The notes under the pieces: generated by a model | Seen by the model: the letters and a program-made list of their open reading frames with translations, nothing else | Told to the model about the DNA's origin: nothing | Databases searched by the model: none | Shown here: positions 1 to 64,000 of the stretch, one piece after another | How the letters are laid out: each line of letters opens with the position of its first letter | Numbering within the stretch: position 1 is the first letter of the stretch | From: Halomonas sp. M20 | GTDB taxonomy: Bacteria; Pseudomonadota; Gammaproteobacteria; Pseudomonadales; Halomonadaceae | Direction: 5' to 3' | DNA length: 64,000 bases | Assembly (NCBI RefSeq): GCF_020622265.1 | Contig: NZ_JACNMQ010000002.1 | Location: 62,001-126,000, forward strand | Made by a program: the position numbers and the translations under genes

Positions 1-534
1 CGCCAGCATGATCATGCCCTTGACCAGCGCCGGAAAAGGCGGATTCCAGGAGGTGCCGGAGCGCTCCAGCGACCACTCGCCCAACGGGTTGTGGGAGGCG
101 TCCCAGAACATGACGTAGGCGGCATAGCTCATGCCCAGGCAGAAGCCCAGGGTCACCAGATCGTTGAAGCGATCCAGCCATAGTTTGAACCGCGGTCCAA
201 CGGTATCGTAGAGCACCCGCACACGAATATGACGATTGCTGGCCAAGGCGACCGGACCGCCAAGCGAAAAGCTCACCGCCACCAGCATGACCACGGATTC
301 ATGTACCCAGGAGGTGGGCGAGTCGAAACCGTAACGCATGATGACCTCAAAAACGCTGATCGCCATGGCGATGAATATCAGCCAGGCAGCACCGCGCCCG
401 CACCACACTATCCCCTTGTCGAATCTGCTCCTGACCGGGTCGGGTTGGGTCGTGGTTTCTCCGGCGATCGGGCCGGCGAGTTCGTCTTTTCCAGGCTTCG
501 GGGAACCGTCATCGGGAGGTGGGTGTGGTGACAT
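1..534 (-). CDS. dctQ: TRAP transporter small permease (DctQ family), C-terminus cut by window edge
   Basis: Inner-membrane small subunit of a tripartite ATP-independent periplasmic transporter, which uses an ion gradient to import an organic acid or similar solute delivered by a periplasmic binding protein. The frame opens with ATG at 534 and stays open to the window edge (178 codons). After a hydrophilic, Pro-rich N-terminus of about 45 residues comes a first membrane helix (WLIFIAMAISVFEVIMRYG). An amphipathic stretch with the family-typical R-x-R-V follows, then a second helix around residues 115-135. It lies 113 bp downstream of dctP in the same direction; the large permease dctM is expected just beyond the edge. 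The family is clear. The substrate cannot be told from the sequence. Confidence 0.85.
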   Translation of the reverse strand, partial: MSPHPPPDDGSPKPGKDELAGPIAGETTTQPDPVRSRFDKGIVWCGRGAAWLIFIAMAISVFEVIMRYGFDSPTSWVHESVVMLVAVSFSLGGPVALASNRHIRVRVLYDTVGPRFKLWLDRFNDLVTLGFCLGMSYAAYVMFWDASHNPLGEWSLERSGTSWNPPFPALVKGMIMLA

Positions 535-647
535 GGCCTATCCTCTAAACAAAAACAGAAGGAATCCGGGCAGATTCCTTCGGCATAAAACAATCGAACA
601 ACAAACAGGTGCTGACGCCGGAGCATCCCGGCGTCGTCGAGCCCCAC

Positions 648-1667
648 TTACATCAAGTTGTTTTCCTTGAGATAAGCGGTCACCGAGTCGTAGACCTTCT
701 GGGTCATGTCGTTCTTCTCGGCCCAGATGGCCCACTCTTTTTCGGCGATGTTGCGGAACTTGGCGCGCTCTTCATCGGGCAGATCGATGATCTCGATATC
801 CGGATTCTGGCGTACCTCTTCTACCGCTTCCTGATCGAGTTCCTTGAGCTTGGCCACCATTTCGTCGCCCATGTCGACCACGCTGCTCTCGAGCATGCTC
901 TTCAGATCGTCCGGCAGGCTATCCCACTCTCCCTTGTTGAGAGACACCGCCACCATGGGCAGCGAGTGGAAGCCCGGATAGCTGGGATACGGCGCGAATT
1001 CGTACAGGCCTTGCTGGTAATTGGTGGCGAAGACGGTGTAGTCCGCCGCATCGATCACGCCCTTTTCCAAGGCGGTATAGACCTCGGAGCCCGGCAGATT
1101 CACCGGCGTGGCGCCAGCCTTTTCGAAGATGTTGTAGACCATGCCTTCCGGCGCGCGCAGTTTCAGTCCCTTGAGGTCGTCGACGGTGCGAATCGGCCGC
1201 TTTGAAGGCAAGGCTTCAAGGCCCGTGGCGGCGGCGCCGATCAGATGCAGGCCATAAGGCTCGACGAGTTCGTTGTAGAGCTCTTCGCCACCCCCATTGC
1301 GCATGTAGTCGAGGAATTCGTTGGGATCGCCCCAAGCGCCGACCAGATTCCCCAGCATACCGAAGGCCGGGTTCTGTCCGGTGAAGTAGCTGGGATCGGT
1401 CAGGTGCCCCTGTAAAATACCGGACTTGACGGCCTGTAGGGTCTGATTGGCCTGAACCACCGCATTGACCGGCAGGATCTCGATCTGGATACGGCCGTCG
1501 GATTTTTCCTCGACCTCATCGGCCCAGGCCTTCTTGATCTCGAACTGCGGCTCACCGGAGGTTTCCGAGGTCTGGAAGGTCCATTCGTACTCGGCGGCCT
1601 GGGCACTGAACGCCAGTGCTCCGAGCACGGCAATGGTAAGCGTCTTGAGTGGCATGCGTGACATCAT
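648..1667 (-). CDS. dctP: TRAP transporter substrate-binding protein (DctP family)
   Basis: Periplasmic solute-binding subunit that delivers substrate to the DctQM permease. About 339 residues, normal for the family. The N-terminus is a Sec signal peptide (MMSRMPLKTLTIAVLGALAF, cleavage after SAQA). The mature part shows family features: the strand leading to VQANQTLQAVKSGILQG, the central GLKLRAPEGMVYNIFEKAG segment, and VYTALEKGVIDAADY, which carries the usual ligand-contact region. I chose the ATG at 1667 because a TAAGGAG Shine-Dalgarno sequence sits 6 nt upstream; the longer in-frame extension reads through the end of the regulator gene and has no signal character. The TAA of that Shine-Dalgarno sequence is the stop codon of the upstream gntR gene, so the two are probably translationally coupled. 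The ligand is unknown. Confidence 0.92.
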   Translation of the reverse strand: MMSRMPLKTLTIAVLGALAFSAQAAEYEWTFQTSETSGEPQFEIKKAWADEVEEKSDGRIQIEILPVNAVVQANQTLQAVKSGILQGHLTDPSYFTGQNPAFGMLGNLVGAWGDPNEFLDYMRNGGGEELYNELVEPYGLHLIGAAATGLEALPSKRPIRTVDDLKGLKLRAPEGMVYNIFEKAGATPVNLPGSEVYTALEKGVIDAADYTVFATNYQQGLYEFAPYPSYPGFHSLPMVAVSLNKGEWDSLPDDLKSMLESSVVDMGDEMVAKLKELDQEAVEEVRQNPDIEIIDLPDEERAKFRNIAEKEWAIWAEKNDMTQKVYDSVTAYLKENNLM

Positions 1668-1677
1668 GTACATCTCC

Positions 1678-2469
1678 TTAACCATCTGTTGTTTGAACTT
1701 CATGCATTGCGGTTTGGGGTTCCAGGGTAGGCAACACTGGAAGCAGCCCTTCAAGCCCCAGATCCCGGCCGGTGCGATCCAGCACCGCCAGTGCCGCCTG
1801 GGCAGCCTGTTGTGGCTGGCGCAGGCGTATGGCTTCCATGACGCGTCGATGACGCTCCATACTGTCTTGGAGTTCATCGGCACTGTGATTGGATTTTTCC
1901 ACTAAAAGCGCGATGGCAGGCTTCAGCACGTGGCTGATTTGCGCCCACACAAGATTGTGAGAAGCCGTGAAAATCGCTTCATGAAAGTCGACATCGTATT
2001 CATTGTGGGTGCGCCCTTCCCAGCATAGGTCATCCTGCTCAAGAGCATGGATCATGCCGCTGTAGGCGGTTTCGATCGCCAGTAGATCGGCGGCGGTGGC
2101 ATGTTCTGCGGCCAGGCGCGCAACGAAAGGCTCCACGGCGACGCGAAAAGCGAAGATCTCGCGTTGAATACTGGGATTGGGTTGAGCGAAGCGCGCCATC
2201 CAGGCACTGACCCGGGGGTCGAGCAAATGCCATTCCGCAAGCTCACGTACCCGAGTGCCCTGACCGGAGATACGTTTCAGCAAGCCTGCCGCCACAAGCA
2301 GCTGCAGGGCACTACGCACCGTACTGCGGCTGACGCCGAACTGATCGCACAAGTCGATCTCGCGAGGCACGTAGTCTCCCGGCCCATAGCGACCGCTGAA
2401 GATGGCTTCAGCCAGATATTCAGCAATGTCCGGGCGCCTGGAGCGACCCTTGCCAACGGCGTGACTCAT
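1678..2469 (-). CDS. GntR-family transcriptional regulator, FadR subfamily (FCD domain)
   Basis: Likely regulator of the TRAP genes directly downstream. The N-terminal winged helix-turn-helix is clear (IAEYLAEAIFSGRYGPGDYV, then LCDQFGVSRSTVRSALQLL and a wing with ISGQGTRV). The C-terminal all-helical FCD ligand domain shows DFHEAIFTASHN and the late HRRVMEAI, whose Asp and His residues usually bind a metal with a carboxylate effector. The start is uncertain: ATG at 2469 gives the usual spacing to the DNA-binding domain, while ATG 2517 and TTG 2529 are longer in-frame choices. None has a good Shine-Dalgarno site. The stop overlaps the dctP ribosome-binding site, so regulator and transporter are probably one transcript. 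By analogy, the effector is probably the transported acid. Confidence 0.88.
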   Translation of the reverse strand: MSHAVGKGRSRRPDIAEYLAEAIFSGRYGPGDYVPREIDLCDQFGVSRSTVRSALQLLVAAGLLKRISGQGTRVRELAEWHLLDPRVSAWMARFAQPNPSIQREIFAFRVAVEPFVARLAAEHATAADLLAIETAYSGMIHALEQDDLCWEGRTHNEYDVDFHEAIFTASHNLVWAQISHVLKPAIALLVEKSNHSADELQDSMERHRRVMEAIRLRQPQQAAQAALAVLDRTGRDLGLEGLLPVLPTLEPQTAMHEVQTTDG

Positions 2470-2537
2470 GGAATAGTGCCCGCGTTTGTAGGACCAGGAT
2501 TTCAGTATGTCCGACATAGCTTCGAACAATAATAAAA

Positions 2538-2571
2538 GGAGCGCCTTTAGACTTTAGTCTAAAGGCGCTCC
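2538..2571 (-). terminator. Perfect 15-bp hairpin with minus-strand T tail
   Basis: Arms 2538-2552 and 2557-2571 are exactly complementary around a TTTA loop. Read on the minus strand the stem is followed by TTTTATT, so it should end transcription of the DUF6506 gene. It also sits directly in front of the gntR regulator, so it could insulate that gene or serve as a binding site for it. Confidence 0.75.
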
Positions 2572-2602
2572 CTATACGCCTGAATAAATTGAACCACAGC
2601 CC

Positions 2603-2866
2603 TTAATCGAAGCGCACGAGCCCTACTTCTACATCATCGCCTGCCACCTCGCGTACTGCCTTGAGCCCCTGTTCGTCAAAGTTCGAACTGAGCTCGATCC
2701 TGTCGACGCCTTGAGAGACGAGGTCTCGCGTCAAGCGCTTGGCCGTATCGATATCGCTCAAGGTAACGAGACTCAAATGGTAGCCCTCACTGCTTTGACT
2801 GCTCGATGAGGTATTGCCGGATGCAGGCACCATGATCAAGAAAGCAACATGTTGAGTAGACGCCAT
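2603..2866 (-). CDS. DUF6506 family small protein
   Basis: An 87-residue protein of unknown function. It has a short hydrophobic N-terminal strand (VAFLIMVPASG), a Ser-rich linker, then an alternating alpha/beta stretch (LSLVTLSDIDTAKRLTRDLV, GVDRIELSSNFDEQGLKAV). The pattern and length match DUF6506 proteins as I remember them. A strong Shine-Dalgarno site (CAGGAG) lies 8 nt before the ATG. It has its own terminator and no functional link to its neighbours is visible. The TRAP regulator downstream reads the same way but is separated by the hairpin. Confidence 0.65.
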   Translation of the reverse strand: MASTQHVAFLIMVPASGNTSSSSQSSEGYHLSLVTLSDIDTAKRLTRDLVSQGVDRIELSSNFDEQGLKAVREVAGDDVEVGLVRFD

Positions 2867-3011
2867 GAAGAAATCTCCTGAAGCATTGAATGATCGAATC
2901 CAGCATAGTGCAGAATTGCCGGCGCTTGCTTGCTATCGCCTCCCTAGGCAAAACTAGGTGCAGCAACGCCACGGGCCCCATATTCAATCATGGAAACCCG
3001 GGACGCCTCGT

Positions 3012-4565
3012 TCAAGCGATCGCGTAATCCGGGGTTTCAGGGCTATCTTGGATACCCACCAGAGACAGGTTTTCATTGCCGGCGTTCTGCTTCACGATCG
3101 TCGAATCGAGCTGAGCCAGTACGGTGTCCGCATCCATGGGTTGTTCGGAGCCCAGCGGCCCTTCATTTGCCCACAGCAGGCTATCTCGCTGACCGGTGGC
3201 ATATATCTCCTCGAAAGGAATACGCTCGCCGCGCTCGGGAATCGCCAACGCCTGCGCCGGATCGAGATCCTCGAAAGAGTCGTCCGCCAAGGACTCGATG
3301 ACGCCCAGCATACTCAGCAAGCCTTCGGCGGTGAGGGCACTGGCCAGGGCGCTGTAGTCCGTGTCGAGTCCATTCTGGGCGATCTGATCCATTTCCTGCA
3401 GGCCGCGCTGCTCGATCAGCAATGTCGGCGTACCCTCCAGCGCCAGACCGTTACGCGCGATGGACGGGATGCCGCTGCCGGGGAAGAGAGAAAGCTCAGC
3501 GTGATCGAAATCCTCGAGCTGGTTGGCGATCGCCACCGCCGCGCGCTGGCCGGTTTCCGATACCTGGGCGTCCACGCCGGGATTGGTCGCCCACTGCACC
3601 GACATGGTCTCGAGTTCGCCATCTTCACCGAGGTAATCGTTCTGATGATGATAATCCAGGAACAGATCCGGGTTGTACTCCTCCACTACCTCGAGCACTG
3701 CAAGCGCCTCGGGGATGGTCTCTGGATCAGGACGATCGGTCGCATCGTAGCTGCGGTTGAGATCCACATTCTCGGAGTTGCGGCGCGGATCGAGTACGTC
3801 CTGATCGCCGGCGGCCTGTTGTTCCCAACGGGCAAAACCGTCCGGATTGACTCGCGGCATCGCTACCACGGTCACTTCATCCCGCAGGTTTCTGGCGTAA
3901 TCAGTGTCTGCACTGAGGGTATCGAGCAGCGTGACCAGCGCCTCGGTTCCCAGGGGTTCGTCACCATGCTGCTGGGAAACGATCATGAGCGTCTTGTCAC
4001 CCTGCCCCACTTCGGCGCGATACAGCGGGCGCCCTTCCACCGACTCCCCCGCTACCGCCAGATCCAGCGTATCGCGCTGCTCATCGAGAGTTTCCAGGTC
4101 CGCGTAAAGCTGCTCATTCGAACGCAAGTTGTCCAGGGTGAGCGGCTGATCCTTGTCGAACTCGCCCAGGGATACGTTATCCGCGTAATAATCCGCGATG
4201 GAGAACTTGGCAAAACTTGCTTCCTGATCGGTCGGCCCGGCCGCCCGCAGCATGGTAGGTACCAGCTCATCGCGCTGTAACGCGCCGCTTCCCAGCTGTT
4301 CGGTCCAGTACGCCAACCCCCCTTCATCGGGCTTACGTTCGAACAGCTCGTCATAAAGGGTGGTAACGAATGCCTCATCGCTTGGCCTGTCGTCACCCGA
4401 GCGTAACTCCTCGTAGTAAGACAACCCGGACGACAACTCATCGAAATCGAAGACATCCTCCTCAAGAAGATACGCTCCCGCTTTTTGAGCTGCGGGACCG
4501 GCAGGCTGCCCGAGATAGGCGGCATAAACTGCCTGAATCTTCTGTTCGGTGTATTGGCTAGCCAT
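3012..4565 (-). CDS. Leaderless DUF4214 + M14-family zinc carboxypeptidase-like protein
   Basis: A 517-residue two-part protein. Residues about 5-125 resemble the DUF4214 domain (LYDELFERKPDEGGLAYWTE), which is common in large secreted or surface proteins. Residues about 170-400 carry a zinc carboxypeptidase core: HGDE (H200, E203) as first zinc ligands, NVDLNRSYD as the substrate Asn-Arg pair, DYHHQ (H306/H307) as the third ligand, and LLIEQRG with the probable catalytic Glu385. The key residues are therefore present and the enzyme could be active, trimming C-terminal residues or peptidoglycan peptides. There is no N-terminal signal peptide and no recognisable RTX repeat; type I secretion through an uncleaved C-terminal signal is a guess from the DUF4214 link. 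It is monocistronic. The last 120 residues match nothing I know. Confidence 0.8.
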   Translation of the reverse strand: MASQYTEQKIQAVYAAYLGQPAGPAAQKAGAYLLEEDVFDFDELSSGLSYYEELRSGDDRPSDEAFVTTLYDELFERKPDEGGLAYWTEQLGSGALQRDELVPTMLRAAGPTDQEASFAKFSIADYYADNVSLGEFDKDQPLTLDNLRSNEQLYADLETLDEQRDTLDLAVAGESVEGRPLYRAEVGQGDKTLMIVSQQHGDEPLGTEALVTLLDTLSADTDYARNLRDEVTVVAMPRVNPDGFARWEQQAAGDQDVLDPRRNSENVDLNRSYDATDRPDPETIPEALAVLEVVEEYNPDLFLDYHHQNDYLGEDGELETMSVQWATNPGVDAQVSETGQRAAVAIANQLEDFDHAELSLFPGSGIPSIARNGLALEGTPTLLIEQRGLQEMDQIAQNGLDTDYSALASALTAEGLLSMLGVIESLADDSFEDLDPAQALAIPERGERIPFEEIYATGQRDSLLWANEGPLGSEQPMDADTVLAQLDSTIVKQNAGNENLSLVGIQDSPETPDYAIA

Positions 4566-4728
4566 GTTTACCTACCCTTGTTTGATCAAGCGCGACGCGC
4601 ACAAAATTCGATATGGCGAAATGATGAAATATCTCATAGGACAAGTAGGGTAGCGTACTAGAGGTGCCATGCCATCCTTTCGTCTACTTTTTTATGAAAC
4701 ATTCGGCACCAATATTACCTCTTCCAGT

Positions 4729-5193
4729 TCAAAGCCGTTGCCAGGCTTCTTCAAGTACGTGGTGCTGTGCAATCTTCTGGTCGATGAAAGTATTGAACAA
4801 GGTGGTGAGCTCCGGAATAACGTTTGCCTCAAGCAACTGTTCATAAAGACGTCGTGAATGCTGTTCGTCGCCGAGCATACGCTTGAACACCTGGTTGGCC
4901 GTCTGCTCATCGAGTACAAAGAAGGGAGCCCGGGTAGGTAACTTGCAGGCTGTCTTGATAGCCGGCAAGTGTTCAAAGAAAAGACGCTTGTTGACATTCT
5001 TCAGCTCGCCCAGTCGACGCTGGCTTTCGAACACCAGCGTATCCATCAAACTGCTGATGGCGGTATTGAACGGCTGAAACCGCAGCGCCATCAGGCGATA
5101 ACGCCTGGCTTCTTGCCCTTCATGAGCATTAGCCAAGATGAACAGCTCTTCGGGCATGAGACTGGCAGTACTCGTATCTTTTGCATGCTGCAT
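4729..5193 (-). CDS. Ferritin-like helical protein, function unknown
   Basis: 154 residues, predicted all alpha-helical and soluble. The first helix carries HEGQEARRYRLMALRFQPFN, the E-x-x-A-x-x-Y pattern found in ferritin/rubrerythrin-like four-helix bundles. Later helices contain DEQHSRRLYEQL and QKIAQHHVLEEA, which could supply further Glu/His metal ligands. I infer a ferritin-like fold with a possible di-iron or iron-handling role; no close named family is recognised. The ATG at 5193 is preceded by AAGGGGGAGGGG, an acceptable ribosome-binding region. It stands alone between the M14 gene and the DUF4202 gene. Confidence 0.5.
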   Translation of the reverse strand: MQHAKDTSTASLMPEELFILANAHEGQEARRYRLMALRFQPFNTAISSLMDTLVFESQRRLGELKNVNKRLFFEHLPAIKTACKLPTRAPFFVLDEQTANQVFKRMLGDEQHSRRLYEQLLEANVIPELTTLFNTFIDQKIAQHHVLEEAWQRL

Positions 5194-5419
5194 ATTCCCC
5201 TCCCCCTTGCAAAGGCGTTAGATAAGCCAAGCCACAGCGTCGATAGTCTTGGAATCAGGCACATCTTCAGTGTGGTAGCAAGTGGGAGGCAAAAAATTGA
5301 TCTTGATCAGTTAAAAACAGGCTTTAGCCATAAACAGTAGTCTGGTAACTCTAATTGATCATGACTGCCATCCTGGCCAAGCAAGAAACTGAACCTAAGC
5401 AGTAGACAGCATGAGCTCA

Positions 5420-6010
5420 TCACGCAAGCGCTTTCTGTACCAGACGCTGCGCATCGGGTGTCATGGGAATGGTGGCGACAAGTTCGTGGCCGCGCGGTGA
5501 CATCTTGTGCCAGGTCTTGCGCAGAATACGAATCAACTTCTCTTCATCATGCTCACTGGAAAAGTCCGCAAAGTAGTGCTCGAGAAACACCAGACAAGCG
5601 GTGTCTTCCATGGCTTGTGTGTCGGCATCGTGACGCAGCTTCTCCTTGCGGATCATCTGGGCGACCCGCTCGCAAAACTCGGCTTCATAACCTACCTCAC
5701 CCAGAACCCTAGCGGCCTGTTCGGCCTGGATACGCCCCAGGTCCCGGCGCCAGGTCAAATAGCCCGGGCGATCCTGAGGATAATCGCTTCTTGGAACGCG
5801 CCAACGCTGCAGATGCTGGGCACGCACCGCCAGCCGCAGCGCTTCCGAGGCATCGGGGTCCACCTGGGCAAGCCAGGCGCTCATGCGCTCGGCGTAGAGC
5901 AACTCCTGGGGCACCTCCTGACCATCGGCCAGCTCCCGGCGAGGATCCTCGGCATGCAAGGCATCCAGTTGCCGAAGAGCGGTATCGAAGCGTGCGCTTG
6001 GCTCAGTCAT
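5420..6010 (-). CDS. DUF4202 domain-containing protein
   Basis: 196-residue cytoplasmic protein of the DUF4202 family. Family hallmarks visible are RFDTALRQLDALHAEDPR at the N-terminus, RAQHLQRWRVPRSDYP in the middle, and a C-terminal CLVFLEHYFADF segment. The His-rich pattern (RAQHLQRW, LRHD) resembles HD-type phosphohydrolases, but no activity is established for this family to my knowledge. The gene follows an untranslated stretch of 226 bp in which I see nothing convincing, and is followed by the ybiT gene on the same strand after about 100 bp. Confidence 0.8.
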   Translation of the reverse strand: MTEPSARFDTALRQLDALHAEDPRRELADGQEVPQELLYAERMSAWLAQVDPDASEALRLAVRAQHLQRWRVPRSDYPQDRPGYLTWRRDLGRIQAEQAARVLGEVGYEAEFCERVAQMIRKEKLRHDADTQAMEDTACLVFLEHYFADFSSEHDEEKLIRILRKTWHKMSPRGHELVATIPMTPDAQRLVQKALA

Positions 6011-6110
6011 GATGGGCTCCTATTAAATCAGTGCTTTCCTATCAGAATAGAATAGACCTGTAATCGAAAATTATTGAATAGAAAGCTGGGCTCGCGCAGG
6101 CATTTATCTC

Positions 6111-7700
6111 TCAACCGAACACGCCTTGGCTGCGCAAATACTCATCATAACTGCCGCTGAAGTCGATCACTTTCTCGCCGCTCATATCCAGGATGCGGGT
6201 CGCCAGGGACGACACGAACTCGCGATCGTGGCTAACAAAGATGAGCGTCCCGGGATAGTGCTCGAGAGCCAGGTTGAGGGCTTCGATGGACTCCATATCC
6301 AAGTGGTTGGTGGGCTCATCCATGAGCAGCACGTTAGGTTTTTGCAGCGCCAGCTTGCCGAACAGCATACGCCCCTGCTCGCCACCGGAGATCACCTTTA
6401 CGGACTTGCCGATATCATCGTTTGAGAACAGCATGCGCCCCAGGGCGCCGCGAATCGTCTGCTCGCCGCCATCGGTCCATTGGGCCATCCATTCGTAGAG
6501 AGAAGCATCGTTAGCGAAGTCGGCGGCATGATCCTGAGCGAAATAGCCAAGCTCGGCGCTGTCGGTCCATTTCACAACGCCGGCATCCGGTGCTAGCTCT
6601 TCCACCAGGCAGCGCAGCAGCGTGGTCTTGCCGACACCGTTGGGACCAATGATAGCCACGCGTTCGCCGGCCTCGATCTGCAGCCCCAGACGCTCGAACA
6701 GCAACGCGTCGTCAAAACCCTTGCTCAGTGCCTCAATGTTGACCGCGCCGCGATGAATCTTACGCTTCTGTTCGAAGCGAATGAACGGACTGACCCGGCT
6801 CGACGGCTTGACCTCATCGAGCTTGATCTTGTCCATCTTGCGCTGGCGGGAGGTGGCCTGCTTGGCCTTGGAGGCATTGGCGGAGAAACGGCTGACGAAA
6901 GCCTGGAGCTCGGCGATTTCGGCCTTCTTCTTGGCGTTGTCCGCATGCAGACGCTCCCGGGCCTGGGTCGCCGCGGTCATGTACTCATCGTAATTGCCGG
7001 GGAACAGGCGCAGCTCGCCGTAATCCAGGTCCGCCATATGGGTGCAGACGCTGTTGAGGAAATGACGATCGTGAGAAATGATCACCATGGTGCTGTTGCG
7101 GGCGGTAAGTACTTCTTCTAACCAGCGTATGGTGTTGATGTCCAGATGGTTAGTGGGTTCATCCAGCAACAGCACATCCGGATCGGAAAACAGCGCCTGG
7201 GCCAGCAACACCCGCAGTTTCCAGCCCGGCGAGACCTCGCTCATGGGGCCAATGTGCTGCGCTTCGGGAATGCCCAGCCCCAGCAACAGTTCACCGGCTC
7301 GCGCCTCGGCGGTATAGCCGTCGAGCTCCGCAAACTGGACTTCCAGATCCGCGACCCGCATGCCGTCCTCTTCGCTCATCTCGACCTGGGAATAGATACG
7401 CTCTCGCTCCGCCGCTACCCGCCATAGCTCGGTATTGCCCATGATCACGGTATCGATGACGCGATACTGCTCGAAGGCAAATTGATCCTGACGCAGCTTA
7501 CCGAGCCGCGTACCCGGCTCGAGCATCACCTGCCCGGCGGAGGGATCGAGATCGCCGCCGAGGATTTTCATGAAGGTGGACTTGCCGCTGCCGTTGGCCC
7601 CGATCAGGCCGTAGCGATTACCGTTGTTGAATTTGACCGAGACATCCTCGAACAGGGGCTTGGCCCCGAACTGCATGGTGATATTGGCGGTTGCGATCAC
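6111..7700 (-). CDS. ybiT: ABC-F family ATPase, YbiT type
   Basis: 529-residue soluble protein with two tandem ABC ATPase domains and no membrane part. ABC-F proteins act on the ribosome, binding the E site and adjusting stalled or initiating complexes. First Walker [10 protein letters not shown] (about residues 34-42); signature [15 protein letters not shown]; Walker [12 protein letters not shown]. Second Walker [10 protein letters not shown]; signature [16 protein letters not shown]; Walker [12 protein letters not shown]. Between them lies the long charged P-site linker typical of the group ([20 protein letters not shown]). Sequence and length match Escherichia coli YbiT best. The start is GTG at 7700 with a GGA element before it. 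Downstream (about 6094-6107) is a 14-nt match to the end of an intergenic repeat found at 44.6 kb. Confidence 0.93.
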
Positions 7701-7807
7701 GAAAGGTCCAATCGAAAGGGCTCGAGTCAGGGTTTGAGGCAGCGCTCGAGCGTGAAAAGGGCGTGATTGTATCGCTTCAGTGCTTGGGCTTCACCCTGTA
7801 GACACGC

Positions 7808-7831
7808 AAAAGGCACCGTCTGGTGCCTTTT
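7808..7831 (-). terminator. Rho-independent terminator of ectD
   Basis: Arms 7808-7817 and 7822-7831 pair perfectly (10 bp, GTCT loop); both strands end in a short T run. It lies 31 bp past the ectD stop codon and before the ybiT gene, so it probably separates the two. Confidence 0.85.
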
Positions 7832-7862
7832 ATATTCAGGAGCGCGTCGAAACCACTATGTC

Positions 7863-8774
7863 TTACTCGTTCACTGGTTTCAGCGGCGCCCAGTCCTTAC
7901 GGTTGGCCAAGAATTCGGGCCTTGGCTTGTTGCCGCAGTAGGGGTCGTGCAGGGTGTTCTCGACGCTGTTGTAGACGAAGAACAGATTGCTTCTCGGCCA
8001 GCAGGACATGTTGATGTTGGAGCCGTGCATGGTATTGCACTCGAACATGATCAAGGAGCCAGCCTGACCCTTGGGCGCCTCGATCTCGCCTTCGAGCATC
8101 AGTTTCTTGAGGCTGGCGGCGTCCGGCACGCCGACGTCTTGACTCTTCAACGACTCCTTGTAGTTGTCCGTGGGCGTACGGCCGACACAGGGCACGAAAT
8201 GCTGGTGGGAGCCGGGAATCAGCATCAACGGGCCGTTGAACTCGCCATTCTCGGTAAGAATGAGCGAGCAGCTCAAGGCGCGCATGCGCGGCATACCGTC
8301 TTCGCTATGCCAGGTCTCGAAGTCGGAATGCCAATCGAAACCCTTGCCCTTGAAACCGGGCTTGTAGTTGATGCGGGACTGGTGGATGTAGACATCGCTA
8401 CCCAGCAACTGCTGGACCATCGCCAGCAGGCGCGGGTCCCGGGTCAAACGGCTAAAGCGCTCGGATACCTCATGAATACCGAAGATCGAGCGTATTTCCT
8501 GGTTGCCGGGCTCTAAAATAGTACCCTCGGAAAGCTTCAGATCCTCGTCTTCTTCGTAATCACGCAGTTCCTGGATAAAGGCGTCCATTTCCGCCTTGTC
8601 GAAGAAATTTTCGAAAGAAAGAAACCCTTTCCTGTCGAATTCATCAACTTCCTTTTCGCTCAGGGGACCGTTGCTGCGCTGATCACCCTCGCTGTGCACC
8701 ACCGGATCGATGCGCTCGAACATACCCTGTTTTCGTTCCAGCCGGGTCGGAAAAAGATCTTGAGCATTCTGCAT
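7863..8774 (-). CDS. ectD: Ectoine hydroxylase (ectoine dioxygenase)
   Basis: Non-heme Fe(II)/2-oxoglutarate dioxygenase that converts the compatible solute ectoine to 5-hydroxyectoine in the cytoplasm. The family signature DWHSDFETWHSEDGMPRMRA is intact. Iron ligands are H149, D151 and H251 (in NTMHGSN), and the 2-oxoglutarate-binding Arg lies in CWPRSN. Length is 303 residues, usual for EctD. I take the ATG at 8774, which has GGAGAGG 6 nt upstream, rather than the ATG at 8789, which overlaps that ribosome-binding site. The ectABC synthesis genes are not in the window, so this is a detached ectD, as known in other Halomonadaceae. Osmotic control is expected, but I could not assign a promoter in the 158 bp upstream with confidence. 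Confidence 0.97.
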   Translation of the reverse strand: MQNAQDLFPTRLERKQGMFERIDPVVHSEGDQRSNGPLSEKEVDEFDRKGFLSFENFFDKAEMDAFIQELRDYEEDEDLKLSEGTILEPGNQEIRSIFGIHEVSERFSRLTRDPRLLAMVQQLLGSDVYIHQSRINYKPGFKGKGFDWHSDFETWHSEDGMPRMRALSCSLILTENGEFNGPLMLIPGSHQHFVPCVGRTPTDNYKESLKSQDVGVPDAASLKKLMLEGEIEAPKGQAGSLIMFECNTMHGSNINMSCWPRSNLFFVYNSVENTLHDPYCGNKPRPEFLANRKDWAPLKPVNE

Positions 8775-8932
8775 GGCAAACCTCTCCATTCAGTCTGTTC
8801 TTTAAAACGACTTTCCCAGAAGGCTTCTAGAGAGCTTCTCGGAAAGTTCAGGCCACTTTATAGACGTAAAGCACGTTAAACGGCCACCCTATGCGATGAT
8901 GTCGCAATTGTATTTATCAAGGGTTAAATCAA

Positions 8933-10786
8933 TCAGCGGCAGACCGCAACCGTACCCAGTGCGGCACGAGGATCCTTTGGGTAGTAACGCTCGGGTAGGC
9001 GTTCGATATGGGTAAACGTCTTGGTATCCTTGAAGGGCATCTTCATGTAGCCGGAAATCCCCAGGCCGCGAATCAACGGCACCGCTTTCAGTATGGCATT
9101 CAGACAGTCTTGGAACTCGCGCTCCCGCTCCGGGTCCAGCAGGCGATAGTAGCTGTGAATCTTGAGGTGCGTGGGCAGCGCCTCGAAGATGATCAGCCCG
9201 GTATGATGAATGGCATTGAGATTCTCGAGATGGCGAATGATTTCCTCAGGCAGCTGCAAGAACTCCTCCGGATCCGGGCCGTCCTCGAAATAGGAGTGCA
9301 CCCGAGTCTGATCCTCCAGCTCCGGCGCGGCACTCACCTCATAGGGCAACGTCATGCCTAATTCGGGTACGAAAGGCTCATCAGTACCCTGCCGGTCGAT
9401 GTGCAGCGTATCCCGGGCATTGAACAGGCAGCTCTTGAACACGCCGCGACGATAGATCGCCCGGGCCAGGTTGACCATATTGTTGACCGCTGCCACGAAA
9501 GCAGTCTTGCGTTCGAGATCGTGCAGGTTGAGTACGCTGTCGATGTAGACAGCGTCGATTTCCCAGCGTACTGCAAGCCCGCCTACTACCGGATATTTTC
9601 CCAGCCGGCTTACAGCGGCGAGGAAAGCCTTTTCCGTCTCCCCCATGCCCTGCATGAAATTCTTGTAATAGCGATCGAGCTGCACGTCGTTGACATCGTT
9701 CAGGGCGTCTCGACCGTCCTCTTCGCGCAGAAACGACTTGCGCGAGCTATAGACCACGGTATCGATTTCCTTCTGGCTGGGTCGCACCCAGACCGGCACC
9801 GCGGCGGTTTCGGCCTTTTCCGGTAGATCCACCATCACCGTACGGGCCATGCGCGACATGTGCTCAAGAAAATAGTCGCCTGCCCGGGCCCGGGTTTGCG
9901 GATCGGGATCGAGCATGCCATCGAGCATGCGGGCGAACTCCATGGGCAATCCCAGTGACGTGGCGGCGATGGCGCGATGCCCGAACCGGCAGGATTGTGC
10001 CGAGGCCAGGGCGTAGAGCGTACCGGCGACTCCCTGCTCATCGAAACGCGGCGACGACAGCGCCCCATTCAACTGCTCCTCGCCGATGAAGTAGACATCC
10101 CCCAGGCGCGCATTGGTCTGCTGCAGGTTATCGGACATCAACTCCATGACGCTGGTGGCGACGAACTGCTGATTGGCGTCGAGCTGGGCGAATACCGAGG
10201 AACCCCAGTCGATCAGGGCCACCCGCTCATTATCCGGATCGAACACCAGATTGGAGGGCTTGATATCGCCATGCACGATGGGCTTGCCGACGGGGCCGGA
10301 CTCACGCCGAAGGGCACGCAGCATGTCGGCGAGCTGGGCCGCCAGCTTGACCACCAGACGCGGCGCAAGCCGGCCATGACGCAACGAATACTCTTCGAGA
10401 TTGATGCCCGGAGCACGCTCCATCACCAGGATCGACTGCTTGCGGATACGCTGAAAGGCAATCAGTTTTGGTACCTGTGGGTGATCCACCTGATCAAGCA
10501 TGAACGCCTCCTCCTCGAGGCGATCCTGCAACGACTCTGGCAGGGTGATCCGAGTGAACTTGAACACGTACTCCGCATCCGGGGCGTTCTCCTGACTAGC
10601 CAACCCAGCGAACACGAAGCCGTAGGCGCCCTTGCCGATCAGTTCGATACGCTGGTACCCAAGCTGCTCGAGCTGGGCCTGGCACAGCGCTACCCAGTCC
10701 CGAAGTTTCTTGGCATCGTCGTGGCTGAGCAGGTAGATGGACTGCTCTTCGGGAATGTAGAACTGCTGCAGCGCGTCCTGGGTCAT
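8933..10786 (-). CDS. Hanks-type Ser/Thr protein kinase, last gene of the bkd operon
   Basis: 617 residues. The N-terminal kinase domain (about 45-320) looks catalytically competent: glycine loop GKGAYG (51-56), Lys76 in YVFKFTR, catalytic loop HGDIKPSN (172-179) and DWG (193-195) in place of DFG. The remaining 300 residues contain no domain I recognise and no membrane segment, so the kinase should be cytoplasmic. Its ATG lies 9 bp after the bkdB stop, with no terminator between, so it is almost certainly the fourth gene of the branched-chain 2-oxoacid dehydrogenase operon. This suggests, as an inference, that it phosphorylates a subunit of that complex. No lpd (E3) gene accompanies the set. 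Expression should follow bkdA1 transcription. Confidence 0.88.
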   Translation of the reverse strand: MTQDALQQFYIPEEQSIYLLSHDDAKKLRDWVALCQAQLEQLGYQRIELIGKGAYGFVFAGLASQENAPDAEYVFKFTRITLPESLQDRLEEEAFMLDQVDHPQVPKLIAFQRIRKQSILVMERAPGINLEEYSLRHGRLAPRLVVKLAAQLADMLRALRRESGPVGKPIVHGDIKPSNLVFDPDNERVALIDWGSSVFAQLDANQQFVATSVMELMSDNLQQTNARLGDVYFIGEEQLNGALSSPRFDEQGVAGTLYALASAQSCRFGHRAIAATSLGLPMEFARMLDGMLDPDPQTRARAGDYFLEHMSRMARTVMVDLPEKAETAAVPVWVRPSQKEIDTVVYSSRKSFLREEDGRDALNDVNDVQLDRYYKNFMQGMGETEKAFLAAVSRLGKYPVVGGLAVRWEIDAVYIDSVLNLHDLERKTAFVAAVNNMVNLARAIYRRGVFKSCLFNARDTLHIDRQGTDEPFVPELGMTLPYEVSAAPELEDQTRVHSYFEDGPDPEEFLQLPEEIIRHLENLNAIHHTGLIIFEALPTHLKIHSYYRLLDPEREREFQDCLNAILKAVPLIRGLGISGYMKMPFKDTKTFTHIERLPERYYPKDPRAALGTVAVCR

Positions 10787-10795
10787 GGCGAATGC

Positions 10796-12118
10796 CTAAT
10801 GCATCTTCAACAACATGCTCTGTGGCCCCTGCAGATACGCCTTCCACAGATTACAGAAGCGCGCGATGGTGCCCCCGTCAATGATGCGGTGATCCCCTGA
10901 CCAGGTAATCGTCATGATCGAACGCGAGACGACATTGCCAGTTTCATCGAAACGCGGCAACTGCTGGGTGCGCCCCAGGGCGACGATGGCGACTTCCGGC
11001 ACGTTGATGATCGGCGCGGCATAGGTGCCGCCCAGGGCGCCAATATTGGAGATGCTGATGGTGCCGTTCTTGAGATCCGCCTGGCTGACGCGCCCGTCCC
11101 GGGCTGCTTGAGTCAGACGCTCCACTTCTGCGGCAATCTCAAGAATGCTCAACCGCTCGACCTGTTTGATGTTGGGCACGATCAGCCCTGCTTTGCTATC
11201 CACCGCCATGCCGATGTTGCAGTGAGGCTGGTAAATGATCTCCTTACCATCCTCGCTTATTCGGCTATTGAGAATGGGATACTTCTGCACCGCCAGCGCC
11301 ATGGCCTTCATGATCAGCGCCATCAGGGTCAGGCGGGTGCCCTGCTTCTCGGCCTCGATTTTCAAATGCCCACGCAGCATCAGCAATTCCGTGACGTCGA
11401 TCTCGTCGCCATAGCTGAAATGCGGAATGGTCGTCGCGGACTCGACCATACGCCTAGCCATCACCGCCTGCATGCCCTTGATCGGCTCGACGCGAACCTC
11501 ACCGCTAGTCTCTTGGCGCTTCTTGGAAGTCTCGGCTTTTGCGGCAGAATCTGCGGCCTCGGAGTCCTTGCCACCCTGCTGCGTTTCGCCATCTTTCTCG
11601 AAGGCGAGAATGTCTTCCTTGAGCACCCGACCGTCCTTGCCGGAGCCGGGTACGTGTGCGAGCTGTACGCCTAACTCCCGCACCAGCCGTCGCACTGCCG
11701 GGCTGGCCGGGATACGCCCGTAAGGGCCCACACCCGAGGTTGAGTCCGATTTGGCCACAGCAAGTGGCGACGCCTTGGCAGGCGCTGGAGCTGCCTCGTT
11801 TTCCTGACGATCGTTCTCTTGTTGATCGTTTGCATTGCCCTCGACCGACTCGCTCGCCTGTTCGGGAGTGCCATTCGCCTGGCTCAACGGTGTGTAGGCA
11901 AATAACGGCGCATGTACCTTGGCGCTTTCCTGCTCCTTGTAATACAACCGGGTCACACGACCGGCTTCCGGTGCGGTGATTTCCACCAATGCCTTGTCGG
12001 TCATGACCTCGACTATCGGCTGATCTTCCTCGATCTCGTCGCCCTCGCTGATCAGCCACTTGACCAGTTCGCATTCGACAATGCCTTCACCGATATCCGG
12101 CAGAATAAAATCACTCAT
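10796..12118 (-). CDS. bkdB: 2-oxoacid dehydrogenase E2 component (lipoamide acyltransferase, branched-chain type)
   Basis: Core acyltransferase of the branched-chain 2-oxoacid dehydrogenase complex; moves the acyl group from E1 to CoA. Domain order: lipoyl domain (1-80) with lipoylated Lys42 in VMTDKALVE, a linker rich in Gln, Glu and Ala, the E3/E1-binding domain (ASPAVRRLVRELGV ... KDGRVLKEDI), a second linker, and the catalytic domain ending in DHRIIDGGTIARF with the active-site His and Asp. At 440 residues it is the normal size for a single-lipoyl E2. bkdA2 ends 25 bp upstream and the kinase follows after 9 bp. The operon make-up (alpha and beta E1 plus E2) favours the branched-chain type over pyruvate dehydrogenase, but an acetoin or pyruvate role is not excluded. 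Confidence 0.92.
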   Translation of the reverse strand: MSDFILPDIGEGIVECELVKWLISEGDEIEEDQPIVEVMTDKALVEITAPEAGRVTRLYYKEQESAKVHAPLFAYTPLSQANGTPEQASESVEGNANDQQENDRQENEAAPAPAKASPLAVAKSDSTSGVGPYGRIPASPAVRRLVRELGVQLAHVPGSGKDGRVLKEDILAFEKDGETQQGGKDSEAADSAAKAETSKKRQETSGEVRVEPIKGMQAVMARRMVESATTIPHFSYGDEIDVTELLMLRGHLKIEAEKQGTRLTLMALIMKAMALAVQKYPILNSRISEDGKEIIYQPHCNIGMAVDSKAGLIVPNIKQVERLSILEIAAEVERLTQAARDGRVSQADLKNGTISISNIGALGGTYAAPIINVPEVAIVALGRTQQLPRFDETGNVVSRSIMTITWSGDHRIIDGGTIARFCNLWKAYLQGPQSMLLKMH

Positions 12119-12143
12119 GCTGTTCTCCTCAACCTGGAATCGG

Positions 12144-13121
12144 CTAGTAATCGATGCTCTGCTTGATCGCCTCGAAAATCTTCAGATGATCCGGCATGTA
12201 CTCCTTCTCCAGGGTCAATGGAAAAGGCGTATCCAGACCGGTCACCCGGGCGATGGGGGATTCCAGATAAAGAAAGCAGCGCTGCTGGATGGTGGCGGCG
12301 ATTTCCCCGGCAAAACCGCCGGTCAAGGGCGCCTCATGAGTCACCAGTAGTCGCCCGGTCTTGAATACCGACTCGACGACCGTCTCCACGTCCCAGGGTA
12401 CGATGGTGCGCAGGTCGATGATCTCGCAGGATATGCCTTCTTTCTCGGCAAGCTCCGCGGCCTTGTCGACCATCTCCATCTGGGCGCCCCAGGCCAGCAG
12501 GGTAATGCCGTCGCCTTCCTTGAGTATCTCCGCCTTGCCCAAGGGTAGCTGGTAGTCCTCCTCCGGCACCTCGCCTACCGAGGCGCGATAGAGCCGCTTG
12601 GGCTCGAAGAACAGCACCGGATCGGGGTCGCGAATCGAGGCCAGCAGAAGCCCCTTGGCTTGATGGGGGTTGCGCGGCACAACGACCTTCAAGCCTGGGG
12701 TATGGGCGAAATAAGCCTCCGGGGACTGGGAATGATAAAGCCCACCGGAAATACCGCCGCCATAGGGGGTGCGGATGGTCAGCCCACCGACGTTGAACAG
12801 ATTGCCGGAGCGGTAGCGGAATTTGGCGGACTCGTTGATGATCTGATCGAAGGCCGGAAAGATGTAATCGGCGAACTGGATCTCCGCTACCGGTTTGGAC
12901 CCCTGGGCTGCCAAACCGTTGGCGAAGCCGATGATGCCTTGTTCCACCAGGGGGGTATTGAAACAGCGCGCGCGGCCGTACTTTTCCTGCAAGTTGCTGG
13001 TAGCACGAAACACGCCGCCGAATACGCCCACGTCCTCGCCGAAGCAGATCACCTTGTCGTCCGCGGCCATAGCGGTATCGAGAGCGTTATTGATGGCCTT
13101 GAGCATGTTCATTTCAGGCAT
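12144..13121 (-). CDS. bkdA2: Branched-chain 2-oxoacid dehydrogenase E1 subunit beta
   Basis: Transketolase-like beta subunit of the thiamine-diphosphate E1 enzyme, which decarboxylates 2-oxoacids from Val, Leu and Ile. Visible family motifs are [46 protein letters not shown] and the C-terminal [10 protein letters not shown] place the start at the ATG at 13121, with AGGAGG 9 nt upstream; this overlaps the end of bkdA1 by 8 bp and gives 325 residues, normal for the family. An in-frame start at 13145 would extend into bkdA1 past the ribosome-binding site. Tight overlap implies coupled translation and 1:1 subunit supply. Confidence 0.94.
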
Positions 13122-14319
13122 TCTCACCACCCTCCTTGGCTGCATTCAGCGATTTAACACCCTTTGGGTAGGCCTCGGGATACTTGCGAATATGCGACTT
13201 GAGCTGTTCGAGCTGTTCGATGAGCTGCGGGGTCGTGGTCTCGTAAACGTCAGTGATCAGAGTATCCAAATCCGGTGGCGGCCGCTTCTCGGCGCGCTTC
13301 AAGGCCTCCAGAACCTCCCGACGGCAGGTTTCCTGCTCCTGTTTCTCTTCTTCCTCGCTCCACCAGCCCTTGCTTTCGAGCCACAGTCGCATGCGGCGTA
13401 CCGGGTCCTTGTCCCGCCAGTTCTCTTCCTCTTTCTTGCTACGATAACCGGACGGGTCATCCGAGGAGGAGTGGGCCGCCAGGCGATAGGTCATCGCCTC
13501 GATCAGCACCGGCTTGTTGTTCTCCACTGCCCACTCCCGGGCCTTGGCGGTGGCCTGATAGACCGCCAGGATGTCGTTGCCATCGACCCGAATCACCTTC
13601 ATGTGATAGCCAAAGGCTCGCGGGGCGATGCCGTCTGCGGAGAACTGCTCGTGTGCGGGGGTGGAAATAGCATAACCGTTGTTGCGACACAGGAAGATCA
13701 CCGGCACCTGATGCACCGAGGCCATGTTGAGCGCCGCGTGAAAATCGCCTTCCGAGGCCGCGCCTTCACCGAAGATAGTGACCGTGCAATGCCCCTGCCC
13801 GGCCATTTTTTGGCCGTAGGCATAGCCGGTAGCCTGGGGAATCTGGGTCGCCAGCGGCGATGAGATGGTCATGTAGTGCAGCTTTTCGGAGCCGTAGTGC
13901 ACCGGCATCTGACGCCCCTTGCCATAGTCGCGGTCGTTGCCGAACAGCTGGTTCATGAACTCATCGACCTCGAAACCGCGATAGGCAAGTGCCCCCTGCT
14001 CCCGGTACTGGGCCATGATCATATCTTCGTCTGCAAGCGCCGCCGTGCTGCCGACGATCGAGGCTTCCTCGCCGGTACACTGCATGTAGAAACTTAGCCT
14101 CCCCTGGCGCTGGGCGGCCAGCATGCGCTCGTCGAGCACCCGAGTGAATAGCATGGCGCGATAGATTCGCAGCGCCTTGTCGCGATCGAGATCCGGGAGC
14201 TTGGCATTCTTGTAGGCGGTGCCGTCCTGCTTGAGCAGTTTGAAGACGGGAACGCGAAATTCGTCACCGTCCATGAAGCTCGGGGTGTGAACGATGGTCG
14301 CCTTGTTCGTTGTACTCAT
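13114..14319 (-). CDS. bkdA1: Branched-chain 2-oxoacid dehydrogenase E1 subunit alpha
   Basis: Thiamine-diphosphate-binding alpha subunit of the E1 heterotetramer; first gene of the operon. The cofactor motif runs from [15 protein letters not shown] to LCRNN, and [11 protein letters not shown] is the usual substrate-side helix. The loop [16 protein letters not shown] corresponds to the phosphorylation loop of animal BCKDH E1-alpha, including the Ser that is the main regulatory phosphosite there. Length is 401 residues, close to the Pseudomonas protein. Start at 14319 with AAGGAAG upstream. The 389-bp gap before it carries an intergenic hairpin repeat and presumably the operon promoter, which I could not pin down. 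Confidence 0.94.
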
Positions 14320-14534
14320 GGTTGCGCTTCCTTGTTCTCTTCCCGGGGTGGGGGTCGAGGAAGTACGTGGCCTTGTGGGCCTGCGTATTCGTCAACTCAT
14401 TCAGCAATTCCTAACCATACTGTAGTCAGTGTTGTCGCCGGGGGGTAATGGCGGCATGACAATATACAGTTGACGTTAACGTAAGATAGAGGAATAAAGG
14501 CGGGATTGTCAGCAGGCGGGAATGCAACGTTAGT

Positions 14535-14681
14535 CTAGGCTATGCCTGAAAAGTCGACGAGCGATGGCCAGACAAGGCAAAAATCGACGAAAAGACGGAG
14601 TTTACGCAGTGTAAATGAGTACTTTGAGTCGGTTTTTAACGCTGTATGGGCGAGCGCAGGCACTTTTCAGGCATAGCCTAG
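14535..14681. repeat. 147-bp nested-hairpin intergenic repeat (copy A)
   Basis: Outer arms 14535-14554 and 14662-14681 form a perfect 20-bp inverted repeat. Inside are a second stem (AAAAATCGAC near 14580 with GTCGGTTTTT near 14628) and a small terminal hairpin (TTTAC-gcagt-GTAAA, about 14601-14615). Short connectors CGACGAGC, ACAAGGC, GGAG, TGAG and GCGCAGGC recur in the copy at 44459-44601, although the stems differ. There is no coding potential. The rest of the 14320-14708 gap shows nothing else I can name. Confidence 0.8.
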
Positions 14682-14708
14682 GTCGCGCTTCAGTAGTGGA
14701 TACGCACG

Positions 14709-15197
14709 TCATGGACGCGGCAATAGCAAGGCATCTTCGATGGCGATAAAGCGGGAGGCTGAGCGCACCAGGGATTCCGCGGTCAGCTTAGCCACGCCAT
14801 ACACTTCAGAGGCGGTATCGAAGCGTTGCCGTATGCGCTGAAGCAGCAGATCGAAATCCCCGTCGCCGGAGACGAGAATGAGCCTGTCGACCCGTTCGGC
14901 GAGTTCGATGGCATCAAGGGCGATCCCCACGTCCCAATCGCCCTTGGCGGAGCCGTCCCGACGTTGAATATAGGGCTTCAACTTCACCTCGAAGCCGATG
15001 CCCCGCAGGATATTCTGGAATTGACGCTGCTTCTCGTCGCCGCGATTCACAGCATAAGCGATGGCCGCGACCACCTCGCGCTCCGCCGTAGCCCGGGCCC
15101 AGAAGGCGTTATAGTCGAAGTGCCGACCAAAGGCCTGTCTCGTCGTGTAGTAGACATTTTGCACATCCACCAGAATCGCGACTTTTTCTCCGCTCAT
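14709..15197 (-). CDS. NYN/LabA-type PIN-like nuclease domain protein
   Basis: 162-residue protein that is essentially one NYN (DUF88) domain, a PIN-like fold found in RNA-processing nucleases. The conserved acidic positions are present: VAILVDVQNVYY near the N-terminus, GDWDVGIALDAIE in the middle, and LVSGDGDFDLLL, the LabA-type SGDGDF motif. I infer a metal-dependent RNase or RNA-binding role; no substrate is known. It is divergent from dbpA with a 97-bp gap, so the two promoters must be back to back. C-terminal LOTUS/OST domains, seen in longer relatives, are absent. Confidence 0.88.
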   Translation of the reverse strand: MSGEKVAILVDVQNVYYTTRQAFGRHFDYNAFWARATAEREVVAAIAYAVNRGDEKQRQFQNILRGIGFEVKLKPYIQRRDGSAKGDWDVGIALDAIELAERVDRLILVSGDGDFDLLLQRIRQRFDTASEVYGVAKLTAESLVRSASRFIAIEDALLLPRP

Positions 15198-15294
15198 GAC
15201 ATCCTCTTTCGTCGGTCTCGCACCGGTACTCGGCCATTGCTGCTATCATGGCGGCCCGTTGTGCACCCGCCTTGATGACCTCCGAGTATACCCG

Positions 15295-16686
<1,392 letters not shown>

Positions 16687-16701
16687 GACATCAAGACAGG
16701 G

Positions 16702-16938
16702 TCAATGCACCGTCCCGATCGCGGCCATCTCGTCCTCTTCGCCTTCCCATAGTTGCGTGCGGGTAATGGCACGATCGATCATATCCTGAGCGACTTCGAA
16801 GCGGCTCCGGCGCAGCAGATCGGCGGCTTCTTCGGAGAAGCGAATGCGCACCAAGGGTTCGCCTTCGTGTTCGGCGCTGCGCAATACGATTTCACCATCA
16901 TCGAGTTCGACGATTTCCAGTACGGCTGTCTCGGACAC
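16702..16938 (-). CDS. Conserved small acidic protein downstream of topA (unknown function)
   Basis: 78 residues with GTG start: VSETAVLEIVELDDGEIVL at the N-terminus, then GEPLVRIRFSEEAADLLR and a helical end. The GTG at 16938 has GGAGG just upstream. Longer in-frame starts at 16992 and 17022 fall in or before a strong terminator at 16970-17000, so I reject them. In Pseudomonas a similar short protein sits next to topA, which supports this as a real conserved gene. No function can be assigned. It converges with dbpA, with 15 bp between the stops. Confidence 0.72.
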   Translation of the reverse strand: MSETAVLEIVELDDGEIVLRSAEHEGEPLVRIRFSEEAADLLRRSRFEVAQDMIDRAITRTQLWEGEEDEMAAIGTVH

Positions 16939-16969
16939 GCTCACCTCCGCTTGGGAACAAGGCAACAAA

Positions 16970-17000
16970 AAACGACCAAGACGAAGTGCCATGGTCGTTT
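16970..17000 (-). terminator. Rho-independent terminator of the topA-DUF6586 pair
   Basis: Arms 16970-16978 and 16992-17000 are perfectly complementary (9 bp). On the minus strand the stem is followed by TTTTTTGTT. It lies 39 bp past the stop of the DUF6586-like gene. Confidence 0.82.
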
Positions 17001-17038
17001 CAAACTGAAGGCATGGTATCACTTTGAAGGCTACTAGG

Positions 17039-17509
17039 TCACCATTCGACGCTGGTTTCGCGTAGGTCGAGCAGCAACGTCTTGAACTCCTCGATACACC
17101 AAGGCAGTTCGTCCGCCAGCACTCTGCGATCCGCAGCCGCGATCAGCGACTGACTCGTTTCACGTCGCGCAGCGCCTTCAACGCTTTGCAAGGCGTCCAG
17201 ACGCAGGATAAGGAGGTTCAACCAGCTGTCAGGCATCCTTGCCAGCGCTCGAAGACGCTCGACCTCGGCGATTTTATCGCTCTGATCTTTCTCGTGCTCA
17301 AGCAACAACTCACGCCAATCATGCCGCGCCAAGCGGGCATGCTCGGTGACCTCGCGCAGAGCGGCATTAAGGGCCAGTTCGAGCAGTGCAAGCGCTCCTT
17401 CCTCGCAGGCCATACGCCGGGCAGCGACATGCTCGTCATCTACTGTCGGTACCACGAGCAGCAATTCAGCTTGATAAAGCAGCTGATTGGTGCGCCCGCG
17501 CGGCGTCAC
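17039..17509 (-). CDS. DUF6586-like protein, translationally coupled to topA
   Basis: About 156 residues, soluble and helical, with motif [12 protein letters not shown] at the N-terminus. Residues 30-130 form two or three long amphipathic helices ([33 protein letters not shown]). It resembles DUF6586 proteins found beside topA in pseudomonads; function unknown. I choose GTG at 17509: it overlaps the topA stop (GTGA) and has GAGGA 9 nt upstream. ATG 17533 and 17560 are longer but lack ribosome-binding sites. The overlap implies co-translation with topA, and the terminator at 16970-17000 ends the unit. Confidence 0.7.
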
Positions 17510-20136
17510 TTGCGCTTGTCCTCGATCTGCCATTTGCCGTTGTCGAAGGTGGCTTTCCAACCGGTGGCCTTGCCCTCTTCATCGGTCATGACGTACTGGC
17601 TCTTGACCTTGCGCGAGAAGCGAATCTGTGCCGGACGACCGTCCGGGTCCTCACTGGGTGCATCAAGCAGGAAATGATACTTCTCCGGCAGCTCGTCAGC
17701 GTGGGCCTTGAGCTCCTTGACCAGAGGCGGACGCGTCTCGCGATTCTTGGGAAACTGGCTGGCCGCCAGGAACAGACCGCTGGCGCCGTCACGCAAGACG
17801 TAGTGATCGTTGACCTTCTGACAAGCAAGTTCCGGCATCGGAATCGGGTCCATCTTGGGCGGCGCCGCCTCGCCGCTTCTGAGCAGTTTGCGGGTGTTCT
17901 TGCAATTTTCATTGGTGCAGCCGAAGTACTTGCCGAAACGCCCAGTCTTCAGCTGCATTTCGCTGCCGCACTTGTCGCATTCAATGGTCGGGCCTTCGTA
18001 GCCCTTGATGCGAAAACGCCCCTGCTCGATCTCGTAGCCCTCGCAGTCCGGGCTGTTGCCACAGATGTGCAGTTTGCGGGTCTCGTCGATCAGGTAGCTG
18101 TCCATGGCGGTACCGCACTTGGGGCAACGTCGCTTGGCGCGCAGCGCCTGGGTTTCCGCATCCTCCCCCGCATCCTCGGCGACCGCCTCATCGCCTGGAA
18201 TCAAGTCGATGGTGGTCTTGCAGCGCTCCTTGGGCGGCAGGTTGTAGCCGGAGCAACCCAGAAACACCCCGGTGGAGGCGGTGCGAATCTGCATCTTGCG
18301 TCCGCAGGTCGGGCAGTCGATGTCCGTGGGCACCGGCTGGTTGGGCCGCATACCGTCTTCACTTTCGGCCCGCTCGAGCTTGGCGCGGAACTCCGCATAG
18401 AAGTCATCGAGTAGCGCCCGCCAGTTGCGTTCGCCCTCGGCCACTTCATCGAGGCTGTCCTCCATGCGTGCAGTGAAGCCGTAATCCATCAGATCATCGA
18501 AAGATTCCGTGAGCCGGTCGGTGACGATGTCGCCGAGCTTTTCGGCATAGAAGCGCCGACTGTCGAGCCGCACATAGCCCCGATCCTGAATGGTCGAAAT
18601 GATCGAGGCATAGGTCGAGGGTCGGCCTATACCGCGTTTTTCCAGCTCCTTGACCAGGCTGGCCTCGGTATAGCGGGCTGTGGGCTTGGTAAAGTGCTGC
18701 TGAGGGTCGAGCTTTTCCAGAGTCAGCGCCGTGCCTTCGGCAATGTCCGGCAGCGTCTGGTCCTCGTCCTTCTTGCCGGCAGGCTTCATTACCCGGGTAT
18801 AGCCGTCGAACTTGAGCACCCGCCCCTTGGCGCGCAGCTCATAGCCTTCGCTCTCGACGGTCAGGGTGGTGGAGAGATACTCCGCCGGCGGCATTTGACA
18901 GGCCACGAACTGGCGCCAGATCAGTTCATAGAGGCGCTCCGCATCCCGCTCCATGCCGGCAAGATCGCTTGCGGTACGGGTCACCTCGGAAGGACGGATC
19001 GCCTCGTGAGCTTCCTGGGCCCCTTCCTTGCTGGAGTAGCGGTTGGGTGATTCCGGCAGGTAGCGCCTGCCGAATTCATCCTGAATGTAGTCACGCACAC
19101 CGTTCACCGCATCCTGAGACAGGTTGGTGGAGTCGGTCCGCATGTAGGTGATGTAGCCGGCCTCATAGAGACGCTGAGCCAGGGTCATGGTCTTTTTCAC
19201 CGAGAAACCCAGACGGCCACTGGCGGCCTGCTGCAGTGTCGAGGTGATGAACGGCGCGTTGGGCTTGGAGCGGGTCGGCTTCTCTTCCCGGCCGGTAATC
19301 GTGAGACTGGCTTTTTCGAGACCGGCTATACGCTCGAGGGTTTCCTTCTCGGAGGTCGGCCGAAATGGCTTGCCGTCCTGACGCACCAGTTCGAAGCGAA
19401 TTGATTCCCCGTCGGCACTTGCCAGGTCCGCATGAACATCCCAGAACTCTTCCGGCACGAAGGCGCGGATTTCCCGCTCCCGCTCGACGATCAAGCGCAC
19501 CGCCACGGATTGCACACGTCCTGCGGACAAGCCACGCGCGACCTTGGCCCACAACAGCGGCGAGAGCATGAAGCCCACCACCCGATCGAGGAAGCGCCGT
19601 GTCTGTTGCGCCTCCACCCGAGGCACATTGAGGTTGCCAGGCTCTTTGAAGGCTTCCTTGATGGCGTTCTTGGTGATCTCGTTGAACACCACGCGCTTGT
19701 AGCGGGCTTCATCACCGCCGATGATTTCCTTCAGATGCCAGGCAATGGCTTCTCCTTCCCGGTCCCGGTCCGTGGCTAGATAGATGGCATCGGCCTTCTC
19801 GGCGAGCTTGGCAAGCTCCGCCACTACCTTCTCCTTGCCCGGCAATATCTCGTAGTTGGCCTCCCAGCCGTGTTCCGGGTCGATGCCCATGCGCCGTACC
19901 AGCTGCGTCCAGGCCTTCTCCTTTTGGTAGGCTGCCTTTTTCTGGGGCGACATCTTGCGGGTAGCCGCTGCCTGGCGAGCACGCTCCTTGGGGTCGGTGG
20001 CCTGCTTGCCCGAGCCGCTGGTAGGCAGATCGCGAATATGGCCCACACTCGACTTCACGACGAAGTCGTTGCCGAGGTACTTGTTGATCGTCTTGGCCTT
20101 GGCTGGCGACTCGACGATGACCAATGACTTGCCCAT
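17506..20136 (-). CDS. topA: DNA topoisomerase I
   Basis: Type IA topoisomerase that relaxes negatively supercoiled DNA by cutting one strand. Toprim domain at the N-terminus ([36 protein letters not shown] with the metal-binding acidic residues). The catalytic Tyr lies in [14 protein letters not shown]. The C-terminal part has three four-cysteine zinc ribbons ([24 protein letters not shown]), followed by a Lys-rich tail to the stop. At 876 residues it has the length of the Pseudomonas/E. coli enzyme. Only the downstream DUF6586-like gene is clearly in the same transcript. Supercoiling-sensitive control is usual for topA, but I cannot point to the promoter in the 400-bp gap upstream. Confidence 0.97.
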
Positions 20137-20536
20137 AGTGCTCCAGTTTTCTCGAGCCCAGGTCCATGGAAGGTTCCGTCGACCTTGGCAGCGTGTACGT
20201 CGTGCCAGTGTATGATTCCGGCGTAAAATGCGCCTACCCTACCCCAGCCATTCCTGCTGCGCCAGTTGTGCGCAGGCACCACAGAGCCACGGCAATGGCC
20301 AATAGCATCCCGAGGCTAGCCGCCACACGGGACTCTATGCAAGCATGCTCCGAAAATGGAGCAGGCCGAAAAGATAATATTAACGTTCGTTTATCAACCT
20401 GGGCCAGCTGAATGGCTGGGAAATCGAGTCGGGGGGTGACGAATATGAAGAGCAGGCAGCTCTATACCAATACACCCCGGCCGCTCTCGCGACCAGGGTG
20501 TTGGGTATAGCCGGGCTCACGCAGATTCAGGCGGTC
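20137..20536. other. 400-bp intergenic gap with imperfect hairpin
   Basis: Between topA and the DUF3141 gene, both read leftwards, so it should hold the topA promoter. I see no clear -35/-10 pair. A small stem-loop (TGCTCC/GGAGCA, 20346-20363) and a larger imperfect hairpin (20462-20477 with 20496-20510, sharing CTATACC/GGTATAG ends) are present. The latter lies 27 bp past the DUF3141 stop but lacks a T tail, so it is a weak terminator candidate. No open frame with a ribosome-binding site was found. Confidence 0.5.
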
Positions 20537-22996
20537 TCAGCTCGATTTGGAACCCTTGGGTGGGGTTGATTTACTCGTCTTTGGAGATGCCTTCTTACGC
20601 GTGCCACTCTTTCGAGTGGCCTTTGCCTTGCGCGGTTTTGCCCTGGATGAAGCGGCTTTGTCCGAAGCAGCCATGTTCGAAGCAGTCTTAGTCTTGTCCG
20701 AATTCGAACGAACCTGAGCAGAATCCTGCGCCTGAGCCGAGGCCTTTTCACTACCCGAATCAGTCGCCTTGACTGGCGTCGTTTCCTTAGCTGGCGTCGG
20801 CTCTTTGGCAGGTTTGGCTCGGGCGAAGAGCTGCTTGACCACGGCCAGGCGCGAACGGGTCTTGTCGTCCAGGGGTTCGCTTGCTTTCACTACCTGCTCG
20901 ATATGGGTCTCGTAGGTCTCGATGGTGGCGCGGTCTTCACCCTTCAGCATGGCCGGTATCGCCTCCATGGCCGCATGACCGTCCATGTTGAGAATTTCAA
21001 ACTCATCGCGTACCAATGTCTTGAAACGGTTCAGATCGATATCGGACCCCATTTCATCACGGGTCGCCTTCAGGCGTTGGAAGTTGCGTTCATCCGTGGT
21101 GGGAGAGCCCCCTAGCGCAAAAATGAGCGCGCGTACCGAGGCCTGGACGATATCTCCGTCAGCCACGGAATCCCGCAGCATCTGCTTGCGCTGCTCCATG
21201 AAACGACGATGTTCCGGAGAGGCGCCGGGCAAAGGCAGCGGGCGCTGATCGTCTGCCCGGAGCCCCATCAGTATCTGCAACCAGGGCTGGCCGTAAACCT
21301 TCATGAACATTCGTTCCGTGGCCTGGTCACGCAAATCGCGAAACGCGTTCAGGCCATGAACGATCTGATCCGACAGCATCCCTTCGAATATCTTGAATGG
21401 GTTGTCCGCCCCGACCTGATGACGATTGGCCTTGATCTTGTCCGCCAGTACCGGTAGCGGAGCAGCGGCAGGGTTGCGATCGGAAAGCAGCCGATAGCCG
21501 ACTTTCAGAGGGTGCGAGCGGCGTAATAGACTGGCCGCCTGAGGTGTCATCACCGCCTTGACCAAGGGCTGCAAGTAACGACGATAGAGCCCCAGGTTGA
21601 TGTTCGAAATTCGGGAGACGGTGGCAAAGCGTCGTTCGTCCTCGAGATTGGTCTTGACGATACTGTTGATGTCATCGAAATCCCGAGTGGCAAATTCGAG
21701 TAGATAATCACCGTCGATCAAATCCGGATTAGCCAGGGTGGCATCGCGCTTGTTGACCTTGGCTTCATACAAGCCTGGCGGCAAGATATCGATGTAATCC
21801 ATGTTTGCGGTGAATTCGGTATGCTCCTTGCGCGAAACGCTGCCGGATACAAAGATCCCCAGATGCCCGGTCGTGTCATGGATGCAGTAAACAATAGTCT
21901 GGTCATGGGCCTGAATATCTTCCACGCTATCGTAGAGATCATCGATCCAGCCAATCGCTTGGGGCGGTGGCGTGATGTCGTCACCTTGAGAGCAGAACAC
22001 CACGATGGGCGAACGCACATTGCGCAAGTCGATGCGTCGCCCATCCCGGGTGAGCAGCTGAGACGTGCTCAGGCGGTTGCCGATGAACAGGTTATCGACG
22101 ATATACTGTATCTCTTCGCTGTTGAGCACTACGTGGCCACCCCACCAGCGCTCGAAATCCAGATAGCGCTGCGCCTCTTTATCGACATTGGCGTAGAGAT
22201 TGTACTGCTTGCTCCAGAGCGTATTGGCGGGATTGAGCTTCTCGAAGTTCTGTACCAGCCAGGCACCGTCAAAATGGCCATCACCCAGATCGCCGACCAA
22301 AGCCGTCAGCCAGCTACCTCCCATCATGCCCGCGGAATAACGCATCGGGGCCTTGCCCCGCTCGCCTGCCCAATAGGAGAGAGGAGCGCCGGCAATGAGA
22401 ATGGGGCCGAAGCACTCCGGTTCCAGGGCAGCCGCCATCATGATCTGCCAACCGGCCTGACAGTTGCCTACTACCATGGGCCGTTCGGCGACATCAGGAT
22501 GACGCTCGATGACATGGCGCAGGAACTGCACTTCCGCTTCGACGACATCCCCGACGGTCTGGCCCGGTTGGGGAAACGGAAGAAAGCCGATGAAATAACA
22601 CGGGTGCCCAGCGCGGAGCGCCACACCCAGTTCACTGTCCGGCTTGAAGCCTCCGATACCGGGGCCGTGACCTGCCCGGGGGTCGACCACCACGAAGGGG
22701 CGCATGCTTTCGTCGATCTCGACGCCTTCGGGGGGCAAGATGCGCATCAGTTCGTAATTGACGGGATAAGGCAGATCGCGCCCATCCATCAATACTTCGG
22801 AATCGAAACCCAGCACGTTAGGCTTGGTCTCTTTCATGTGGGCAAGATACTGATTGCCGCGCTGGCGCATGACGTCTAGGTAGAGCACGCTGCGCTCACC
22901 GGCGTCACGCCAATAATCGATCGCGGCTTTACCCAACCCCAACGGGTCCCACACAGGACGCGTCATTTCCACGAAGGAAGCAGTGAGAAGGAACAT
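20537..22996 (-). CDS. DUF3141 protein: PHA-synthase-like alpha/beta hydrolase with a histone-H1-like tail
   Basis: 819 residues. The first 420 resemble polyhydroxyalkanoate synthases: nucleophile elbow VVGNCQAGW with Cys179, CSQGDDITPPP with Asp339/340, and HDTTGHLGIFVSG with His378, giving a Cys-Asp-His triad. EEIQYIVDNLFIGNRL mirrors the PhaC segment before the lid. The middle (about 420-720) is the DUF3141-specific helical part. The last 100 residues are low-complexity Lys/Ala/Ser/Pro (KPAKEP, KETTPVK, RKAKATRKSGTRKK), like the DNA-binding tail of histone H1 or PhaF phasins. No phasin or phaA/B genes are nearby. GGAG lies 8 nt before the ATG. I infer polymer or acyl-ester chemistry, but polymer synthesis is unproven. 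Confidence 0.82.
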   Translation of the reverse strand: MFLLTASFVEMTRPVWDPLGLGKAAIDYWRDAGERSVLYLDVMRQRGNQYLAHMKETKPNVLGFDSEVLMDGRDLPYPVNYELMRILPPEGVEIDESMRPFVVVDPRAGHGPGIGGFKPDSELGVALRAGHPCYFIGFLPFPQPGQTVGDVVEAEVQFLRHVIERHPDVAERPMVVGNCQAGWQIMMAAALEPECFGPILIAGAPLSYWAGERGKAPMRYSAGMMGGSWLTALVGDLGDGHFDGAWLVQNFEKLNPANTLWSKQYNLYANVDKEAQRYLDFERWWGGHVVLNSEEIQYIVDNLFIGNRLSTSQLLTRDGRRIDLRNVRSPIVVFCSQGDDITPPPQAIGWIDDLYDSVEDIQAHDQTIVYCIHDTTGHLGIFVSGSVSRKEHTEFTANMDYIDILPPGLYEAKVNKRDATLANPDLIDGDYLLEFATRDFDDINSIVKTNLEDERRFATVSRISNINLGLYRRYLQPLVKAVMTPQAASLLRRSHPLKVGYRLLSDRNPAAAPLPVLADKIKANRHQVGADNPFKIFEGMLSDQIVHGLNAFRDLRDQATERMFMKVYGQPWLQILMGLRADDQRPLPLPGASPEHRRFMEQRKQMLRDSVADGDIVQASVRALIFALGGSPTTDERNFQRLKATRDEMGSDIDLNRFKTLVRDEFEILNMDGHAAMEAIPAMLKGEDRATIETYETHIEQVVKASEPLDDKTRSRLAVVKQLFARAKPAKEPTPAKETTPVKATDSGSEKASAQAQDSAQVRSNSDKTKTASNMAASDKAASSRAKPRKAKATRKSGTRKKASPKTSKSTPPKGSKSS

Positions 22997-23174
22997 GTCT
23001 TGGCTCCGTAGGTGAAATTGCTGCGCTGCAAGATAACGTTCTCGCCATTCTAACCGTATTGAAGTCTGACGTCAGTTACTATGAGTTAAACCATTAAAAA
23101 GAGAGGACCAGCACTCATTTTTCAGATTTTTATAGGATTACCCATTCACTAACAGCTCACATCCGATGATAAAA

Positions 23175-23202
23175 AATGCGCCCGACCAAGATCGGGCGCA
23201 TT
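23175..23202 (-). terminator. Rho-independent terminator after the DUF533-like gene
   Basis: Arms 23175-23185 and 23192-23202 (11 bp, perfect, GC-rich). On the minus strand the stem runs into TTTTTT. It lies 57 bp past the stop of the small gene upstream. Confidence 0.9.
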
Positions 23203-23259
23203 GAACGGACGGATTGAACGGCTAAATTGGTGCCCATACACCGCTTCGAGAGAAAGCCA

Positions 23260-23589
23260 TCATACATCCGAGCCAGGCGTTCCTTTTATGGGCTCCTCGG
23301 TTGCAGTCCGAGTGCTATCGCTGGTCGCATATGAATTGAGGCTCCCTGTGGTGCGGTAAGTACTCTCCTGATCGCGCTGACGCGATTGCCAGGCCAGGGC
23401 GCCTAGCCCTGCGACAATGCCATACTTCAAGGTCTTGCCTATGAGACTGCGCCCTCCTCGACTACTGACCAGCAGGCCTACGAGACCGCCGGCAAGCGCA
23501 CTGCGAGTATCGACACCATGCTCGCGAGAGGAGTCGCACAGTTCCCCTGCCGCCTTGGTCAACTGATTCAAAGCGCCTTTATCTTCCAT
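23260..23589 (-). CDS. Small DUF533/YebE-like membrane protein lacking the TerB domain
   Basis: 109 residues. The central part (ALAGGLVGLLVSSRGGRSLIGKTLKYGIVAGLGALAW, residues about 31-67) matches the glycine-rich membrane segment of YebE/DUF533 proteins, with G-x-x-G-R-S-L-x-x-x-x-L-K-Y-G. YebE continues into a TerB-like cytoplasmic domain. Here that is missing and replaced by a short Ser/Thr-rich tail (RTTGSLNSYATSDS). It is therefore a natural short form or a truncated relative. AAGGAGAAGACGTT precedes the ATG, a good ribosome-binding site, so it is probably translated. Role unknown, possibly envelope stress. Confidence 0.6.
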   Translation of the reverse strand: MEDKGALNQLTKAAGELCDSSREHGVDTRSALAGGLVGLLVSSRGGRSLIGKTLKYGIVAGLGALAWQSRQRDQESTYRTTGSLNSYATSDSTRTATEEPIKGTPGSDV

Positions 23590-23703
23590 AACGTCTTCTC
23601 CTTAGGGGTAAAACAACATTGATGATCTGATCCTATTAGGTTCCAGAATGGCCTATCACGCAAGGCTTCAACTACAAGAAAGCGTAGCTTGCTTCAATAA
23701 AAA

Positions 23704-23730
23704 AACCCCATGGCCTGGGCGCATGGGGTT
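23704..23730 (-). terminator. Rho-independent terminator of the lip cluster
   Basis: Arms 23704-23712 and 23722-23730 pair perfectly (AACCCCATG/CATGGGGTT), followed on the minus strand by TTTTT and ATT. It lies 21 bp past the lipA stop and is the only strong terminator I see between proA and this point. Confidence 0.9.
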
Positions 23731-23751
23731 GAGAGCTGATACACACTGCGA

Positions 23752-24750
23752 CTACTTGACTTCGACACCGTGCGCTTGCTTGTCCGCATGATAGGACGAA
23801 CGCACCAGCGGCCCGGAAGCAACATGAGTAAAGCCCATTGCCTTGCCTTGCTCGGCAAACCAGTCAAAGGTATCCGGATGCACCCAGCGATCCACGGGCA
23901 AGTGGTTACGGGAAGGCTGCATGTACTGCCCCAGGGTCAGCATGTCCACATCGTGAGCACGCAGATCGCGCATCACCTCAATGACCTCCTCATCGGTCTC
24001 GCCGACACCAAGCATCAGCCCGGACTTGGTCAACACGTCAGGGCGGCGTGCCTTGTAGCCCTTGAGTAGATCCAGAGACCACTGGTAGTCCGCTCCAGGG
24101 CGCACCCGGCGATAGATCGACGGCACGGTTTCCAGATTGTGGTTGAAGACGTCCGGCGGCGTCTGCTCGAGAATATCCAATGCCTTTTGCATCCTACCGC
24201 GAAAATCCGGCACCAGCACTTCGATCTCGATCGACGGGCTGTCGTTACGAATTTCCCGAATGCAGTCGACGAAATGCTGAGCCCCGCCATCGCGCAGATC
24301 GTCACGATCCACCGAGGTGACCACGACATATTTCAAGCGCATCTCGGCGATGGCTTCGGCCAATTCCCGCGGCTCGTTCTCGTTGAGCGCGTTGGGACGA
24401 CCATGAGCCACATCGCAGAAGGGGCAGCGTCGGGTGCAGATGTCGCCCATGATCATGAAGGTGGCAGTGCCGCCATTGAAGCACTCACCAATGTTGGGGC
24501 AAGTGGCTTCCTCACAGACGGTATGCAGACCATGCTTGCGCAGCGTCTGCTTTATGCGCGTCACTTCCTGAGATACCGGCATGCGTACCCGCAGCCAATC
24601 GGGCTTCTTGGGCAGCGTCTCGGTGGGAATCACCTTCACCGGAATGCGCGCCACCTTGTCGGCACCACGCAATTTGACGCCCCGCTCGGCACGGGGTTTC
24701 TTGGGGGCCGTAGTGGCCCGTTCCTGACTAGCGACGGTGGTATCGGTCAT
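23752..24750 (-). CDS. lipA: Lipoyl synthase
   Basis: Radical-SAM enzyme that inserts two sulfurs into the octanoyl chain carried by E2 subunits and GcvH, completing lipoate synthesis. Both iron-sulfur cluster motifs are present: the auxiliary one from [12 protein letters not shown] and the SAM-binding [10 protein letters not shown]. The C-terminal [11 protein letters not shown] carries the conserved Ser that caps the auxiliary cluster. I use ATG 24750 (MTDTTVAS), 332 residues; a longer frame to 24822 runs into lipB without a better ribosome-binding site. lipB ends 5 bp upstream. The BkdB E2 at 10.8 kb is one expected client. Confidence 0.97.
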
Positions 24751-24755
24751 CGGTC

Positions 24756-25448
24756 CTATCCTGCTGTTCGGGAAGAATCGGCGGTTAACTCGGACATGAC
24801 CCCCTGGGGCATGCCTCGGCACTCATTGATGCTGTCATCACCCAGCCGCGCGACCAGGCACTGCAACAGGCGGGTCGCTTGTTCATCGATATCCGGGCGG
24901 TGCTCGCTCAGATCGCATAGCTGAGTCATGCTCAAACCGGCATAGCCGCATGGGTTGATACGAGCGAAGGGCGCAAGATCCATGTAGATATTGAATGCAA
25001 CCCCATGAAAACTGCAACCCCGGCGGATGCGCAGGCCCAAGGATGCAATCTTGGCATCACCAACATAAACCCCAGGCGCCTCGGCGCGGGGATGCGCCTC
25101 GACACCTTGTTCGGCCAGCACGTCGATCACACTGCCTTCCAGGGCCGTAACCAGCTCACGTACCCCCAGCTTACGCCGGCGCACATCCAGCAGCGGATAC
25201 ATGACCATTTGGCCCGGGCCGTGATAGGTCACTTGCCCCCCTCGATCGGTATGCACCACGGGGATGTCGCCGGGAACGAGCACATGCTCGGGGCGGCCAG
25301 CCTGTCCCTGGGTGAATACCGGCTCGTGTTCGACGAGCCAGATTTCATCCCGAGACGTCGAATCCCGACGATCGGTGAACGCACGCATGGCACGCCACAC
25401 CGGGGCATAGGGCAAGCAGCCCAGACGATAAACGTCCAGTGCGGCCAT
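24756..25448 (-). CDS. lipB: Octanoyl-[acyl carrier protein] transferase
   Basis: Transfers octanoate from acyl-ACP to the lipoyl domains, the step before LipA. Motifs: [31 protein letters not shown] with the conserved Arg-Gly-Gly and His, the [20 protein letters not shown] stretch containing the active-site Lys in AKIAS, and [12 protein letters not shown]. The acyl-accepting Cys is in INPCGYAGL. 230 residues, slightly longer than E. coli LipB. The ATG follows the DUF493 gene stop directly (TGAATG), so translation is coupled. Confidence 0.96.
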
Positions 25449-25751
25449 TCATAGCACCATGTGGACACGACCCGTCGCCTTGAGCGCGGCAAACAGAGTC
25501 TTTAGCTGATCGTTACCGGTAGCGGTAATTGTCACCCGCAGCGACTGAAACCGCCCCTTGCGACTATCGACTGCCGTAACGGCATTGCTCTCGAAACCCG
25601 GCACATGCGCCTTGAGCACCTCGACGATGGCTGCCTGAAAATCCGGCGCAGCATTACCCACGATCTTGAGTGGGTAATCACAGGGAAACACGATCTTGGG
25701 AGCCGGCTGAGAGTCTTCGGTGCGTAAATCCCGCAAAGACTTGTCACTCAT
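25449..25751 (-). CDS. ybeD: DUF493 family protein YbeD
   Basis: 100-residue cytoplasmic protein with an ACT-like ferredoxin fold, commonly encoded between dacA/dacC and lipB in gammaproteobacteria. Family features: FPCDYPLKIVGNAAPDFQA, SRKGRFQSLRVTITATG, and the C-terminal LKATGRVHMVL. It has been proposed to regulate lipoate synthesis or transport in other species because of its place, but its biochemical role is not settled. Start ATG at 25751; the stop abuts the lipB start. Confidence 0.9.
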   Translation of the reverse strand: MSDKSLRDLRTEDSQPAPKIVFPCDYPLKIVGNAAPDFQAAIVEVLKAHVPGFESNAVTAVDSRKGRFQSLRVTITATGNDQLKTLFAALKATGRVHMVL

Positions 25752-25839
25752 GATGATTACTCGGCAACTCTATTTCCGAGTATTCTACTCAACCTTTGCA
25801 TCATGACCAAGGGGCAGGCATGGGGAACAAGGCAAGTGC

Positions 25840-25863
25840 TGGCCATGGCGAACACCATGGCCA
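25840..25863. repeat. Short perfect inverted repeat downstream of dacC
   Basis: Nine-bp arms 25840-25848 and 25855-25863 (TGGCCATGG/CCATGGCCA) with a 6-nt loop lie 9 bp past the dacC stop. There is no T run. It could slow or protect the 3' end within the long transcript, lowering lip gene expression relative to the wall genes; this is a guess. Confidence 0.5.
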
Positions 25864-25871
25864 AGGGTGGA

Positions 25872-27062
25872 TCAGTCGAACAGGCCGGTGACAAACATCA
25901 CGATATTGTCCCATAGACGCTTGAAGATGCCGCCTTCCTGGATGTTTTCCAGAGCAATGAGCGGCTGCTCCTTGACCACCTTCTCACCCAGCATCACCTT
26001 GAGGGTGCCCAGGTGCTGCCCGGCTTCGATCGGCGCCTTGATAGTCTCCTGAATATCGAGCTTGGCGGTCATGCTCTCGCGCTTGCCCTGGGGAGCCGTC
26101 AGATAGACGTCCTCACTCACCCCTAGACGCAGGGTATCCTTTTCTCCTCCCCACACCCGGGGTTCGTTGAGCACGGCACCGCTGTCATACAGCTTGGCGG
26201 TTTCGAAGAAGCGAAAACCATAGCTCAAGAGCTTTTGCGCTTCCTGAGCCCGGGCCTCGTCCGAATTGGTTCCCATGACCACCGCGATCAGCCGTGTATC
26301 CTCTTTCTTGGCCGAGGCCACCAGGCAGTAACCGGCGGCTTCGGTATGGCCGGTCTTTAGACCATCGACGGAAGGATCGCGCCACAATAGGCGATTGCGG
26401 TTGGGCTGACGGATATCATTATAGGTGAAGTACTTTTCGGAGTAGGTGTCGTAGTGATCCGGGTAGTCCTTGATGATGTGCTTGGCCAGTATGGCTAGAT
26501 CCTTGGCGGAGGCGTAATGATCCTCGTGAGGCAGCCCGGTGGCATTGATGAAGTGGGAATTGCTCATTCCCAGGCGCTGGGCCTGCTGATTCATCAGATC
26601 CGCAAAGGCGGACTCGGAGCCGGCAATATGTTCCGCCAAGGCGACGCTGGCGTCATTGCCCGATTGAATGACCACGCCCTTGAGCAGGTTATCGACACTG
26701 ACCTGAGTGCCCTCTTTGATAAACATTCGAGAGCCGCCGGTGCGCCAGGCTTTTTCGCTGATACTGACCTGATCCTCGGGGGAAATACGGTTCTCATCTA
26801 TTTCCCGCTCGACGATATAGGCCGTCATCATCTTGGTGAGGCTCGCCGGAGGCAGTGATTGCTCTGCCTCGTGCTCGACCAGCACCTCGCCACTGTTGGC
26901 ATCCATCAATAGCCAGGAACTCGCCGCCAGCGCCGGCGGCGATGGCACCATCGACTCCGGCAGTGCTTGCTGGGCCTGAACCGGCGCTATCGATAGCGCG
27001 CAAATGGCCAAGGTGGCAGGTAACAGGCGCCCTAGCGTACGGGGTAAAGCAGACAGTCTCAT
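25872..27062 (-). CDS. dacC: D-alanyl-D-alanine carboxypeptidase (PBP5/6 type)
   Basis: Periplasmic penicillin-binding protein that removes the terminal D-Ala from peptidoglycan pentapeptides. A signal peptide is at residues 1-30 (ending VQAQQA). Active-site motifs are SLTK (Ser nucleophile and Lys), SGND (SxN) and KTGHTEAAGYC (KTG). The C-terminal region after 290 is the beta-sandwich PBP5_C domain, ending in an amphipathic membrane anchor (LWDNIVMFVTGLFD). 396 residues, standard. It follows rlpA by 40 bp in the same operon. dacA would be an equally valid name, since DacA and DacC cannot be told apart by motif. Confidence 0.94.
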   Translation of the reverse strand: MRLSALPRTLGRLLPATLAICALSIAPVQAQQALPESMVPSPPALAASSWLLMDANSGEVLVEHEAEQSLPPASLTKMMTAYIVEREIDENRISPEDQVSISEKAWRTGGSRMFIKEGTQVSVDNLLKGVVIQSGNDASVALAEHIAGSESAFADLMNQQAQRLGMSNSHFINATGLPHEDHYASAKDLAILAKHIIKDYPDHYDTYSEKYFTYNDIRQPNRNRLLWRDPSVDGLKTGHTEAAGYCLVASAKKEDTRLIAVVMGTNSDEARAQEAQKLLSYGFRFFETAKLYDSGAVLNEPRVWGGEKDTLRLGVSEDVYLTAPQGKRESMTAKLDIQETIKAPIEAGQHLGTLKVMLGEKVVKEQPLIALENIQEGGIFKRLWDNIVMFVTGLFD

Positions 27063-27102
27063 GTCGTTGTATCTCGTGATTCGTGCTGAAAAGAAATGAG
27101 GC

Positions 27103-28101
27103 TCACTCTTGAGCTCTTATGGTAAATGCTTGCGCAAAGCCTACCTGCTTGAGCTCTTGGCGCAGAGCCTCCAAGGCAGGCTGGTCATTCACCGGTCCGA
27201 CCTGGACCCGATGCATGCGGGTATCGCTATCGACCCGTACCGGGCGATCGAGCGTATTTTGCAATCGTTTCTGGAGCGCTTGCGCGCCAGCTTCGGAGCC
27301 GAGCGCCGCCACCTGCAAGTACATACGTGAACCGCTACCGGCCACCGGAGGCGTAGCGAGCGATGCTGGCCGGGCCTGGCTCGTTTGAACATTGCTTGCC
27401 TGGGCAGAAGGCGACATGCCTGACTCGGCACTCGTTGCGGCCGCTTGAGCGACACGCGGCGGTGCGCTGGATTGGGCGGTTCGCTGCTGGCGTTGCTGAC
27501 TCGCTTGCCATGCCACCGGATCGATGGCCTCGACCTGTACATGACCGGTGCCATTGCCAAGGATATCGAGACGTGCCGCTGCCGCATAAGAAAGATCGAT
27601 CAGGCGATCGCCGTGAAACGGGCCGCGATCGTTGACCTTGACGATGACGGAACGACCGTTGTTCGTATTGGTGACCCGCGCATAGGTAGGCAACGGCAAT
27701 GAACGGTGGGCCGCGGACATCTTGTACATGTCGTAGATCTCGCCACTGGCGGTGGCATAGCCTTGAAACTTCTGGCCGTACCAGGAGGCGGTACCGCGCT
27801 TCTTGTAACCCGCCGGGTCAGCCAGTACATGGTAGGTCTTCCCCCACACCTGATAGGTGGAGCGATTACCGCTGGCGGATCTTGGCTCGACCCGGGGAAC
27901 AGCATCCGGCACATCGGAAACGTCCGGAGGCAGATCCGGGTAGGCATCGCTATCCATGGCGTAACGTCCACCAGCACTCTTTTTTGCAGCACTGGTCTTT
28001 GAAGCACTGGCGGCATTCTCGCCCTTGTAGCCGCCGCCTCCACCCGCACATCCGACCAGCAACGTACAGGCCAAGCCGATATAAAGCAGCGGTCGACTCA
28101 T
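27103..28101 (-). CDS. rlpA: Septal ring lytic transglycosylase / lipoprotein RlpA
   Basis: Outer-membrane lipoprotein; in Pseudomonas aeruginosa it cleaves naked glycan strands at the septum. The N-terminus has a lipobox (ACTLLVGC, Cys18 acylated). The double-psi beta-barrel domain shows GTASWYGQKFQGYATASGE, MSAAHRSLPLPTYARVTN and VNDRGPFHGDRLIDLSYAAA; the catalytic Asp lies in the last of these. A Ser/Ala/Gln-rich linker leads to a C-terminal SPOR domain (YLQVAALGSEAGAQALQKRL), which binds denuded septal peptidoglycan. The start overlaps the end of mltB by 4 bp. Confidence 0.95.
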   Translation of the reverse strand: MSRPLLYIGLACTLLVGCAGGGGGYKGENAASASKTSAAKKSAGGRYAMDSDAYPDLPPDVSDVPDAVPRVEPRSASGNRSTYQVWGKTYHVLADPAGYKKRGTASWYGQKFQGYATASGEIYDMYKMSAAHRSLPLPTYARVTNTNNGRSVIVKVNDRGPFHGDRLIDLSYAAAARLDILGNGTGHVQVEAIDPVAWQASQQRQQRTAQSSAPPRVAQAAATSAESGMSPSAQASNVQTSQARPASLATPPVAGSGSRMYLQVAALGSEAGAQALQKRLQNTLDRPVRVDSDTRMHRVQVGPVNDQPALEALRQELKQVGFAQAFTIRAQE

Positions 28102-29114
28102 GCCTCGCTCTCCAGGGCGTTGCGGATGCGCTGCGCCAGAGTGGTCACTGCCATGGCGTAAAGATGGCTGTGGTTATAGCGCGTGATGACATAGAAATTG
28201 TTGTGCCCAAGCTCATAGCGCATCGTTCCATCCTCGACCTCAAGCGCCAGCGGCACGACCTGAGACGAGTCTTCGAGCGAACCGGCATCCGCCTCGACGC
28301 CTTGCGTTCGCAGAGTGCCGATGCTGGCGTAGGGCTTCTGGGTACGATTGAAGTCGATTTCCTTGGGCGGTGTTGCCGGGCCCTTGGCCGCGGTAACGAT
28401 AGCACCATCCGCGGACCAGCCATGGCGAGCAAAATAGTTACCAACGCTGCCGATGGCATCCACGGGATTGTGCCAGAGATCGCGCTTGTCATCGCCGTCG
28501 AAGTCCACCGCATAGGCCTGATAGCTGGTGGGAATGAACTGGGGAAAGCCCATGGCACCGGCATAGGAGCCCTGCAGAGTCAGCGGATCGACATTCTGCT
28601 CGCTAGTCAGCTCGAGAAATGCTGCCAACTCGCCGCGAAAGAAATCCCCCCGCTTGGGATGATGAAATGCCAGGGTAGCAAGGGAGTCGATGACACGATG
28701 GGTGCCGGTATGTCGGCCATAGAAGGTTTCGACGCCAATGATGGCGGCGATCACTTCCGGTGCGACGCCGTATTTCGACTGGGCGCGATCGAAGGCCTCC
28801 CGATGTGCCTTGATGAAAGCAACGCCTTCCTCGATGCGCTGGGGCTTGATGAAAATGTCCCGATACTCGTGCCATACCAGACGGCGCTCCGCAGCACCGG
28901 TCATTGCCTCAAGCACTGCAGGTCGAAATTCGGCCTGTTGCAGTGCAAGCTCCAGCCAATCGCGATCGATGCCACGAGCCTCAAGCTCCTTGACCAGCGC
29001 TTGGGTCTCGGAATTTTGAGCAGGATCGAAGTCTTCTTTGGCCTGAGCCGTTTGGCTTAGAAGCATTGCCGTAGCGAACACCGCACCCGTGGTCTGGCGA
29101 AGGACAGCCTTCAT
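28098..29114 (-). CDS. mltB: Lytic murein transglycosylase B
   Basis: Cleaves the MurNAc-GlcNAc bond, forming anhydro ends, for wall turnover. A signal peptide is at the N-terminus (ending QTAQA); there is no lipobox, so it should be soluble in the periplasm, unlike E. coli MltB. The catalytic Glu is in AIIGVETFYGRHTG, and the family motifs GAMGFPQFIPTSYQAYAVDFDGD and DAIGSVGNYFARHGW follow. 338 residues. Encoded 63 bp after rodA. Confidence 0.95.
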   Translation of the reverse strand: MKAVLRQTTGAVFATAMLLSQTAQAKEDFDPAQNSETQALVKELEARGIDRDWLELALQQAEFRPAVLEAMTGAAERRLVWHEYRDIFIKPQRIEEGVAFIKAHREAFDRAQSKYGVAPEVIAAIIGVETFYGRHTGTHRVIDSLATLAFHHPKRGDFFRGELAAFLELTSEQNVDPLTLQGSYAGAMGFPQFIPTSYQAYAVDFDGDDKRDLWHNPVDAIGSVGNYFARHGWSADGAIVTAAKGPATPPKEIDFNRTQKPYASIGTLRTQGVEADAGSLEDSSQVVPLALEVEDGTMRYELGHNNFYVITRYNHSHLYAMAVTTLAQRIRNALESEA

Positions 29115-29177
29115 TGTCTTGCGACTCCCTGTTGCTCCTGATGCGCCTTGCAGTTATTGATCACGTAGCAAATCTTG

Positions 29178-30317
29178 CTAGCGTGCCAGCAGGCGCCGGT
29201 GGCTTTGAATGGACATGAGAATACCGAAACCAGCCAGCAAGGTCACGCTGGAGGTCCCGCCGTAACTGACCAGCGGTAGCGGCACACCCACTACCGGCAA
29301 GATACCACTGACCATACCGATATTAACGAACACGTAAATAAAAAAGGTGAGTGTAATACTACCTGCCACCAAACGCCCGAAAGTATCCTGGGCGCTGTTG
29401 GCGATCACCAGCCCTCGGATCACGATCAGTAGATAGAGCGCCAGGATCAACACCATGCCGAACAACCCGAACTCCTCCCCCAGCACGGCAATGATGAAGT
29501 CCGTATGACGCTCCGGCAGAAATTCCAGCTGTGACTGGGTGCCCAGGGTCCAGCCTTTACCCTGTACTCCACCACTGCCGATAGCGGTGGTGGATTGAAT
29601 GATATTCCAGCCGGCACCCAACGGGTCGCTTTCCGGATTGAGAAAGGTCAATACACGCTGACGCTGATAGGCATGCATGTTGAGCCACAGCAGCGGCAAG
29701 GCCGCGCCGGCCGCTGCCCCTAGAAAGGCGATGAGACGCCAGGACAACCCCGCCAGCAATAGCACGAAGATCGCCGCGCAGGCGACCAGCAGAGAGGTTC
29801 CCAGATCCGGCTGTCGGGCGATCAGCATGATCGGCGCGCCGATGATCAGGGCGCAAACCAGAATGTCTCGAATACGCGGGGGCAAGGGGCGTCGATGCAG
29901 GTAAGCCGCCACCATCATGGGCATGGCCAGCTTCATCAGCTCCGAGGGCTGAAAACGTACGACCCCCGGGATTACCAGCCAGCGCTGGGCGCCCATACCC
30001 ACATCGCCCATCACCTCGACGGCCACCAGCATCAGAAAGCCCGCTAAATAGAGCGGCAGCGCCCAGCGGTACAGCGCACCGGGACTCAGTTGGGCCAATA
30101 CCAGCATGGTGACTATCGCCACCCCCAATCGAGTGACCTGGGCCGTCACTACCGGCAGGCGCTGCCCGCTGGCACTATAAAGGATCAAAAGCCCTGACAG
30201 CAGCAGCAGGAACAACAATCCCAGTAACCAGGGGTCGAGGTGGATACGGAACCAAAGACTCCGCCTCCGCTTGATGGTGCTGCCTCGATTGGGTAACAAA
30301 GACTCCTGCAAGGCCAT
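29178..30317 (-). CDS. rodA: Rod-shape determining protein RodA (peptidoglycan glycosyltransferase, SEDS family)
   Basis: Inner-membrane SEDS glycosyltransferase that polymerises lipid II for cell elongation, in complex with PBP2. About ten membrane helices; family motifs GMGAQRW, FQPSELMKLA, RQPDLGTSLLV and the C-terminal GVPLPLVSYGGTSSVTLLAGFGI. The start is ATG 30317 (MALQESLL), 4 bp after the mrdA stop; the longer frame to 30449 reads backwards through mrdA and is rejected. 379 residues. Confidence 0.96.
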   Translation of the reverse strand: MALQESLLPNRGSTIKRRRSLWFRIHLDPWLLGLLFLLLLSGLLILYSASGQRLPVVTAQVTRLGVAIVTMLVLAQLSPGALYRWALPLYLAGFLMLVAVEVMGDVGMGAQRWLVIPGVVRFQPSELMKLAMPMMVAAYLHRRPLPPRIRDILVCALIIGAPIMLIARQPDLGTSLLVACAAIFVLLLAGLSWRLIAFLGAAAGAALPLLWLNMHAYQRQRVLTFLNPESDPLGAGWNIIQSTTAIGSGGVQGKGWTLGTQSQLEFLPERHTDFIIAVLGEEFGLFGMVLILALYLLIVIRGLVIANSAQDTFGRLVAGSITLTFFIYVFVNIGMVSGILPVVGVPLPLVSYGGTSSVTLLAGFGILMSIQSHRRLLAR

Positions 30318-30321
30318 GGCG

Positions 30322-32205
30322 TCAGACTTCCTCGCTGGCGTCGGAAGTGTCGTCGGGTATCTCGGGCTTGTCTTCCCGCAATATCCACGCATCCAGCATC
30401 TTGCGCGCCAAGGGTCCCGCGTGACTGCTCCCGCCACCGGCGTTTTCAATGATCACGGCCACCGCAATTTCCGGCTTCTCGATCGGGGCAAAGGCGACGA
30501 AAAGGGCGTGATCGTGGAGCCGCTCCTCCAACTCCGCCGCGTTGTAGCGCTCATCGTTGGCCAGGGTGAACACCTGGGCCGTGCCGGATTTGCCAGCCAT
30601 GCGATAGGCCAGATCCTGGCCGGATCGACGCCCGGTGCCTTCGCTGCCGGTCATCACGTCCTCCATGGCCTTGTTGACCAGATCCCACCACTCATCGTTG
30701 GCCAACTCGATATTCTGCTTCGTCTCCGGCAACGTCAGCGGCTCATCGCCGACACGCCTGGCCAGGTGCGGTGCGATCCAATTGCCACGGTTGGCAAGCA
30801 CCGCCGTGGCGGTGGCCAGTTGCAGTGGCGTCGACAGCCAATAGCCTTGACCGATACCCACGGATAGCGTCTCCCCGGGAAACCAGACCTGGCCATAACG
30901 CGCCCGCTTCCACTCGCCGGAAGGCATGACGCCGCTGGCGGCACCATAAACATCGTGACTGGTTTCCTCACCGAAACCAAAGCGGTGCATGAACTCCGCC
31001 AAACGCTCGATCCCCAGCTCATGAGACAGGTTGTAGAAGTAGGTATCATTGGAGACCACGATGGCGCGGCGCATATTAACCCTGCCATGTCCCCAGCGTA
31101 GCCAGTTATGGTAGCGCCGCGAATGCTCGGGCAATTTGTAGAAACCCGGGTCGTAAATCGTCGTGTTCGGCGTAATGACGCCATTTTCAAGCCCTGCCAG
31201 GGCCTCGAAAGGTTTGATCGTCGATGCCGGCGGATATTGCCCTCGAATCGCACGATTGTAGAGAGGCAGGTCAGGGTTGTTTCTAAGCCCCCGGTAATCT
31301 TTGTGACTGATACCGGTAACGAACAGATTGGCATCGAACCCCGGAGAGGAGACCATGGCCAACAACTCGCCGCTGGCAGGCTCGATGGCCACGATGGACC
31401 CACGCCGGCCATCGAGCAGCTCATATCCCAGTTGCTGCAGCTCCTTATCGATGGTCAGTTTGATGTTCTGGCCCGGCACCGGATCGGTGCGGCCCAGCTC
31501 CCTCAGGACTCGCCCCCGAGCGTTGGTCTCGACCTTGCGTAGCCCCGCCTGGCCGTGCAGCACATCTTCGTACTCGCGCTCGACGCCGGTCTTGCCGATG
31601 AAGTGGGTGCCCGCATAATTGCCCTTGTCGAGGGTCTTGACCTCTTCGGCATTGATGCGCCCGACGTAGCCCAGCACATGGGACATGATGTCGGCATCGG
31701 GGTAGTACCGTAGTAATTGTGCCTCAACCTCGATGCCTGACAGGCGATAGCGATTGACCGCCAGCTGAGCGATCTGCTCTTCGTTCAATTCACTGAGTAA
31801 AAGCGCGGATTGATAGGGCCGCTGGCGCTGACGAGAGCGCTTCTTGAGGGTGGCGACATCCGTGTCCGGCAGGTCGAGAATATTCACCAGCAAGCTCAAG
31901 GTCGCGTCCAGATCGTCGACCCGCTCCGGCACGATAGTCAAGTTGTAGGTAGGACGGTTCTCCGCCAGCAACTGACCATCCCGATCCATGATCAACCCCC
32001 GATTTGGAGGCAAGGGCTCGACCCGCACACGATTCTGGTCGGAGCGGGTGATGAAAACCTCATGCTGAACCACCTGCAGATAGAACAGGCGTGCCACCAG
32101 CCCCAGGGACATCAGCAGAACCAGCACGACGGCCAGCAGGGAACGATTACGAAAGACGCGAACTTCCTGCTCGGGATCCTTCAGGGTTTCGCGGCGTTTA
32201 GACAT
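30322..32205 (-). CDS. mrdA: Penicillin-binding protein 2
   Basis: Elongation-specific transpeptidase, partner of RodA. An N-terminal membrane anchor is followed by the pedestal/dimerisation domain and the transpeptidase domain. Motifs: PPASTIKPFEAL (active-site Ser and Lys), VVSNDTYFYNL (SxN), and AGKSGTAQVF (KTG-type). The family's GKTGVEREYEDVLHG stretch is in the pedestal. 627 residues, typical. A 46-bp gap separates it from rlmH upstream. Confidence 0.96.
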   Translation of the reverse strand: MSKRRETLKDPEQEVRVFRNRSLLAVVLVLLMSLGLVARLFYLQVVQHEVFITRSDQNRVRVEPLPPNRGLIMDRDGQLLAENRPTYNLTIVPERVDDLDATLSLLVNILDLPDTDVATLKKRSRQRQRPYQSALLLSELNEEQIAQLAVNRYRLSGIEVEAQLLRYYPDADIMSHVLGYVGRINAEEVKTLDKGNYAGTHFIGKTGVEREYEDVLHGQAGLRKVETNARGRVLRELGRTDPVPGQNIKLTIDKELQQLGYELLDGRRGSIVAIEPASGELLAMVSSPGFDANLFVTGISHKDYRGLRNNPDLPLYNRAIRGQYPPASTIKPFEALAGLENGVITPNTTIYDPGFYKLPEHSRRYHNWLRWGHGRVNMRRAIVVSNDTYFYNLSHELGIERLAEFMHRFGFGEETSHDVYGAASGVMPSGEWKRARYGQVWFPGETLSVGIGQGYWLSTPLQLATATAVLANRGNWIAPHLARRVGDEPLTLPETKQNIELANDEWWDLVNKAMEDVMTGSEGTGRRSGQDLAYRMAGKSGTAQVFTLANDERYNAAELEERLHDHALFVAFAPIEKPEIAVAVIIENAGGGSSHAGPLARKMLDAWILREDKPEIPDDTSDASEEV

Positions 32206-32251
32206 GTAGAGGCTTCGTCTCGAAGTAGCTGAGGTCGATCATTATTTTGAA

Positions 32252-32719
32252 CTAGCGATGATAAGGATGACCGACTAGCAGTGTCCAGGCCCGATAGAGT
32301 TGTTCGCATAACAAAAGACGTACCAAGGGATGAGGAAGCGTAAGAGGAGACAAGGACCAACGCTGCTCCGCCTGGGCTGATAACTGGGGCTCGAGCCCAT
32401 CCGGTCCGCCTATCAGAAGCGCCACATCGCCCCCGCGATTGCGCCAGGCATCTGCCTGTTGCGCTAGCTGCTTGGTAGACCAAGGCTGCCCTGTCACCTC
32501 AAGGGCAACTCGATGATCGCTCTGTCGCAGGCGCTCTCGCATGCGCTGCCCTTCCTGCGCCACGGCGCGGGCCACATCCGCATTCTTGCCTCGGGTTCCC
32601 GGGGGGATTTCGACTATTTCCAAGGCAAAGTCCCGAGGCAGGCGTTTGCGATACTCGCCCACCCCCTGTTCTACCCAGCTCGGCATACGCTGGCCTACGG
32701 CAAGCAGGCGTACCTTCAT
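32252..32719 (-). CDS. rlmH: 23S rRNA (pseudouridine1915-N3)-methyltransferase
   Basis: SPOUT-class methyltransferase that modifies pseudouridine 1915 in helix 69 of 23S rRNA using SAM. The trefoil-knot region shows the GGPDGL loop and [17 protein letters not shown], and the C-terminus ends in the conserved HPYHR, whose last residues are needed for activity. 155 residues, the exact family size. The ATG overlaps the rsfS stop by 4 bp. Confidence 0.96.
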
Positions 32720-33078
32720 GCCTGACCCCCGCGCACCTCCTCTTCACCGTTGCCGGGCAAGTCGGACCACAGCCGCTCGAGATCGTATAAACGCCGAGCA
32801 TCGGGCAGCATGACATGCACGACCACATCGCCTAGATCCACCAGAACCCAATCAGCGCCTGTCCCGCCTTCGACGCCCAGAGGCCTGACCCCCGCCTCCT
32901 TGGCCTTTTCGACGACGTTCTCCGCCAAAGCGCTCACATGGCGTGTCGATGTGCCATTGGCGATCACCATGGTGTCGGTGACGCTGGTTAACGCTGCAAC
33001 GTCGAGTTCAGCAATCTCTTGCCCCTTGAGTTCTTCCAGGGCCCCCACCGCCAATATCTTCAATGCGTCGTTTTGCAT
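32716..33078 (-). CDS. rsfS: Ribosomal silencing factor RsfS
   Basis: Binds ribosomal protein uL14 and blocks subunit joining in starvation; also aids 50S assembly. Signature stretches: [40 protein letters not shown] and [11 protein letters not shown] take the ATG at 33078, with GAGGAG closely upstream (CT spacing), rather than 33114. The product is then 120 residues. Coupled to rlmH downstream. Confidence 0.95.
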
Positions 33079-33135
33079 AGCTCCTCGAGTAGTAAGACCA
33101 CCGTACAAGGTCACATTCTACCTTCATGACATCGC

Positions 33136-33774
33136 TTAGCGGTAAAGACCGCTGGATTGAATATAGGTTTCCACGGCACTTGGCAAGAGATACCGCACAC
33201 TCAGACCCGCCTGCAGCCGACGACGCAGTTCGGTAGCGGAAATATCCATGCTGCTGGGCAGGCGCAAATGCAAAAGCCGCCCCGCCGGTGTCGCAAACAA
33301 ACTCTCGCTACTTTCCACCTCGCGCCCCTTGATCAATGCCTTCAATGCATCCCCCGGCAAGGCTGCATGCCCCGGGCGGGCAATGACTACCAGATGAGAC
33401 AATTCGAAGAGCCGCTCGGGCTCATGCCATTCGGCAAGCTTGAGAAAGGCGTCGACCCCAAGCGCCATCACCAGCCGTGTCCGTTCGCCGAACTCCTCCC
33501 GCAATGAAGCCAATGTATCGACGGAATAAGAGGGCCCGGAGCGATGCAGCTCCCGGTCGTCTGCCCTCAGCCCTGGGGTATCGTCTATGCCTGCCGCGAG
33601 CATTGCAAGACGGTCGGTTGCAGCGACGCCCGGCGCCTCCCGATGGGGAGGCAGTTGGGACGGAATCATGTGCACTTGATCGAGAGATAGCATTTCGCAC
33701 AGTTCGACGGCGCTGCGCAGATGGCCGTGATGCACGGGATCGAAGGTTCCTCCGAGCATCGCGATTCTTCTCAT
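33136..33774 (-). CDS. nadD: Nicotinate-nucleotide adenylyltransferase
   Basis: Adenylates nicotinate mononucleotide to deamido-NAD, the penultimate step of NAD synthesis. The nucleotidyltransferase motif GGTFDPVHHGHLR is near the start, and the ISATELRRRLQAG motif (SxTxxR type) is near the end. ATG 33774 gives 212 residues, equal to E. coli NadD. In-frame starts at 33807, 33813 and 33819 would overlap proA. The ribosome-binding site is poor at all of them, so the choice rests on family length. Confidence 0.93.
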   Translation of the reverse strand: MRRIAMLGGTFDPVHHGHLRSAVELCEMLSLDQVHMIPSQLPPHREAPGVAATDRLAMLAAGIDDTPGLRADDRELHRSGPSYSVDTLASLREEFGERTRLVMALGVDAFLKLAEWHEPERLFELSHLVVIARPGHAALPGDALKALIKGREVESSESLFATPAGRLLHLRLPSSMDISATELRRRLQAGLSVRYLLPSAVETYIQSSGLYR

Positions 33775-33793
33775 GGGGGCAGCCGGGCCAGAC

Positions 33794-35089
33794 TCAGCTG
33801 CGCACATGGCCATCCCCAAGCACGACGTACTTGCGGGTGGTCAGGCCTTCAAGTCCTACCGGCCCCCGGGCATGAAGCTTGTTGGTGGATATGCCGATCT
33901 CGGCCCCGAGACCATACTCGAAGCCGTCGGCAAAACGCGTCGAGGCGTTGACCATCACCGAACTGGAATCCACCTCCGCCAGGAAGCGTCGCGCCAGGGT
34001 GTAGGATTCGGTGACGATGGCATCGGTATGCTGGGAACCGTAGCGCTCGATATGCGCCATGGCGGCATCGATACCCTCCACCACGCGAATGGCAAGAATT
34101 GGCGCCAGATATTCCGCCTGCCAGTCTTTGTCGCTGGCCAGCGCAATGTCCGGTAATACCTCCCGGGTTCGTTCGCAGCCGCGCAATTCGACGCCATGAG
34201 GCGCATAGGCTTCGGCTAGACGCGGCAGCAGCTCGGCAGCGATGGGCGCATCCAGCAGTAGCGTCTCGAGGGTATTGCAGGTGCCGTAGCGCTGGGTCTT
34301 GGCATTGAGCGCAATGGCCAACGCCTTGTCGAGATCGGCGCTGGCATCGACATAGACATGACAAACGCCGTCCAGATGCTTTATGACCGGCACTCGCGCT
34401 TCTCGAGACACCCGCTCGATCAGGGATTTTCCGCCACGGGGAATGATGACATCGACATATTCAGGCATGGTGATAAGATGCCCGACCGCTGCACGATCCG
34501 TCGTCGCCACCACCTGCACCGCAGCCTCAGGGATGTCGGCCTGCGCCAACCCTTTCGCGATGCAGGTGGCAATGGCCGCGTTGCTGTCCTGGGCCTCGGA
34601 GCCACCGCGCAGGATACAGGCATTGCCGGCTTTCAGACACAGGCTGGCTGCCTCAACCGTTACATTGGGGCGCGATTCGTAGATGATACCGATCACACCG
34701 ATGGGTACGCGCATCTGCCCGAGCTGAATACCGCTGGGCAGTGTACGCAAGCCATCGATTTCGCCTACAGGATCCGGCAGGGCGGCAACCTGGTTCACAC
34801 CTTCGATCATGGCCTCGATACGCGCTTCGTTCAACGCGAGTCGATCGAGCATAGCGTCATCAAGGCCGTTAGCGCGGGCGCGTTCCAGATCTCGAACATT
34901 GGCCTCGATCAAATCGATCCGCGCTGCATCGAGTTGTGCAGCAATGGCCACCAACGCGGCATTCTTGGCCCCCGACCCTATACGACGCAGCAGCGTGCTA
35001 CCCTGGCGGGCCTGAACCCCCACGGTGTTCATATAGGTGTCGATATCGGCACTGTCAGTCGTATTGTCCATCAGGTTGTGTCGTGACAT
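33794..35089 (-). CDS. proA: Gamma-glutamyl phosphate reductase
   Basis: NADPH-dependent reductase producing glutamate semialdehyde for proline, a compatible solute in halophiles. Aldehyde-dehydrogenase-like fold; the catalytic Cys lies in [14 protein letters not shown]. Other motifs: [30 protein letters not shown] and [13 protein letters not shown]. 431 residues, slightly longer than E. coli ProA through the N-terminus. Start ATG 35089 with GGAG about 10 nt upstream; ATG 35071 is possible. First gene of the long cluster down to lipA. The 144-bp gap to the divergent membrane gene should hold both promoters. Confidence 0.95.
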
Positions 35090-35233
35090 GCCGATAAATT
35101 CTCCAGAGTGCTTGGCATGACAAAAGCCACTACAACGCTATTGTTAAAATGAAAAGCAAGAGACGTATCGTTCTAGTGGCGCATGTATCGTACAGTATTC
35201 AACATCACGAAATGAGATGCATGATAAGGCACC

Positions 35234-36091
35234 ATGAAGAGCAATTTCAAAGACGGGCTTTATCGCCTTACCCTACTGTTTGCTGCCGCCGCGTTACTAC
35301 TGCTGGCTACCACACCTCAGGATAGCGTATCTCAGGTATTATTGAGCGTCATCGGGCTTGGACTCTGTATCGTTGCGCTGGCGCGCCGCCTGGTCGTGTT
35401 TCCCGGCACATTTGCGCCTGTGCTGCTTGGTATCGCCTTGACACTGCTTTTATGGGCGGCGCCGGAGCGACATTTGCCATGGCTCTGGCTCTGGGCAGTG
35501 GTACTCATCCTGCCTCAACCCCCCTGGCTATGGTTGTTGCAGGGAGCGCTAGCGGTCTCCTGCTGGTGGCAGGTGGCGCCGGGAATCGATACCGAACAAG
35601 GTCTGCTAGCACTCATCCTATTGATGATATTGATGATGATGGGGTTTACACACAGCCTGACCGAGCTACCGCTACAGCGGGGCTTAATGAGACGCGCGCG
35701 TCTATCTTCCAAACGCCCATTGCATTCAGGACGACAATTGGCCAAGGAAGTACCGCTTGAAACGACCCGGTGCAGCCGCGAAGGCAGCTATGGCGAGTTA
35801 CTCCTCTTGCGCTGCTCGGGCCGCGATCTTCAGGTCATGCTGAACATACTCAACGCCGCCACTCGCAGTTACGAAACCTGTTTTCAGCTCAACAACCGAA
35901 CCCTGGCGACATTAATGGTCAGCCATGACATAGAGACGGGTCGCAAGCGACGTAGCGCGCTGCTCAACTCGCTATCGACTTCTTTCAAGGTGCGCTGTGC
36001 CACTCTGGTGCCTTCACTACTGCTCGAACCTCAACTCAAGGCATTCGATCAGCAGCAGCGCTCGATAGTGATTTTAGAAGAGAACGCCTAA
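35234..36091 (+). CDS. Membrane protein with a highly degenerate GGDEF-like domain (first of a pair)
   Basis: 285 residues. The N-terminal 145 form about five hydrophobic segments (for example residues 10-26, 36-52, 58-75, 82-98, 122-138). The C-terminal 140 are soluble. Their spacing of strands and helices can be laid over a diguanylate cyclase: QLNNRTLATLMV (218-229) falls where RxGGDEFxxLL would be, so GGDEF reads NNRTL, and the following helix SALLNSL fits. Signalling residues are thus absent, and c-di-GMP synthesis is not possible. I recognise no named family. Its stop codon shares one base with the next gene's start, and three genes in a row overlap, so they should act together. The function is unknown; a sensor or scaffold role is my inference. 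Confidence 0.6.
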   Translation: MKSNFKDGLYRLTLLFAAAALLLLATTPQDSVSQVLLSVIGLGLCIVALARRLVVFPGTFAPVLLGIALTLLLWAAPERHLPWLWLWAVVLILPQPPWLWLLQGALAVSCWWQVAPGIDTEQGLLALILLMILMMMGFTHSLTELPLQRGLMRRARLSSKRPLHSGRQLAKEVPLETTRCSREGSYGELLLLRCSGRDLQVMLNILNAATRSYETCFQLNNRTLATLMVSHDIETGRKRRSALLNSLSTSFKVRCATLVPSLLLEPQLKAFDQQQRSIVILEENA

Positions 36092-37041
36092 TGCCTGCCC
36101 GAAGTAACATGAATTCCTGGTCATCGCGCCTTACCCTACTTGTCTATGCCAGTGGTACGCTGCTTGTCACGAGCTATGCCATATGGAATTACTTGATGGG
36201 CGCCTATGGGCGTATCCTGCTGCCGGCACTGCTTACGCTACTATTGGGAGGGGCACTCTTTCTTCGCTCTATCAACAGGAACGATTACCGACTCTGCGCC
36301 TATCTAACCTTGATCAGCTGCTATCTGCTGGTTGCCATCGAGCTACCCGGCCTAGGGGACTCTTCGAGACTATGGCTTGGGCTGCCGCCAGTCCTGACGC
36401 TTCTGCTGCTATCCCTCGGATCGGCGCTACTGCTCAATCTGATGATGGCACCGATTTGGCTGATATTGATCAATCAGGAATCACTGCTTCTCGACAACGC
36501 ATTGCATTATCTGGCACTGGTGAGCGTAGCGGCACTTCCTTATTGGCTACGCCGGCAGCGCGAAATGCTACTGAGCGCTGCAGATACGCTGGACAAGCAA
36601 TGCGACGCACTGTCACAAACCGCACTGACCGAACACCTCCATGCGGAAGTCGAGCGCGCCAGAACGATGCAGCGTCCGCTGACTGTTCTGATCATACATT
36701 TGCCGCAACTGGAAATGGCCGACGAGCAGTTCGGGAGCACGCTACTGCACAGTCTGCTGGAGCGGATATGTCATACGGTACACAGCGGCAGCCGCTATCA
36801 CGATCGGCTCGGTCGTCATCAGACCCAGCTATTCTGGCTACTGCTTCCTGATACAGGAGAAGCCGGCGCCTTGATCGTACGTGAACGCCTTTTACATGCT
36901 CTGGGCCGTGAAGTGTTCGCCGAAACCGGTGCCATCCAGTCACGTATTCGGGCGTGTCACTTGCAGCCTGGCGAAGACGGTACGCACTTTGAGCAACGCC
37001 TGCTGGCCAGTGGCCTCAAGTTGATGGAGCCAAGGCCTTGA
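36091..37041 (+). CDS. Membrane protein with a degenerate GGDEF domain (second of a pair)
   Basis: 316 residues. About six membrane helices in the first 155 residues (MASE-like), then a GGDEF-like domain. RPLTVLIIHLPQLEMADEQF (195-214) corresponds to the first strand and the substrate helix, and RHQTQLFWLLLP (242-253) to RxGGDEFxxLLP, so GGDEF is replaced by QTQLF. The later PGEDGTHFEQRLLASGLKLM fits the last helix. All catalytic and inhibitory-site residues I would look for are missing. Overlap with the genes on both sides (1 bp and 4 bp) makes co-translation likely. Degenerate GGDEF domains in other bacteria can act as GTP or c-di-GMP sensors; here only protein-protein signalling seems plausible, and that is inference. 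Confidence 0.68.
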   Translation: MPARSNMNSWSSRLTLLVYASGTLLVTSYAIWNYLMGAYGRILLPALLTLLLGGALFLRSINRNDYRLCAYLTLISCYLLVAIELPGLGDSSRLWLGLPPVLTLLLLSLGSALLLNLMMAPIWLILINQESLLLDNALHYLALVSVAALPYWLRRQREMLLSAADTLDKQCDALSQTALTEHLHAEVERARTMQRPLTVLIIHLPQLEMADEQFGSTLLHSLLERICHTVHSGSRYHDRLGRHQTQLFWLLLPDTGEAGALIVRERLLHALGREVFAETGAIQSRIRACHLQPGEDGTHFEQRLLASGLKLMEPRP

Positions 37042-38444
37042 GTACGACCGAGTGGCTTCAGAGTCTGGCACCGTCTCCCGAGTGGTTATTGCTGTTCATC
37101 GCGCTCATTTCGCTGTTCGAATCCCTGGCGTTAGTCGGCCTGGTGGTTCCCGGCGTGATATTGATCACCGCCGCCGCCTCGTTGGCCGGGCACCACGACC
37201 TTTCGATCGCCCTGGTCTTGCTGTGTGCTTTTCTAGGAGCGGTGATTGGCGACGGCCTGAGCTTTTGGCTCGGCCAGGCCCAGCGTCAACGCATTCCCTC
37301 ACTGTGGCCCTTTCGTCAACACCCGGAATGGTTGACGCGAGGGACACTGTTCTTTCAGCGCTATGGCGTGCTTTCGGTTCTTATCGGGCGTTTCGTCGGT
37401 CCGGTGCGCCCCATCGTCCCGATGATTGCCGGTATGATGCATATGCGCACAAGCCTCTTCTTGTGGTCCAACTTCGGCTCGGCACTACTCTGGGCGCCCG
37501 CTTACTTACTGCCGGGCTACCTGCTTGGAAAGACCTGGCAGCAACTGCTGGACATGCCACCGGGCAGTAAAGGCTGGTTGATCTTGCTGGCCTCTTCGGT
37601 GCTTGCCCTGGCGCTGATATTCTCGTTGTTGCGCCATCAATTGGCGCGCGAGGGCTGGGTCTATCGCCAACTGGCCTACTCTGCTCGCGCTAGTCGCTGG
37701 CAACGCTGGCTTTGGAACACCTTGCGTTCACCGCGCCCCAGCGGGGAATTTCCCCTGGCATCGTTGGTGTTGCTGTTCATCAGCCTACCGGTCTTGAGTG
37801 GCTGGACACTCTGGGTACTCGAACAGCAAGGTCCATTACCCATGGATCTGAGTCTGCAAAATCTCATTAACGGGCTGGTCGGCCCGGTAATGATCCAAGT
37901 CGCCGTCTGGATGGCCGAAGCTGGCGACACCCTGGGTGTCATTGTCCTGATAATGCCTTGGGTGGCCTGGCTACTTTTCCGGCACCAGTACGCAGCCTTG
38001 CTTCATTTGATAGGCGGGCTCGGCGGCATCGCTCTGGCCAACACGCTATTCAAGCACCTGGCCGGGCGCGTGCGTCCGGATATCCCCGACTATCTCGCCG
38101 GCTCCTTTTCCTATCCCAGTGCCCATACCTCCACCGCGGTGGTGCTCTATGGACTGGCGGCAGCCTTCGTGGCCGAAACCTTGCCCTCACGGCATCGTGC
38201 ACTGGCCTATTGGGGCGCCATCATCATCTGCGTACCCATGGCGCTGTCACGCCTGATCATCGGGGTGCATTGGTTCAGCGACCTGATAGGCGGCGCCCTG
38301 CTCGGATTGGTAACCTGCGCCCTGGTGCGCATCAGCTATCATGGCTTCGCCACACGTCCATTAAGCAAACCACCCTGGATAACGCTCAGCCTCATCACAG
38401 TGGCACTGCTGGTAGCGCGTATTTTCTGGCTGCCCCCGGTTTAG
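37038..38444 (+). CDS. DedA (VTT) - PAP2 phosphatase fusion membrane protein
   Basis: 468 residues, TTG start overlapping the upstream stop. The N-terminal half is a DedA/SNARE-associated (VTT) domain: FESLALVGLVVPG, GDGLSFWLG, FQRYGVLSVLIGRFVGPVRP; such proteins move undecaprenyl phosphate or phospholipids across the membrane. The C-terminal half is a PAP2 lipid phosphatase with the complete three-part active site: KHLAGRVRP, YPSAHTS and SRLIIGVHWFSD. A protein with both could flip and dephosphorylate lipid pyrophosphates such as undecaprenyl diphosphate, freeing carrier for wall synthesis, consistent with the wall genes on the other side of proA. The substrate is inferred, not shown. Confidence 0.88.
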   Translation: MSTTEWLQSLAPSPEWLLLFIALISLFESLALVGLVVPGVILITAAASLAGHHDLSIALVLLCAFLGAVIGDGLSFWLGQAQRQRIPSLWPFRQHPEWLTRGTLFFQRYGVLSVLIGRFVGPVRPIVPMIAGMMHMRTSLFLWSNFGSALLWAPAYLLPGYLLGKTWQQLLDMPPGSKGWLILLASSVLALALIFSLLRHQLAREGWVYRQLAYSARASRWQRWLWNTLRSPRPSGEFPLASLVLLFISLPVLSGWTLWVLEQQGPLPMDLSLQNLINGLVGPVMIQVAVWMAEAGDTLGVIVLIMPWVAWLLFRHQYAALLHLIGGLGGIALANTLFKHLAGRVRPDIPDYLAGSFSYPSAHTSTAVVLYGLAAAFVAETLPSRHRALAYWGAIIICVPMALSRLIIGVHWFSDLIGGALLGLVTCALVRISYHGFATRPLSKPPWITLSLITVALLVARIFWLPPV

Positions 38445-39064
38445 CCAACGGCGAGCCAGATACCCACCCCAATCATCAGCGTGCCGGCGATACGGTTGAG
38501 CAAACGCACGTTGCCACCCTTCGCCAGCAGCCGACTCGCGCTGCGCCCGCCCCCGGCATAGAGCAGCAAGCAGAGCAGTTCAATGGACAGAATCATTGCA
38601 ATCAGTGCTGCCAACTGAGGTGCCAGCGCCATGGAGGGGTCAAGAAACGGGGGCAGTAGCGCGATGAAGAACGCCCAGCCCTTCGGGTTGGCAATGGCGG
38701 TGACAAACCCCTGTATCAGCAAATGCAGACGCGACACATCGGTTTGCTGCCCGGGTTCCAGCGGAATCGCCATGCGCCCGCGAGAACGCCACATCATGAC
38801 ACCGAGATAGACCAGGTACGCTCCGCCTAGCCCTTTGAAGAGCGCAAACAGGGCCGGCTGACGAAGCATCAAGGTAGCCACGCCGGCACCGGCGGCAAGC
38901 GCTACCAACCCGACCCCGGCCAGCTCGCCGAGCATCATCCACAGCGTGCGCTTCACTCCTACCGTCATGCCCAACACCATGGACAGCGTCATGCACATGC
39001 CCGGCGTCAGAGACACCATGAAGAACGTAGGAATGAAGACCGACAACAGCGATAGGTTGATCAT
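38441..39064 (-). CDS. LysE/RhtB family amino-acid exporter
   Basis: 207-residue inner-membrane efflux protein. The N-terminal family motif FIPTFFMVSLTPGMCMTL is present, as is the mid-protein ANPKGWAFFIALLPPFL. Six membrane segments are predicted. Members export amino acids such as homoserine, threonine or lysine; the substrate here cannot be named. It converges on the DedA-PAP2 gene with a 4-bp overlap of stops and has no visible terminator. ubiX lies 18 bp upstream, so the gene may be the tail of the mpl-ubiX transcript. Confidence 0.9.
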   Translation of the reverse strand: MINLSLLSVFIPTFFMVSLTPGMCMTLSMVLGMTVGVKRTLWMMLGELAGVGLVALAAGAGVATLMLRQPALFALFKGLGGAYLVYLGVMMWRSRGRMAIPLEPGQQTDVSRLHLLIQGFVTAIANPKGWAFFIALLPPFLDPSMALAPQLAALIAMILSIELLCLLLYAGGGRSASRLLAKGGNVRLLNRIAGTLMIGVGIWLAVG

Positions 39065-39082
39065 CCGAGGACTTTCATCCAG

Positions 39083-39718
39083 CTACTCCCCCCAGCGTGG
39101 CATCAGGCGATGCTCGATCCCCAGCTGGTTGAGAATGCGAGCGACGATGAAATCGATCAGATCGTCGACGCTGTCAGGCTGGTGGTAGAAACCGGGAGCC
39201 GCCGGCAAGATGGTGACGCCCAGACGCGCCAGGGTCAGCATGTGTTCGAGATGGATCGCGGACAGCGGTGCCTCCCGGGGCACCAGAATCAGCTGCCGAC
39301 GCTCCTTCAAGGCGACATCGGCGGCGCGCTCGATCAGATTGTTGCTGGCGCCGGTTGCCACCGCCGAAAGCGTGCCGGTGGAGCACGGGCAAACGACCAT
39401 GGCGGCGCTGGCGCCGGAACCGGAGGCCACCGGCGCCATCCAGTCTTCCCGGGCGAAGCATCGAATCTGGCGTGGAGCCGCCCCGCTGCGCCGACCCAAG
39501 GCCTCGGCAAGTTTATCCGGCTGCGCCGGTAGTTTTTCCGGGGTCTCGGTGGCGATGACCATATGCGCCGCCTTGGAGATCATCACCCAGACCTCGTGCC
39601 CCGCCGCGACCAGACAATCGATCAGCCGCAGGCCGTACTGCGCCCCCGAGGCGCCGGTCAACGCGACCGTGACTGGTGCATTGAAGGCTGGAGCGGCCGC
39701 CTCATTCATGCTCGTCAC
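39083..39718 (-). CDS. ubiX: Flavin prenyltransferase UbiX
   Basis: Attaches dimethylallyl phosphate to FMN, making the prenyl-FMN cofactor of the UbiD decarboxylase in ubiquinone synthesis. Motifs: [15 protein letters not shown] (FMN/phosphate loop), [20 protein letters not shown], and [20 protein letters not shown]. 211 residues. A GTG at 39718 overlaps the mpl stop (GTGA); an ATG at 39709 is an alternative. The mpl-ubiX pairing is also known from Pseudomonas. Confidence 0.95.
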
Positions 39719-41082
39719 CCATGGACGGCCTCAAGGGCGGCCAGCAGTTTCTCGTGAATACCGCCGAACCCTCCGTTGGACATGATGACGATGCGGTCAT
39801 TGCGACGCGCCTGCTCGACCAGCGTCGCCACGAGGGTATCGATATCCTCCATCCGCGTGGCGGGCACCGGACTGGCCGCCAGCACCTCATCCAGAGACCA
39901 ATCGAGTCCCGGCGGCTGATACCACCAGACCCCGTCCGCGGCGGCAACACTTTCCGCCAGGCGACCCTTCAAGGTGCCCAGGCGCATGGTATTGGAGCGC
40001 GGCTCGATCACTGCCAGCAAACGCCCCGAGGCAGTTGCGGCGCGTAACCCTTCGAGAGTGCCGGCAATCGCGGTTGGATGATGGGCGAAGTCGTCAATGA
40101 CCTGAATACCACCGATCTCGCCGCGCACTTCCTGTCGGCGGCGTGGGGTTTCAAAGCGCGCCAGCGCCGCACAGCCCCGAGCCAGATCGATACCACAGGC
40201 CGCTGCGGCCGCTAGCGCCCCTAACGCATTGCGCGCATTATGCTCGCCGGTCATCGCCCAATCGACGACGGCATCCTCACCGGCATGAATGACCCGAAAC
40301 CGGCTGGCATCGTCCCGCTCCAGCGCCAGGCACCAGGCGCTTTCCTCCTGGCGACCAAAATACTCGACCGGGCTCCAACAACCCATCTCGAGCACCCGGC
40401 TCAGCGCTGGTTCACCATCCGCCACCAGCAGTCGTCCTTGCGAAGGCACCGTGCGTACCAAATGATGGAACTGGCGCTCAATTGCCGCCAGATCGGGAAA
40501 GATGTCCGCGTGGTCGAATTCGAGATTATTGAGTAGCGCAACGTCCGGGCGGTAGTGCACGAACTTCGAGCGCTTGTCGAAAAAGGCGGTATCGTATTCG
40601 TCGGCTTCCACCACGAAAGGCCCTTCTGTGTCGCCCAGACGGGCCGACACCCCGAAATTACGCGGCACGCCGCCGATCAGAAAACCGGGGTTTTGGCCGG
40701 CACTTTCGAGTAGCCAGGCCAGCAGACTGGCGGTGGTGGTCTTACCATGGGTGCCCGCCACAGCGATGACACGACGCCCAGGCAGCACATGTTCGGCCAG
40801 CCATTGCGGCCCGGAGGTATAAGGCAGCTTGGCATCGAGCAGTGCTTCGACTTCCGCATTGCCCCGGGAAACCGCATTGCCGACCACGACGAGATCGGGG
40901 CTCGGAGTGAGATTCGCGGCGGCGTAACCGTCGCAGAGTCGAATTCCCGCCTCTTCGAGTTGTGTACTCATGGGTGGGTAGACATTGGCATCCGAGCCGC
41001 TGACATGATGACCCAGCTCCCGAGCCAATAGCGCCAGGCTACCCATGAAAGTGCCGCAGATACCCAGAATGTGGATGTGCAT
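39715..41082 (-). CDS. mpl: UDP-N-acetylmuramate:L-alanyl-gamma-D-glutamyl-meso-diaminopimelate ligase
   Basis: Recycling ligase that rejoins the released murein tripeptide to UDP-MurNAc, bypassing MurC-E. Mur-ligase fold: N-terminal [19 protein letters not shown], the ATP-binding P-loop [19 protein letters not shown], and [12 protein letters not shown] in the C-terminal domain. The GTFMG variant at the N-terminus distinguishes Mpl from MurC. 455 residues, normal. It is divergent from the PFK gene with a 195-bp gap. Confidence 0.96.
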
Positions 41083-41277
41083 CTTGTCCCCAGGCGTTCA
41101 AGAGGCCCGATGAGAATGTCGAGCCGATAAAACAGACAAAAGTTGTACCAGCGCGTGAGCCTAGCATGGCCCCCTATCACTCGCTAGACATCAACAGGTT
41201 CATCCCGCCGGCACCGTGCAGCCAGGAGCGCTTTCGACTATGATGGCCGTCGATTTCTCAGGAGCAGAGGAAGCCCA

Positions 41278-42534
41278 ATGGCTCAGAAAAATGCATTCTA
41301 CGCCCAGTCCGGCGGTGTCACCGCAGTGATCAATGCCAGCGCCTGTGGCGTGGCCGAGGCTTGCCGCAACTCGAATCAAATCGGCAAGCTCTATGCCGGG
41401 CACAATGGCATCATCGGCGCCCTCACCGAGGATTTGATCGATGTCTCTCAAGAAACGGACGAAGCCATCACGGCACTGCGTCACACCCCAGGCGGGGCGT
41501 TTGGCTCCTGCCGCTACAAGCTCAAGGACATCGAAACTCATCGCACCCAGTACGAACGGCTGATCGAGGTCTTCAAGGCCCACGACATCGGTTACTTCTT
41601 CTATAACGGCGGCGGCGATAGCGCCGACACCTGCCTCAAGGTCTCTCAGCTTTCAGAAAAGCTCGGCTATCCGCTGACCGCCATTCATGTGCCCAAGACC
41701 GTAGACAACGACCTACCGATCACCGACAACTCCCCGGGGTTCGGCAGCGTCGCCAAGTATATAGCCACCTCGACTCGCGAGGCGGCACTGGACATCGCCT
41801 CGATGTGTGCCACCTCGACCAAGGTGTTCATACTCGAGGTGATGGGCCGCCATGCAGGCTGGATCGCCGCTGCGGGCGCCCTGGCCGGCAACGGTGAAGG
41901 CGAGCCGCCTCACTTGATTATCTTCCCCGAAATCGCCTTCGATCGCGAAGCGGTCATGGCCCGGGTCGAGGAATCCGTCACGCGCTATGGCTATTGCGTG
42001 ATCGTGGTATCCGAAGGTGCCCGCTATGAAGATGGCACCTTCCTGGCGGATGCGGGCAATACGGATGCCTTTGGTCATCGCCAGCTGGGCGGCGTGGCAC
42101 CGACGCTGGCAGGCATGGTCAAGCAGGATCTGGGGTACAAGTATCACTGGGCGGTGGCGGACTATCTGCAACGTGCCGCTCGCCACCTGGCCTCCAAGAC
42201 CGATGTAGAGCAAGCCTACGCAGTAGGTCAGAAGGCGGTGGAACTGGCGATTGCCGGTCAAAATGCCATGATGCCCGCGATCAAGCGTGTCAGTGAAGAC
42301 CCCTATGAATGGCAAATCGAGCCGGCACCCCTGGCCGAGGTGGCCAATCAGGAAAAATTCATGCCTCGGGACTTCATCCGTGAGGACGGTTTCGGCATCA
42401 CCGACACCTGCCGGCGCTATCTGTTGCCGCTGATACAAGGTGAAGATTTTCCGCCCTTCGACGACGGCCTGCCCCGCTTCGCCAAGCTCAAGCTAGTGAA
42501 GGTGGAACGCAAGTTGCCCGAGTTCACGCTTTAA
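41278..42534 (+). CDS. Pyrophosphate-type 6-phosphofructokinase
   Basis: Phosphorylates fructose 6-phosphate using PPi instead of ATP; the reaction is reversible, so it can serve glycolysis or gluconeogenesis. Two features separate it from ATP-PFK: GGGDSADT (111-118), where Asp114 stands at the position that is Gly in ATP enzymes, and PKTVDND (139-145) with Lys140. MGRHAGWIAA is the substrate loop. 418 residues, the length of the short PPi-PFK group. GAGGAA lies 7 nt before the ATG. Monocistronic, with a terminator after it. Confidence 0.9.
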   Translation: MAQKNAFYAQSGGVTAVINASACGVAEACRNSNQIGKLYAGHNGIIGALTEDLIDVSQETDEAITALRHTPGGAFGSCRYKLKDIETHRTQYERLIEVFKAHDIGYFFYNGGGDSADTCLKVSQLSEKLGYPLTAIHVPKTVDNDLPITDNSPGFGSVAKYIATSTREAALDIASMCATSTKVFILEVMGRHAGWIAAAGALAGNGEGEPPHLIIFPEIAFDREAVMARVEESVTRYGYCVIVVSEGARYEDGTFLADAGNTDAFGHRQLGGVAPTLAGMVKQDLGYKYHWAVADYLQRAARHLASKTDVEQAYAVGQKAVELAIAGQNAMMPAIKRVSEDPYEWQIEPAPLAEVANQEKFMPRDFIREDGFGITDTCRRYLLPLIQGEDFPPFDDGLPRFAKLKLVKVERKLPEFTL

Positions 42535-42561
42535 GCAACGCTATCTGCTGATCAGGTTCGC

Positions 42562-42583
42562 GACGCCCCGCTTTCGGGGCGTC
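42562..42583 (+). terminator. GC-rich hairpin after the PFK gene
   Basis: Arms 42562-42570 and 42575-42583 (9 bp, GACGCCCCG) with a CTTT loop lie 27 bp past the stop and are followed by ACCGTTT. The T run is short. It lies directly before the convergent pseudokinase gene's stop and could serve both. Confidence 0.7.
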
Positions 42584-42595
42584 ACCGTTTCTGCC

Positions 42596-44305
42596 TTACT
42601 TCCAAAGCCAGGACAACACCAACAGCAACAATAGCCCACCGGCGACCCATTGCCAGAGCCTGGTTGGCGAACGCAGCGTCGGTAAGTCGGCCCTCATCTT
42701 GCGCGGATCGCGCAGCGAGTAGACGAATTCGGAAAGGCGCCGAAAACGCAGCGCGCGCTGCGGGTCGAGGGCACGTTGCAGTGCGCCATCGAGCTCCAAC
42801 GACACCTCGGGATTACGCAACCGGGCACTGCTATAGACCATCTGCTCCAGCTCGGTATAACTGCGAAGCTGGCGCGGTTCGAGCGCATAGGGCAACTCTC
42901 CGGTCAGTAGCCAATAGATCGTCGAGGCCAGCGCATATTGATCACTGCGGCGGCCGACATCGATATCCAGGGCATATTCCGGGGCGCTGTGCTCGCTGAG
43001 CCCGACCTGACGTGCCAGTTCTCGCGCACTTCGATGTCCATCACCCTCGCGCCGATGACAGGCACTGAAATCCGCCAGTACCACCTGCCCGTGCGTGTCG
43101 ATGAGAATATTGTCCGGATGAATTCTCTGATGCAGCACTTCACGCCGATGTAGCGCCTGTACTCCTTTCACGAGTTGCCTGGCGATATCCAGCCGCTGCC
43201 CGAGGCTGGCTCGGGGATGGTGCTGCATCCAGTAGGTCAGCGTGTTGCCCTTTATGAAGGCCATCAGGTAGTAAAGGTAGCGACGGGGGCGCGAACGCTC
43301 CACGGTCTTGACCACGAAAGGCGAATGAACCCGCTCCACCACCCATTGCTGTAACAGGAAGTGCTCGAGATAGGCGTTGCGACTGGAAAGTTCCGGGCTC
43401 GGCGCCTTGAGTACCATCTCGCGTTGATTGCGGGTATCGCGCACGCGATAGACCCGGCTCTGGGCCGTACGAGCCAGCACTGCCTCCACCACGAGACCAT
43501 CGAGACAATCACCTATGGCGTATTCCGGCGGTACCGGCAGCCCCCCGTAGCGTTGCAAGGGATCGAGTCTCTCCTCGGGTAGACGATCGATGCGCACCAG
43601 TTGAAAGCAGAACTGCTCCGCCCCGTAACCTCGCTCGGCAGCCCGGGCCTGGGCCGCCGCAGCGAGGCGTTCACAAGCCGCATCGAGATTGCTGACATCG
43701 ATGCGGATCAACTGCATGTAATCCGAGGGCAGCAAGGTGCCGCTTACCGCCCGGGTCGTGAATAGAAAAATATCGCCCTGCTTTAGCGATAGGTTGCGGT
43801 AATCGATATCCAGATTGACATTCAGGCCCAGGGCGCGAGTCGGGTAGCGATAACCGCCAAGCTCGGTGATGTGGTCGCAGCTGAGTTGCTCGAACTCGGC
43901 CCCACGCAGACGAAACACCAGGGTATCGCCCATGTGAAAAAGATGGCCTTCACTTTCGTGCAATATCAGGATCGACAGTGAACTGACATAGCTACCTTCG
44001 ACAAGATGGCGGCTCTGACCATGACTCCAGCTGTTCAAGGCATCCAGCACGCGGGTGACCGAGGTCTTGATGCCCCAGTGCGCCGGCGTCGAGTAGTAAT
44101 CCGCCAGAAAGCCGCGCACACTGAGATCGCCGGCCTGCTTGGCAATCACATTGCGCCAGGTGGAGTCACCGATTACAGCGCAGGCGCCCTTGCTACCCAA
44201 GGCGTCGTCCTCGGGCAGACTCACCGACATCGAACTACGATGATGGCGGCTCTCTGGCGCGACAAAAGCCTGGCCGTAGCTCAGGGACAAGGCGTGCTTG
44301 GCCAA
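42596..44305 (-). CDS. Tail-anchored PP2C-kinase fusion with both active sites degenerate
   Basis: 569 residues in the order PP2C-like phosphatase (about 1-240), protein-kinase fold (about 255-530), C-terminal membrane helix (VAGGLLLLLVLSWLW). Bifunctional PP2C/kinase proteins of this layout exist in many proteobacteria. Here the phosphatase lacks the N-terminal metal Asp motif and the ADG motif (CAVIGDST instead); only MGDT remains, and the late DG is TTRAVSG. The kinase has Lys300 (MVLKAP), but the glycine loop is gone, the catalytic loop reads HQRIHPDN (392-399) in place of HRDLKPDN, and DFG reads DFS. Both halves are thus probably inactive. I chose the TTG at 44305, which has GAGGAG 7 nt upstream. 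Membrane-tethered signalling scaffold is an inference. Confidence 0.82.
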   Translation of the reverse strand: MAKHALSLSYGQAFVAPESRHHRSSMSVSLPEDDALGSKGACAVIGDSTWRNVIAKQAGDLSVRGFLADYYSTPAHWGIKTSVTRVLDALNSWSHGQSRHLVEGSYVSSLSILILHESEGHLFHMGDTLVFRLRGAEFEQLSCDHITELGGYRYPTRALGLNVNLDIDYRNLSLKQGDIFLFTTRAVSGTLLPSDYMQLIRIDVSNLDAACERLAAAAQARAAERGYGAEQFCFQLVRIDRLPEERLDPLQRYGGLPVPPEYAIGDCLDGLVVEAVLARTAQSRVYRVRDTRNQREMVLKAPSPELSSRNAYLEHFLLQQWVVERVHSPFVVKTVERSRPRRYLYYLMAFIKGNTLTYWMQHHPRASLGQRLDIARQLVKGVQALHRREVLHQRIHPDNILIDTHGQVVLADFSACHRREGDGHRSARELARQVGLSEHSAPEYALDIDVGRRSDQYALASTIYWLLTGELPYALEPRQLRSYTELEQMVYSSARLRNPEVSLELDGALQRALDPQRALRFRRLSEFVYSLRDPRKMRADLPTLRSPTRLWQWVAGGLLLLLVLSWLWK

Positions 44306-44458
44306 GGTGCTTCTCCTCGAATGGCGTTGCGGCGCCATGATACATGCTCACACTGCTTCAGGATGGATAGACCAATGGCGCATAAGACCGAGCGAGCCTT
44401 GAACCGTTCGGATTGGCAATCCCTCCGGTCAGTTCGTATAATTCAGCGAATTTTGCTT

Positions 44459-44601
44459 GGGAAGCGCTGAATAAATCGACGAGCAGCTTCAAGCACAAGG
44501 CGCACGGAGCGCAGGAATCGAAGCATATGGGTATATGTGAGGATTCTGAGCACCGCGCAACATAGTGATTGATGTGCGCAGGCATTTATTCAGCGCTTCC
44601 C
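44459..44601. repeat. 143-bp nested-hairpin intergenic repeat (copy B)
   Basis: Perfect 18-bp outer arms 44459-44476 and 44584-44601. Inside, GAATC/GATTC (about 44515/44542) and CATAT/ATATG (about 44524/44533) stems nest around a GGGT loop. The connectors CGACGAGC, ACAAGGC, GAAG, TGAG and GCGCAGGC match copy A at 14.5 kb, but the stems do not. It ends 27 bp before the ppa start codon, so it falls in the ppa leader or promoter. The rest of the 323-bp gap holds nothing else I can identify. Confidence 0.82.
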
Positions 44602-44628
44602 CCACACAGCCAACCGCAAGGACTCGAC

Positions 44629-45159
44629 ATGAGCTACAGCAAGATTCCCGCAGGCAAGGAGCTTCCACATGACATCTATGTCGTGATCGAAATTCCGGCC
44701 AATCACGCGCCTATCAAGTACGAGATCGACAAGGACATGGACGCTCTGCTGGTCGATCGCTTCATGACCACCCCCATGTTCTACCCGGCCAACTATGGCT
44801 TCATCACCAATACGCTGGCCGATGATGGCGATCCCCTGGACGCCTTGGTGGTCACCCCTTACCCAATCCAGGCGGGTTGCGTGATCCGTTCCCGCCCGGT
44901 GGGCATTCTCAACATGAGCGATGAGGCCGGTGAAGATGCCAAGTTGATCTGTGTGCCTCACAGCAAGCTGGCGCCGGTCTATGACGATGTGAAGGACGTC
45001 ACCGACCTGCCCGAGCTTCTGCGTCTTCAAATCGCGCACTTCTTCGAGAACTACAAGGATCTCGACAAAGGCAAGTGGGTCAAGATCGATTCCTGGGATG
45101 GCGTCGAAGCAGCACACGCCGCCATCGAGAAATCCGTCGCTGCTTTTGGCAAAGAGTAA
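44629..45159 (+). CDS. ppa: Inorganic pyrophosphatase (soluble, family I)
   Basis: Hydrolyses PPi to phosphate, pulling biosynthetic reactions forward. Catalytic residues are in the family pattern: [39 protein letters not shown] (the three Asp metal ligands), and [10 protein letters not shown]. 176 residues, equal to E. coli Ppa. Start ATG 44629 with GCAAGGA upstream; a longer frame from 44569 would translate the repeat element and is rejected. A strong terminator follows. Confidence 0.97.
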
Positions 45160-45198
45160 GGTTCGACCCCTGATCTATTGACTGTTGCCGCTACAAGC

Positions 45199-45226
45199 AC
45201 AAGGCCGTCCGGATGGACGGCCTTGT
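45199..45226 (+). terminator. Rho-independent terminator of ppa
   Basis: Arms 45199-45210 and 45215-45226 (12 bp, perfect, GGAT loop) with TCGTTTTA after the stem, 39 bp past the ppa stop. It may also act on the convergent DUF2333 gene. Confidence 0.9.
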
Positions 45227-45249
45227 TCGTTTTACCGTAATACTGTCTT

Positions 45250-46431
45250 TTAACGTGTAGCAGCTTTCCTTAGTTCGATGGCGGCTTGCACCGCCGGCTC
45301 ACTAAGCCGACTCTCAAGTTCACCCTCCTGGAGGGAGGCCGGAGTCGCCCGGGTGATATCGGCTGCCTCGCTCGCGCTGTCATTAGCTTGAGCCGGCTCT
45401 GTCTCCTCGCTTCGGGGCTCAATCCTGGTGGGCGGCTCGACCTCTATCCCTTCGACACTTTGAGCCAGCGTATCCGTAAGCTTTGCAGCGTTTTGAATAT
45501 AGTTCGCCAATAACAGCGAGTGGTTGGCGAACATCCCGAAACCGGTTCCGTTGAGTATTACAGGGCTCCACACGCGGCGTTGAGCTAACTTGAGTTCTGC
45601 AATCAAACGACCAAGGGTTTCTTCATCGCCGGCCTTGGCAATCACGTCAGCGTAATCCTGTGCTACTGCCTGCAAGTAGTGCAGCAGGGCCCAGGTCTCC
45701 CCTCGGGCAACAAAGAACGTGTTGTCGATTTGAAGCCATGGAGTGGCGTCGGGCAATTCGCTTTCATCGACTCCCAGTTCACGCAGAGCTTCGGGATCAT
45801 CGACACTGGCCGACAAGCGACGGGTCAGCTCATCGAGCCGTTGACCGGTCTCGCGCAGCCACTGCGCCAAGGCATCGCCGTTATCGGAAAAACCGGACAT
45901 TCCCGGGTTGTTGAAGCTCAACAGGTAGCCATGAAGCGTAGTGAGTGCACGCCGGTAATGTTTCTCTGCACCTGGAAAGAGCCAGTCGCGACTATCGCTG
46001 TCGAGTGCGTCCGCGGCGGCGTTCAACAACGATGTATCACCGGCACCGAAGGTTGGCAAGGCCCCTGTGAGCAAGCGCGCCTGAGAAAGAACTCCGTACT
46101 CCCAGCTTGGCATGTTGTCCAGCCATACCCCGGGGGGCAGCTTGTCGTTGCGTATATAGCCGCCGGGCTTTTCGAGCAATGTCTCGATCGTTGTGTTCAG
46201 CGTCGCCGTCATTACCGTTCCACGCCCCTCGGGGGGCTCCGACTGTTCGCGCTGTTCGAACACCGCTTGCGTGACATCGAAATCATTCGGTCGCTGACTC
46301 CACCAGATGCCAAGCCCTATACAGATTACGAGGTAGAGCACCAGGAGTATCAACAATGGCTTCCATATCCATCCATACTCTGGGCGTTCGAGCACATCGG
46401 TACGGTATTTACGCTTGCGAAAGATTGCCAT
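45250..46431 (-). CDS. DUF2333 family inner-membrane protein
   Basis: 393 residues: a cytoplasmic N-terminus rich in Arg/Lys, one membrane helix (residues about 24-43, LLILLVLYLVICIGLGIWW), then a periplasmic part. Family hallmarks: the TLIETLLEKPGGYIRND-like segment (here TIETLLEKPGGYIRND), PPGVWLDNMPSWEYGVL, and FARGETW-type ALLHYLQAV. The C-terminal 60 residues are low complexity, rich in Glu, Ala and Ser. Function unknown. Convergent with ppa. Confidence 0.88.
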   Translation of the reverse strand: MAIFRKRKYRTDVLERPEYGWIWKPLLILLVLYLVICIGLGIWWSQRPNDFDVTQAVFEQREQSEPPEGRGTVMTATLNTTIETLLEKPGGYIRNDKLPPGVWLDNMPSWEYGVLSQARLLTGALPTFGAGDTSLLNAAADALDSDSRDWLFPGAEKHYRRALTTLHGYLLSFNNPGMSGFSDNGDALAQWLRETGQRLDELTRRLSASVDDPEALRELGVDESELPDATPWLQIDNTFFVARGETWALLHYLQAVAQDYADVIAKAGDEETLGRLIAELKLAQRRVWSPVILNGTGFGMFANHSLLLANYIQNAAKLTDTLAQSVEGIEVEPPTRIEPRSEETEPAQANDSASEAADITRATPASLQEGELESRLSEPAVQAAIELRKAATR

Positions 46432-46722
46432 GTTCGCGACGTCCTCTGTGTGACGATTGATGAGTAATTCCTTGCCAAGAGTATCCTATCATGGGCATTC
46501 AGGGGCATTGACGATCTGCAACGGTAATTGCTGACCACAGGTCGACAAACACTGTTCGGTGAGACCTCATTTGCCCAGAGCATCACGACTGGACAAGCGC
46601 AACCTTTTTCGTCACACTCCGCCATCATTGGCTTATTTGGCGCCCAAGTGCGCCAATTTGCAGAATCCTGCCGCCATCTCAACGGATATAGAACAGGTTA
46701 ACAGCGTCATTCAAGGACTCTC

Positions 46723-47172
46723 ATGGCCCGAATTCTGGTACTCAACGGCCCTAACCTGAACCTGCTGGGCATACGCGAGCCTCACGTCTACGGCAGCGTT
46801 ACTCTGGACGACATTCGCTTGCGCCTGACCAATTGCGCCCTTGATCAGGGCCACCAGCTCGACTGGCTGCAATCCAATGCCGAACACGAGTTGATCGAGC
46901 GCATTCATGCCGCGCGCAATGATGCCACCGACTTCATCCTGATCAACCCAGCCGCTTTTACTCATACCAGCGTGGCGCTGCGCGATGCATTGGTCGCCGT
47001 GGCATTGCCCTTCATCGAGCTGCATTTATCCAACGTGCATGCACGGGAACCGTTTCGTACTCACTCTTATTTTTCCGATGTGGCCGAAGGCGTCATCTGC
47101 GGCTTCGGGGCCGCCAGTTACGAACTGGCATTGAGTGCCGCTCTGCTGCATTTGGGCTCTTCCCCATCCTGA
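46723..47172 (+). CDS. aroQ: 3-dehydroquinate dehydratase, type II
   Basis: Third step of the shikimate pathway. Motifs: [18 protein letters not shown] (with the catalytic Tyr/Arg region), [16 protein letters not shown], and [19 protein letters not shown]. 149 residues, usual for the dodecameric type II enzyme. First gene of an aroQ-accB-accC-prmA operon (37-bp gap to accB), an order known from many gammaproteobacteria. The 291 bp upstream contain a small hairpin (46637-46656) and no clear promoter. Confidence 0.96.
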
Positions 47173-47209
47173 ACCACCCCACTTCTTTTCATTCTCAAGA
47201 GACATCATC

Positions 47210-47674
47210 ATGGATATCCGCAAGGTCAAGCGACTGATCGAACTGCTCGAAGAATCCGATATCAGCGAAATTGAAATACAAGAAGGTGAAGAATCGGTAC
47301 GCATCAGTCGACATGGCCACGCTCATAGCCAACCGGTTCCCGCGCCAACCTGGGCCCCCTCGCCCGCCCTGCAGCCGGCACCCGCTGCAACGACCTCTAT
47401 CGAGACCACCGAGTCTTCGGCGGCATCAGTAAATCTAACGGGCCACACTGTAACCTCTCCGATGGTGGGCACGTTCTACCGCGCTTCCGCACCCGGCGCC
47501 AAACCCTTCGCCGAAGTAGGTCAGCGCATCAAGAAAGGCGACCCTATCTGTATTGTCGAAGCGATGAAGATGATGAATCAGATCGATGCGGATCAGGATG
47601 GCGTTGTCGAAGCCATCCTGGTAGAGGACGGCGAACCGGTAGAATTCGACCAACCCATGCTGATCATTTCCTGA
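47210..47674 (+). CDS. accB: Biotin carboxyl carrier protein of acetyl-CoA carboxylase
   Basis: Carries the biotin that shuttles CO2 between AccC and AccAD in malonyl-CoA synthesis. N-terminal [20 protein letters not shown], a Pro/Ala-rich flexible linker (residues about 45-75), and the biotinyl domain with [10 protein letters not shown], where the first Lys is biotinylated. 154 residues. The ATG at 47210 is the family start; the frame extends upstream into aroQ without meaning. Confidence 0.96.
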
Positions 47675-47689
47675 CCAATGGACACCCCC

Positions 47690-49033
47690 ATGCTGGACAA
47701 GGTACTCATCGCCAATCGAGGCGAGATCGCCCTGCGTATCCTGCGGGCTTGCAAGGAGCTGGGTATTCGCACCGTCGCCGTGCATTCCAAGGCCGATCGC
47801 GAACTGATGCACGTGCGCCTTGCGGATGAAGCGGTATGCATTGGTCCCGCCTCATCCGCCCAATCCTATCTCAACATTCCGGCGCTCATCAGTGCCGCCG
47901 AGGTGACCGATGCCAGCGCGATTCACCCTGGCTACGGTTTTCTTTCCGAGAATGCCAATTTCGCCGAGCAGGTCGAGCGCTCTGGGTTCGTATTCATCGG
48001 CCCTCGTGCCGAAACGATTCGCCTGATGGGCGACAAGGTCAGCGCCATCGCCGCCATGAAGGCGACAGGTGTACCGACAGTCCCCGGCTCCGACGGTCCG
48101 CTGCCCGATGATGACGATGAAGCAATACTCGCCACGGCTCAGCGCATCGGTTATCCGGTGATCATCAAGGCTGCGGCGGGCGGTGGTGGCCGCGGCATGC
48201 GTGTGGTGCACAGCGAAGAGAGTCTGCTCTCTTCAATCAGTGTGACCCGTAACGAGGCCAATGCAGCCTTCGGTGACGGTACGCTATACATGGAGAAATT
48301 TCTCGAGCGCCCTCGCCATGTCGAAATACAGGTGCTTGCCGATGGTCAAGGCAACGCCATCCATCTGTATGACCGCGACTGCTCCTTGCAGCGGCGCCAT
48401 CAGAAGGTGCTCGAAGAAGCACCAGCGCCTCATATCGACCCGGATGCCCGCGCCCGAGTGCTCAAGTCCTGTACCGATGCCTGTATCGAGATCGGTTATC
48501 GCGGTGCCGGCACTTTCGAGTTCCTCTACGAGGATGGGGAATACTTTTTCATCGAAATGAACACACGTGTCCAGGTCGAACATCCTGTCACGGAAATGGT
48601 AACTGGCGTCGATATCGTAAAAGAACAGTTGCGTATCGCTTCCGGCTTGCCGCTGTCGGTCAAGCAAGAGGACGTCGTGCTTCATGGCCATGCCTTCGAG
48701 TGTCGTATCAATGCCGAAGATGCGCGCACCTTCATACCCTCTCCGGGCAAGGTCACGCTCTATCACGCCCCGGGGGGGCTTGGCGTGCGTATGGATTCCC
48801 ATCTATACACCGGCTATACCGTACCGCCTTACTATGACTCCCTGATCGGCAAGCTGATCACCTGGGGCGAGGATCGCAGCATAGCCCTCACACGGATGCG
48901 TAATGCGCTGGATGAGCTTCTCGTGGATGGTATTCGCTCCAATATCGATCTACAGAAAGATCTTGTGCGCGATACGCATTTTCAAGAGGGGGGCGTGAAT
49001 ATCCACTACCTCGAGAAGAAGCTGGATAGCTGA
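47690..49033 (+). CDS. accC: Biotin carboxylase subunit of acetyl-CoA carboxylase
   Basis: ATP-dependent carboxylation of biotin on AccB. ATP-grasp enzyme: [20 protein letters not shown] at the start, the glycine-rich loop [12 protein letters not shown], the substrate motif [18 protein letters not shown], and [17 protein letters not shown] with the catalytic residues. I prefer ATG 47690, the family start, giving 447 residues; ATG 47678 is 4 codons earlier. The gene is 15 bp after accB and 2 bp before prmA. Confidence 0.96.
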
Positions 49034-49035
49034 TC

Positions 49036-49947
49036 ATGCCCTGGTTGCAACTCAAGGCCCGGGTCGCGCCCGAGCAAGCCGACATCCTGGAGGAATTGCT
49101 GATCGCCGAGGGCGCCTCGGCGATTACCCTGCAGGATGCTCACGATGATCCGGTCTTCGAGCCGGATCTCGGCACAACGCCGCTATGGCAAGAGACCGTG
49201 CTGACGGGGCTGTATGACGATCTCGATCATATCGAGGCCATGCTCGAACGTGTCCATCAAGCCTGGACGCTAGCCGTCGCCGATGATCCCTGTCCCGAAA
49301 TCGAGTACGAGCTGCTCGACGATAGGGACTGGCAGCGCGAATGGATGGACAGCTTCGTCCCCTTGCAGATGGGCAAACGGCTGTGGATCGTCCCTAGCTG
49401 GCATGAAGCACCGGACCCGAGTGCGGTGAACCTGCTGCTCGATCCAGGCCTGGCCTTCGGTACCGGCACTCATCCGACGACAGCGCTGTGCCTGGAATGG
49501 CTCGACGAGCTTGCCGAAAAAATCGAATTTGATGGCAAGAACATTCTCGATTTTGGTTGCGGTTCCGGCATATTGGCCATCGCGGCGCTCAAGCTGGGTG
49601 TTACGGGTGCCCTGGGCACCGATATCGACCCCCAGGCACTTATCGCCAGTCGCGACAATGCCCGGCGCAACGACATCGTCGATTCGCAGTTCGAACTTTA
49701 CCTCCCCGATCAACTGCCCGAAGAGGTGGAGAATATCGTTCTAGCCAACATTCTTGCCGGCCCTCTGATCGAACTCGCGCCGATCATCGCCGCTAGAGTG
49801 GCACCGGGCGGCCATCTCGTACTGTCAGGCATTCTGGCCAAACAGGCCGACGAGGTGCTGGATGCCTATCGCGATCAGGGCCTGCAGATGGAGTTACCTG
49901 TCGAACGCGAAGGCTGGGTACGCTTGAGCGGTTGCCGTCACGCCTGA
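49036..49947 (+). CDS. prmA: Ribosomal protein L11 methyltransferase
   Basis: SAM-dependent trimethylation of L11. The N-terminal substrate-recognition domain is followed by the Rossmann domain with DFGCGSGILAIAALKLG (SAM motif I), GTDIDPQAL and VLANILAGPLIELAP (the family NILA motif). 303 residues. It starts 2 bp after accC, so it is the last gene of this operon; an inverted-repeat element follows directly. Confidence 0.95.
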   Translation: MPWLQLKARVAPEQADILEELLIAEGASAITLQDAHDDPVFEPDLGTTPLWQETVLTGLYDDLDHIEAMLERVHQAWTLAVADDPCPEIEYELLDDRDWQREWMDSFVPLQMGKRLWIVPSWHEAPDPSAVNLLLDPGLAFGTGTHPTTALCLEWLDELAEKIEFDGKNILDFGCGSGILAIAALKLGVTGALGTDIDPQALIASRDNARRNDIVDSQFELYLPDQLPEEVENIVLANILAGPLIELAPIIAARVAPGGHLVLSGILAKQADEVLDAYRDQGLQMELPVEREGWVRLSGCRHA

Positions 49948-49952
49948 TGGCC

Positions 49953-50132
49953 TAGGGGCTGTTGACGTTTCATCGCGAACCGCGTTGCTGCATCAAAAGG
50001 TGCCAGTTAAGGCGCGGAACGCAGGGAAGGGTTATTCCCTTTTCAAGTTTCGCAACGCAGGATGGCGCTTTTTGATGCGCAACCCGAAGGGCTAGGCCAG
50101 CGCGGCCGTGAACGAAACATCAACAGACCCTA
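49953..50132. repeat. 180-bp palindromic element between prmA and dusB (separate family)
   Basis: Outer arms 49953-49971 and 50114-50132 pair at 17 of 19 positions (CTGTTGA ... TCAACAG core). A second stem joins GCATCAAAA near 49990 with TTTTTGATGC near 50069, and a third is GGGAA/TTCCC near 50023-50040. Connectors differ from the repeats at 14.5 and 44.5 kb. It begins 6 bp after the prmA stop and could end that transcript. No coding capacity. Confidence 0.78.
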
Positions 50133-50134
50133 AG

Positions 50135-50140
50135 TATAAT
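50135..50140 (+). promoter_or_regulatory. Candidate -10 box (TATAAT) for dusB-fis
   Basis: A consensus TATAAT begins 2 bp after the palindromic element. With 16-17 bp spacing the -35 box would lie inside the right arm of that element (about 50112-50118) and matches poorly, so activator help or an extended element would be needed. Fis is growth-rate controlled in other species. Confidence 0.45.
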
Positions 50141-50207
50141 AGCCTTCAATCTTGGCCTTGCGATGGGTATCATGGCTTCCCTTCCTTGCCCGAGAATTCG
50201 AGTCACG

Positions 50208-51230
50208 ATGCCCGCTACCGCCCGCGTCGAACCGCCTACTATCGGCCCTTATCGCCTATCCAACCGAGTGATACTGGCACCTATGGCCGGCGTTACCGAT
50301 CGCCCTTTTCGCCAGCTGTGTCGCTCCCTGGGGGCTGGCCTGGTGGTGTCTGAAATGGTCACCGCGGACTCGAGCCTGTGGCACACGCGCAAGTCCCGTT
50401 CACGGCTCGATCATGCCGGCGAGCCCGGGCCACGGGCGGTGCAGATTGCCGGCGGCGATCCTCGCATGCTGGCCGAAGCGGCACGGCTCAATGCCGAGCG
50501 CGGCGCCCAGATCATCGATATCAACATGGGTTGCCCGGCAAAGAAGGTATGCAACAAGGCAGCGGGCTCTGCTCTTCTGCGAGATGAGCCTCTGGTTGCG
50601 GAGATACTTCATGCAGTGGTGAGTGCCGTTAGCGTTCCGGTAACGTTGAAAATACGTACCGGCTGGTGCAGTGACAGTATCAATGCGCTACGGATAGCCC
50701 GCTTGGCAGAAGAGAGCGGCATCCAGGCGCTTGCGGTACATGGCCGCACCCGGGAACAACGCTACTCCGGTGATGCAGAATATGACACCATCGCCGCCGT
50801 CAAAGCCACGGTCGGTATTCCGGTATTCGTTAATGGCGATATTACGTCGCCCGAGAAAGCCGCCCAGGTACTGAACTATACTGGTGCGGACGCGGCAATG
50901 GTCGGTCGTGGTGCCCAAGGCAACCCCTGGATATTTCGTCAAATCGATCATTATCTTCGTACTGGCGAACATCTTCCTGTACCAGATTGGTCAGAACGAG
51001 GACGTGTAATGAATCAACATCTCGACAACCTGTATGCGTTCTATGGTGATTACATGGGAGTGCGCATCGCGCGCAAGCATATCGGCTGGTATCTGAGTAC
51101 TTGCGAAAATGCCAAAACGCTCAGGACAGGCTTCAATACCCTGGAGTCCAGGAGCGAACAACAGCATTTCGTCGAGTCGCTATGCCGACAGTTGCATTCA
51201 ACACCCACGGCGAGGATCAGCGCAGCATGA
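50208..51230 (+). CDS. dusB: tRNA-dihydrouridine synthase B
   Basis: FMN- and NADPH-dependent reduction of uridines in the D-loop of tRNA. TIM-barrel enzyme with the family motifs APMAGVTDRPFR, INMGCPAKKV with the catalytic Cys, and AVHGRTREQRYSG. MVGRGAQGNPWIF binds the FMN phosphate. I chose ATG 50208 (MPATARVE); ATG 50163 and 50172 are also in frame and none has a strong ribosome-binding site. 340 residues from 50208. The stop overlaps the fis start (ATGA), the classic dusB-fis arrangement. Confidence 0.95.
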   Translation: MPATARVEPPTIGPYRLSNRVILAPMAGVTDRPFRQLCRSLGAGLVVSEMVTADSSLWHTRKSRSRLDHAGEPGPRAVQIAGGDPRMLAEAARLNAERGAQIIDINMGCPAKKVCNKAAGSALLRDEPLVAEILHAVVSAVSVPVTLKIRTGWCSDSINALRIARLAEESGIQALAVHGRTREQRYSGDAEYDTIAAVKATVGIPVFVNGDITSPEKAAQVLNYTGADAAMVGRGAQGNPWIFRQIDHYLRTGEHLPVPDWSERGRVMNQHLDNLYAFYGDYMGVRIARKHIGWYLSTCENAKTLRTGFNTLESRSEQQHFVESLCRQLHSTPTARISAA

Positions 51231-51520
51231 CCAGTTCAGCCTTTTCAACCACTCATATGAGCGATGAATACGCCGAGGTCTCGCCATGCCGCAAGCAAAC
51301 GCTGCGGGAAGCCGTGGATGAGGCCATGCAGTCCTACTTCAATCATCTTGATGGCGGCAACGTCAGCGATCTTTATGCCATGGTCATGACCGAAGTCGAA
51401 GTGCCGCTACTCAGTGCCGTGATGGCGTATGCCGACGGTAACCAAACCCGAGCCGCGGACATGCTGGGGCTCAATCGCGGCACGCTGCGCAAAAAACTCA
51501 AGCAGTACGATCTGATCTGA
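51227..51520 (+). CDS. fis: DNA-binding protein Fis
   Basis: Nucleoid-associated protein that bends DNA and activates rRNA/tRNA promoters in fast growth. The C-terminal helix-turn-helix is typical: [20 protein letters not shown] followed by [13 protein letters not shown]. The N-terminal beta-hairpin region precedes [17 protein letters not shown]. 97 residues, one fewer than E. coli Fis. Start ATG 51227 overlaps the dusB stop by 4 bp. purH follows after 64 bp and may be co-transcribed. Confidence 0.96.
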
Positions 51521-51584
51521 CGTACTTTCCGAAAGGGAGCTACCGACTGGCTCCTGCTTTCCCCCACTGCGACACTGGATTATC

Positions 51585-53189
51585 ATGGCCGCATCCTCCT
51601 TTGATACTTCTTCAAGCATTTCTCCCCTGCCGGTGAAACGCGCGCTGATCAGCGTCTCCGACAAGACAGGCATCGTCGATTTCGCACGGCAGCTCAGCGA
51701 GCGTGGTATCGAGATATTATCCACCGGCGGTACTTATCGGCTACTCAGCGAGCACGGCATTCCGGTGACCGAGGTATCCGAGCATACCGGCTTTCCTGAA
51801 ATCATGGAGGGGCGAGTCAAGACGCTACATCCCACCATTCACGGTGGCATTCTCGGTCGTCGTGGTGAGGACGACGAGGTGATGGCAAAGCATGACATTG
51901 CACCTATCGATCTCGTTGCAGTGAATCTTTACCCCTTTGCCGCCACCGTCGCCAAGCCCGACTGCACTCTGGTCGATGCCATCGAGAATATCGATATCGG
52001 TGGCCCCGCCATGCTGCGTGCCTGCGCCAAGAATCATGCCTACACGACGGTGGTGGTGAACAGCGACGACTATTCCCGGGTGCTGGATGAGTTGAAGTCT
52101 CACGAGGGCTCAGTCAGCGACGCCACCCGCTTCGATCTGGCGGTCAAAGCCTTCGAACACACCGCCGGCTACGATGGCGCCATCGCCAACTATCTCGGCA
52201 GCATGACCCAGGGTAACGAAAGCCGTTTTCCACGGACTTACAATCTACAGCTACACCAGAAGCAGTCGATGCGCTATGGCGAGAACCCGCACCAGCAAGC
52301 GGCGTTTTATGTCGAATCGGATGCCAGTGAGGCAAGCGCCGCCACCGCTTTACAGCGCCAAGGTAAGGCCCTTTCCTTCAACAACGTGGCGGATACCGAT
52401 GCCGCTTTCGAGTGCGTGAAGGCCTTCACGGAAACCGCCTGCGTGATCGTCAAGCATGCCAATCCTTGCGGCGTGGCACTTGGCGAAAGCGCCTTGGACG
52501 CCTACGAGAAGGCCTTTGCAACGGACCCGACCAGCGCCTTTGGCGGCATCATTGCCTTCAACGTACCCTTGGATGCAGCGACAGCGCGGGCAATCATCGA
52601 CCGGCAATTCGTCGAGGTCATTATCGCACCGGGCATCAGCGACGACGCTGCCGCTATCGTTGCCGAAAAGGCCAACGTGCGCCTGCTCGACACGGGTGAC
52701 AATTGGCCAGGCGAGCGGCAACACGCCCATGACTTCAAGCGCGTCAACGGCGGATTGCTGGTTCAGGATCGCGACCTGGGCATGGTCGGGCGGGATGAGC
52801 TGAAAGTAGTGACCGAACGCGCGCCTTCCGAACAGGAACTACGCGACTTGGCCTTTGCCTGGAAGGTCGCCAAGTACGTCAAGTCCAACGCCATCGTCTA
52901 TGTAAAGCAGGGCCAGACCATCGGCGTCGGCGCGGGCCAGATGAGCCGCGTTTATTCGGCACGCATTGCGGGAATCAAGGCGGCGGACGAAGGGCTCGAA
53001 GTGCCCGGTTCAGTGATGGCATCCGATGCCTTCTTTCCCTTTCGCGACGGCATCGACGCGGCCGCCGCTGCCGGCATCACTGCGGTGATTCAGCCCGGCG
53101 GCTCGATGCGCGATCAGGAAGTGATCGATGCGGCCAACGAGGCTGGGGTGGCGATGGTGTTCACGGGGATGCGTCACTTCAAGCATTGA
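51585..53189 (+). CDS. purH: Bifunctional AICAR transformylase / IMP cyclohydrolase
   Basis: Last two steps of purine synthesis. The N-terminal 200 residues are the IMP cyclohydrolase (MGS-like) domain: [51 protein letters not shown]. The rest is the transformylase: [28 protein letters not shown] with the key Lys-His pair, and [12 protein letters not shown]. 534 residues, standard. Confidence 0.97.
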
Positions 53190-53347
53190 GAACTCCTATC
53201 GCAACCTAGTGATGGCGGGGGAAGCCGCGGACAAGCCTTCACGAGGGCGCTGTGAACCCATCCTTGGGCGCTACTTTTGCCATCCCTGGCAAAAGACCCT
53301 CGTTTCGCCTTGTCTCCGGCACCCATCATCGCAGGTGTTTCAGGCGT

Positions 53348-53385
53348 AAAACAAACAGGGCAGCCAAGGCTGCCCTGTTTGTTTT
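53348..53385. terminator. Bidirectional terminator between purH and gabD
   Basis: A perfect 18-bp inverted repeat, arms 53348-53365 and 53368-53385 (the effective loop is CAAG). The plus strand ends TTTGTTTT and the minus strand also ends in TTTGTTTT, so it suits both convergent genes. Confidence 0.93.
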
Positions 53386-53398
53386 CATCCGATAGATA

Positions 53399-54856
53399 CT
53401 ATCCCAGATCCATGCACAAATACTTGGTTTCCATAAACTCCTCCAACCCCTGATGACCGCCTTCCCGGCCCAGGCCGGACTCCTTGACGCCGCCGAAGGG
53501 CGCGGCCGCGTTCGAGATCAACCCTGTATTGATACCGATGATGCCGTATTCCAAGGCATCCGAGATATGCCATACGCGGCTTAAATCCTTCGAATAGAAA
53601 TAAGCGGCAAGCCCGAAGGGAGTGTCGTTGGCCATCGCCACCGCATCTTCTTCATCGTCGAAGGGAAACACGGCGGAAAGTGGGCCGAAGGTCTCTTCCT
53701 TGGCTACCAGCATGTCCTGATTGGCATTGCTCACCAGGGTGGGGGTGAAAAAATTGCCGCCCAATGGATGTCGATGCCCCCCCAGCAACAACTCGGCGCC
53801 CTTCTCCACGGCGTCATCGATGTGCCGGCTGACCTTCTCGACGCCATTGCTATCGATCAGCGGGCCGATATTGACACCCTCCTGGGTACCGTCACCGACT
53901 TTCAGTTCACTGTTCATCGCCGCCGCCAGCTTCTCGCAGAAGGCATTGACCACGCTTGACTGAACCAGAAAGCGATTGACACAGACGCAGGTCTGCCCCG
54001 CATTACGGAACTTGGAAGCCATCGCACCTTCCACCGCCGCGTCCAGGTCCGCATCCTCGAACACAATGAAGGGTGCATTGCCTCCAAGCTCCAGAGAGAT
54101 CTTCTGGATATGCTGTGATGCTTGGGCCATCAAGGAGCGTCCTACCTCGGTAGAGCCGGTAAAGGTGATCTTGCGCACTACCGGCGACTCCGTCAGCGCC
54201 GCTGCGATTTCACTTGCCGCTCCCGGCACCACATTGAACACGCCGCGGGGTACGCCGGCGCGTTCGGCCAAAAGCGCCAAGGCCGTGGCGGAGAAGGGTG
54301 TCTGGCTTGCCGGCTTGACGACAATTGGACAGCCGGCAGCCAGGGCCGCCCCTACCTTGCGGGTAATCATTGCCGCGGGAAAATTCCAGGGCGTAATGGC
54401 GCCGACGACACCCACTGGCTGCTTGGTCACCACGATGCGCTGATTGCTCTTCGCAGCGGGAACGGTTTCGCCATAGGCGCGCCGGGCCTCTTCAGCGAAC
54501 CAGCGCAGAAAGCTCGCCGCATAGACGATTTCTCCGGTTGCCTCTTTGAGCGGCTTGCCCTGCTCCAGGGTCATGATCATGGCCAACTCGTCCTGATGCT
54601 CAAGCATCAGGTCATACCACTTCATCAAAATATCGGCTCGCTCCTGGGCGGTCAGCCCACGCCATGCAGGAAAGGCAGCCTCGGCGGCGTTGATGGCACG
54701 CTCGGTTTCGACTCGCCCGAGACGTGGCACGGTGCCGATCGTCTTGCCAGTCGCCGGGTTATCGACCTCGATCTGCTCACCGCTGTCGGCAGCGACCCAA
54801 TTACCATCGATATACGCAAACGGACGAAACAGTGGGCAATTCTGAAGGGCTTCCAT
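53399..54856 (-). CDS. gabD: Succinate-semialdehyde dehydrogenase (NADP+)
   Basis: Aldehyde dehydrogenase that makes succinate from the semialdehyde, the end of the GABA and related degradation routes. Motifs: NFPAAMITRKVGAALAAGC (cofactor region), FTGSTEVGRSLM, the general-base Glu in LELGGNAPF, and the catalytic Cys in GQTCVCVNRF. 485 residues. ETFGPLSAVFPF is the usual late motif. Closest to E. coli GabD by overall pattern, though glutarate-semialdehyde (DavD-type) activity is possible. gabT is not in the window. Confidence 0.9.
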   Translation of the reverse strand: MEALQNCPLFRPFAYIDGNWVAADSGEQIEVDNPATGKTIGTVPRLGRVETERAINAAEAAFPAWRGLTAQERADILMKWYDLMLEHQDELAMIMTLEQGKPLKEATGEIVYAASFLRWFAEEARRAYGETVPAAKSNQRIVVTKQPVGVVGAITPWNFPAAMITRKVGAALAAGCPIVVKPASQTPFSATALALLAERAGVPRGVFNVVPGAASEIAAALTESPVVRKITFTGSTEVGRSLMAQASQHIQKISLELGGNAPFIVFEDADLDAAVEGAMASKFRNAGQTCVCVNRFLVQSSVVNAFCEKLAAAMNSELKVGDGTQEGVNIGPLIDSNGVEKVSRHIDDAVEKGAELLLGGHRHPLGGNFFTPTLVSNANQDMLVAKEETFGPLSAVFPFDDEEDAVAMANDTPFGLAAYFYSKDLSRVWHISDALEYGIIGINTGLISNAAAPFGGVKESGLGREGGHQGLEEFMETKYLCMDLG

Positions 54857-54915
54857 GGCATGCTCCTATACGTGTAGCGGTGTCGGCTGCACTGGCAGCC
54901 GCTCAAGAGTGACTG

Positions 54916-55449
54916 TTACTTTGATTCTTCGACCGGGTCGGCGGTGGCTTGTGATGAATCGAGATGGGGCCTGGACGCGGGTTCTACCAGTAAGGATAGC
55001 GTAGCCACACAAAGTGCCAACAGGATAGCAGCCAGGCAAAGCCCCTTGCCCTTGTAACGCTCCGGCGTCTTGCGTATCTGGTACAGTCCTAGTAGGGCAA
55101 GAAGTATGGCCAGGGCTTCTAGGAAGGGTGCCAAGGTATCGAAGAAAAGCCCTAGCATCGCAATGACGATCGCCGCAATGGCGCAGCTGGCATAGCGACG
55201 GGATTCGTTGGTTATGCCCTGAACCGTCTCATGAGCGGCAACCTTTCGTCTGGCGCGACGCTGTCGCTCGGGCAGGTTGAATACTTGCATCGCTTTGCCA
55301 TCGCGCACTTCGAAAGATACGTGGGTCTCTGGCCCGGGTAAGCCCCGGCCACGCCATTGCACCAGAGAAAAGGCATAACGTTGGCCCTGCTCGTCTGCAA
55401 CGATACCTTCTTGCATTCGATCATCGAAAGCCACGATTGTGCCATTCAC
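54916..55449 (-). CDS. Cold-shock-like domain fused to a three-helix membrane segment
   Basis: 177 residues. The N-terminal 70 look like a cold-shock/OB domain (GTIVAFDDRMQEGIVADEQG, RYAFSLVQW, THVSFEVRDGKAMQV), but aromatic RNA-binding motifs such as KGFGFI are not present. Residues about 85-160 form three membrane helices resembling DUF4190 proteins (GLYQIRKTPERYKGKGLCLA). It follows folE by 49 bp and precedes gabD by 59 bp on the same strand. Similar CSD-plus-membrane proteins exist, but no function is known to me. Confidence 0.62.
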   Translation of the reverse strand: MNGTIVAFDDRMQEGIVADEQGQRYAFSLVQWRGRGLPGPETHVSFEVRDGKAMQVFNLPERQRRARRKVAAHETVQGITNESRRYASCAIAAIVIAMLGLFFDTLAPFLEALAILLALLGLYQIRKTPERYKGKGLCLAAILLALCVATLSLLVEPASRPHLDSSQATADPVEESK

Positions 55450-55498
55450 CGTCGCATCCCCTGGGCCCGCCTTGATCCATCCCTATAAATCACGAGCG

Positions 55499-56056
55499 TT
55501 AGCGGCCGTTGACCAGCATCAAGAATTCCTGGCGTGTGCTTTGATTGCCCCGAAAACTTCCCAGCATCACCGAACTGGTCATGCTGGAATTCTGCTTTTC
55601 GACGCCACGCATCATCATGCACATGTGGCGCGCCTCGATCACCACGGCAACGCCGCGAGCCTCCGTCACCTGCTGCACCGCGTCGGCAATCTGGCGCGTA
55701 AGGTCTTCCTGAATCTGTAGCCGACGGGCATACATATCGACGATACGCGCAAACTTCGACAGCCCCAGCACCTTGCCTCCGGGCATGTAGGCAATATGAC
55801 ATTTACCGATGAACGGCAGCATATGGTGCTCGCAAAGCGAGTAGAGCTCGATATCCTTGACCAGCACCATTTCATCCGTATCCGAGACGAAAACTGCGCC
55901 ATTGACCAGCTCTTCCAGGGATTGGCCATACCCCTGGGTAAGAAACTGTATTGCTTTGGCGGCACGCATCGGTGTATCGCGGAGCCCTTCGCGGGTAGTG
56001 TCTTCGCCAATGCCGGCAATGATGTCGCGGTAATGATTGGCAAGTTCTTCAGTCAT
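55499..56056 (-). CDS. folE: GTP cyclohydrolase I
   Basis: First step of folate synthesis (GTP to dihydroneopterin triphosphate). Zinc ligands Cys and His are in [19 protein letters not shown], and the third is in [32 protein letters not shown] is the conserved helix, and [10 protein letters not shown] the late loop. 185 residues, typical for the bacterial enzyme. Divergent from the exported unknown gene at 56.3 kb, with 255 bp between. Confidence 0.96.
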
Positions 56057-56311
56057 CGATTGTGCCTGTTGAGATGTCGTCTAATAAGAGCTTCACAAGA
56101 TACGGCAGCGCGCATCGGATAGCAGTCATGAACGGATTCTAACCCAGTCGCGTTTCTCATGCAGTGGCAGTGCGCGTCCGGCGCGGACGCCTACTATGGC
56201 GGCGATCTGTCACAGCGAGTGGATACCAGATCAATAGCGCCTATGCTAAAGTGAAAACCACTCATTTACCGTCCCGGACGGGGTTCAAACCCTACGACGA
56301 GAACGATTGAC

Positions 56312-56890
56312 ATGTTGAAAAAGATCCTCTGCCTTTGGCTGGCTGCATTGGCATCACCTGTTTTCGCTGCAGAAGCAACACTTGATCTACCAGCGGATAC
56401 ACGCATTGATGTCCAGGTAATCGATCGCATCATTCTCGATGACAGCCAGGAAGCAATGACGGATGTCCTGCTACGACCAGTAACGCGAAACGAGGATGCT
56501 TCAACCGAGCCCCTCCCTCACTACTGCTTGATCACCGCCAGTGCGCGCTTGAACGATCGTCGCGTCAGACTCACTACCGAATCGGTCACCTGCATCGATG
56601 CCGAAGATGACTCGCCGGCGATCTACAGTGGTGAACTGTCTGCGGCGGCTTTCGAAAACGATGGAAATTTTGGCCTGGATACCTGCACCAACGAGCAGGA
56701 TGGTCGTTGCACAAAGGCCGTGATCGAGCCTGAGCACTATTTTCAGCTAAATGTGGGCAAGGATACCCATATCACTGCTCAGGAAAACCCCTCGGCAGAC
56801 CTCAACCGCCAGCGCCGTCAGGCAGACGGTGAAGGCGTTGCCAACCCGATACCTTCCGATCGTCCCGAACCGGATAACAGCGCCCAGTAA
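56312..56890 (+). CDS. Exported protein of unknown function
   Basis: 192 residues with a clear signal peptide (LKKILCLWLAALASPVFA, cleavage before AEATL). The mature protein has four to five Cys residues (HYCLITAS, SVTCIDAED, DTCTNEQDGRC), enough for two disulfides. It is acidic and ends in a disordered, polar tail (NPIPSDRPEPDNSAQ). No domain recognised. It converges on srkA and appears monocistronic. Most of it looks like beta strands, so a periplasmic or outer-membrane-associated role is likely, but that is inference. Confidence 0.6.
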   Translation: MLKKILCLWLAALASPVFAAEATLDLPADTRIDVQVIDRIILDDSQEAMTDVLLRPVTRNEDASTEPLPHYCLITASARLNDRRVRLTTESVTCIDAEDDSPAIYSGELSAAAFENDGNFGLDTCTNEQDGRCTKAVIEPEHYFQLNVGKDTHITAQENPSADLNRQRRQADGEGVANPIPSDRPEPDNSAQ

Positions 56891-56954
56891 AGGCACCCAT
56901 ACCTCTTTGCCTTGCAGAAGGACGATTCAGCCTCCTGCATGCAAGCCTTCCGAT

Positions 56955-57941
56955 TCAGGCTAGCCAACGCGGTTTTTCCAGCAGCAGGCGCTGTTGTTCG
57001 AGAGTGCGTATGTGTTGGTCCCAGTACGCCTCATCAGCAACCCAGGGAAAAGCGCGCGGAAACGCCGGGTCCTGCCAGCGCGCCACCAGCCAAGCGCTGT
57101 AACGCATCAAGCGTAGCGTTCGCAGCGGTTCGATCCATTCTAGTTGGCGACGATCAAACGGCATGTTTTCTTCATACCCTTCGAGCAACTCACTGAGTTG
57201 CAGGCGCATCTCATGTTCATTCTGCGCTGTCAGCATCATCCATAGATCCTGAACCGCGGGGGCCATAGCACAATCATCGAAATCGACTAGGGTGAAATCG
57301 TCATCACGACCCAGAATATTGCCCAGATGACAGTCGCCATGTACACGAATCGCTGCCTGGATGGGCCACACGCTGCGCGTCAGCAGCTGTTGCAGCGACT
57401 CGCTCACCCGGGCATAGGCTCGGCGCTGGGAACGGGTGAGCCACGTGCCTTCCAACACACGTTCGCGACTACTCTTGGCCAGGCTCAGTGGCTCCATCCT
57501 GGGTCGAACAGTGAACACGTGTTGACTCGATACCGCATGAAGGCGGCCTATCAGCTCGCCTACCGCGAACAAATGACCCGGGTTATCCAGCTCCGGGGCT
57601 TGACCTGGCACATGAGGAAATAAAGCAAAATAGAAACCATGAGCCCGGTGCAGGCTATTGCCTTGCCCATCCCGCCAGGGCGCTGCAACGGCCACGCCAG
57701 CGTTTTCGAGTTCATCGAGAAAGCAGTGCTCCTCGCGTAGCTGTGCTTCGCTCCAGCGCTCGGGGCGATAGAACTTCGCGACCCAACGTTGCCGGTCGTC
57801 GTCACTGAGCAGAAATACGCGATTCTCGTAGCTGTTCAGTGCAAAGGGCTCACTGGCTATCCATAGCCCGAGTCCTTCGATAGCATCGACGATGCGCCCG
57901 GGCGTCAAACTATCGAAGGGGTGCTGGTTTGCAATGGCCAT
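56955..57941 (-). CDS. srkA: Stress-response kinase A (YihE/SrkA family)
   Basis: Cytoplasmic Ser/Thr kinase of the aminoglycoside-phosphotransferase fold; in E. coli it counters MazEF-linked death under stress. Catalytic loop RVHGDCHLGNIL and the metal-binding VDFDDC are present, as are the family's NSYENRVFLL and VAKFYRPERWS at the nucleotide site. Start ATG 57941 (MAIANQHPF) with TAGGAG upstream; 328 residues. comF lies 39 bp upstream on the same strand. Confidence 0.93.
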   Translation of the reverse strand: MAIANQHPFDSLTPGRIVDAIEGLGLWIASEPFALNSYENRVFLLSDDDRQRWVAKFYRPERWSEAQLREEHCFLDELENAGVAVAAPWRDGQGNSLHRAHGFYFALFPHVPGQAPELDNPGHLFAVGELIGRLHAVSSQHVFTVRPRMEPLSLAKSSRERVLEGTWLTRSQRRAYARVSESLQQLLTRSVWPIQAAIRVHGDCHLGNILGRDDDFTLVDFDDCAMAPAVQDLWMMLTAQNEHEMRLQLSELLEGYEENMPFDRRQLEWIEPLRTLRLMRYSAWLVARWQDPAFPRAFPWVADEAYWDQHIRTLEQQRLLLEKPRWLA

Positions 57942-57980
57942 GCTCGCTCCTAAAGAGGAAATGGACCTCATGCTACCAGA

Positions 57981-58736
57981 TCAAGAAGACGTCAATGGCG
58001 TTCGTGCTGCAGCCCAGGCTTCGACGCGACTCGCGCCAGCAATACTGCAGGCCTTGGCAAGCCCATCCAATGAAGCGCCGGTGGTCATGATGTCGTCCAC
58101 TACAGCAACATGAGCCGGGAGCGCGACATCGATCGCGAACGCATCCTGCACGTTGCGCAACCTCGCTGAGCGATCGAGACCCCGCTGGGTAGGGGTGCGG
58201 CGAGCACGCCTTGCTACCAGGCAATGTATTTCCAGGCGCCGTGCCAAGTGCTGTGTTATCCACAATGCTTGATCGAAACCGAACTCTCTGGCGCGCAAAG
58301 GATGGCGTGGCACCGCAATCAGCGCTTGAGGAAGCTCATGGGGAAGCAGCCGTTGCAAGCCTGCATGCATTAGATCGACGAGCAAGGCGCCAGCACGCGG
58401 ATCCGCGTTGAACTTGAAGCGCTGTATCAGTAGCGCCACTTCTCCCTCGTAGCGCAATCCAACTCGCGCACTGTCATACGCCGGCGGCTGTTTCAAGCAG
58501 TGGCCACATAGGGAGTAAGCGTCACCTGAAAACGGCTCTGCACACTGGTGACAGGCATGATGATTCCAGGGCAAGGCCCTGAAGCACTCATCGCACCAAG
58601 GCTGACCAGACATGGGCAATGCGAGGCAAAAGGCACAGTGTCCGGGTAGCAGATGTTTTAGCCCAAGGTCAGCGTGCCGCAGCACTCTGAAACCCCACTT
58701 CCTACCTGTACCGAGCAACGATCTGTCCAGGTTCAT
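57981..58736 (-). CDS. comF: ComF/GntX family phosphoribosyltransferase-like protein
   Basis: 251 residues. An N-terminal zinc module with paired cysteines (GHCAFC, PWCDEC, HACHQC, SLCGHC) is followed by a type I phosphoribosyltransferase fold with the PRPP loop HVAVVDDIMTTGASL. In competent bacteria ComF acts in DNA uptake and processing; in others (GntX) the role is unclear. No other competence genes are nearby. The start at 58736 is divergent from tRNA-Leu. Confidence 0.92.
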   Translation of the reverse strand: MNLDRSLLGTGRKWGFRVLRHADLGLKHLLPGHCAFCLALPMSGQPWCDECFRALPWNHHACHQCAEPFSGDAYSLCGHCLKQPPAYDSARVGLRYEGEVALLIQRFKFNADPRAGALLVDLMHAGLQRLLPHELPQALIAVPRHPLRAREFGFDQALWITQHLARRLEIHCLVARRARRTPTQRGLDRSARLRNVQDAFAIDVALPAHVAVVDDIMTTGASLDGLAKACSIAGASRVEAWAAARTPLTSS

Positions 58737-58812
58737 CTGCCAGCACTATCAAGCTAGCTATTAACGCAACTGTCAGTGCACTGCGATTATCGTGACAAAA
58801 TGCAAAAGTCGA

Positions 58813-58840
58813 TTGACTTGCCATAGAGCGCCCGTAAAAT
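58813..58840 (+). promoter_or_regulatory. Sigma-70 promoter of tRNA-Leu
   Basis: TTGACT (58813-58818), 16-bp spacer, TAAAAT (58835-58840). Transcription should begin near 58847, about 14 nt before the mature tRNA. Confidence 0.85.
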
Positions 58841-58860
58841 ACCTACGGTTCTTACCCGTA

Positions 58861-58945
58861 GCGGATGTGGTGGAATTGGTAGACACGCTAGATTTAGGTT
58901 CTAGTGCCGAAAGGTGTGGGAGTTCGAGTCTCCCCATCCGCACCA
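58861..58945 (+). tRNA. leuW: tRNA-Leu, anticodon UAG (CUA/CUN codons)
   Basis: 85 nt including the encoded CCA end. The acceptor GCGGATG pairs with CATCCGC, followed by discriminator A and CCA. The anticodon loop contains TTTAGGT (anticodon TAG), the long variable arm is class II, and TTCGAGT is the T-loop. It closely matches E. coli tRNA-Leu(UAG). A weak 6-bp hairpin follows (CCGTCG/CGACGG), not a convincing terminator. No integrase gene or 3'-end repeat is adjacent. Confidence 0.97.
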
Positions 58946-59004
58946 TACCGTCGCGATCTTATTGCTCACGACGGCTTCTGGCGAGCTAAACACGTAAGTA
59001 GCGC

Positions 59005-59226
59005 TTACTCGCACCACTGATCGTATAGATTCCGATGATCCGGATGACCTGTCCGCGCTCCCTTGGGCGCATCAAATAACTCCTGCTTACGCCATTCGTT
59101 CACGGCCTCACAGTATCTTTCCTGCTCCGGGGTCAATGGTATGACGGCTTCGGCTCCAGAATCGACGAAAGCCAGAACGACGCCAAGAAAAACGACAACT
59201 CCCCCCAAATACATCAAAAGTTTCAT
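59005..59226 (-). CDS. Small membrane-anchored protein, unknown
   Basis: 73 residues: one N-terminal membrane helix (LLMYLGGVVVFLGVVLAFV) and a soluble tail with two Cys residues (QERYCEAVNEWRKQE ... NLYDQWCE). The tail pattern Tyr-Cys-x-x-V-x-x-W with a final Trp-Cys resembles small proteins I recall near prophages, but no family can be named. I place the start at ATG 59226; the frame extends to 59433 without a better start, and the upstream DNA is AT-rich and not protein-like. Weak ribosome-binding site (GGGAT), so the gene is plausible rather than certain. Confidence 0.45.
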   Translation of the reverse strand: MKLLMYLGGVVVFLGVVLAFVDSGAEAVIPLTPEQERYCEAVNEWRKQELFDAPKGARTGHPDHRNLYDQWCE

Positions 59227-59462
59227 TGTTTTATCCCTATTCCCTTGCGTTTTATGAGCGGTATCTAAAATCCACTCTGGCATCAGGTTACCCAAGCATA
59301 CGCAATGGTAAAATAGGGTAACGACGCATTTCATGCGCCGTTTACGTTTCTTAACTAATGATTTAGATCTATTGTTTTGAGAGGCTAATACCGCCATACC
59401 AATAACTGGCCTGGGGATTAATTCGTTTTCCAATAATGAACAAACGAATAAGTTTGAGCCTT

Positions 59463-60422
59463 TTACTGCTTGTCGCCGACGGTATCCGCGGCGTAAGCGC
59501 CTCGCTCCCCTTTCGATTGCGGCTTTCCAGCAGTTGTGTCGTGACGGGTCTGACGCTCCATTTCGCTATTCAGCTCTGCTCCCAAAAGAGCAATGAATGC
59601 CGAAAGCCAGAACCACATGAGAAGAATGACAACCGCACCCAGGGATCCATAAGTCTCGTTGTAGCTTGAAAAATTACGTACGTAGATGGAAAAAGCGATC
59701 GATCCTGCAATCCAGAGCAAGACAGCCACGACTGACCCAACGCTGGTCCATTGCCAGCGAGGCCTGGAGCGATCTGCTGCGTAACGATAGAGTATTGCTA
59801 GAGCAATAATTAATACGACAAACAGCAAGGGCCAACGAATGATATTGGCTGCCGTACTGATCAACTCTGGAAGGCCTAGCGCTTTAACCACTATCGGAAT
59901 GACGATTATAGTTCCCAGTGCAACGATAGCTATCAACATGGCACCGAAAGTGAGTATCAATTTTACCGCATTCTTTTTAAAGAACCCGCGGGTCTCTTCT
60001 TCGTCATAGATGATATTCAACCCTTCCATCAGTGCCTGGGTACCCTTGGAGGCACTATAGATCGTCAACAGCAACCCGCCTATGGCCGCAAGCCCGATGC
60101 CTGTGCCGGCATTGGAACTGGCTTTCTGTACTTGCTGCTTGATTATGTCGGCTGCTTGTGAAGGCAAGAGTTGGCTAATTGAGGAAATCTGCTGAGAAAT
60201 TTGTTGCGGATCAAACGCCAGGCTCCACAAGGAAATCAGCGCAACAATAGCAGGAAAAATGGCCAGTAAGCCGTAAAAGGCTATTCCAGCAGCAACGATG
60301 CTGACATGATCCCGGCTTATTTCGCCCATGACGCGCTTGAGAACGTCGAACCATCCTGAGCTTGGAATCTCTGACGGTTTCTTCGCTTCACGTCCACGTT
60401 CGGTTTCCTTTCGAGCGCTCAT
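59463..60422 (-). CDS. YihY/BrkB family membrane protein
   Basis: 319 residues. About six membrane helices, with the family's DHVSIVAAGIAFYGLLAIFPAIVAL near the N-terminus and YGSLGAVVILLMWFWLSAFIALLGAELN near the C-terminus. First annotated as ribonuclease BN, later as a transporter-like family, with proposed roles in envelope lipid movement; the substrate is unknown here. The N- and C-termini are charged and hydrophilic. Codon usage is more AT-rich than the genes at 54-58 kb. Confidence 0.9.
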   Translation of the reverse strand: MSARKETERGREAKKPSEIPSSGWFDVLKRVMGEISRDHVSIVAAGIAFYGLLAIFPAIVALISLWSLAFDPQQISQQISSISQLLPSQAADIIKQQVQKASSNAGTGIGLAAIGGLLLTIYSASKGTQALMEGLNIIYDEEETRGFFKKNAVKLILTFGAMLIAIVALGTIIVIPIVVKALGLPELISTAANIIRWPLLFVVLIIALAILYRYAADRSRPRWQWTSVGSVVAVLLWIAGSIAFSIYVRNFSSYNETYGSLGAVVILLMWFWLSAFIALLGAELNSEMERQTRHDTTAGKPQSKGERGAYAADTVGDKQ

Positions 60423-60878
60423 ACGTATCCTTTCGCTGATTTATTGCAAAGCTGTGTTTTAAGGCTATTTCACAAGAATAGCTTTTGCGCAAACTATCGC
60501 AACGCAATTTCTCATGAAAATGCTTGGCATATCCTATGGCTTGAACAGTAGCCTTGTTTTCTCGGGCCAAACGATAACATAGGATATTCGAGCTTGACGT
60601 TTTTCTTCCTTTACAAGGAGCGCTAAACAAGGAGCTCTAATTTACTTGAATGGCAAGTAACGGACGTTATCGCCATTGTGGCTGAAAACTGACGCATATT
60701 TGTCAAAGATTCAACATCTTGTATGATTGAACAGCTATTTGTAAAACTTCGTATCACGCAATGTCGTGGCTATTTATCACTCGTACGCCGCTATCGATAA
60801 AACAAGTCAAAGGTAACGTCTTGAATGCTGTTGGCTGAGCAAGCCATCGCCTCGCTGCCTGGGCACCATGGAGTCTTT
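60423..60878. other. 456-bp AT-rich intergenic gap
   Basis: Divergent space between yihY and the DUF1206 gene, clearly richer in A+T than the window average. A 10-bp inverted repeat, ATATCCTATG (60529-60538) with CATAGGATAT (60578-60587), spaced about 39 bp, and a direct repeat ACAAGGAGC (near 60617 and 60629) are visible. No clear promoter pair or open frame. Confidence 0.5.
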
Positions 60879-61694
60879 GTGAAAAACGTTAATTCCACCA
60901 CTGAAAATATGATCGCCATCCTGGCTCGATGCGGTTACGCCGCCAAGGGTGTCGTTTACCTGATAGTTGGCGTACTTGCCTCCATGGCCGCTTTTGGTCT
61001 GGGTGGCAAGAACATCGGCACTAAGGAAGCGATCACTCACATTGCCGGCCAACCTTTTGGTAGTACCATGCTGGGTCTAATGGCCTTTGGATTGTTCGCC
61101 TATACCTTATGGCGGATCGTGCAGGCATTTTACGATACCGAAGATGCGGGCAGCGGATTCAAGGGTATCGCGACGCGCCTGGGATTCATCATCAGCGGCC
61201 TCATTTATGCCGGTCTGGGTATTTACTGCCTCGACCTGCTGCTTACTGCCTTCTCGTCATCCGGTGGCGGGGGCTCGACCCAAGATCGTACTGCCAAACT
61301 GATGGGCACCCCGGGCGGCATCTATTTGGTATTTGCCGTAGGGATCATCTTTTTTGGTGTCGGCATACGCCAGATCGTGCGCGCCGTTAAGCGCTCCTAT
61401 CTCAAGAATTGGCATATGGTCAAGATGAACGAAACCCAGCGCAAGTTGGCTGAAGGCGCCACGCGCTGGGGTTTATCGGCCCGAGGCGTGGTCTTCATGA
61501 TCATCGGCAGCTTTCTATGTATCGCTGCCTGGCAAACCGATCCCAGCAAGGCGCAGGGATTGGGTGGTGCACTCAACACTCTGGCGAGTCAACCTTTCGG
61601 CCCCTGGTTACTGGGTGTCGTTGCGCTAGGGCTCGTCGGCTATGGTATTTACTGCTTCATCAATGCACGCTTTCGCGATGTAAGTACCGACTGA
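60879..61694 (+). CDS. DUF1206 domain-containing membrane protein
   Basis: About 271 residues from the GTG at 60879 (GGAG 5 nt upstream). A longer frame starts at 60825 but its extra residues look like leader DNA. The protein is three repeats of a unit with two membrane helices: LARCGYAAKGVVYLIVGVLA, IATRLGFIISGLIYAGLGIY and GATRWGLSARGVVFMIIGSF, each opening with the R-x-G-x-x-A-x-G-x-V/I-Y/F pattern of DUF1206. Function unknown, often stress-related by context. It is followed by a perfect inverted repeat. Confidence 0.88.
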   Translation: MKNVNSTTENMIAILARCGYAAKGVVYLIVGVLASMAAFGLGGKNIGTKEAITHIAGQPFGSTMLGLMAFGLFAYTLWRIVQAFYDTEDAGSGFKGIATRLGFIISGLIYAGLGIYCLDLLLTAFSSSGGGGSTQDRTAKLMGTPGGIYLVFAVGIIFFGVGIRQIVRAVKRSYLKNWHMVKMNETQRKLAEGATRWGLSARGVVFMIIGSFLCIAAWQTDPSKAQGLGGALNTLASQPFGPWLLGVVALGLVGYGIYCFINARFRDVSTD

Positions 61695-61717
61695 TCAAGG
61701 CATGATCACTGCGTGAC

Positions 61718-61755
61718 ATTCTTCGCCATTGGTACTTTTCAATGGCGAAGAATGC
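61718..61755. repeat. Perfect 15-bp inverted repeat between convergent genes
   Basis: Arms 61718-61732 and 61741-61755 with an 8-nt loop, 23 bp after the DUF1206 stop and 47 bp from the transporter stop. No T run on either strand. It is probably a factor-independent end signal of weak type, or a 3' protective stem. Confidence 0.65.
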
Positions 61756-61802
61756 TTGCCATACTCCAGACATTAATTGCACGACCATCGCAAAACTAGG
61801 CA

Positions 61803-63263
61803 TCAGGACGCAAGCTGACGCCTGATACGCGGACTGACTACCTCACCCAGCAACGTAACCGCTACCAACACGCCCAGCAGCCAGGGCCATTGGCTACCCA
61901 GATCGAGCGCCATCACCCCAAGAGCGTCAATGAAGATCAGCAGAATGCCCAAAGGGCTGACATAGCGAATCATGAATAGCCATAGCGCATGCTGAACATC
62001 GGACAAGCCAAGCTCGGAGCGGAAGATGTCATTGCGCAGCACGAAGCCCGCCATCAGTGCCATCCCCAGGCCGCCCAGGGGCATCATCCAGCGCGAGGTC
62101 AGATAATCCAGCCAATCGAAGAAGTGCTTGCCTGCCAGGGTCCAGTCGGCGCCCACATTGAATGAAAGCATGGCCAGGGTGCTCACGATCCATAACAGGA
62201 TGCCCGTGCCCCAGGAAGCCTTGATCCGGGAAATACCCTTGCTCTGGTTCAACCAGGCCACCGTCGCTTCGATCATCGAGATCGCCGAGGTCAGCGCCGC
62301 CAGGGTCAGCATGACGAAGAAGGCAATCTCGAGCACTGTGCCAAGGGGCATCTGCTGAAAAGCCAAAGGTAGGCTCATGAAGATCAGTCCGGGGCCGCTG
62401 TCCGGATCCATGCCGCTGGCAAAGATGATCGGAAATATCGCCAGACCTGCCATCAGCGCCACCAGAGTATCGAAAAGCGCGACACTGAAGGTGGTGCGGG
62501 CAATCGACTTGTCATCAGGCAGGTAGGACCCATAGGTGAGGATCGCTCCGGAGGCCAGTGATAGGGTAAAGAAAGCCTGCCCCATGGCCGCCAGCAGCCC
62601 TTCGCTGGAGAGTTTGCCGAGTTCGAACGCGAACAGGAAGTGCACCGCATCACCGAAACCGCCGGAGAACGCACCATAGGCGATCATGATCCCCAGGATG
62701 AGGACCATGCCCGGCATCATCCAGCGCACGCTTTTCTCGATCCCCTCCTGCACGCCCTTGCCGACGATGAGCATCGTGGCCAAGGTTACCAGGGTGCTCC
62801 AGAAACCCAGATTCCAGGGATTAGCGTTATTGGCGCCGAAGATCGCCGCCATTTCCTCGACGCTGGAGCCGGAAAGCCCGCCACTGACGGCCTTCCACAG
62901 GTAGGAAACCGACCAGCCCGCCACCACCACATAAAAGGACAGAATCATGAAGCCGCACAGCATCGCCATCCAGCCGAACAGCGACCAGACACGGCTACGT
63001 CCCGATTCCTGGGCCAGGCGCCGAATCGCATCGATGGGGCTACCGCGTCCACGGCGTCCGAAACTGATTTCCGCCATCATGATGGGAATACCGATGGCCA
63101 GAATGCAGGCCAGGTAAACCAATACGAAGGCCCCACCACCATACTCCCCGGTCATGTAGGGGAATTTCCAGATATTGCCCAGTCCGACGGCGGACCCCGT
63201 CGCCGCGAGAATGAATCCCCAGCGACCAACCCACAACGTCTTGGGTTTTTCTCTTGCTGTCAT
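61803..63263 (-). CDS. Sodium-dependent transporter (neurotransmitter:sodium symporter family)
   Basis: 486 residues, about eleven to twelve membrane helices. The family signature is plain: WGFILAATGSAVGLGNIWKFPYMTGEYGGGAFVLVYL, where the helix-1 GSAVGLGN region binds sodium and substrate. SLASGAILTYGSYLPDD is the helix-6 region. Bacterial members (TnaT, LeuT, MhsT) take up amino acids; the substrate cannot be read from motifs. It is divergent from the TrkA-type gene, with a 235-bp gap. Confidence 0.93.
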   Translation of the reverse strand: MTAREKPKTLWVGRWGFILAATGSAVGLGNIWKFPYMTGEYGGGAFVLVYLACILAIGIPIMMAEISFGRRGRGSPIDAIRRLAQESGRSRVWSLFGWMAMLCGFMILSFYVVVAGWSVSYLWKAVSGGLSGSSVEEMAAIFGANNANPWNLGFWSTLVTLATMLIVGKGVQEGIEKSVRWMMPGMVLILGIMIAYGAFSGGFGDAVHFLFAFELGKLSSEGLLAAMGQAFFTLSLASGAILTYGSYLPDDKSIARTTFSVALFDTLVALMAGLAIFPIIFASGMDPDSGPGLIFMSLPLAFQQMPLGTVLEIAFFVMLTLAALTSAISMIEATVAWLNQSKGISRIKASWGTGILLWIVSTLAMLSFNVGADWTLAGKHFFDWLDYLTSRWMMPLGGLGMALMAGFVLRNDIFRSELGLSDVQHALWLFMIRYVSPLGILLIFIDALGVMALDLGSQWPWLLGVLVAVTLLGEVVSPRIRRQLAS

Positions 63264-63498
63264 GAAGCACCTGAATGGAGAGATCGTTGCGCTTTGCTAG
63301 CCATATACCGTAACCCGCGTTACGGCTGGAGGATTGTAGCCTTAATTCGCCGTGGATCGCGACCGCCCCGGCATGGCTCCCATGCATGCCCCCTCAACGG
63401 TCACAACACTCCGCCAACGGTGTGCCTTGTGCTAGGGTAGCCCCGGCAACGAGCCATTTGGTATGTCGTGGCGTTTTTGGCCACCAGGGAGAAAGATC

Positions 63499-64000
63499 AT
63501 GTCACGTCAGTTCGCTATTTTAGGATTGGGATATTTCGGCGTTACCGTCGCCCAGGAACTAATACGCCAGAATGATGACGTGCTGGGTATCGATCGCGAC
63601 CAGGACCGGGTCAATGCGCTTTCCAATCTGCTGACCCATGCGCTGGTCGCCGACGTATCCGATGAGCAGACGCTTTCCGAGCTGTCGTTGACGGATTACG
63701 ATGCGGTCATCATCGATGTCGATGACAACATCGAAGATAGCATGACCTGCACCTTGCTACTGCGAGAACTCGGCGTACGCGAAATCTGGGTCAAGGCGCA
63801 CTCGGATACCCATTATCGGCTACTTCGGCACCTTGGGGCGCGTCACGTCGTTTATCCGGAATATGATACCGGGGTGCGGGTGGCACAAAGCCTGCACTAT
63901 CATGCGCTGGTCGATTTCATTGACCTGGGCGATCATCAATTCGTGGTCGAACTTCAGACTACGGAGAACTTGTGCAACACCTGTGCCACGGTAGCCAAGC
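63499..64000 (+). CDS. TrkA/KtrA-type potassium-channel regulatory subunit, C-terminus cut by window edge
   Basis: ATG 63499 with AGGGAG upstream; open to the edge (167 codons). The N-terminus is an RCK_N Rossmann domain: FAILGLGYFGVTVAQELI with the glycine-rich nucleotide loop, VLGIDRDQDRVNAL, DVSDEQTLSELSLTDYDAV, and GARHVVYPEYDTGVRVA. These subunits bind NAD(H) or ATP and gate Trk/Ktr potassium uptake. The beginning of an RCK_C domain is visible at the edge. The partner KtrB/TrkH is expected beyond it. Confidence 0.9.
   Translation, partial: MSRQFAILGLGYFGVTVAQELIRQNDDVLGIDRDQDRVNALSNLLTHALVADVSDEQTLSELSLTDYDAVIIDVDDNIEDSMTCTLLLRELGVREIWVKAHSDTHYRLLRHLGARHVVYPEYDTGVRVAQSLHYHALVDFIDLGDHQFVVELQTTENLCNTCATVAK

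Follow-up and report, generated by a model that had tools for sequence, protein, structure and literature searches.

In the window analysed here, a stretch of 64,000 nucleotides from Halomonas sp. M20, we have identified three consecutive genes that encode two predicted membrane proteins with degenerate GGDEF domains, G1 and G2, and a fusion of a DedA (VTT) and a PAP2 domain, DP (Table 1). Checking of the open reading frames confirmed the lengths, strands and overlaps given in the initial annotation, G1 and G2 sharing 1 bp and G2 and DP 4 bp, and its view of tightly coupled genes, likely a sensor pair, is upheld. In all 49 named loci, which were retrieved with a G2 query, proA on the opposite strand is followed by G1, G2 and DP on the forward strand; thus the arrangement is not due to chance, and the set is conserved across the family, as had been expected. 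A complete DP is present in 48 named loci; the 4-bp overlap of G2 and DP recurs in 21 of these and the others range from +2 to +72, figures that depend on the DP start chosen by the script. The surrounding proA, nadD, rlmH, ubiX and mpl are also largely conserved, and for this reason synteny alone is weak evidence for a link between DP and the pair.

Table 1. Genes and features of the G1-G2-DP locus, in positions of the window
Feature	Position	Strand	Remarks
G1, predicted membrane protein with pseudo-GGDEF domain	35234..36091	+	285 aa, ATG start
G1 hydrophobic part, residues 7-145 (approximate)	35252..35668	+	hydropathy, several segments
G1 R179, counterpart of G2 R189/PleD R313, secondary I-site arginine	35768..35770	+	82/83 G1 overall
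G1 NNRTL in place of GGDEF, residues 220-224	35891..35905	+	HHalign, opposite GGEEF
G2, predicted membrane protein, GGDEF domain degenerate but I-site retained; proposed c-di-GMP receptor	36091..37041	+	316 aa, ATG start
G2 R189 (PleD R313)	36655..36657	+	82/82 relatives
G2 RYHD, residues 235-238, I-site RxxD (PleD R359, D362)	36793..36804	+	82/82
G2 QTQLF in place of GGDEF, residues 244-248	36820..36834	+	HHalign, opposite GGEEF
G2 R266 (PleD R390)	36886..36888	+	R in 80/82, K in 2
DP, DedA (VTT)-PAP2 fusion, usual neighbour, candidate target	37038..38444	+	468 aa, TTG start
DedA stretch GRFVGPVRP, residues 117-125	37386..37412	+	[GA]R[FL]xGPxRP in 49/49 complete proteins
PAP2 catalytic stretch, residues 339-415 (KxxxxxxRP, PSAH, SRx5HxxxD)	38052..38282	+	catalytic residues present

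The C-terminal domains of both membrane proteins derive from GGDEF domains and have lost the motif, in agreement with what had been proposed from the sequence alone. When the families were aligned by HHalign with 20 membrane GGDEF proteins, G2 matched with an E-value of 1.6e-22 (probability 99.5%) and G1 with 2.3e-8 (95%), residues 145-285 of G1 alone still giving 4.9e-6 (86%); QTQLF and NNRTL fell exactly opposite GGEEF, where the initial annotation had placed them. G2 of the window exceeds the Pfam GGDEF cut-off (30.3 bits vs 23.8). G1 of the window has no Pfam match at E-values up to 1, and the G1 alignment has 28 members, of which 4 match Pfam GGDEF at E-values up to 0.1, the best at 1.3e-14. 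Hydropathy places several hydrophobic segments in residues 35-128 of G2; the MASE6 sensor domain stays below its Pfam cut-off of 27.4 in G2 of the window (14.1 bits) and in that of locus L211 (21.0 bits).

GG[DE]EF is found in 0/82 non-redundant G2 and 0/83 non-redundant G1, counts over related sequences and not over independent events, vs 19/20 outgroup membrane GGDEF proteins, which were hand-picked with a (near-)intact motif for high score and protein-like frame length, a choice that was not random. Any sequence whose last 120 residues duplicated those of another was removed, and the split gene 2 of L126/L193 was left out of the counts. A search for G1 reached 26 of 58 genomes, a misleadingly low figure, seven more (G016, G034, G036, G042, G055, G015 and G017) carrying a diverged G1 upstream of G2. 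Position and alignment were the grounds for accepting these, which later became part of the G1 profile A1, hence later A1 matches to them or to close kin are not independent.

G2 retains the residues of the product-inhibition (I) site. RxxD precedes the motif position by 9 and 6 residues in all 82 non-redundant G2, and R189, R235, D238 and R266 match R313, R359, D362 and R390 of PleD with identical spacings of 46, 3 and 31, within a profile match of 96 positions on each side (173-268 to 299-394). Across the 82 sequences only E186, R189, R235, D238 and R303 are invariant, three of them being I-site positions; the chance of finding three of the four PleD positions among 5 invariant residues of 316 was computed by hand as ~8e-6, on the untrue assumption that all positions are equal. 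In PleD, R359, D362 and R390 are described as coming from one domain and R313 from the adjacent one, with RxxD and R390 conserved among GGDEF members generally (PMC7288161). The position of the secondary-site arginine is reported to vary between cyclases (PMC8041772), and since that of WspR is placed elsewhere (R198 with R242; PMC2270323), the role of G2 R189 rests on the comparison with PleD.

In the window's family the secondary-site arginine is present in 65/65 G1, and RxxD in only one of these 65 (19/83 G1 overall). G1 there lacks a primary site and would also have lost most of the GTP-binding loop. In a FastTree phylogeny with 38 further GGDEF domains, G1 and G2 come out as two clades that join each other to the exclusion of the rest (support 0.951, 0.949 and 0.962); they are tandem paralogues. 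Neither this paralogy nor the complete I-site of G2 had been recognized in the initial annotation. Plasmid spread was considered and dropped, with one weak match covering 35% of G2 among 72,556 plasmid records.

As regards DP, it has a VTT and a PAP2 domain, VTT passing its Pfam cut-off with 61.3 bits vs 33.9. The PAP2 active site had been described as fully kept, which is borne out for all six catalytic residues (K339, R346, H363, R405, H411 and D415), with PSAH replacing PSGH. The window and 45 of the 48 further named relatives with a complete DP have the same K, R, H, R, H, D set; L177, whose DP ends at the contig end, was excluded from both the PAP2 and the DedA tallies. In L150, L152 and L153 the set is lost and PAP2 is dead, next to an intact DedA half. 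DP is a putative undecaprenyl-phosphate carrier protein. PA4011 of Pseudomonas aeruginosa, like DP here, presumably has proA nearby. It is a DedA-PAP2 protein with the domain order of DP, whose function is called elusive by its authors, who report that it probably does not flip C55-P back; a GGDEF neighbour goes unmentioned in the available part of that report (PMC12893004).

The genome of the window contains 19 GGDEF matches, G2 included, thus c-di-GMP is presumably made. As the best full explanation we propose, with a probability of about 0.6, that G1 and G2, both dead cyclases, act in the membrane as a receptor pair for c-di-GMP, G2 being the binder and G1 a pseudo-partner. The two arose by duplication, in this view from a membrane-bound diguanylate cyclase with an I-site, and both would have lost catalysis; G2, having retained the site, would most likely sense c-di-GMP while anchored in the membrane. 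At raised c-di-GMP levels an intercalated dimer of the nucleotide would sit on R235, D238 and R266 of G2 and lock it to a partner pseudo-GGDEF domain via an arginine of the R189 type in that partner. A good candidate for the partner in the window's family would be the neighbouring G1, whose primary site is lost and whose secondary-site arginine is kept. The locked complex may then alter the state of a membrane partner, the candidate in most family genomes being the DedA(-PAP2) protein whose gene overlaps or adjoins the pair. By analogy with known receptors, G2 very probably binds c-di-GMP. Formation of a G1-G2 complex appears somewhat favoured; against the heterodimer, G2 has its own R189, so that two copies of G2 would complete the site symmetrically with no need of G1. 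That the DedA half of DP is the target, where DP is present, is tentative and a little below even odds. Perhaps the I-site is even split, one c-di-GMP dimer joining the primary site of G2 to the secondary-site arginine of G1 and thereby gating a DedA-type lipid-carrier protein, but this seems rather unlikely.

The closest known systems resemble G2 by description. YdaK of Bacillus subtilis is a membrane protein with a degenerate GGDEF domain that binds c-di-GMP, and its I-site arginine is reported to be required both for this and for the interaction with a second GGDEF protein; a further resemblance is its place in an operon to which synthesis of an envelope polymer is ascribed. It differs in being a single gene with 4 TM helices and an active cyclase, DgcK, as partner, and in that its operon is thought to make an exopolysaccharide (PMC7064775). 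G2 is flanked instead by a tandem paralogue that is dead and by DedA-PAP2. PssE of Listeria monocytogenes likewise has an inactive GGDEF domain (DKDDA) with RxxD upstream and was shown to bind two c-di-GMP per molecule, but it is the last gene of an exopolysaccharide cluster, in which one such receptor is described (PMC4125290). PelD of P. aeruginosa, an inner-membrane c-di-GMP receptor, carries an I-site-like RxxD without the GGDEF motif and is located in the pel exopolysaccharide operon (PMC2170427). By sequence, G2 would belong to the receptor type of YdaK and PssE, with its motif-less GGDEF domain and RxxD, the latter being absent from most G1. In PleD and WspR the I-site is described as inhibiting a working cyclase, whereas G2 has no cyclase left to inhibit (PMC7288161, PMC8041772, PMC2270323).

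It is a serious possibility, if not the favoured one, that G1 and G2 form a c-di-GMP receptor pair with a target other than DP, the latter being merely a conserved neighbour in a conserved region. Among 37 family genomes, 29 carry the pair and DP, two the pair only (G015 and G017, both with the I-site kept), six DP only and none neither; these numbers reveal no association, and presence and absence was dropped as proof of a link. In another family (f38), all 8 sampled genomes having the pair lack PAP2 with it; a DedA-only gene lies 19 bp downstream of the pair in one, ~1 kb away past an opposite-strand gene in five, and was not found within the examined stretch around the pair in two, leaving 7/8 in which no DedA gene adjoins the pair. 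Because the pair occurs without DP and DP without the pair, the target is not necessarily DP. On the other side, G2 and DP are co-directional and closely spaced, and DedA-PAP2 follows the pair in families f7 (2/2) and f20 (9/9) as well. In all, four families have the pair; the order and class searches scored, for each genome, no more than its 8 or 9 best candidates. The link of DP to the pair is usual, not obligatory. The initial claim that the pair controls a lipid-carrier enzyme is therefore weakened: DP stands as the usual neighbour, but wide occurrence of the pair without DedA-PAP2, which had been named as evidence against the claim, is in part what was found.

It appears quite improbable that the pair acts as a scaffold or sensor in the membrane independently of nucleotides, its I-site residues being a relic that the fold maintains. 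The presence of RxxD in 19/20 outgroup cyclase-like proteins, besides its described conservation among GGDEF members, means that it is presumably ancestral and that part of its conservation could be an inherited fold constraint; moreover, G1 of the window's family is still under selection without RxxD. However, the fold does not need RxxD, since it is absent from 64/65 G1 of the family and from 10 of the 18 other GGDEF domains in the same genome (8/18 have it), and in G2 it is fixed in 82/82 while catalytic positions drift. Those same-genome domains with AGGEL, CGNEF or NGSDF have RxxD in 0/3 cases, and one GGDDF domain does carry it. Given the complete I-site in G2, a c-di-GMP receptor is far likelier than a ligand-free scaffold.

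Some variant cyclases (AGDEF) are reported to be active (PMC3974145), and G2 could in principle still make c-di-GMP or another nucleotide with its altered motif; this is very unlikely, as besides the motif the Lys, Asn and Asp of FKxxND are gone, K208 being found in 1, N211 in 3 and D212 in 14 of 82 sequences (outgroup 20/20 each), and an atypical cyclase was dropped on these losses. Decay into pseudogenes, which would agree with the lost cyclase motif, the split gene 2 of Bisbaumannia pacifica and the absence of the pair from six related family genomes, deserves practically no credence and was dropped, being contradicted by dN/dS vs three relatives (0.06-0.09 for G2 and 0.13-0.19 for G1, with 0.07-0.10 for ProA), by open frames and kept gene order in the other named loci, and by the presence of the pair in several families. 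G1 and G2 are thus under purifying selection and not "ruined", as they had been called.

Returning to the proposed receptor pair, the receptors YdaK, PssE and PelD all belong to exopolysaccharide gene sets (PMC7064775, PMC4125290, PMC2170427). If the split I-site is true, c-di-GMP would be tied directly to the undecaprenyl-phosphate pool, and not to one polysaccharide synthase. A conserved tandem pair in which one copy is maybe only a partner half would also illustrate the conversion of an inhibitory site to a switch made of two proteins. Finally, the pair offers a testable handle on PA4011-type proteins and a possible route of c-di-GMP to the lipid carrier that envelope polymers share.

Three co-directional genes encode two neighbouring membrane proteins, G1 (285 aa) and G2 (316 aa), and DP (468 aa), a fusion of a DedA (VTT) and a PAP2 domain. 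The overlaps of 1 bp (G1/G2) and 4 bp (G2/DP) reported at 35234-38444 in the initial annotation were confirmed, and the stop codon of G2 is overlapped by the TTG start of DP. The set is bordered by a presumed proA on one side and by presumed LysE-type, ubiX and mpl genes on the other, all on the opposite strand. An opposite-strand run of cell-wall and housekeeping genes occupies 29178-35089, which we take to be rodA/mrdB-like, PBP2-like, rlmH, an RsfS-like gene, nadD and proA; the order rlmH, nadD, proA is kept in most fetched relatives. In the contig L123, mpl and rlmH are each apparently split across frames, which hints at sequencing errors there. The gene for PA4011, a DedA-PAP2 protein of P. 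aeruginosa, also presumably lies near proA.

Coordinates of the three-gene set and of the gene preceding it in the window
Feature	Position	Strand	Remark
G1	35234-36091	+	ORF
G2	36091-37041	+	ORF
DP	37038-38444	+	ORF, TTG start
proA	33794-35089	-	neighbour before G1; named from its sequence

Pfam assigned VTT and PAP2 to DP and GGDEF to G2 (30.3 bits vs a cut-off of 23.8), and gave no match for the window G1. The G2 profile matched 44 distinct sequences of solved GGDEF structures at E≤0.001 (best 1.4e-21), while the G1 profile, which takes in less degenerate relatives, matched such structures weakly (best E 2.9e-5). With HHalign, Halomonadaceae G1 aligned to 20 other membrane GGDEF proteins at E 2.3e-8 (probability 95%), and its residues 145-285 alone at E 4.9e-6 (86%). 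NNRTL of G1 and QTQLF of G2, previously proposed as the lost GGDEF motif, both align exactly to GGEEF, and 14 alignment columns around the FKxxND region are absent from G1. Judged by profile, both C-terminal domains are GGDEF-derived. The description of these proteins as “ruined” was not borne out; against three relatives, dN/dS was 0.060-0.093 for G2, 0.128-0.186 for G1, 0.075-0.098 for DP and 0.071-0.099 for ProA, values that are rough for the more distant comparisons as several dS exceed 1. G1 and G2 are maintained.

What G2 has kept is the I-site, the product-binding RxxD site of diguanylate cyclases. We compared 83 G1 and 82 G2 sequences, freed of redundancy across their final 120 residues, with an outgroup of 20 further membrane GGDEF proteins chosen among the remaining matches of the order search. 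GG[DE]EF was found in 0/83 G1, 0/82 G2 and 19/20 outgroup proteins (the remaining one carries AGDEF), and RxxD in 19/83, 82/82 and 19/20, respectively. Only E186, R189, R235, D238 and R303 are invariant in G2; at position 266, 80 sequences have R and the other two K. R235 and D238 stand nine and six residues from residue 244, the distances reported between the I-site RxxD and GGEEF (PMC2170427). In PleD, the site is described as R359, D362 and R390 of one domain plus R313 of the neighbouring domain (PMC7288161), and the spacings of 46, 3 and 31 are identical for R189, R235, D238 and R266 of G2. As a control, 8 of 18 other GGDEF domains of the same genome carry RxxD; four of the 18 lack GG[DE]EF, three without RxxD (AGGEL, CGNEF, NGSDF) and one with it (GGDDF). 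Three points count against a receptor reading: RxxD and R390 are called conserved in GGDEF members generally in the same review (PMC7288161), RxxD probably goes back to the ancestor, and R at the position of R189 also occurs in 9/20 outgroup proteins, so that it is enriched in G2 rather than unique to it.

Proteins with a dead GGDEF domain and RxxD serve as receptors, examples being YdaK (PMC7064775) and PssE (PMC4125290), the latter binding two c-di-GMP. By this analogy, G2 is a probable c-di-GMP receptor of that type. We further infer that in the window's family (f1) G1 would be its partner, so that each heterodimer would have a single asymmetric c-di-GMP site. There, G1 has RxxD in 1/65 sequences and R179, the counterpart of R189, in 65/65, whereas in three other families of the order G1 has RxxD and that arginine in 2/2 and 2/2 (f7), 9/9 and 9/9 (f20) and 7/7 and 6/7 (f38). 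The simplest reading is an ancestor with two I-site proteins, after which G1 of f1 lost the primary site and retained the arginine that in PleD reaches the neighbour's site. The placement of the secondary-site arginine is reported to vary among cyclases, the WspR residues being R242/R198 (PMC2270323). Because R189 is retained in G2 itself, a symmetric G2 dimer is possible instead of the heterodimer.

In a FastTree of the GGDEF part that took in 38 further domains, G1, G2 and G1+G2 formed clades with supports of 0.951, 0.949 and 0.962. The outgroup did not come out as a clade on the full-length alignment, so that tree was rooted at the midpoint; it gave 0.641, 0.979 and 0.949. On these supports, the pair most likely arose by a tandem duplication older than f1, f7, f20 and f38.

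The three genes, for which the initial annotation proposed a neighbourhood survey, are usually but not always found together. ProA, G1, G2 and DP follow in order at 49/49 named loci, which were found by G2 so that its presence is by construction (record titles: Halomonas, Modicisalibacter, Litchfieldella, Billgrantia, Onishia, Franzmannia, Bisbaumannia and a Halomonadaceae MAG). Among 37 family genomes, the window's own included, 29 have the pair and DP (counting G021, with gene 2 split), two the pair only (G015, G017), six DP only (G020, G022, G028-G031) and none neither. A tree of ProA alone groups the six genomes that have DP but not the pair (loci L094-L099) into a single clade, which suggests a single loss of G1-G2. 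In Bisbaumannia pacifica (L126:4178-5091 and L193), gene 2 is frameshifted into two, be it real or a sequencing error. With scoring limited to the top 8 or 9 candidates of each genome, so that counts are lower bounds, G1 matches at 1e-20 or better were found in at least 27 of 244 genomes of the order (f1 at least 8, f7 at least 2, f20 at least 9, f38 at least 8), and in the window's own genome alone among 274 drawn from the class.

In f7 (2/2) and f20 (9/9), the pair is followed by a DedA-PAP2 gene. In f38 it is not: of eight genomes, one (L211) has a DedA-only gene 19 bp downstream, five have one about 1 kb away past an opposite-strand gene, and in two none was found within the fetched stretch. 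In 7/7 f38 stretches (L204-L210), the pair is followed by a conserved gene on the opposite strand; that of L205 matches leucine carboxyl methyltransferase (PF04072, E 7.9e-16). The claim that the PAP2 half keeps its active site does not extend to three relatives within the family, L150 (Halomonas sp. McH1-25), L152 (M. luteus) and L153 (M. xianhensis), in which none of the six catalytic residues checked remains and the DedA stretch GRFVGPVRP is intact; from its sequence, this half is a PAP2 pseudo-enzyme. The DP of L112 was also read in this connection. PAP2 motif 2 of the window (38115-38126) is PSAH, not PSGH, and in 42 relatives with the full motif the third position is A in 29, G in 12 and S in 1.

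DedA proteins fused to PAP2 are known (PMC10127716), and the function of PA4011 is described as elusive, with a role in C55-P flip-back improbable (PMC12893004). I-site receptors are likewise of a known kind, of which G2 is a new member; new are the tandem dead pair, with an apparent division of sites between its copies, and the DedA-PAP2 neighbour. In the titles and abstract starts of the open-licence literature we found no description of the G1-G2-DP set, and in that literature none of DedA with c-di-GMP and a degenerate domain, nor of undecaprenyl together with c-di-GMP, GGDEF, I-site and phosphatase. DedA, PAP2 and GGDEF do occur together in PMC6355987, GGDEF only in its reference list. 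We hypothesize that the output of the pair would act on DP. The [GA]R[FL]xGPxRP stretch is present in 49/49 complete DP proteins, and should DP prove to be a partner, the DedA half would be its constant part.
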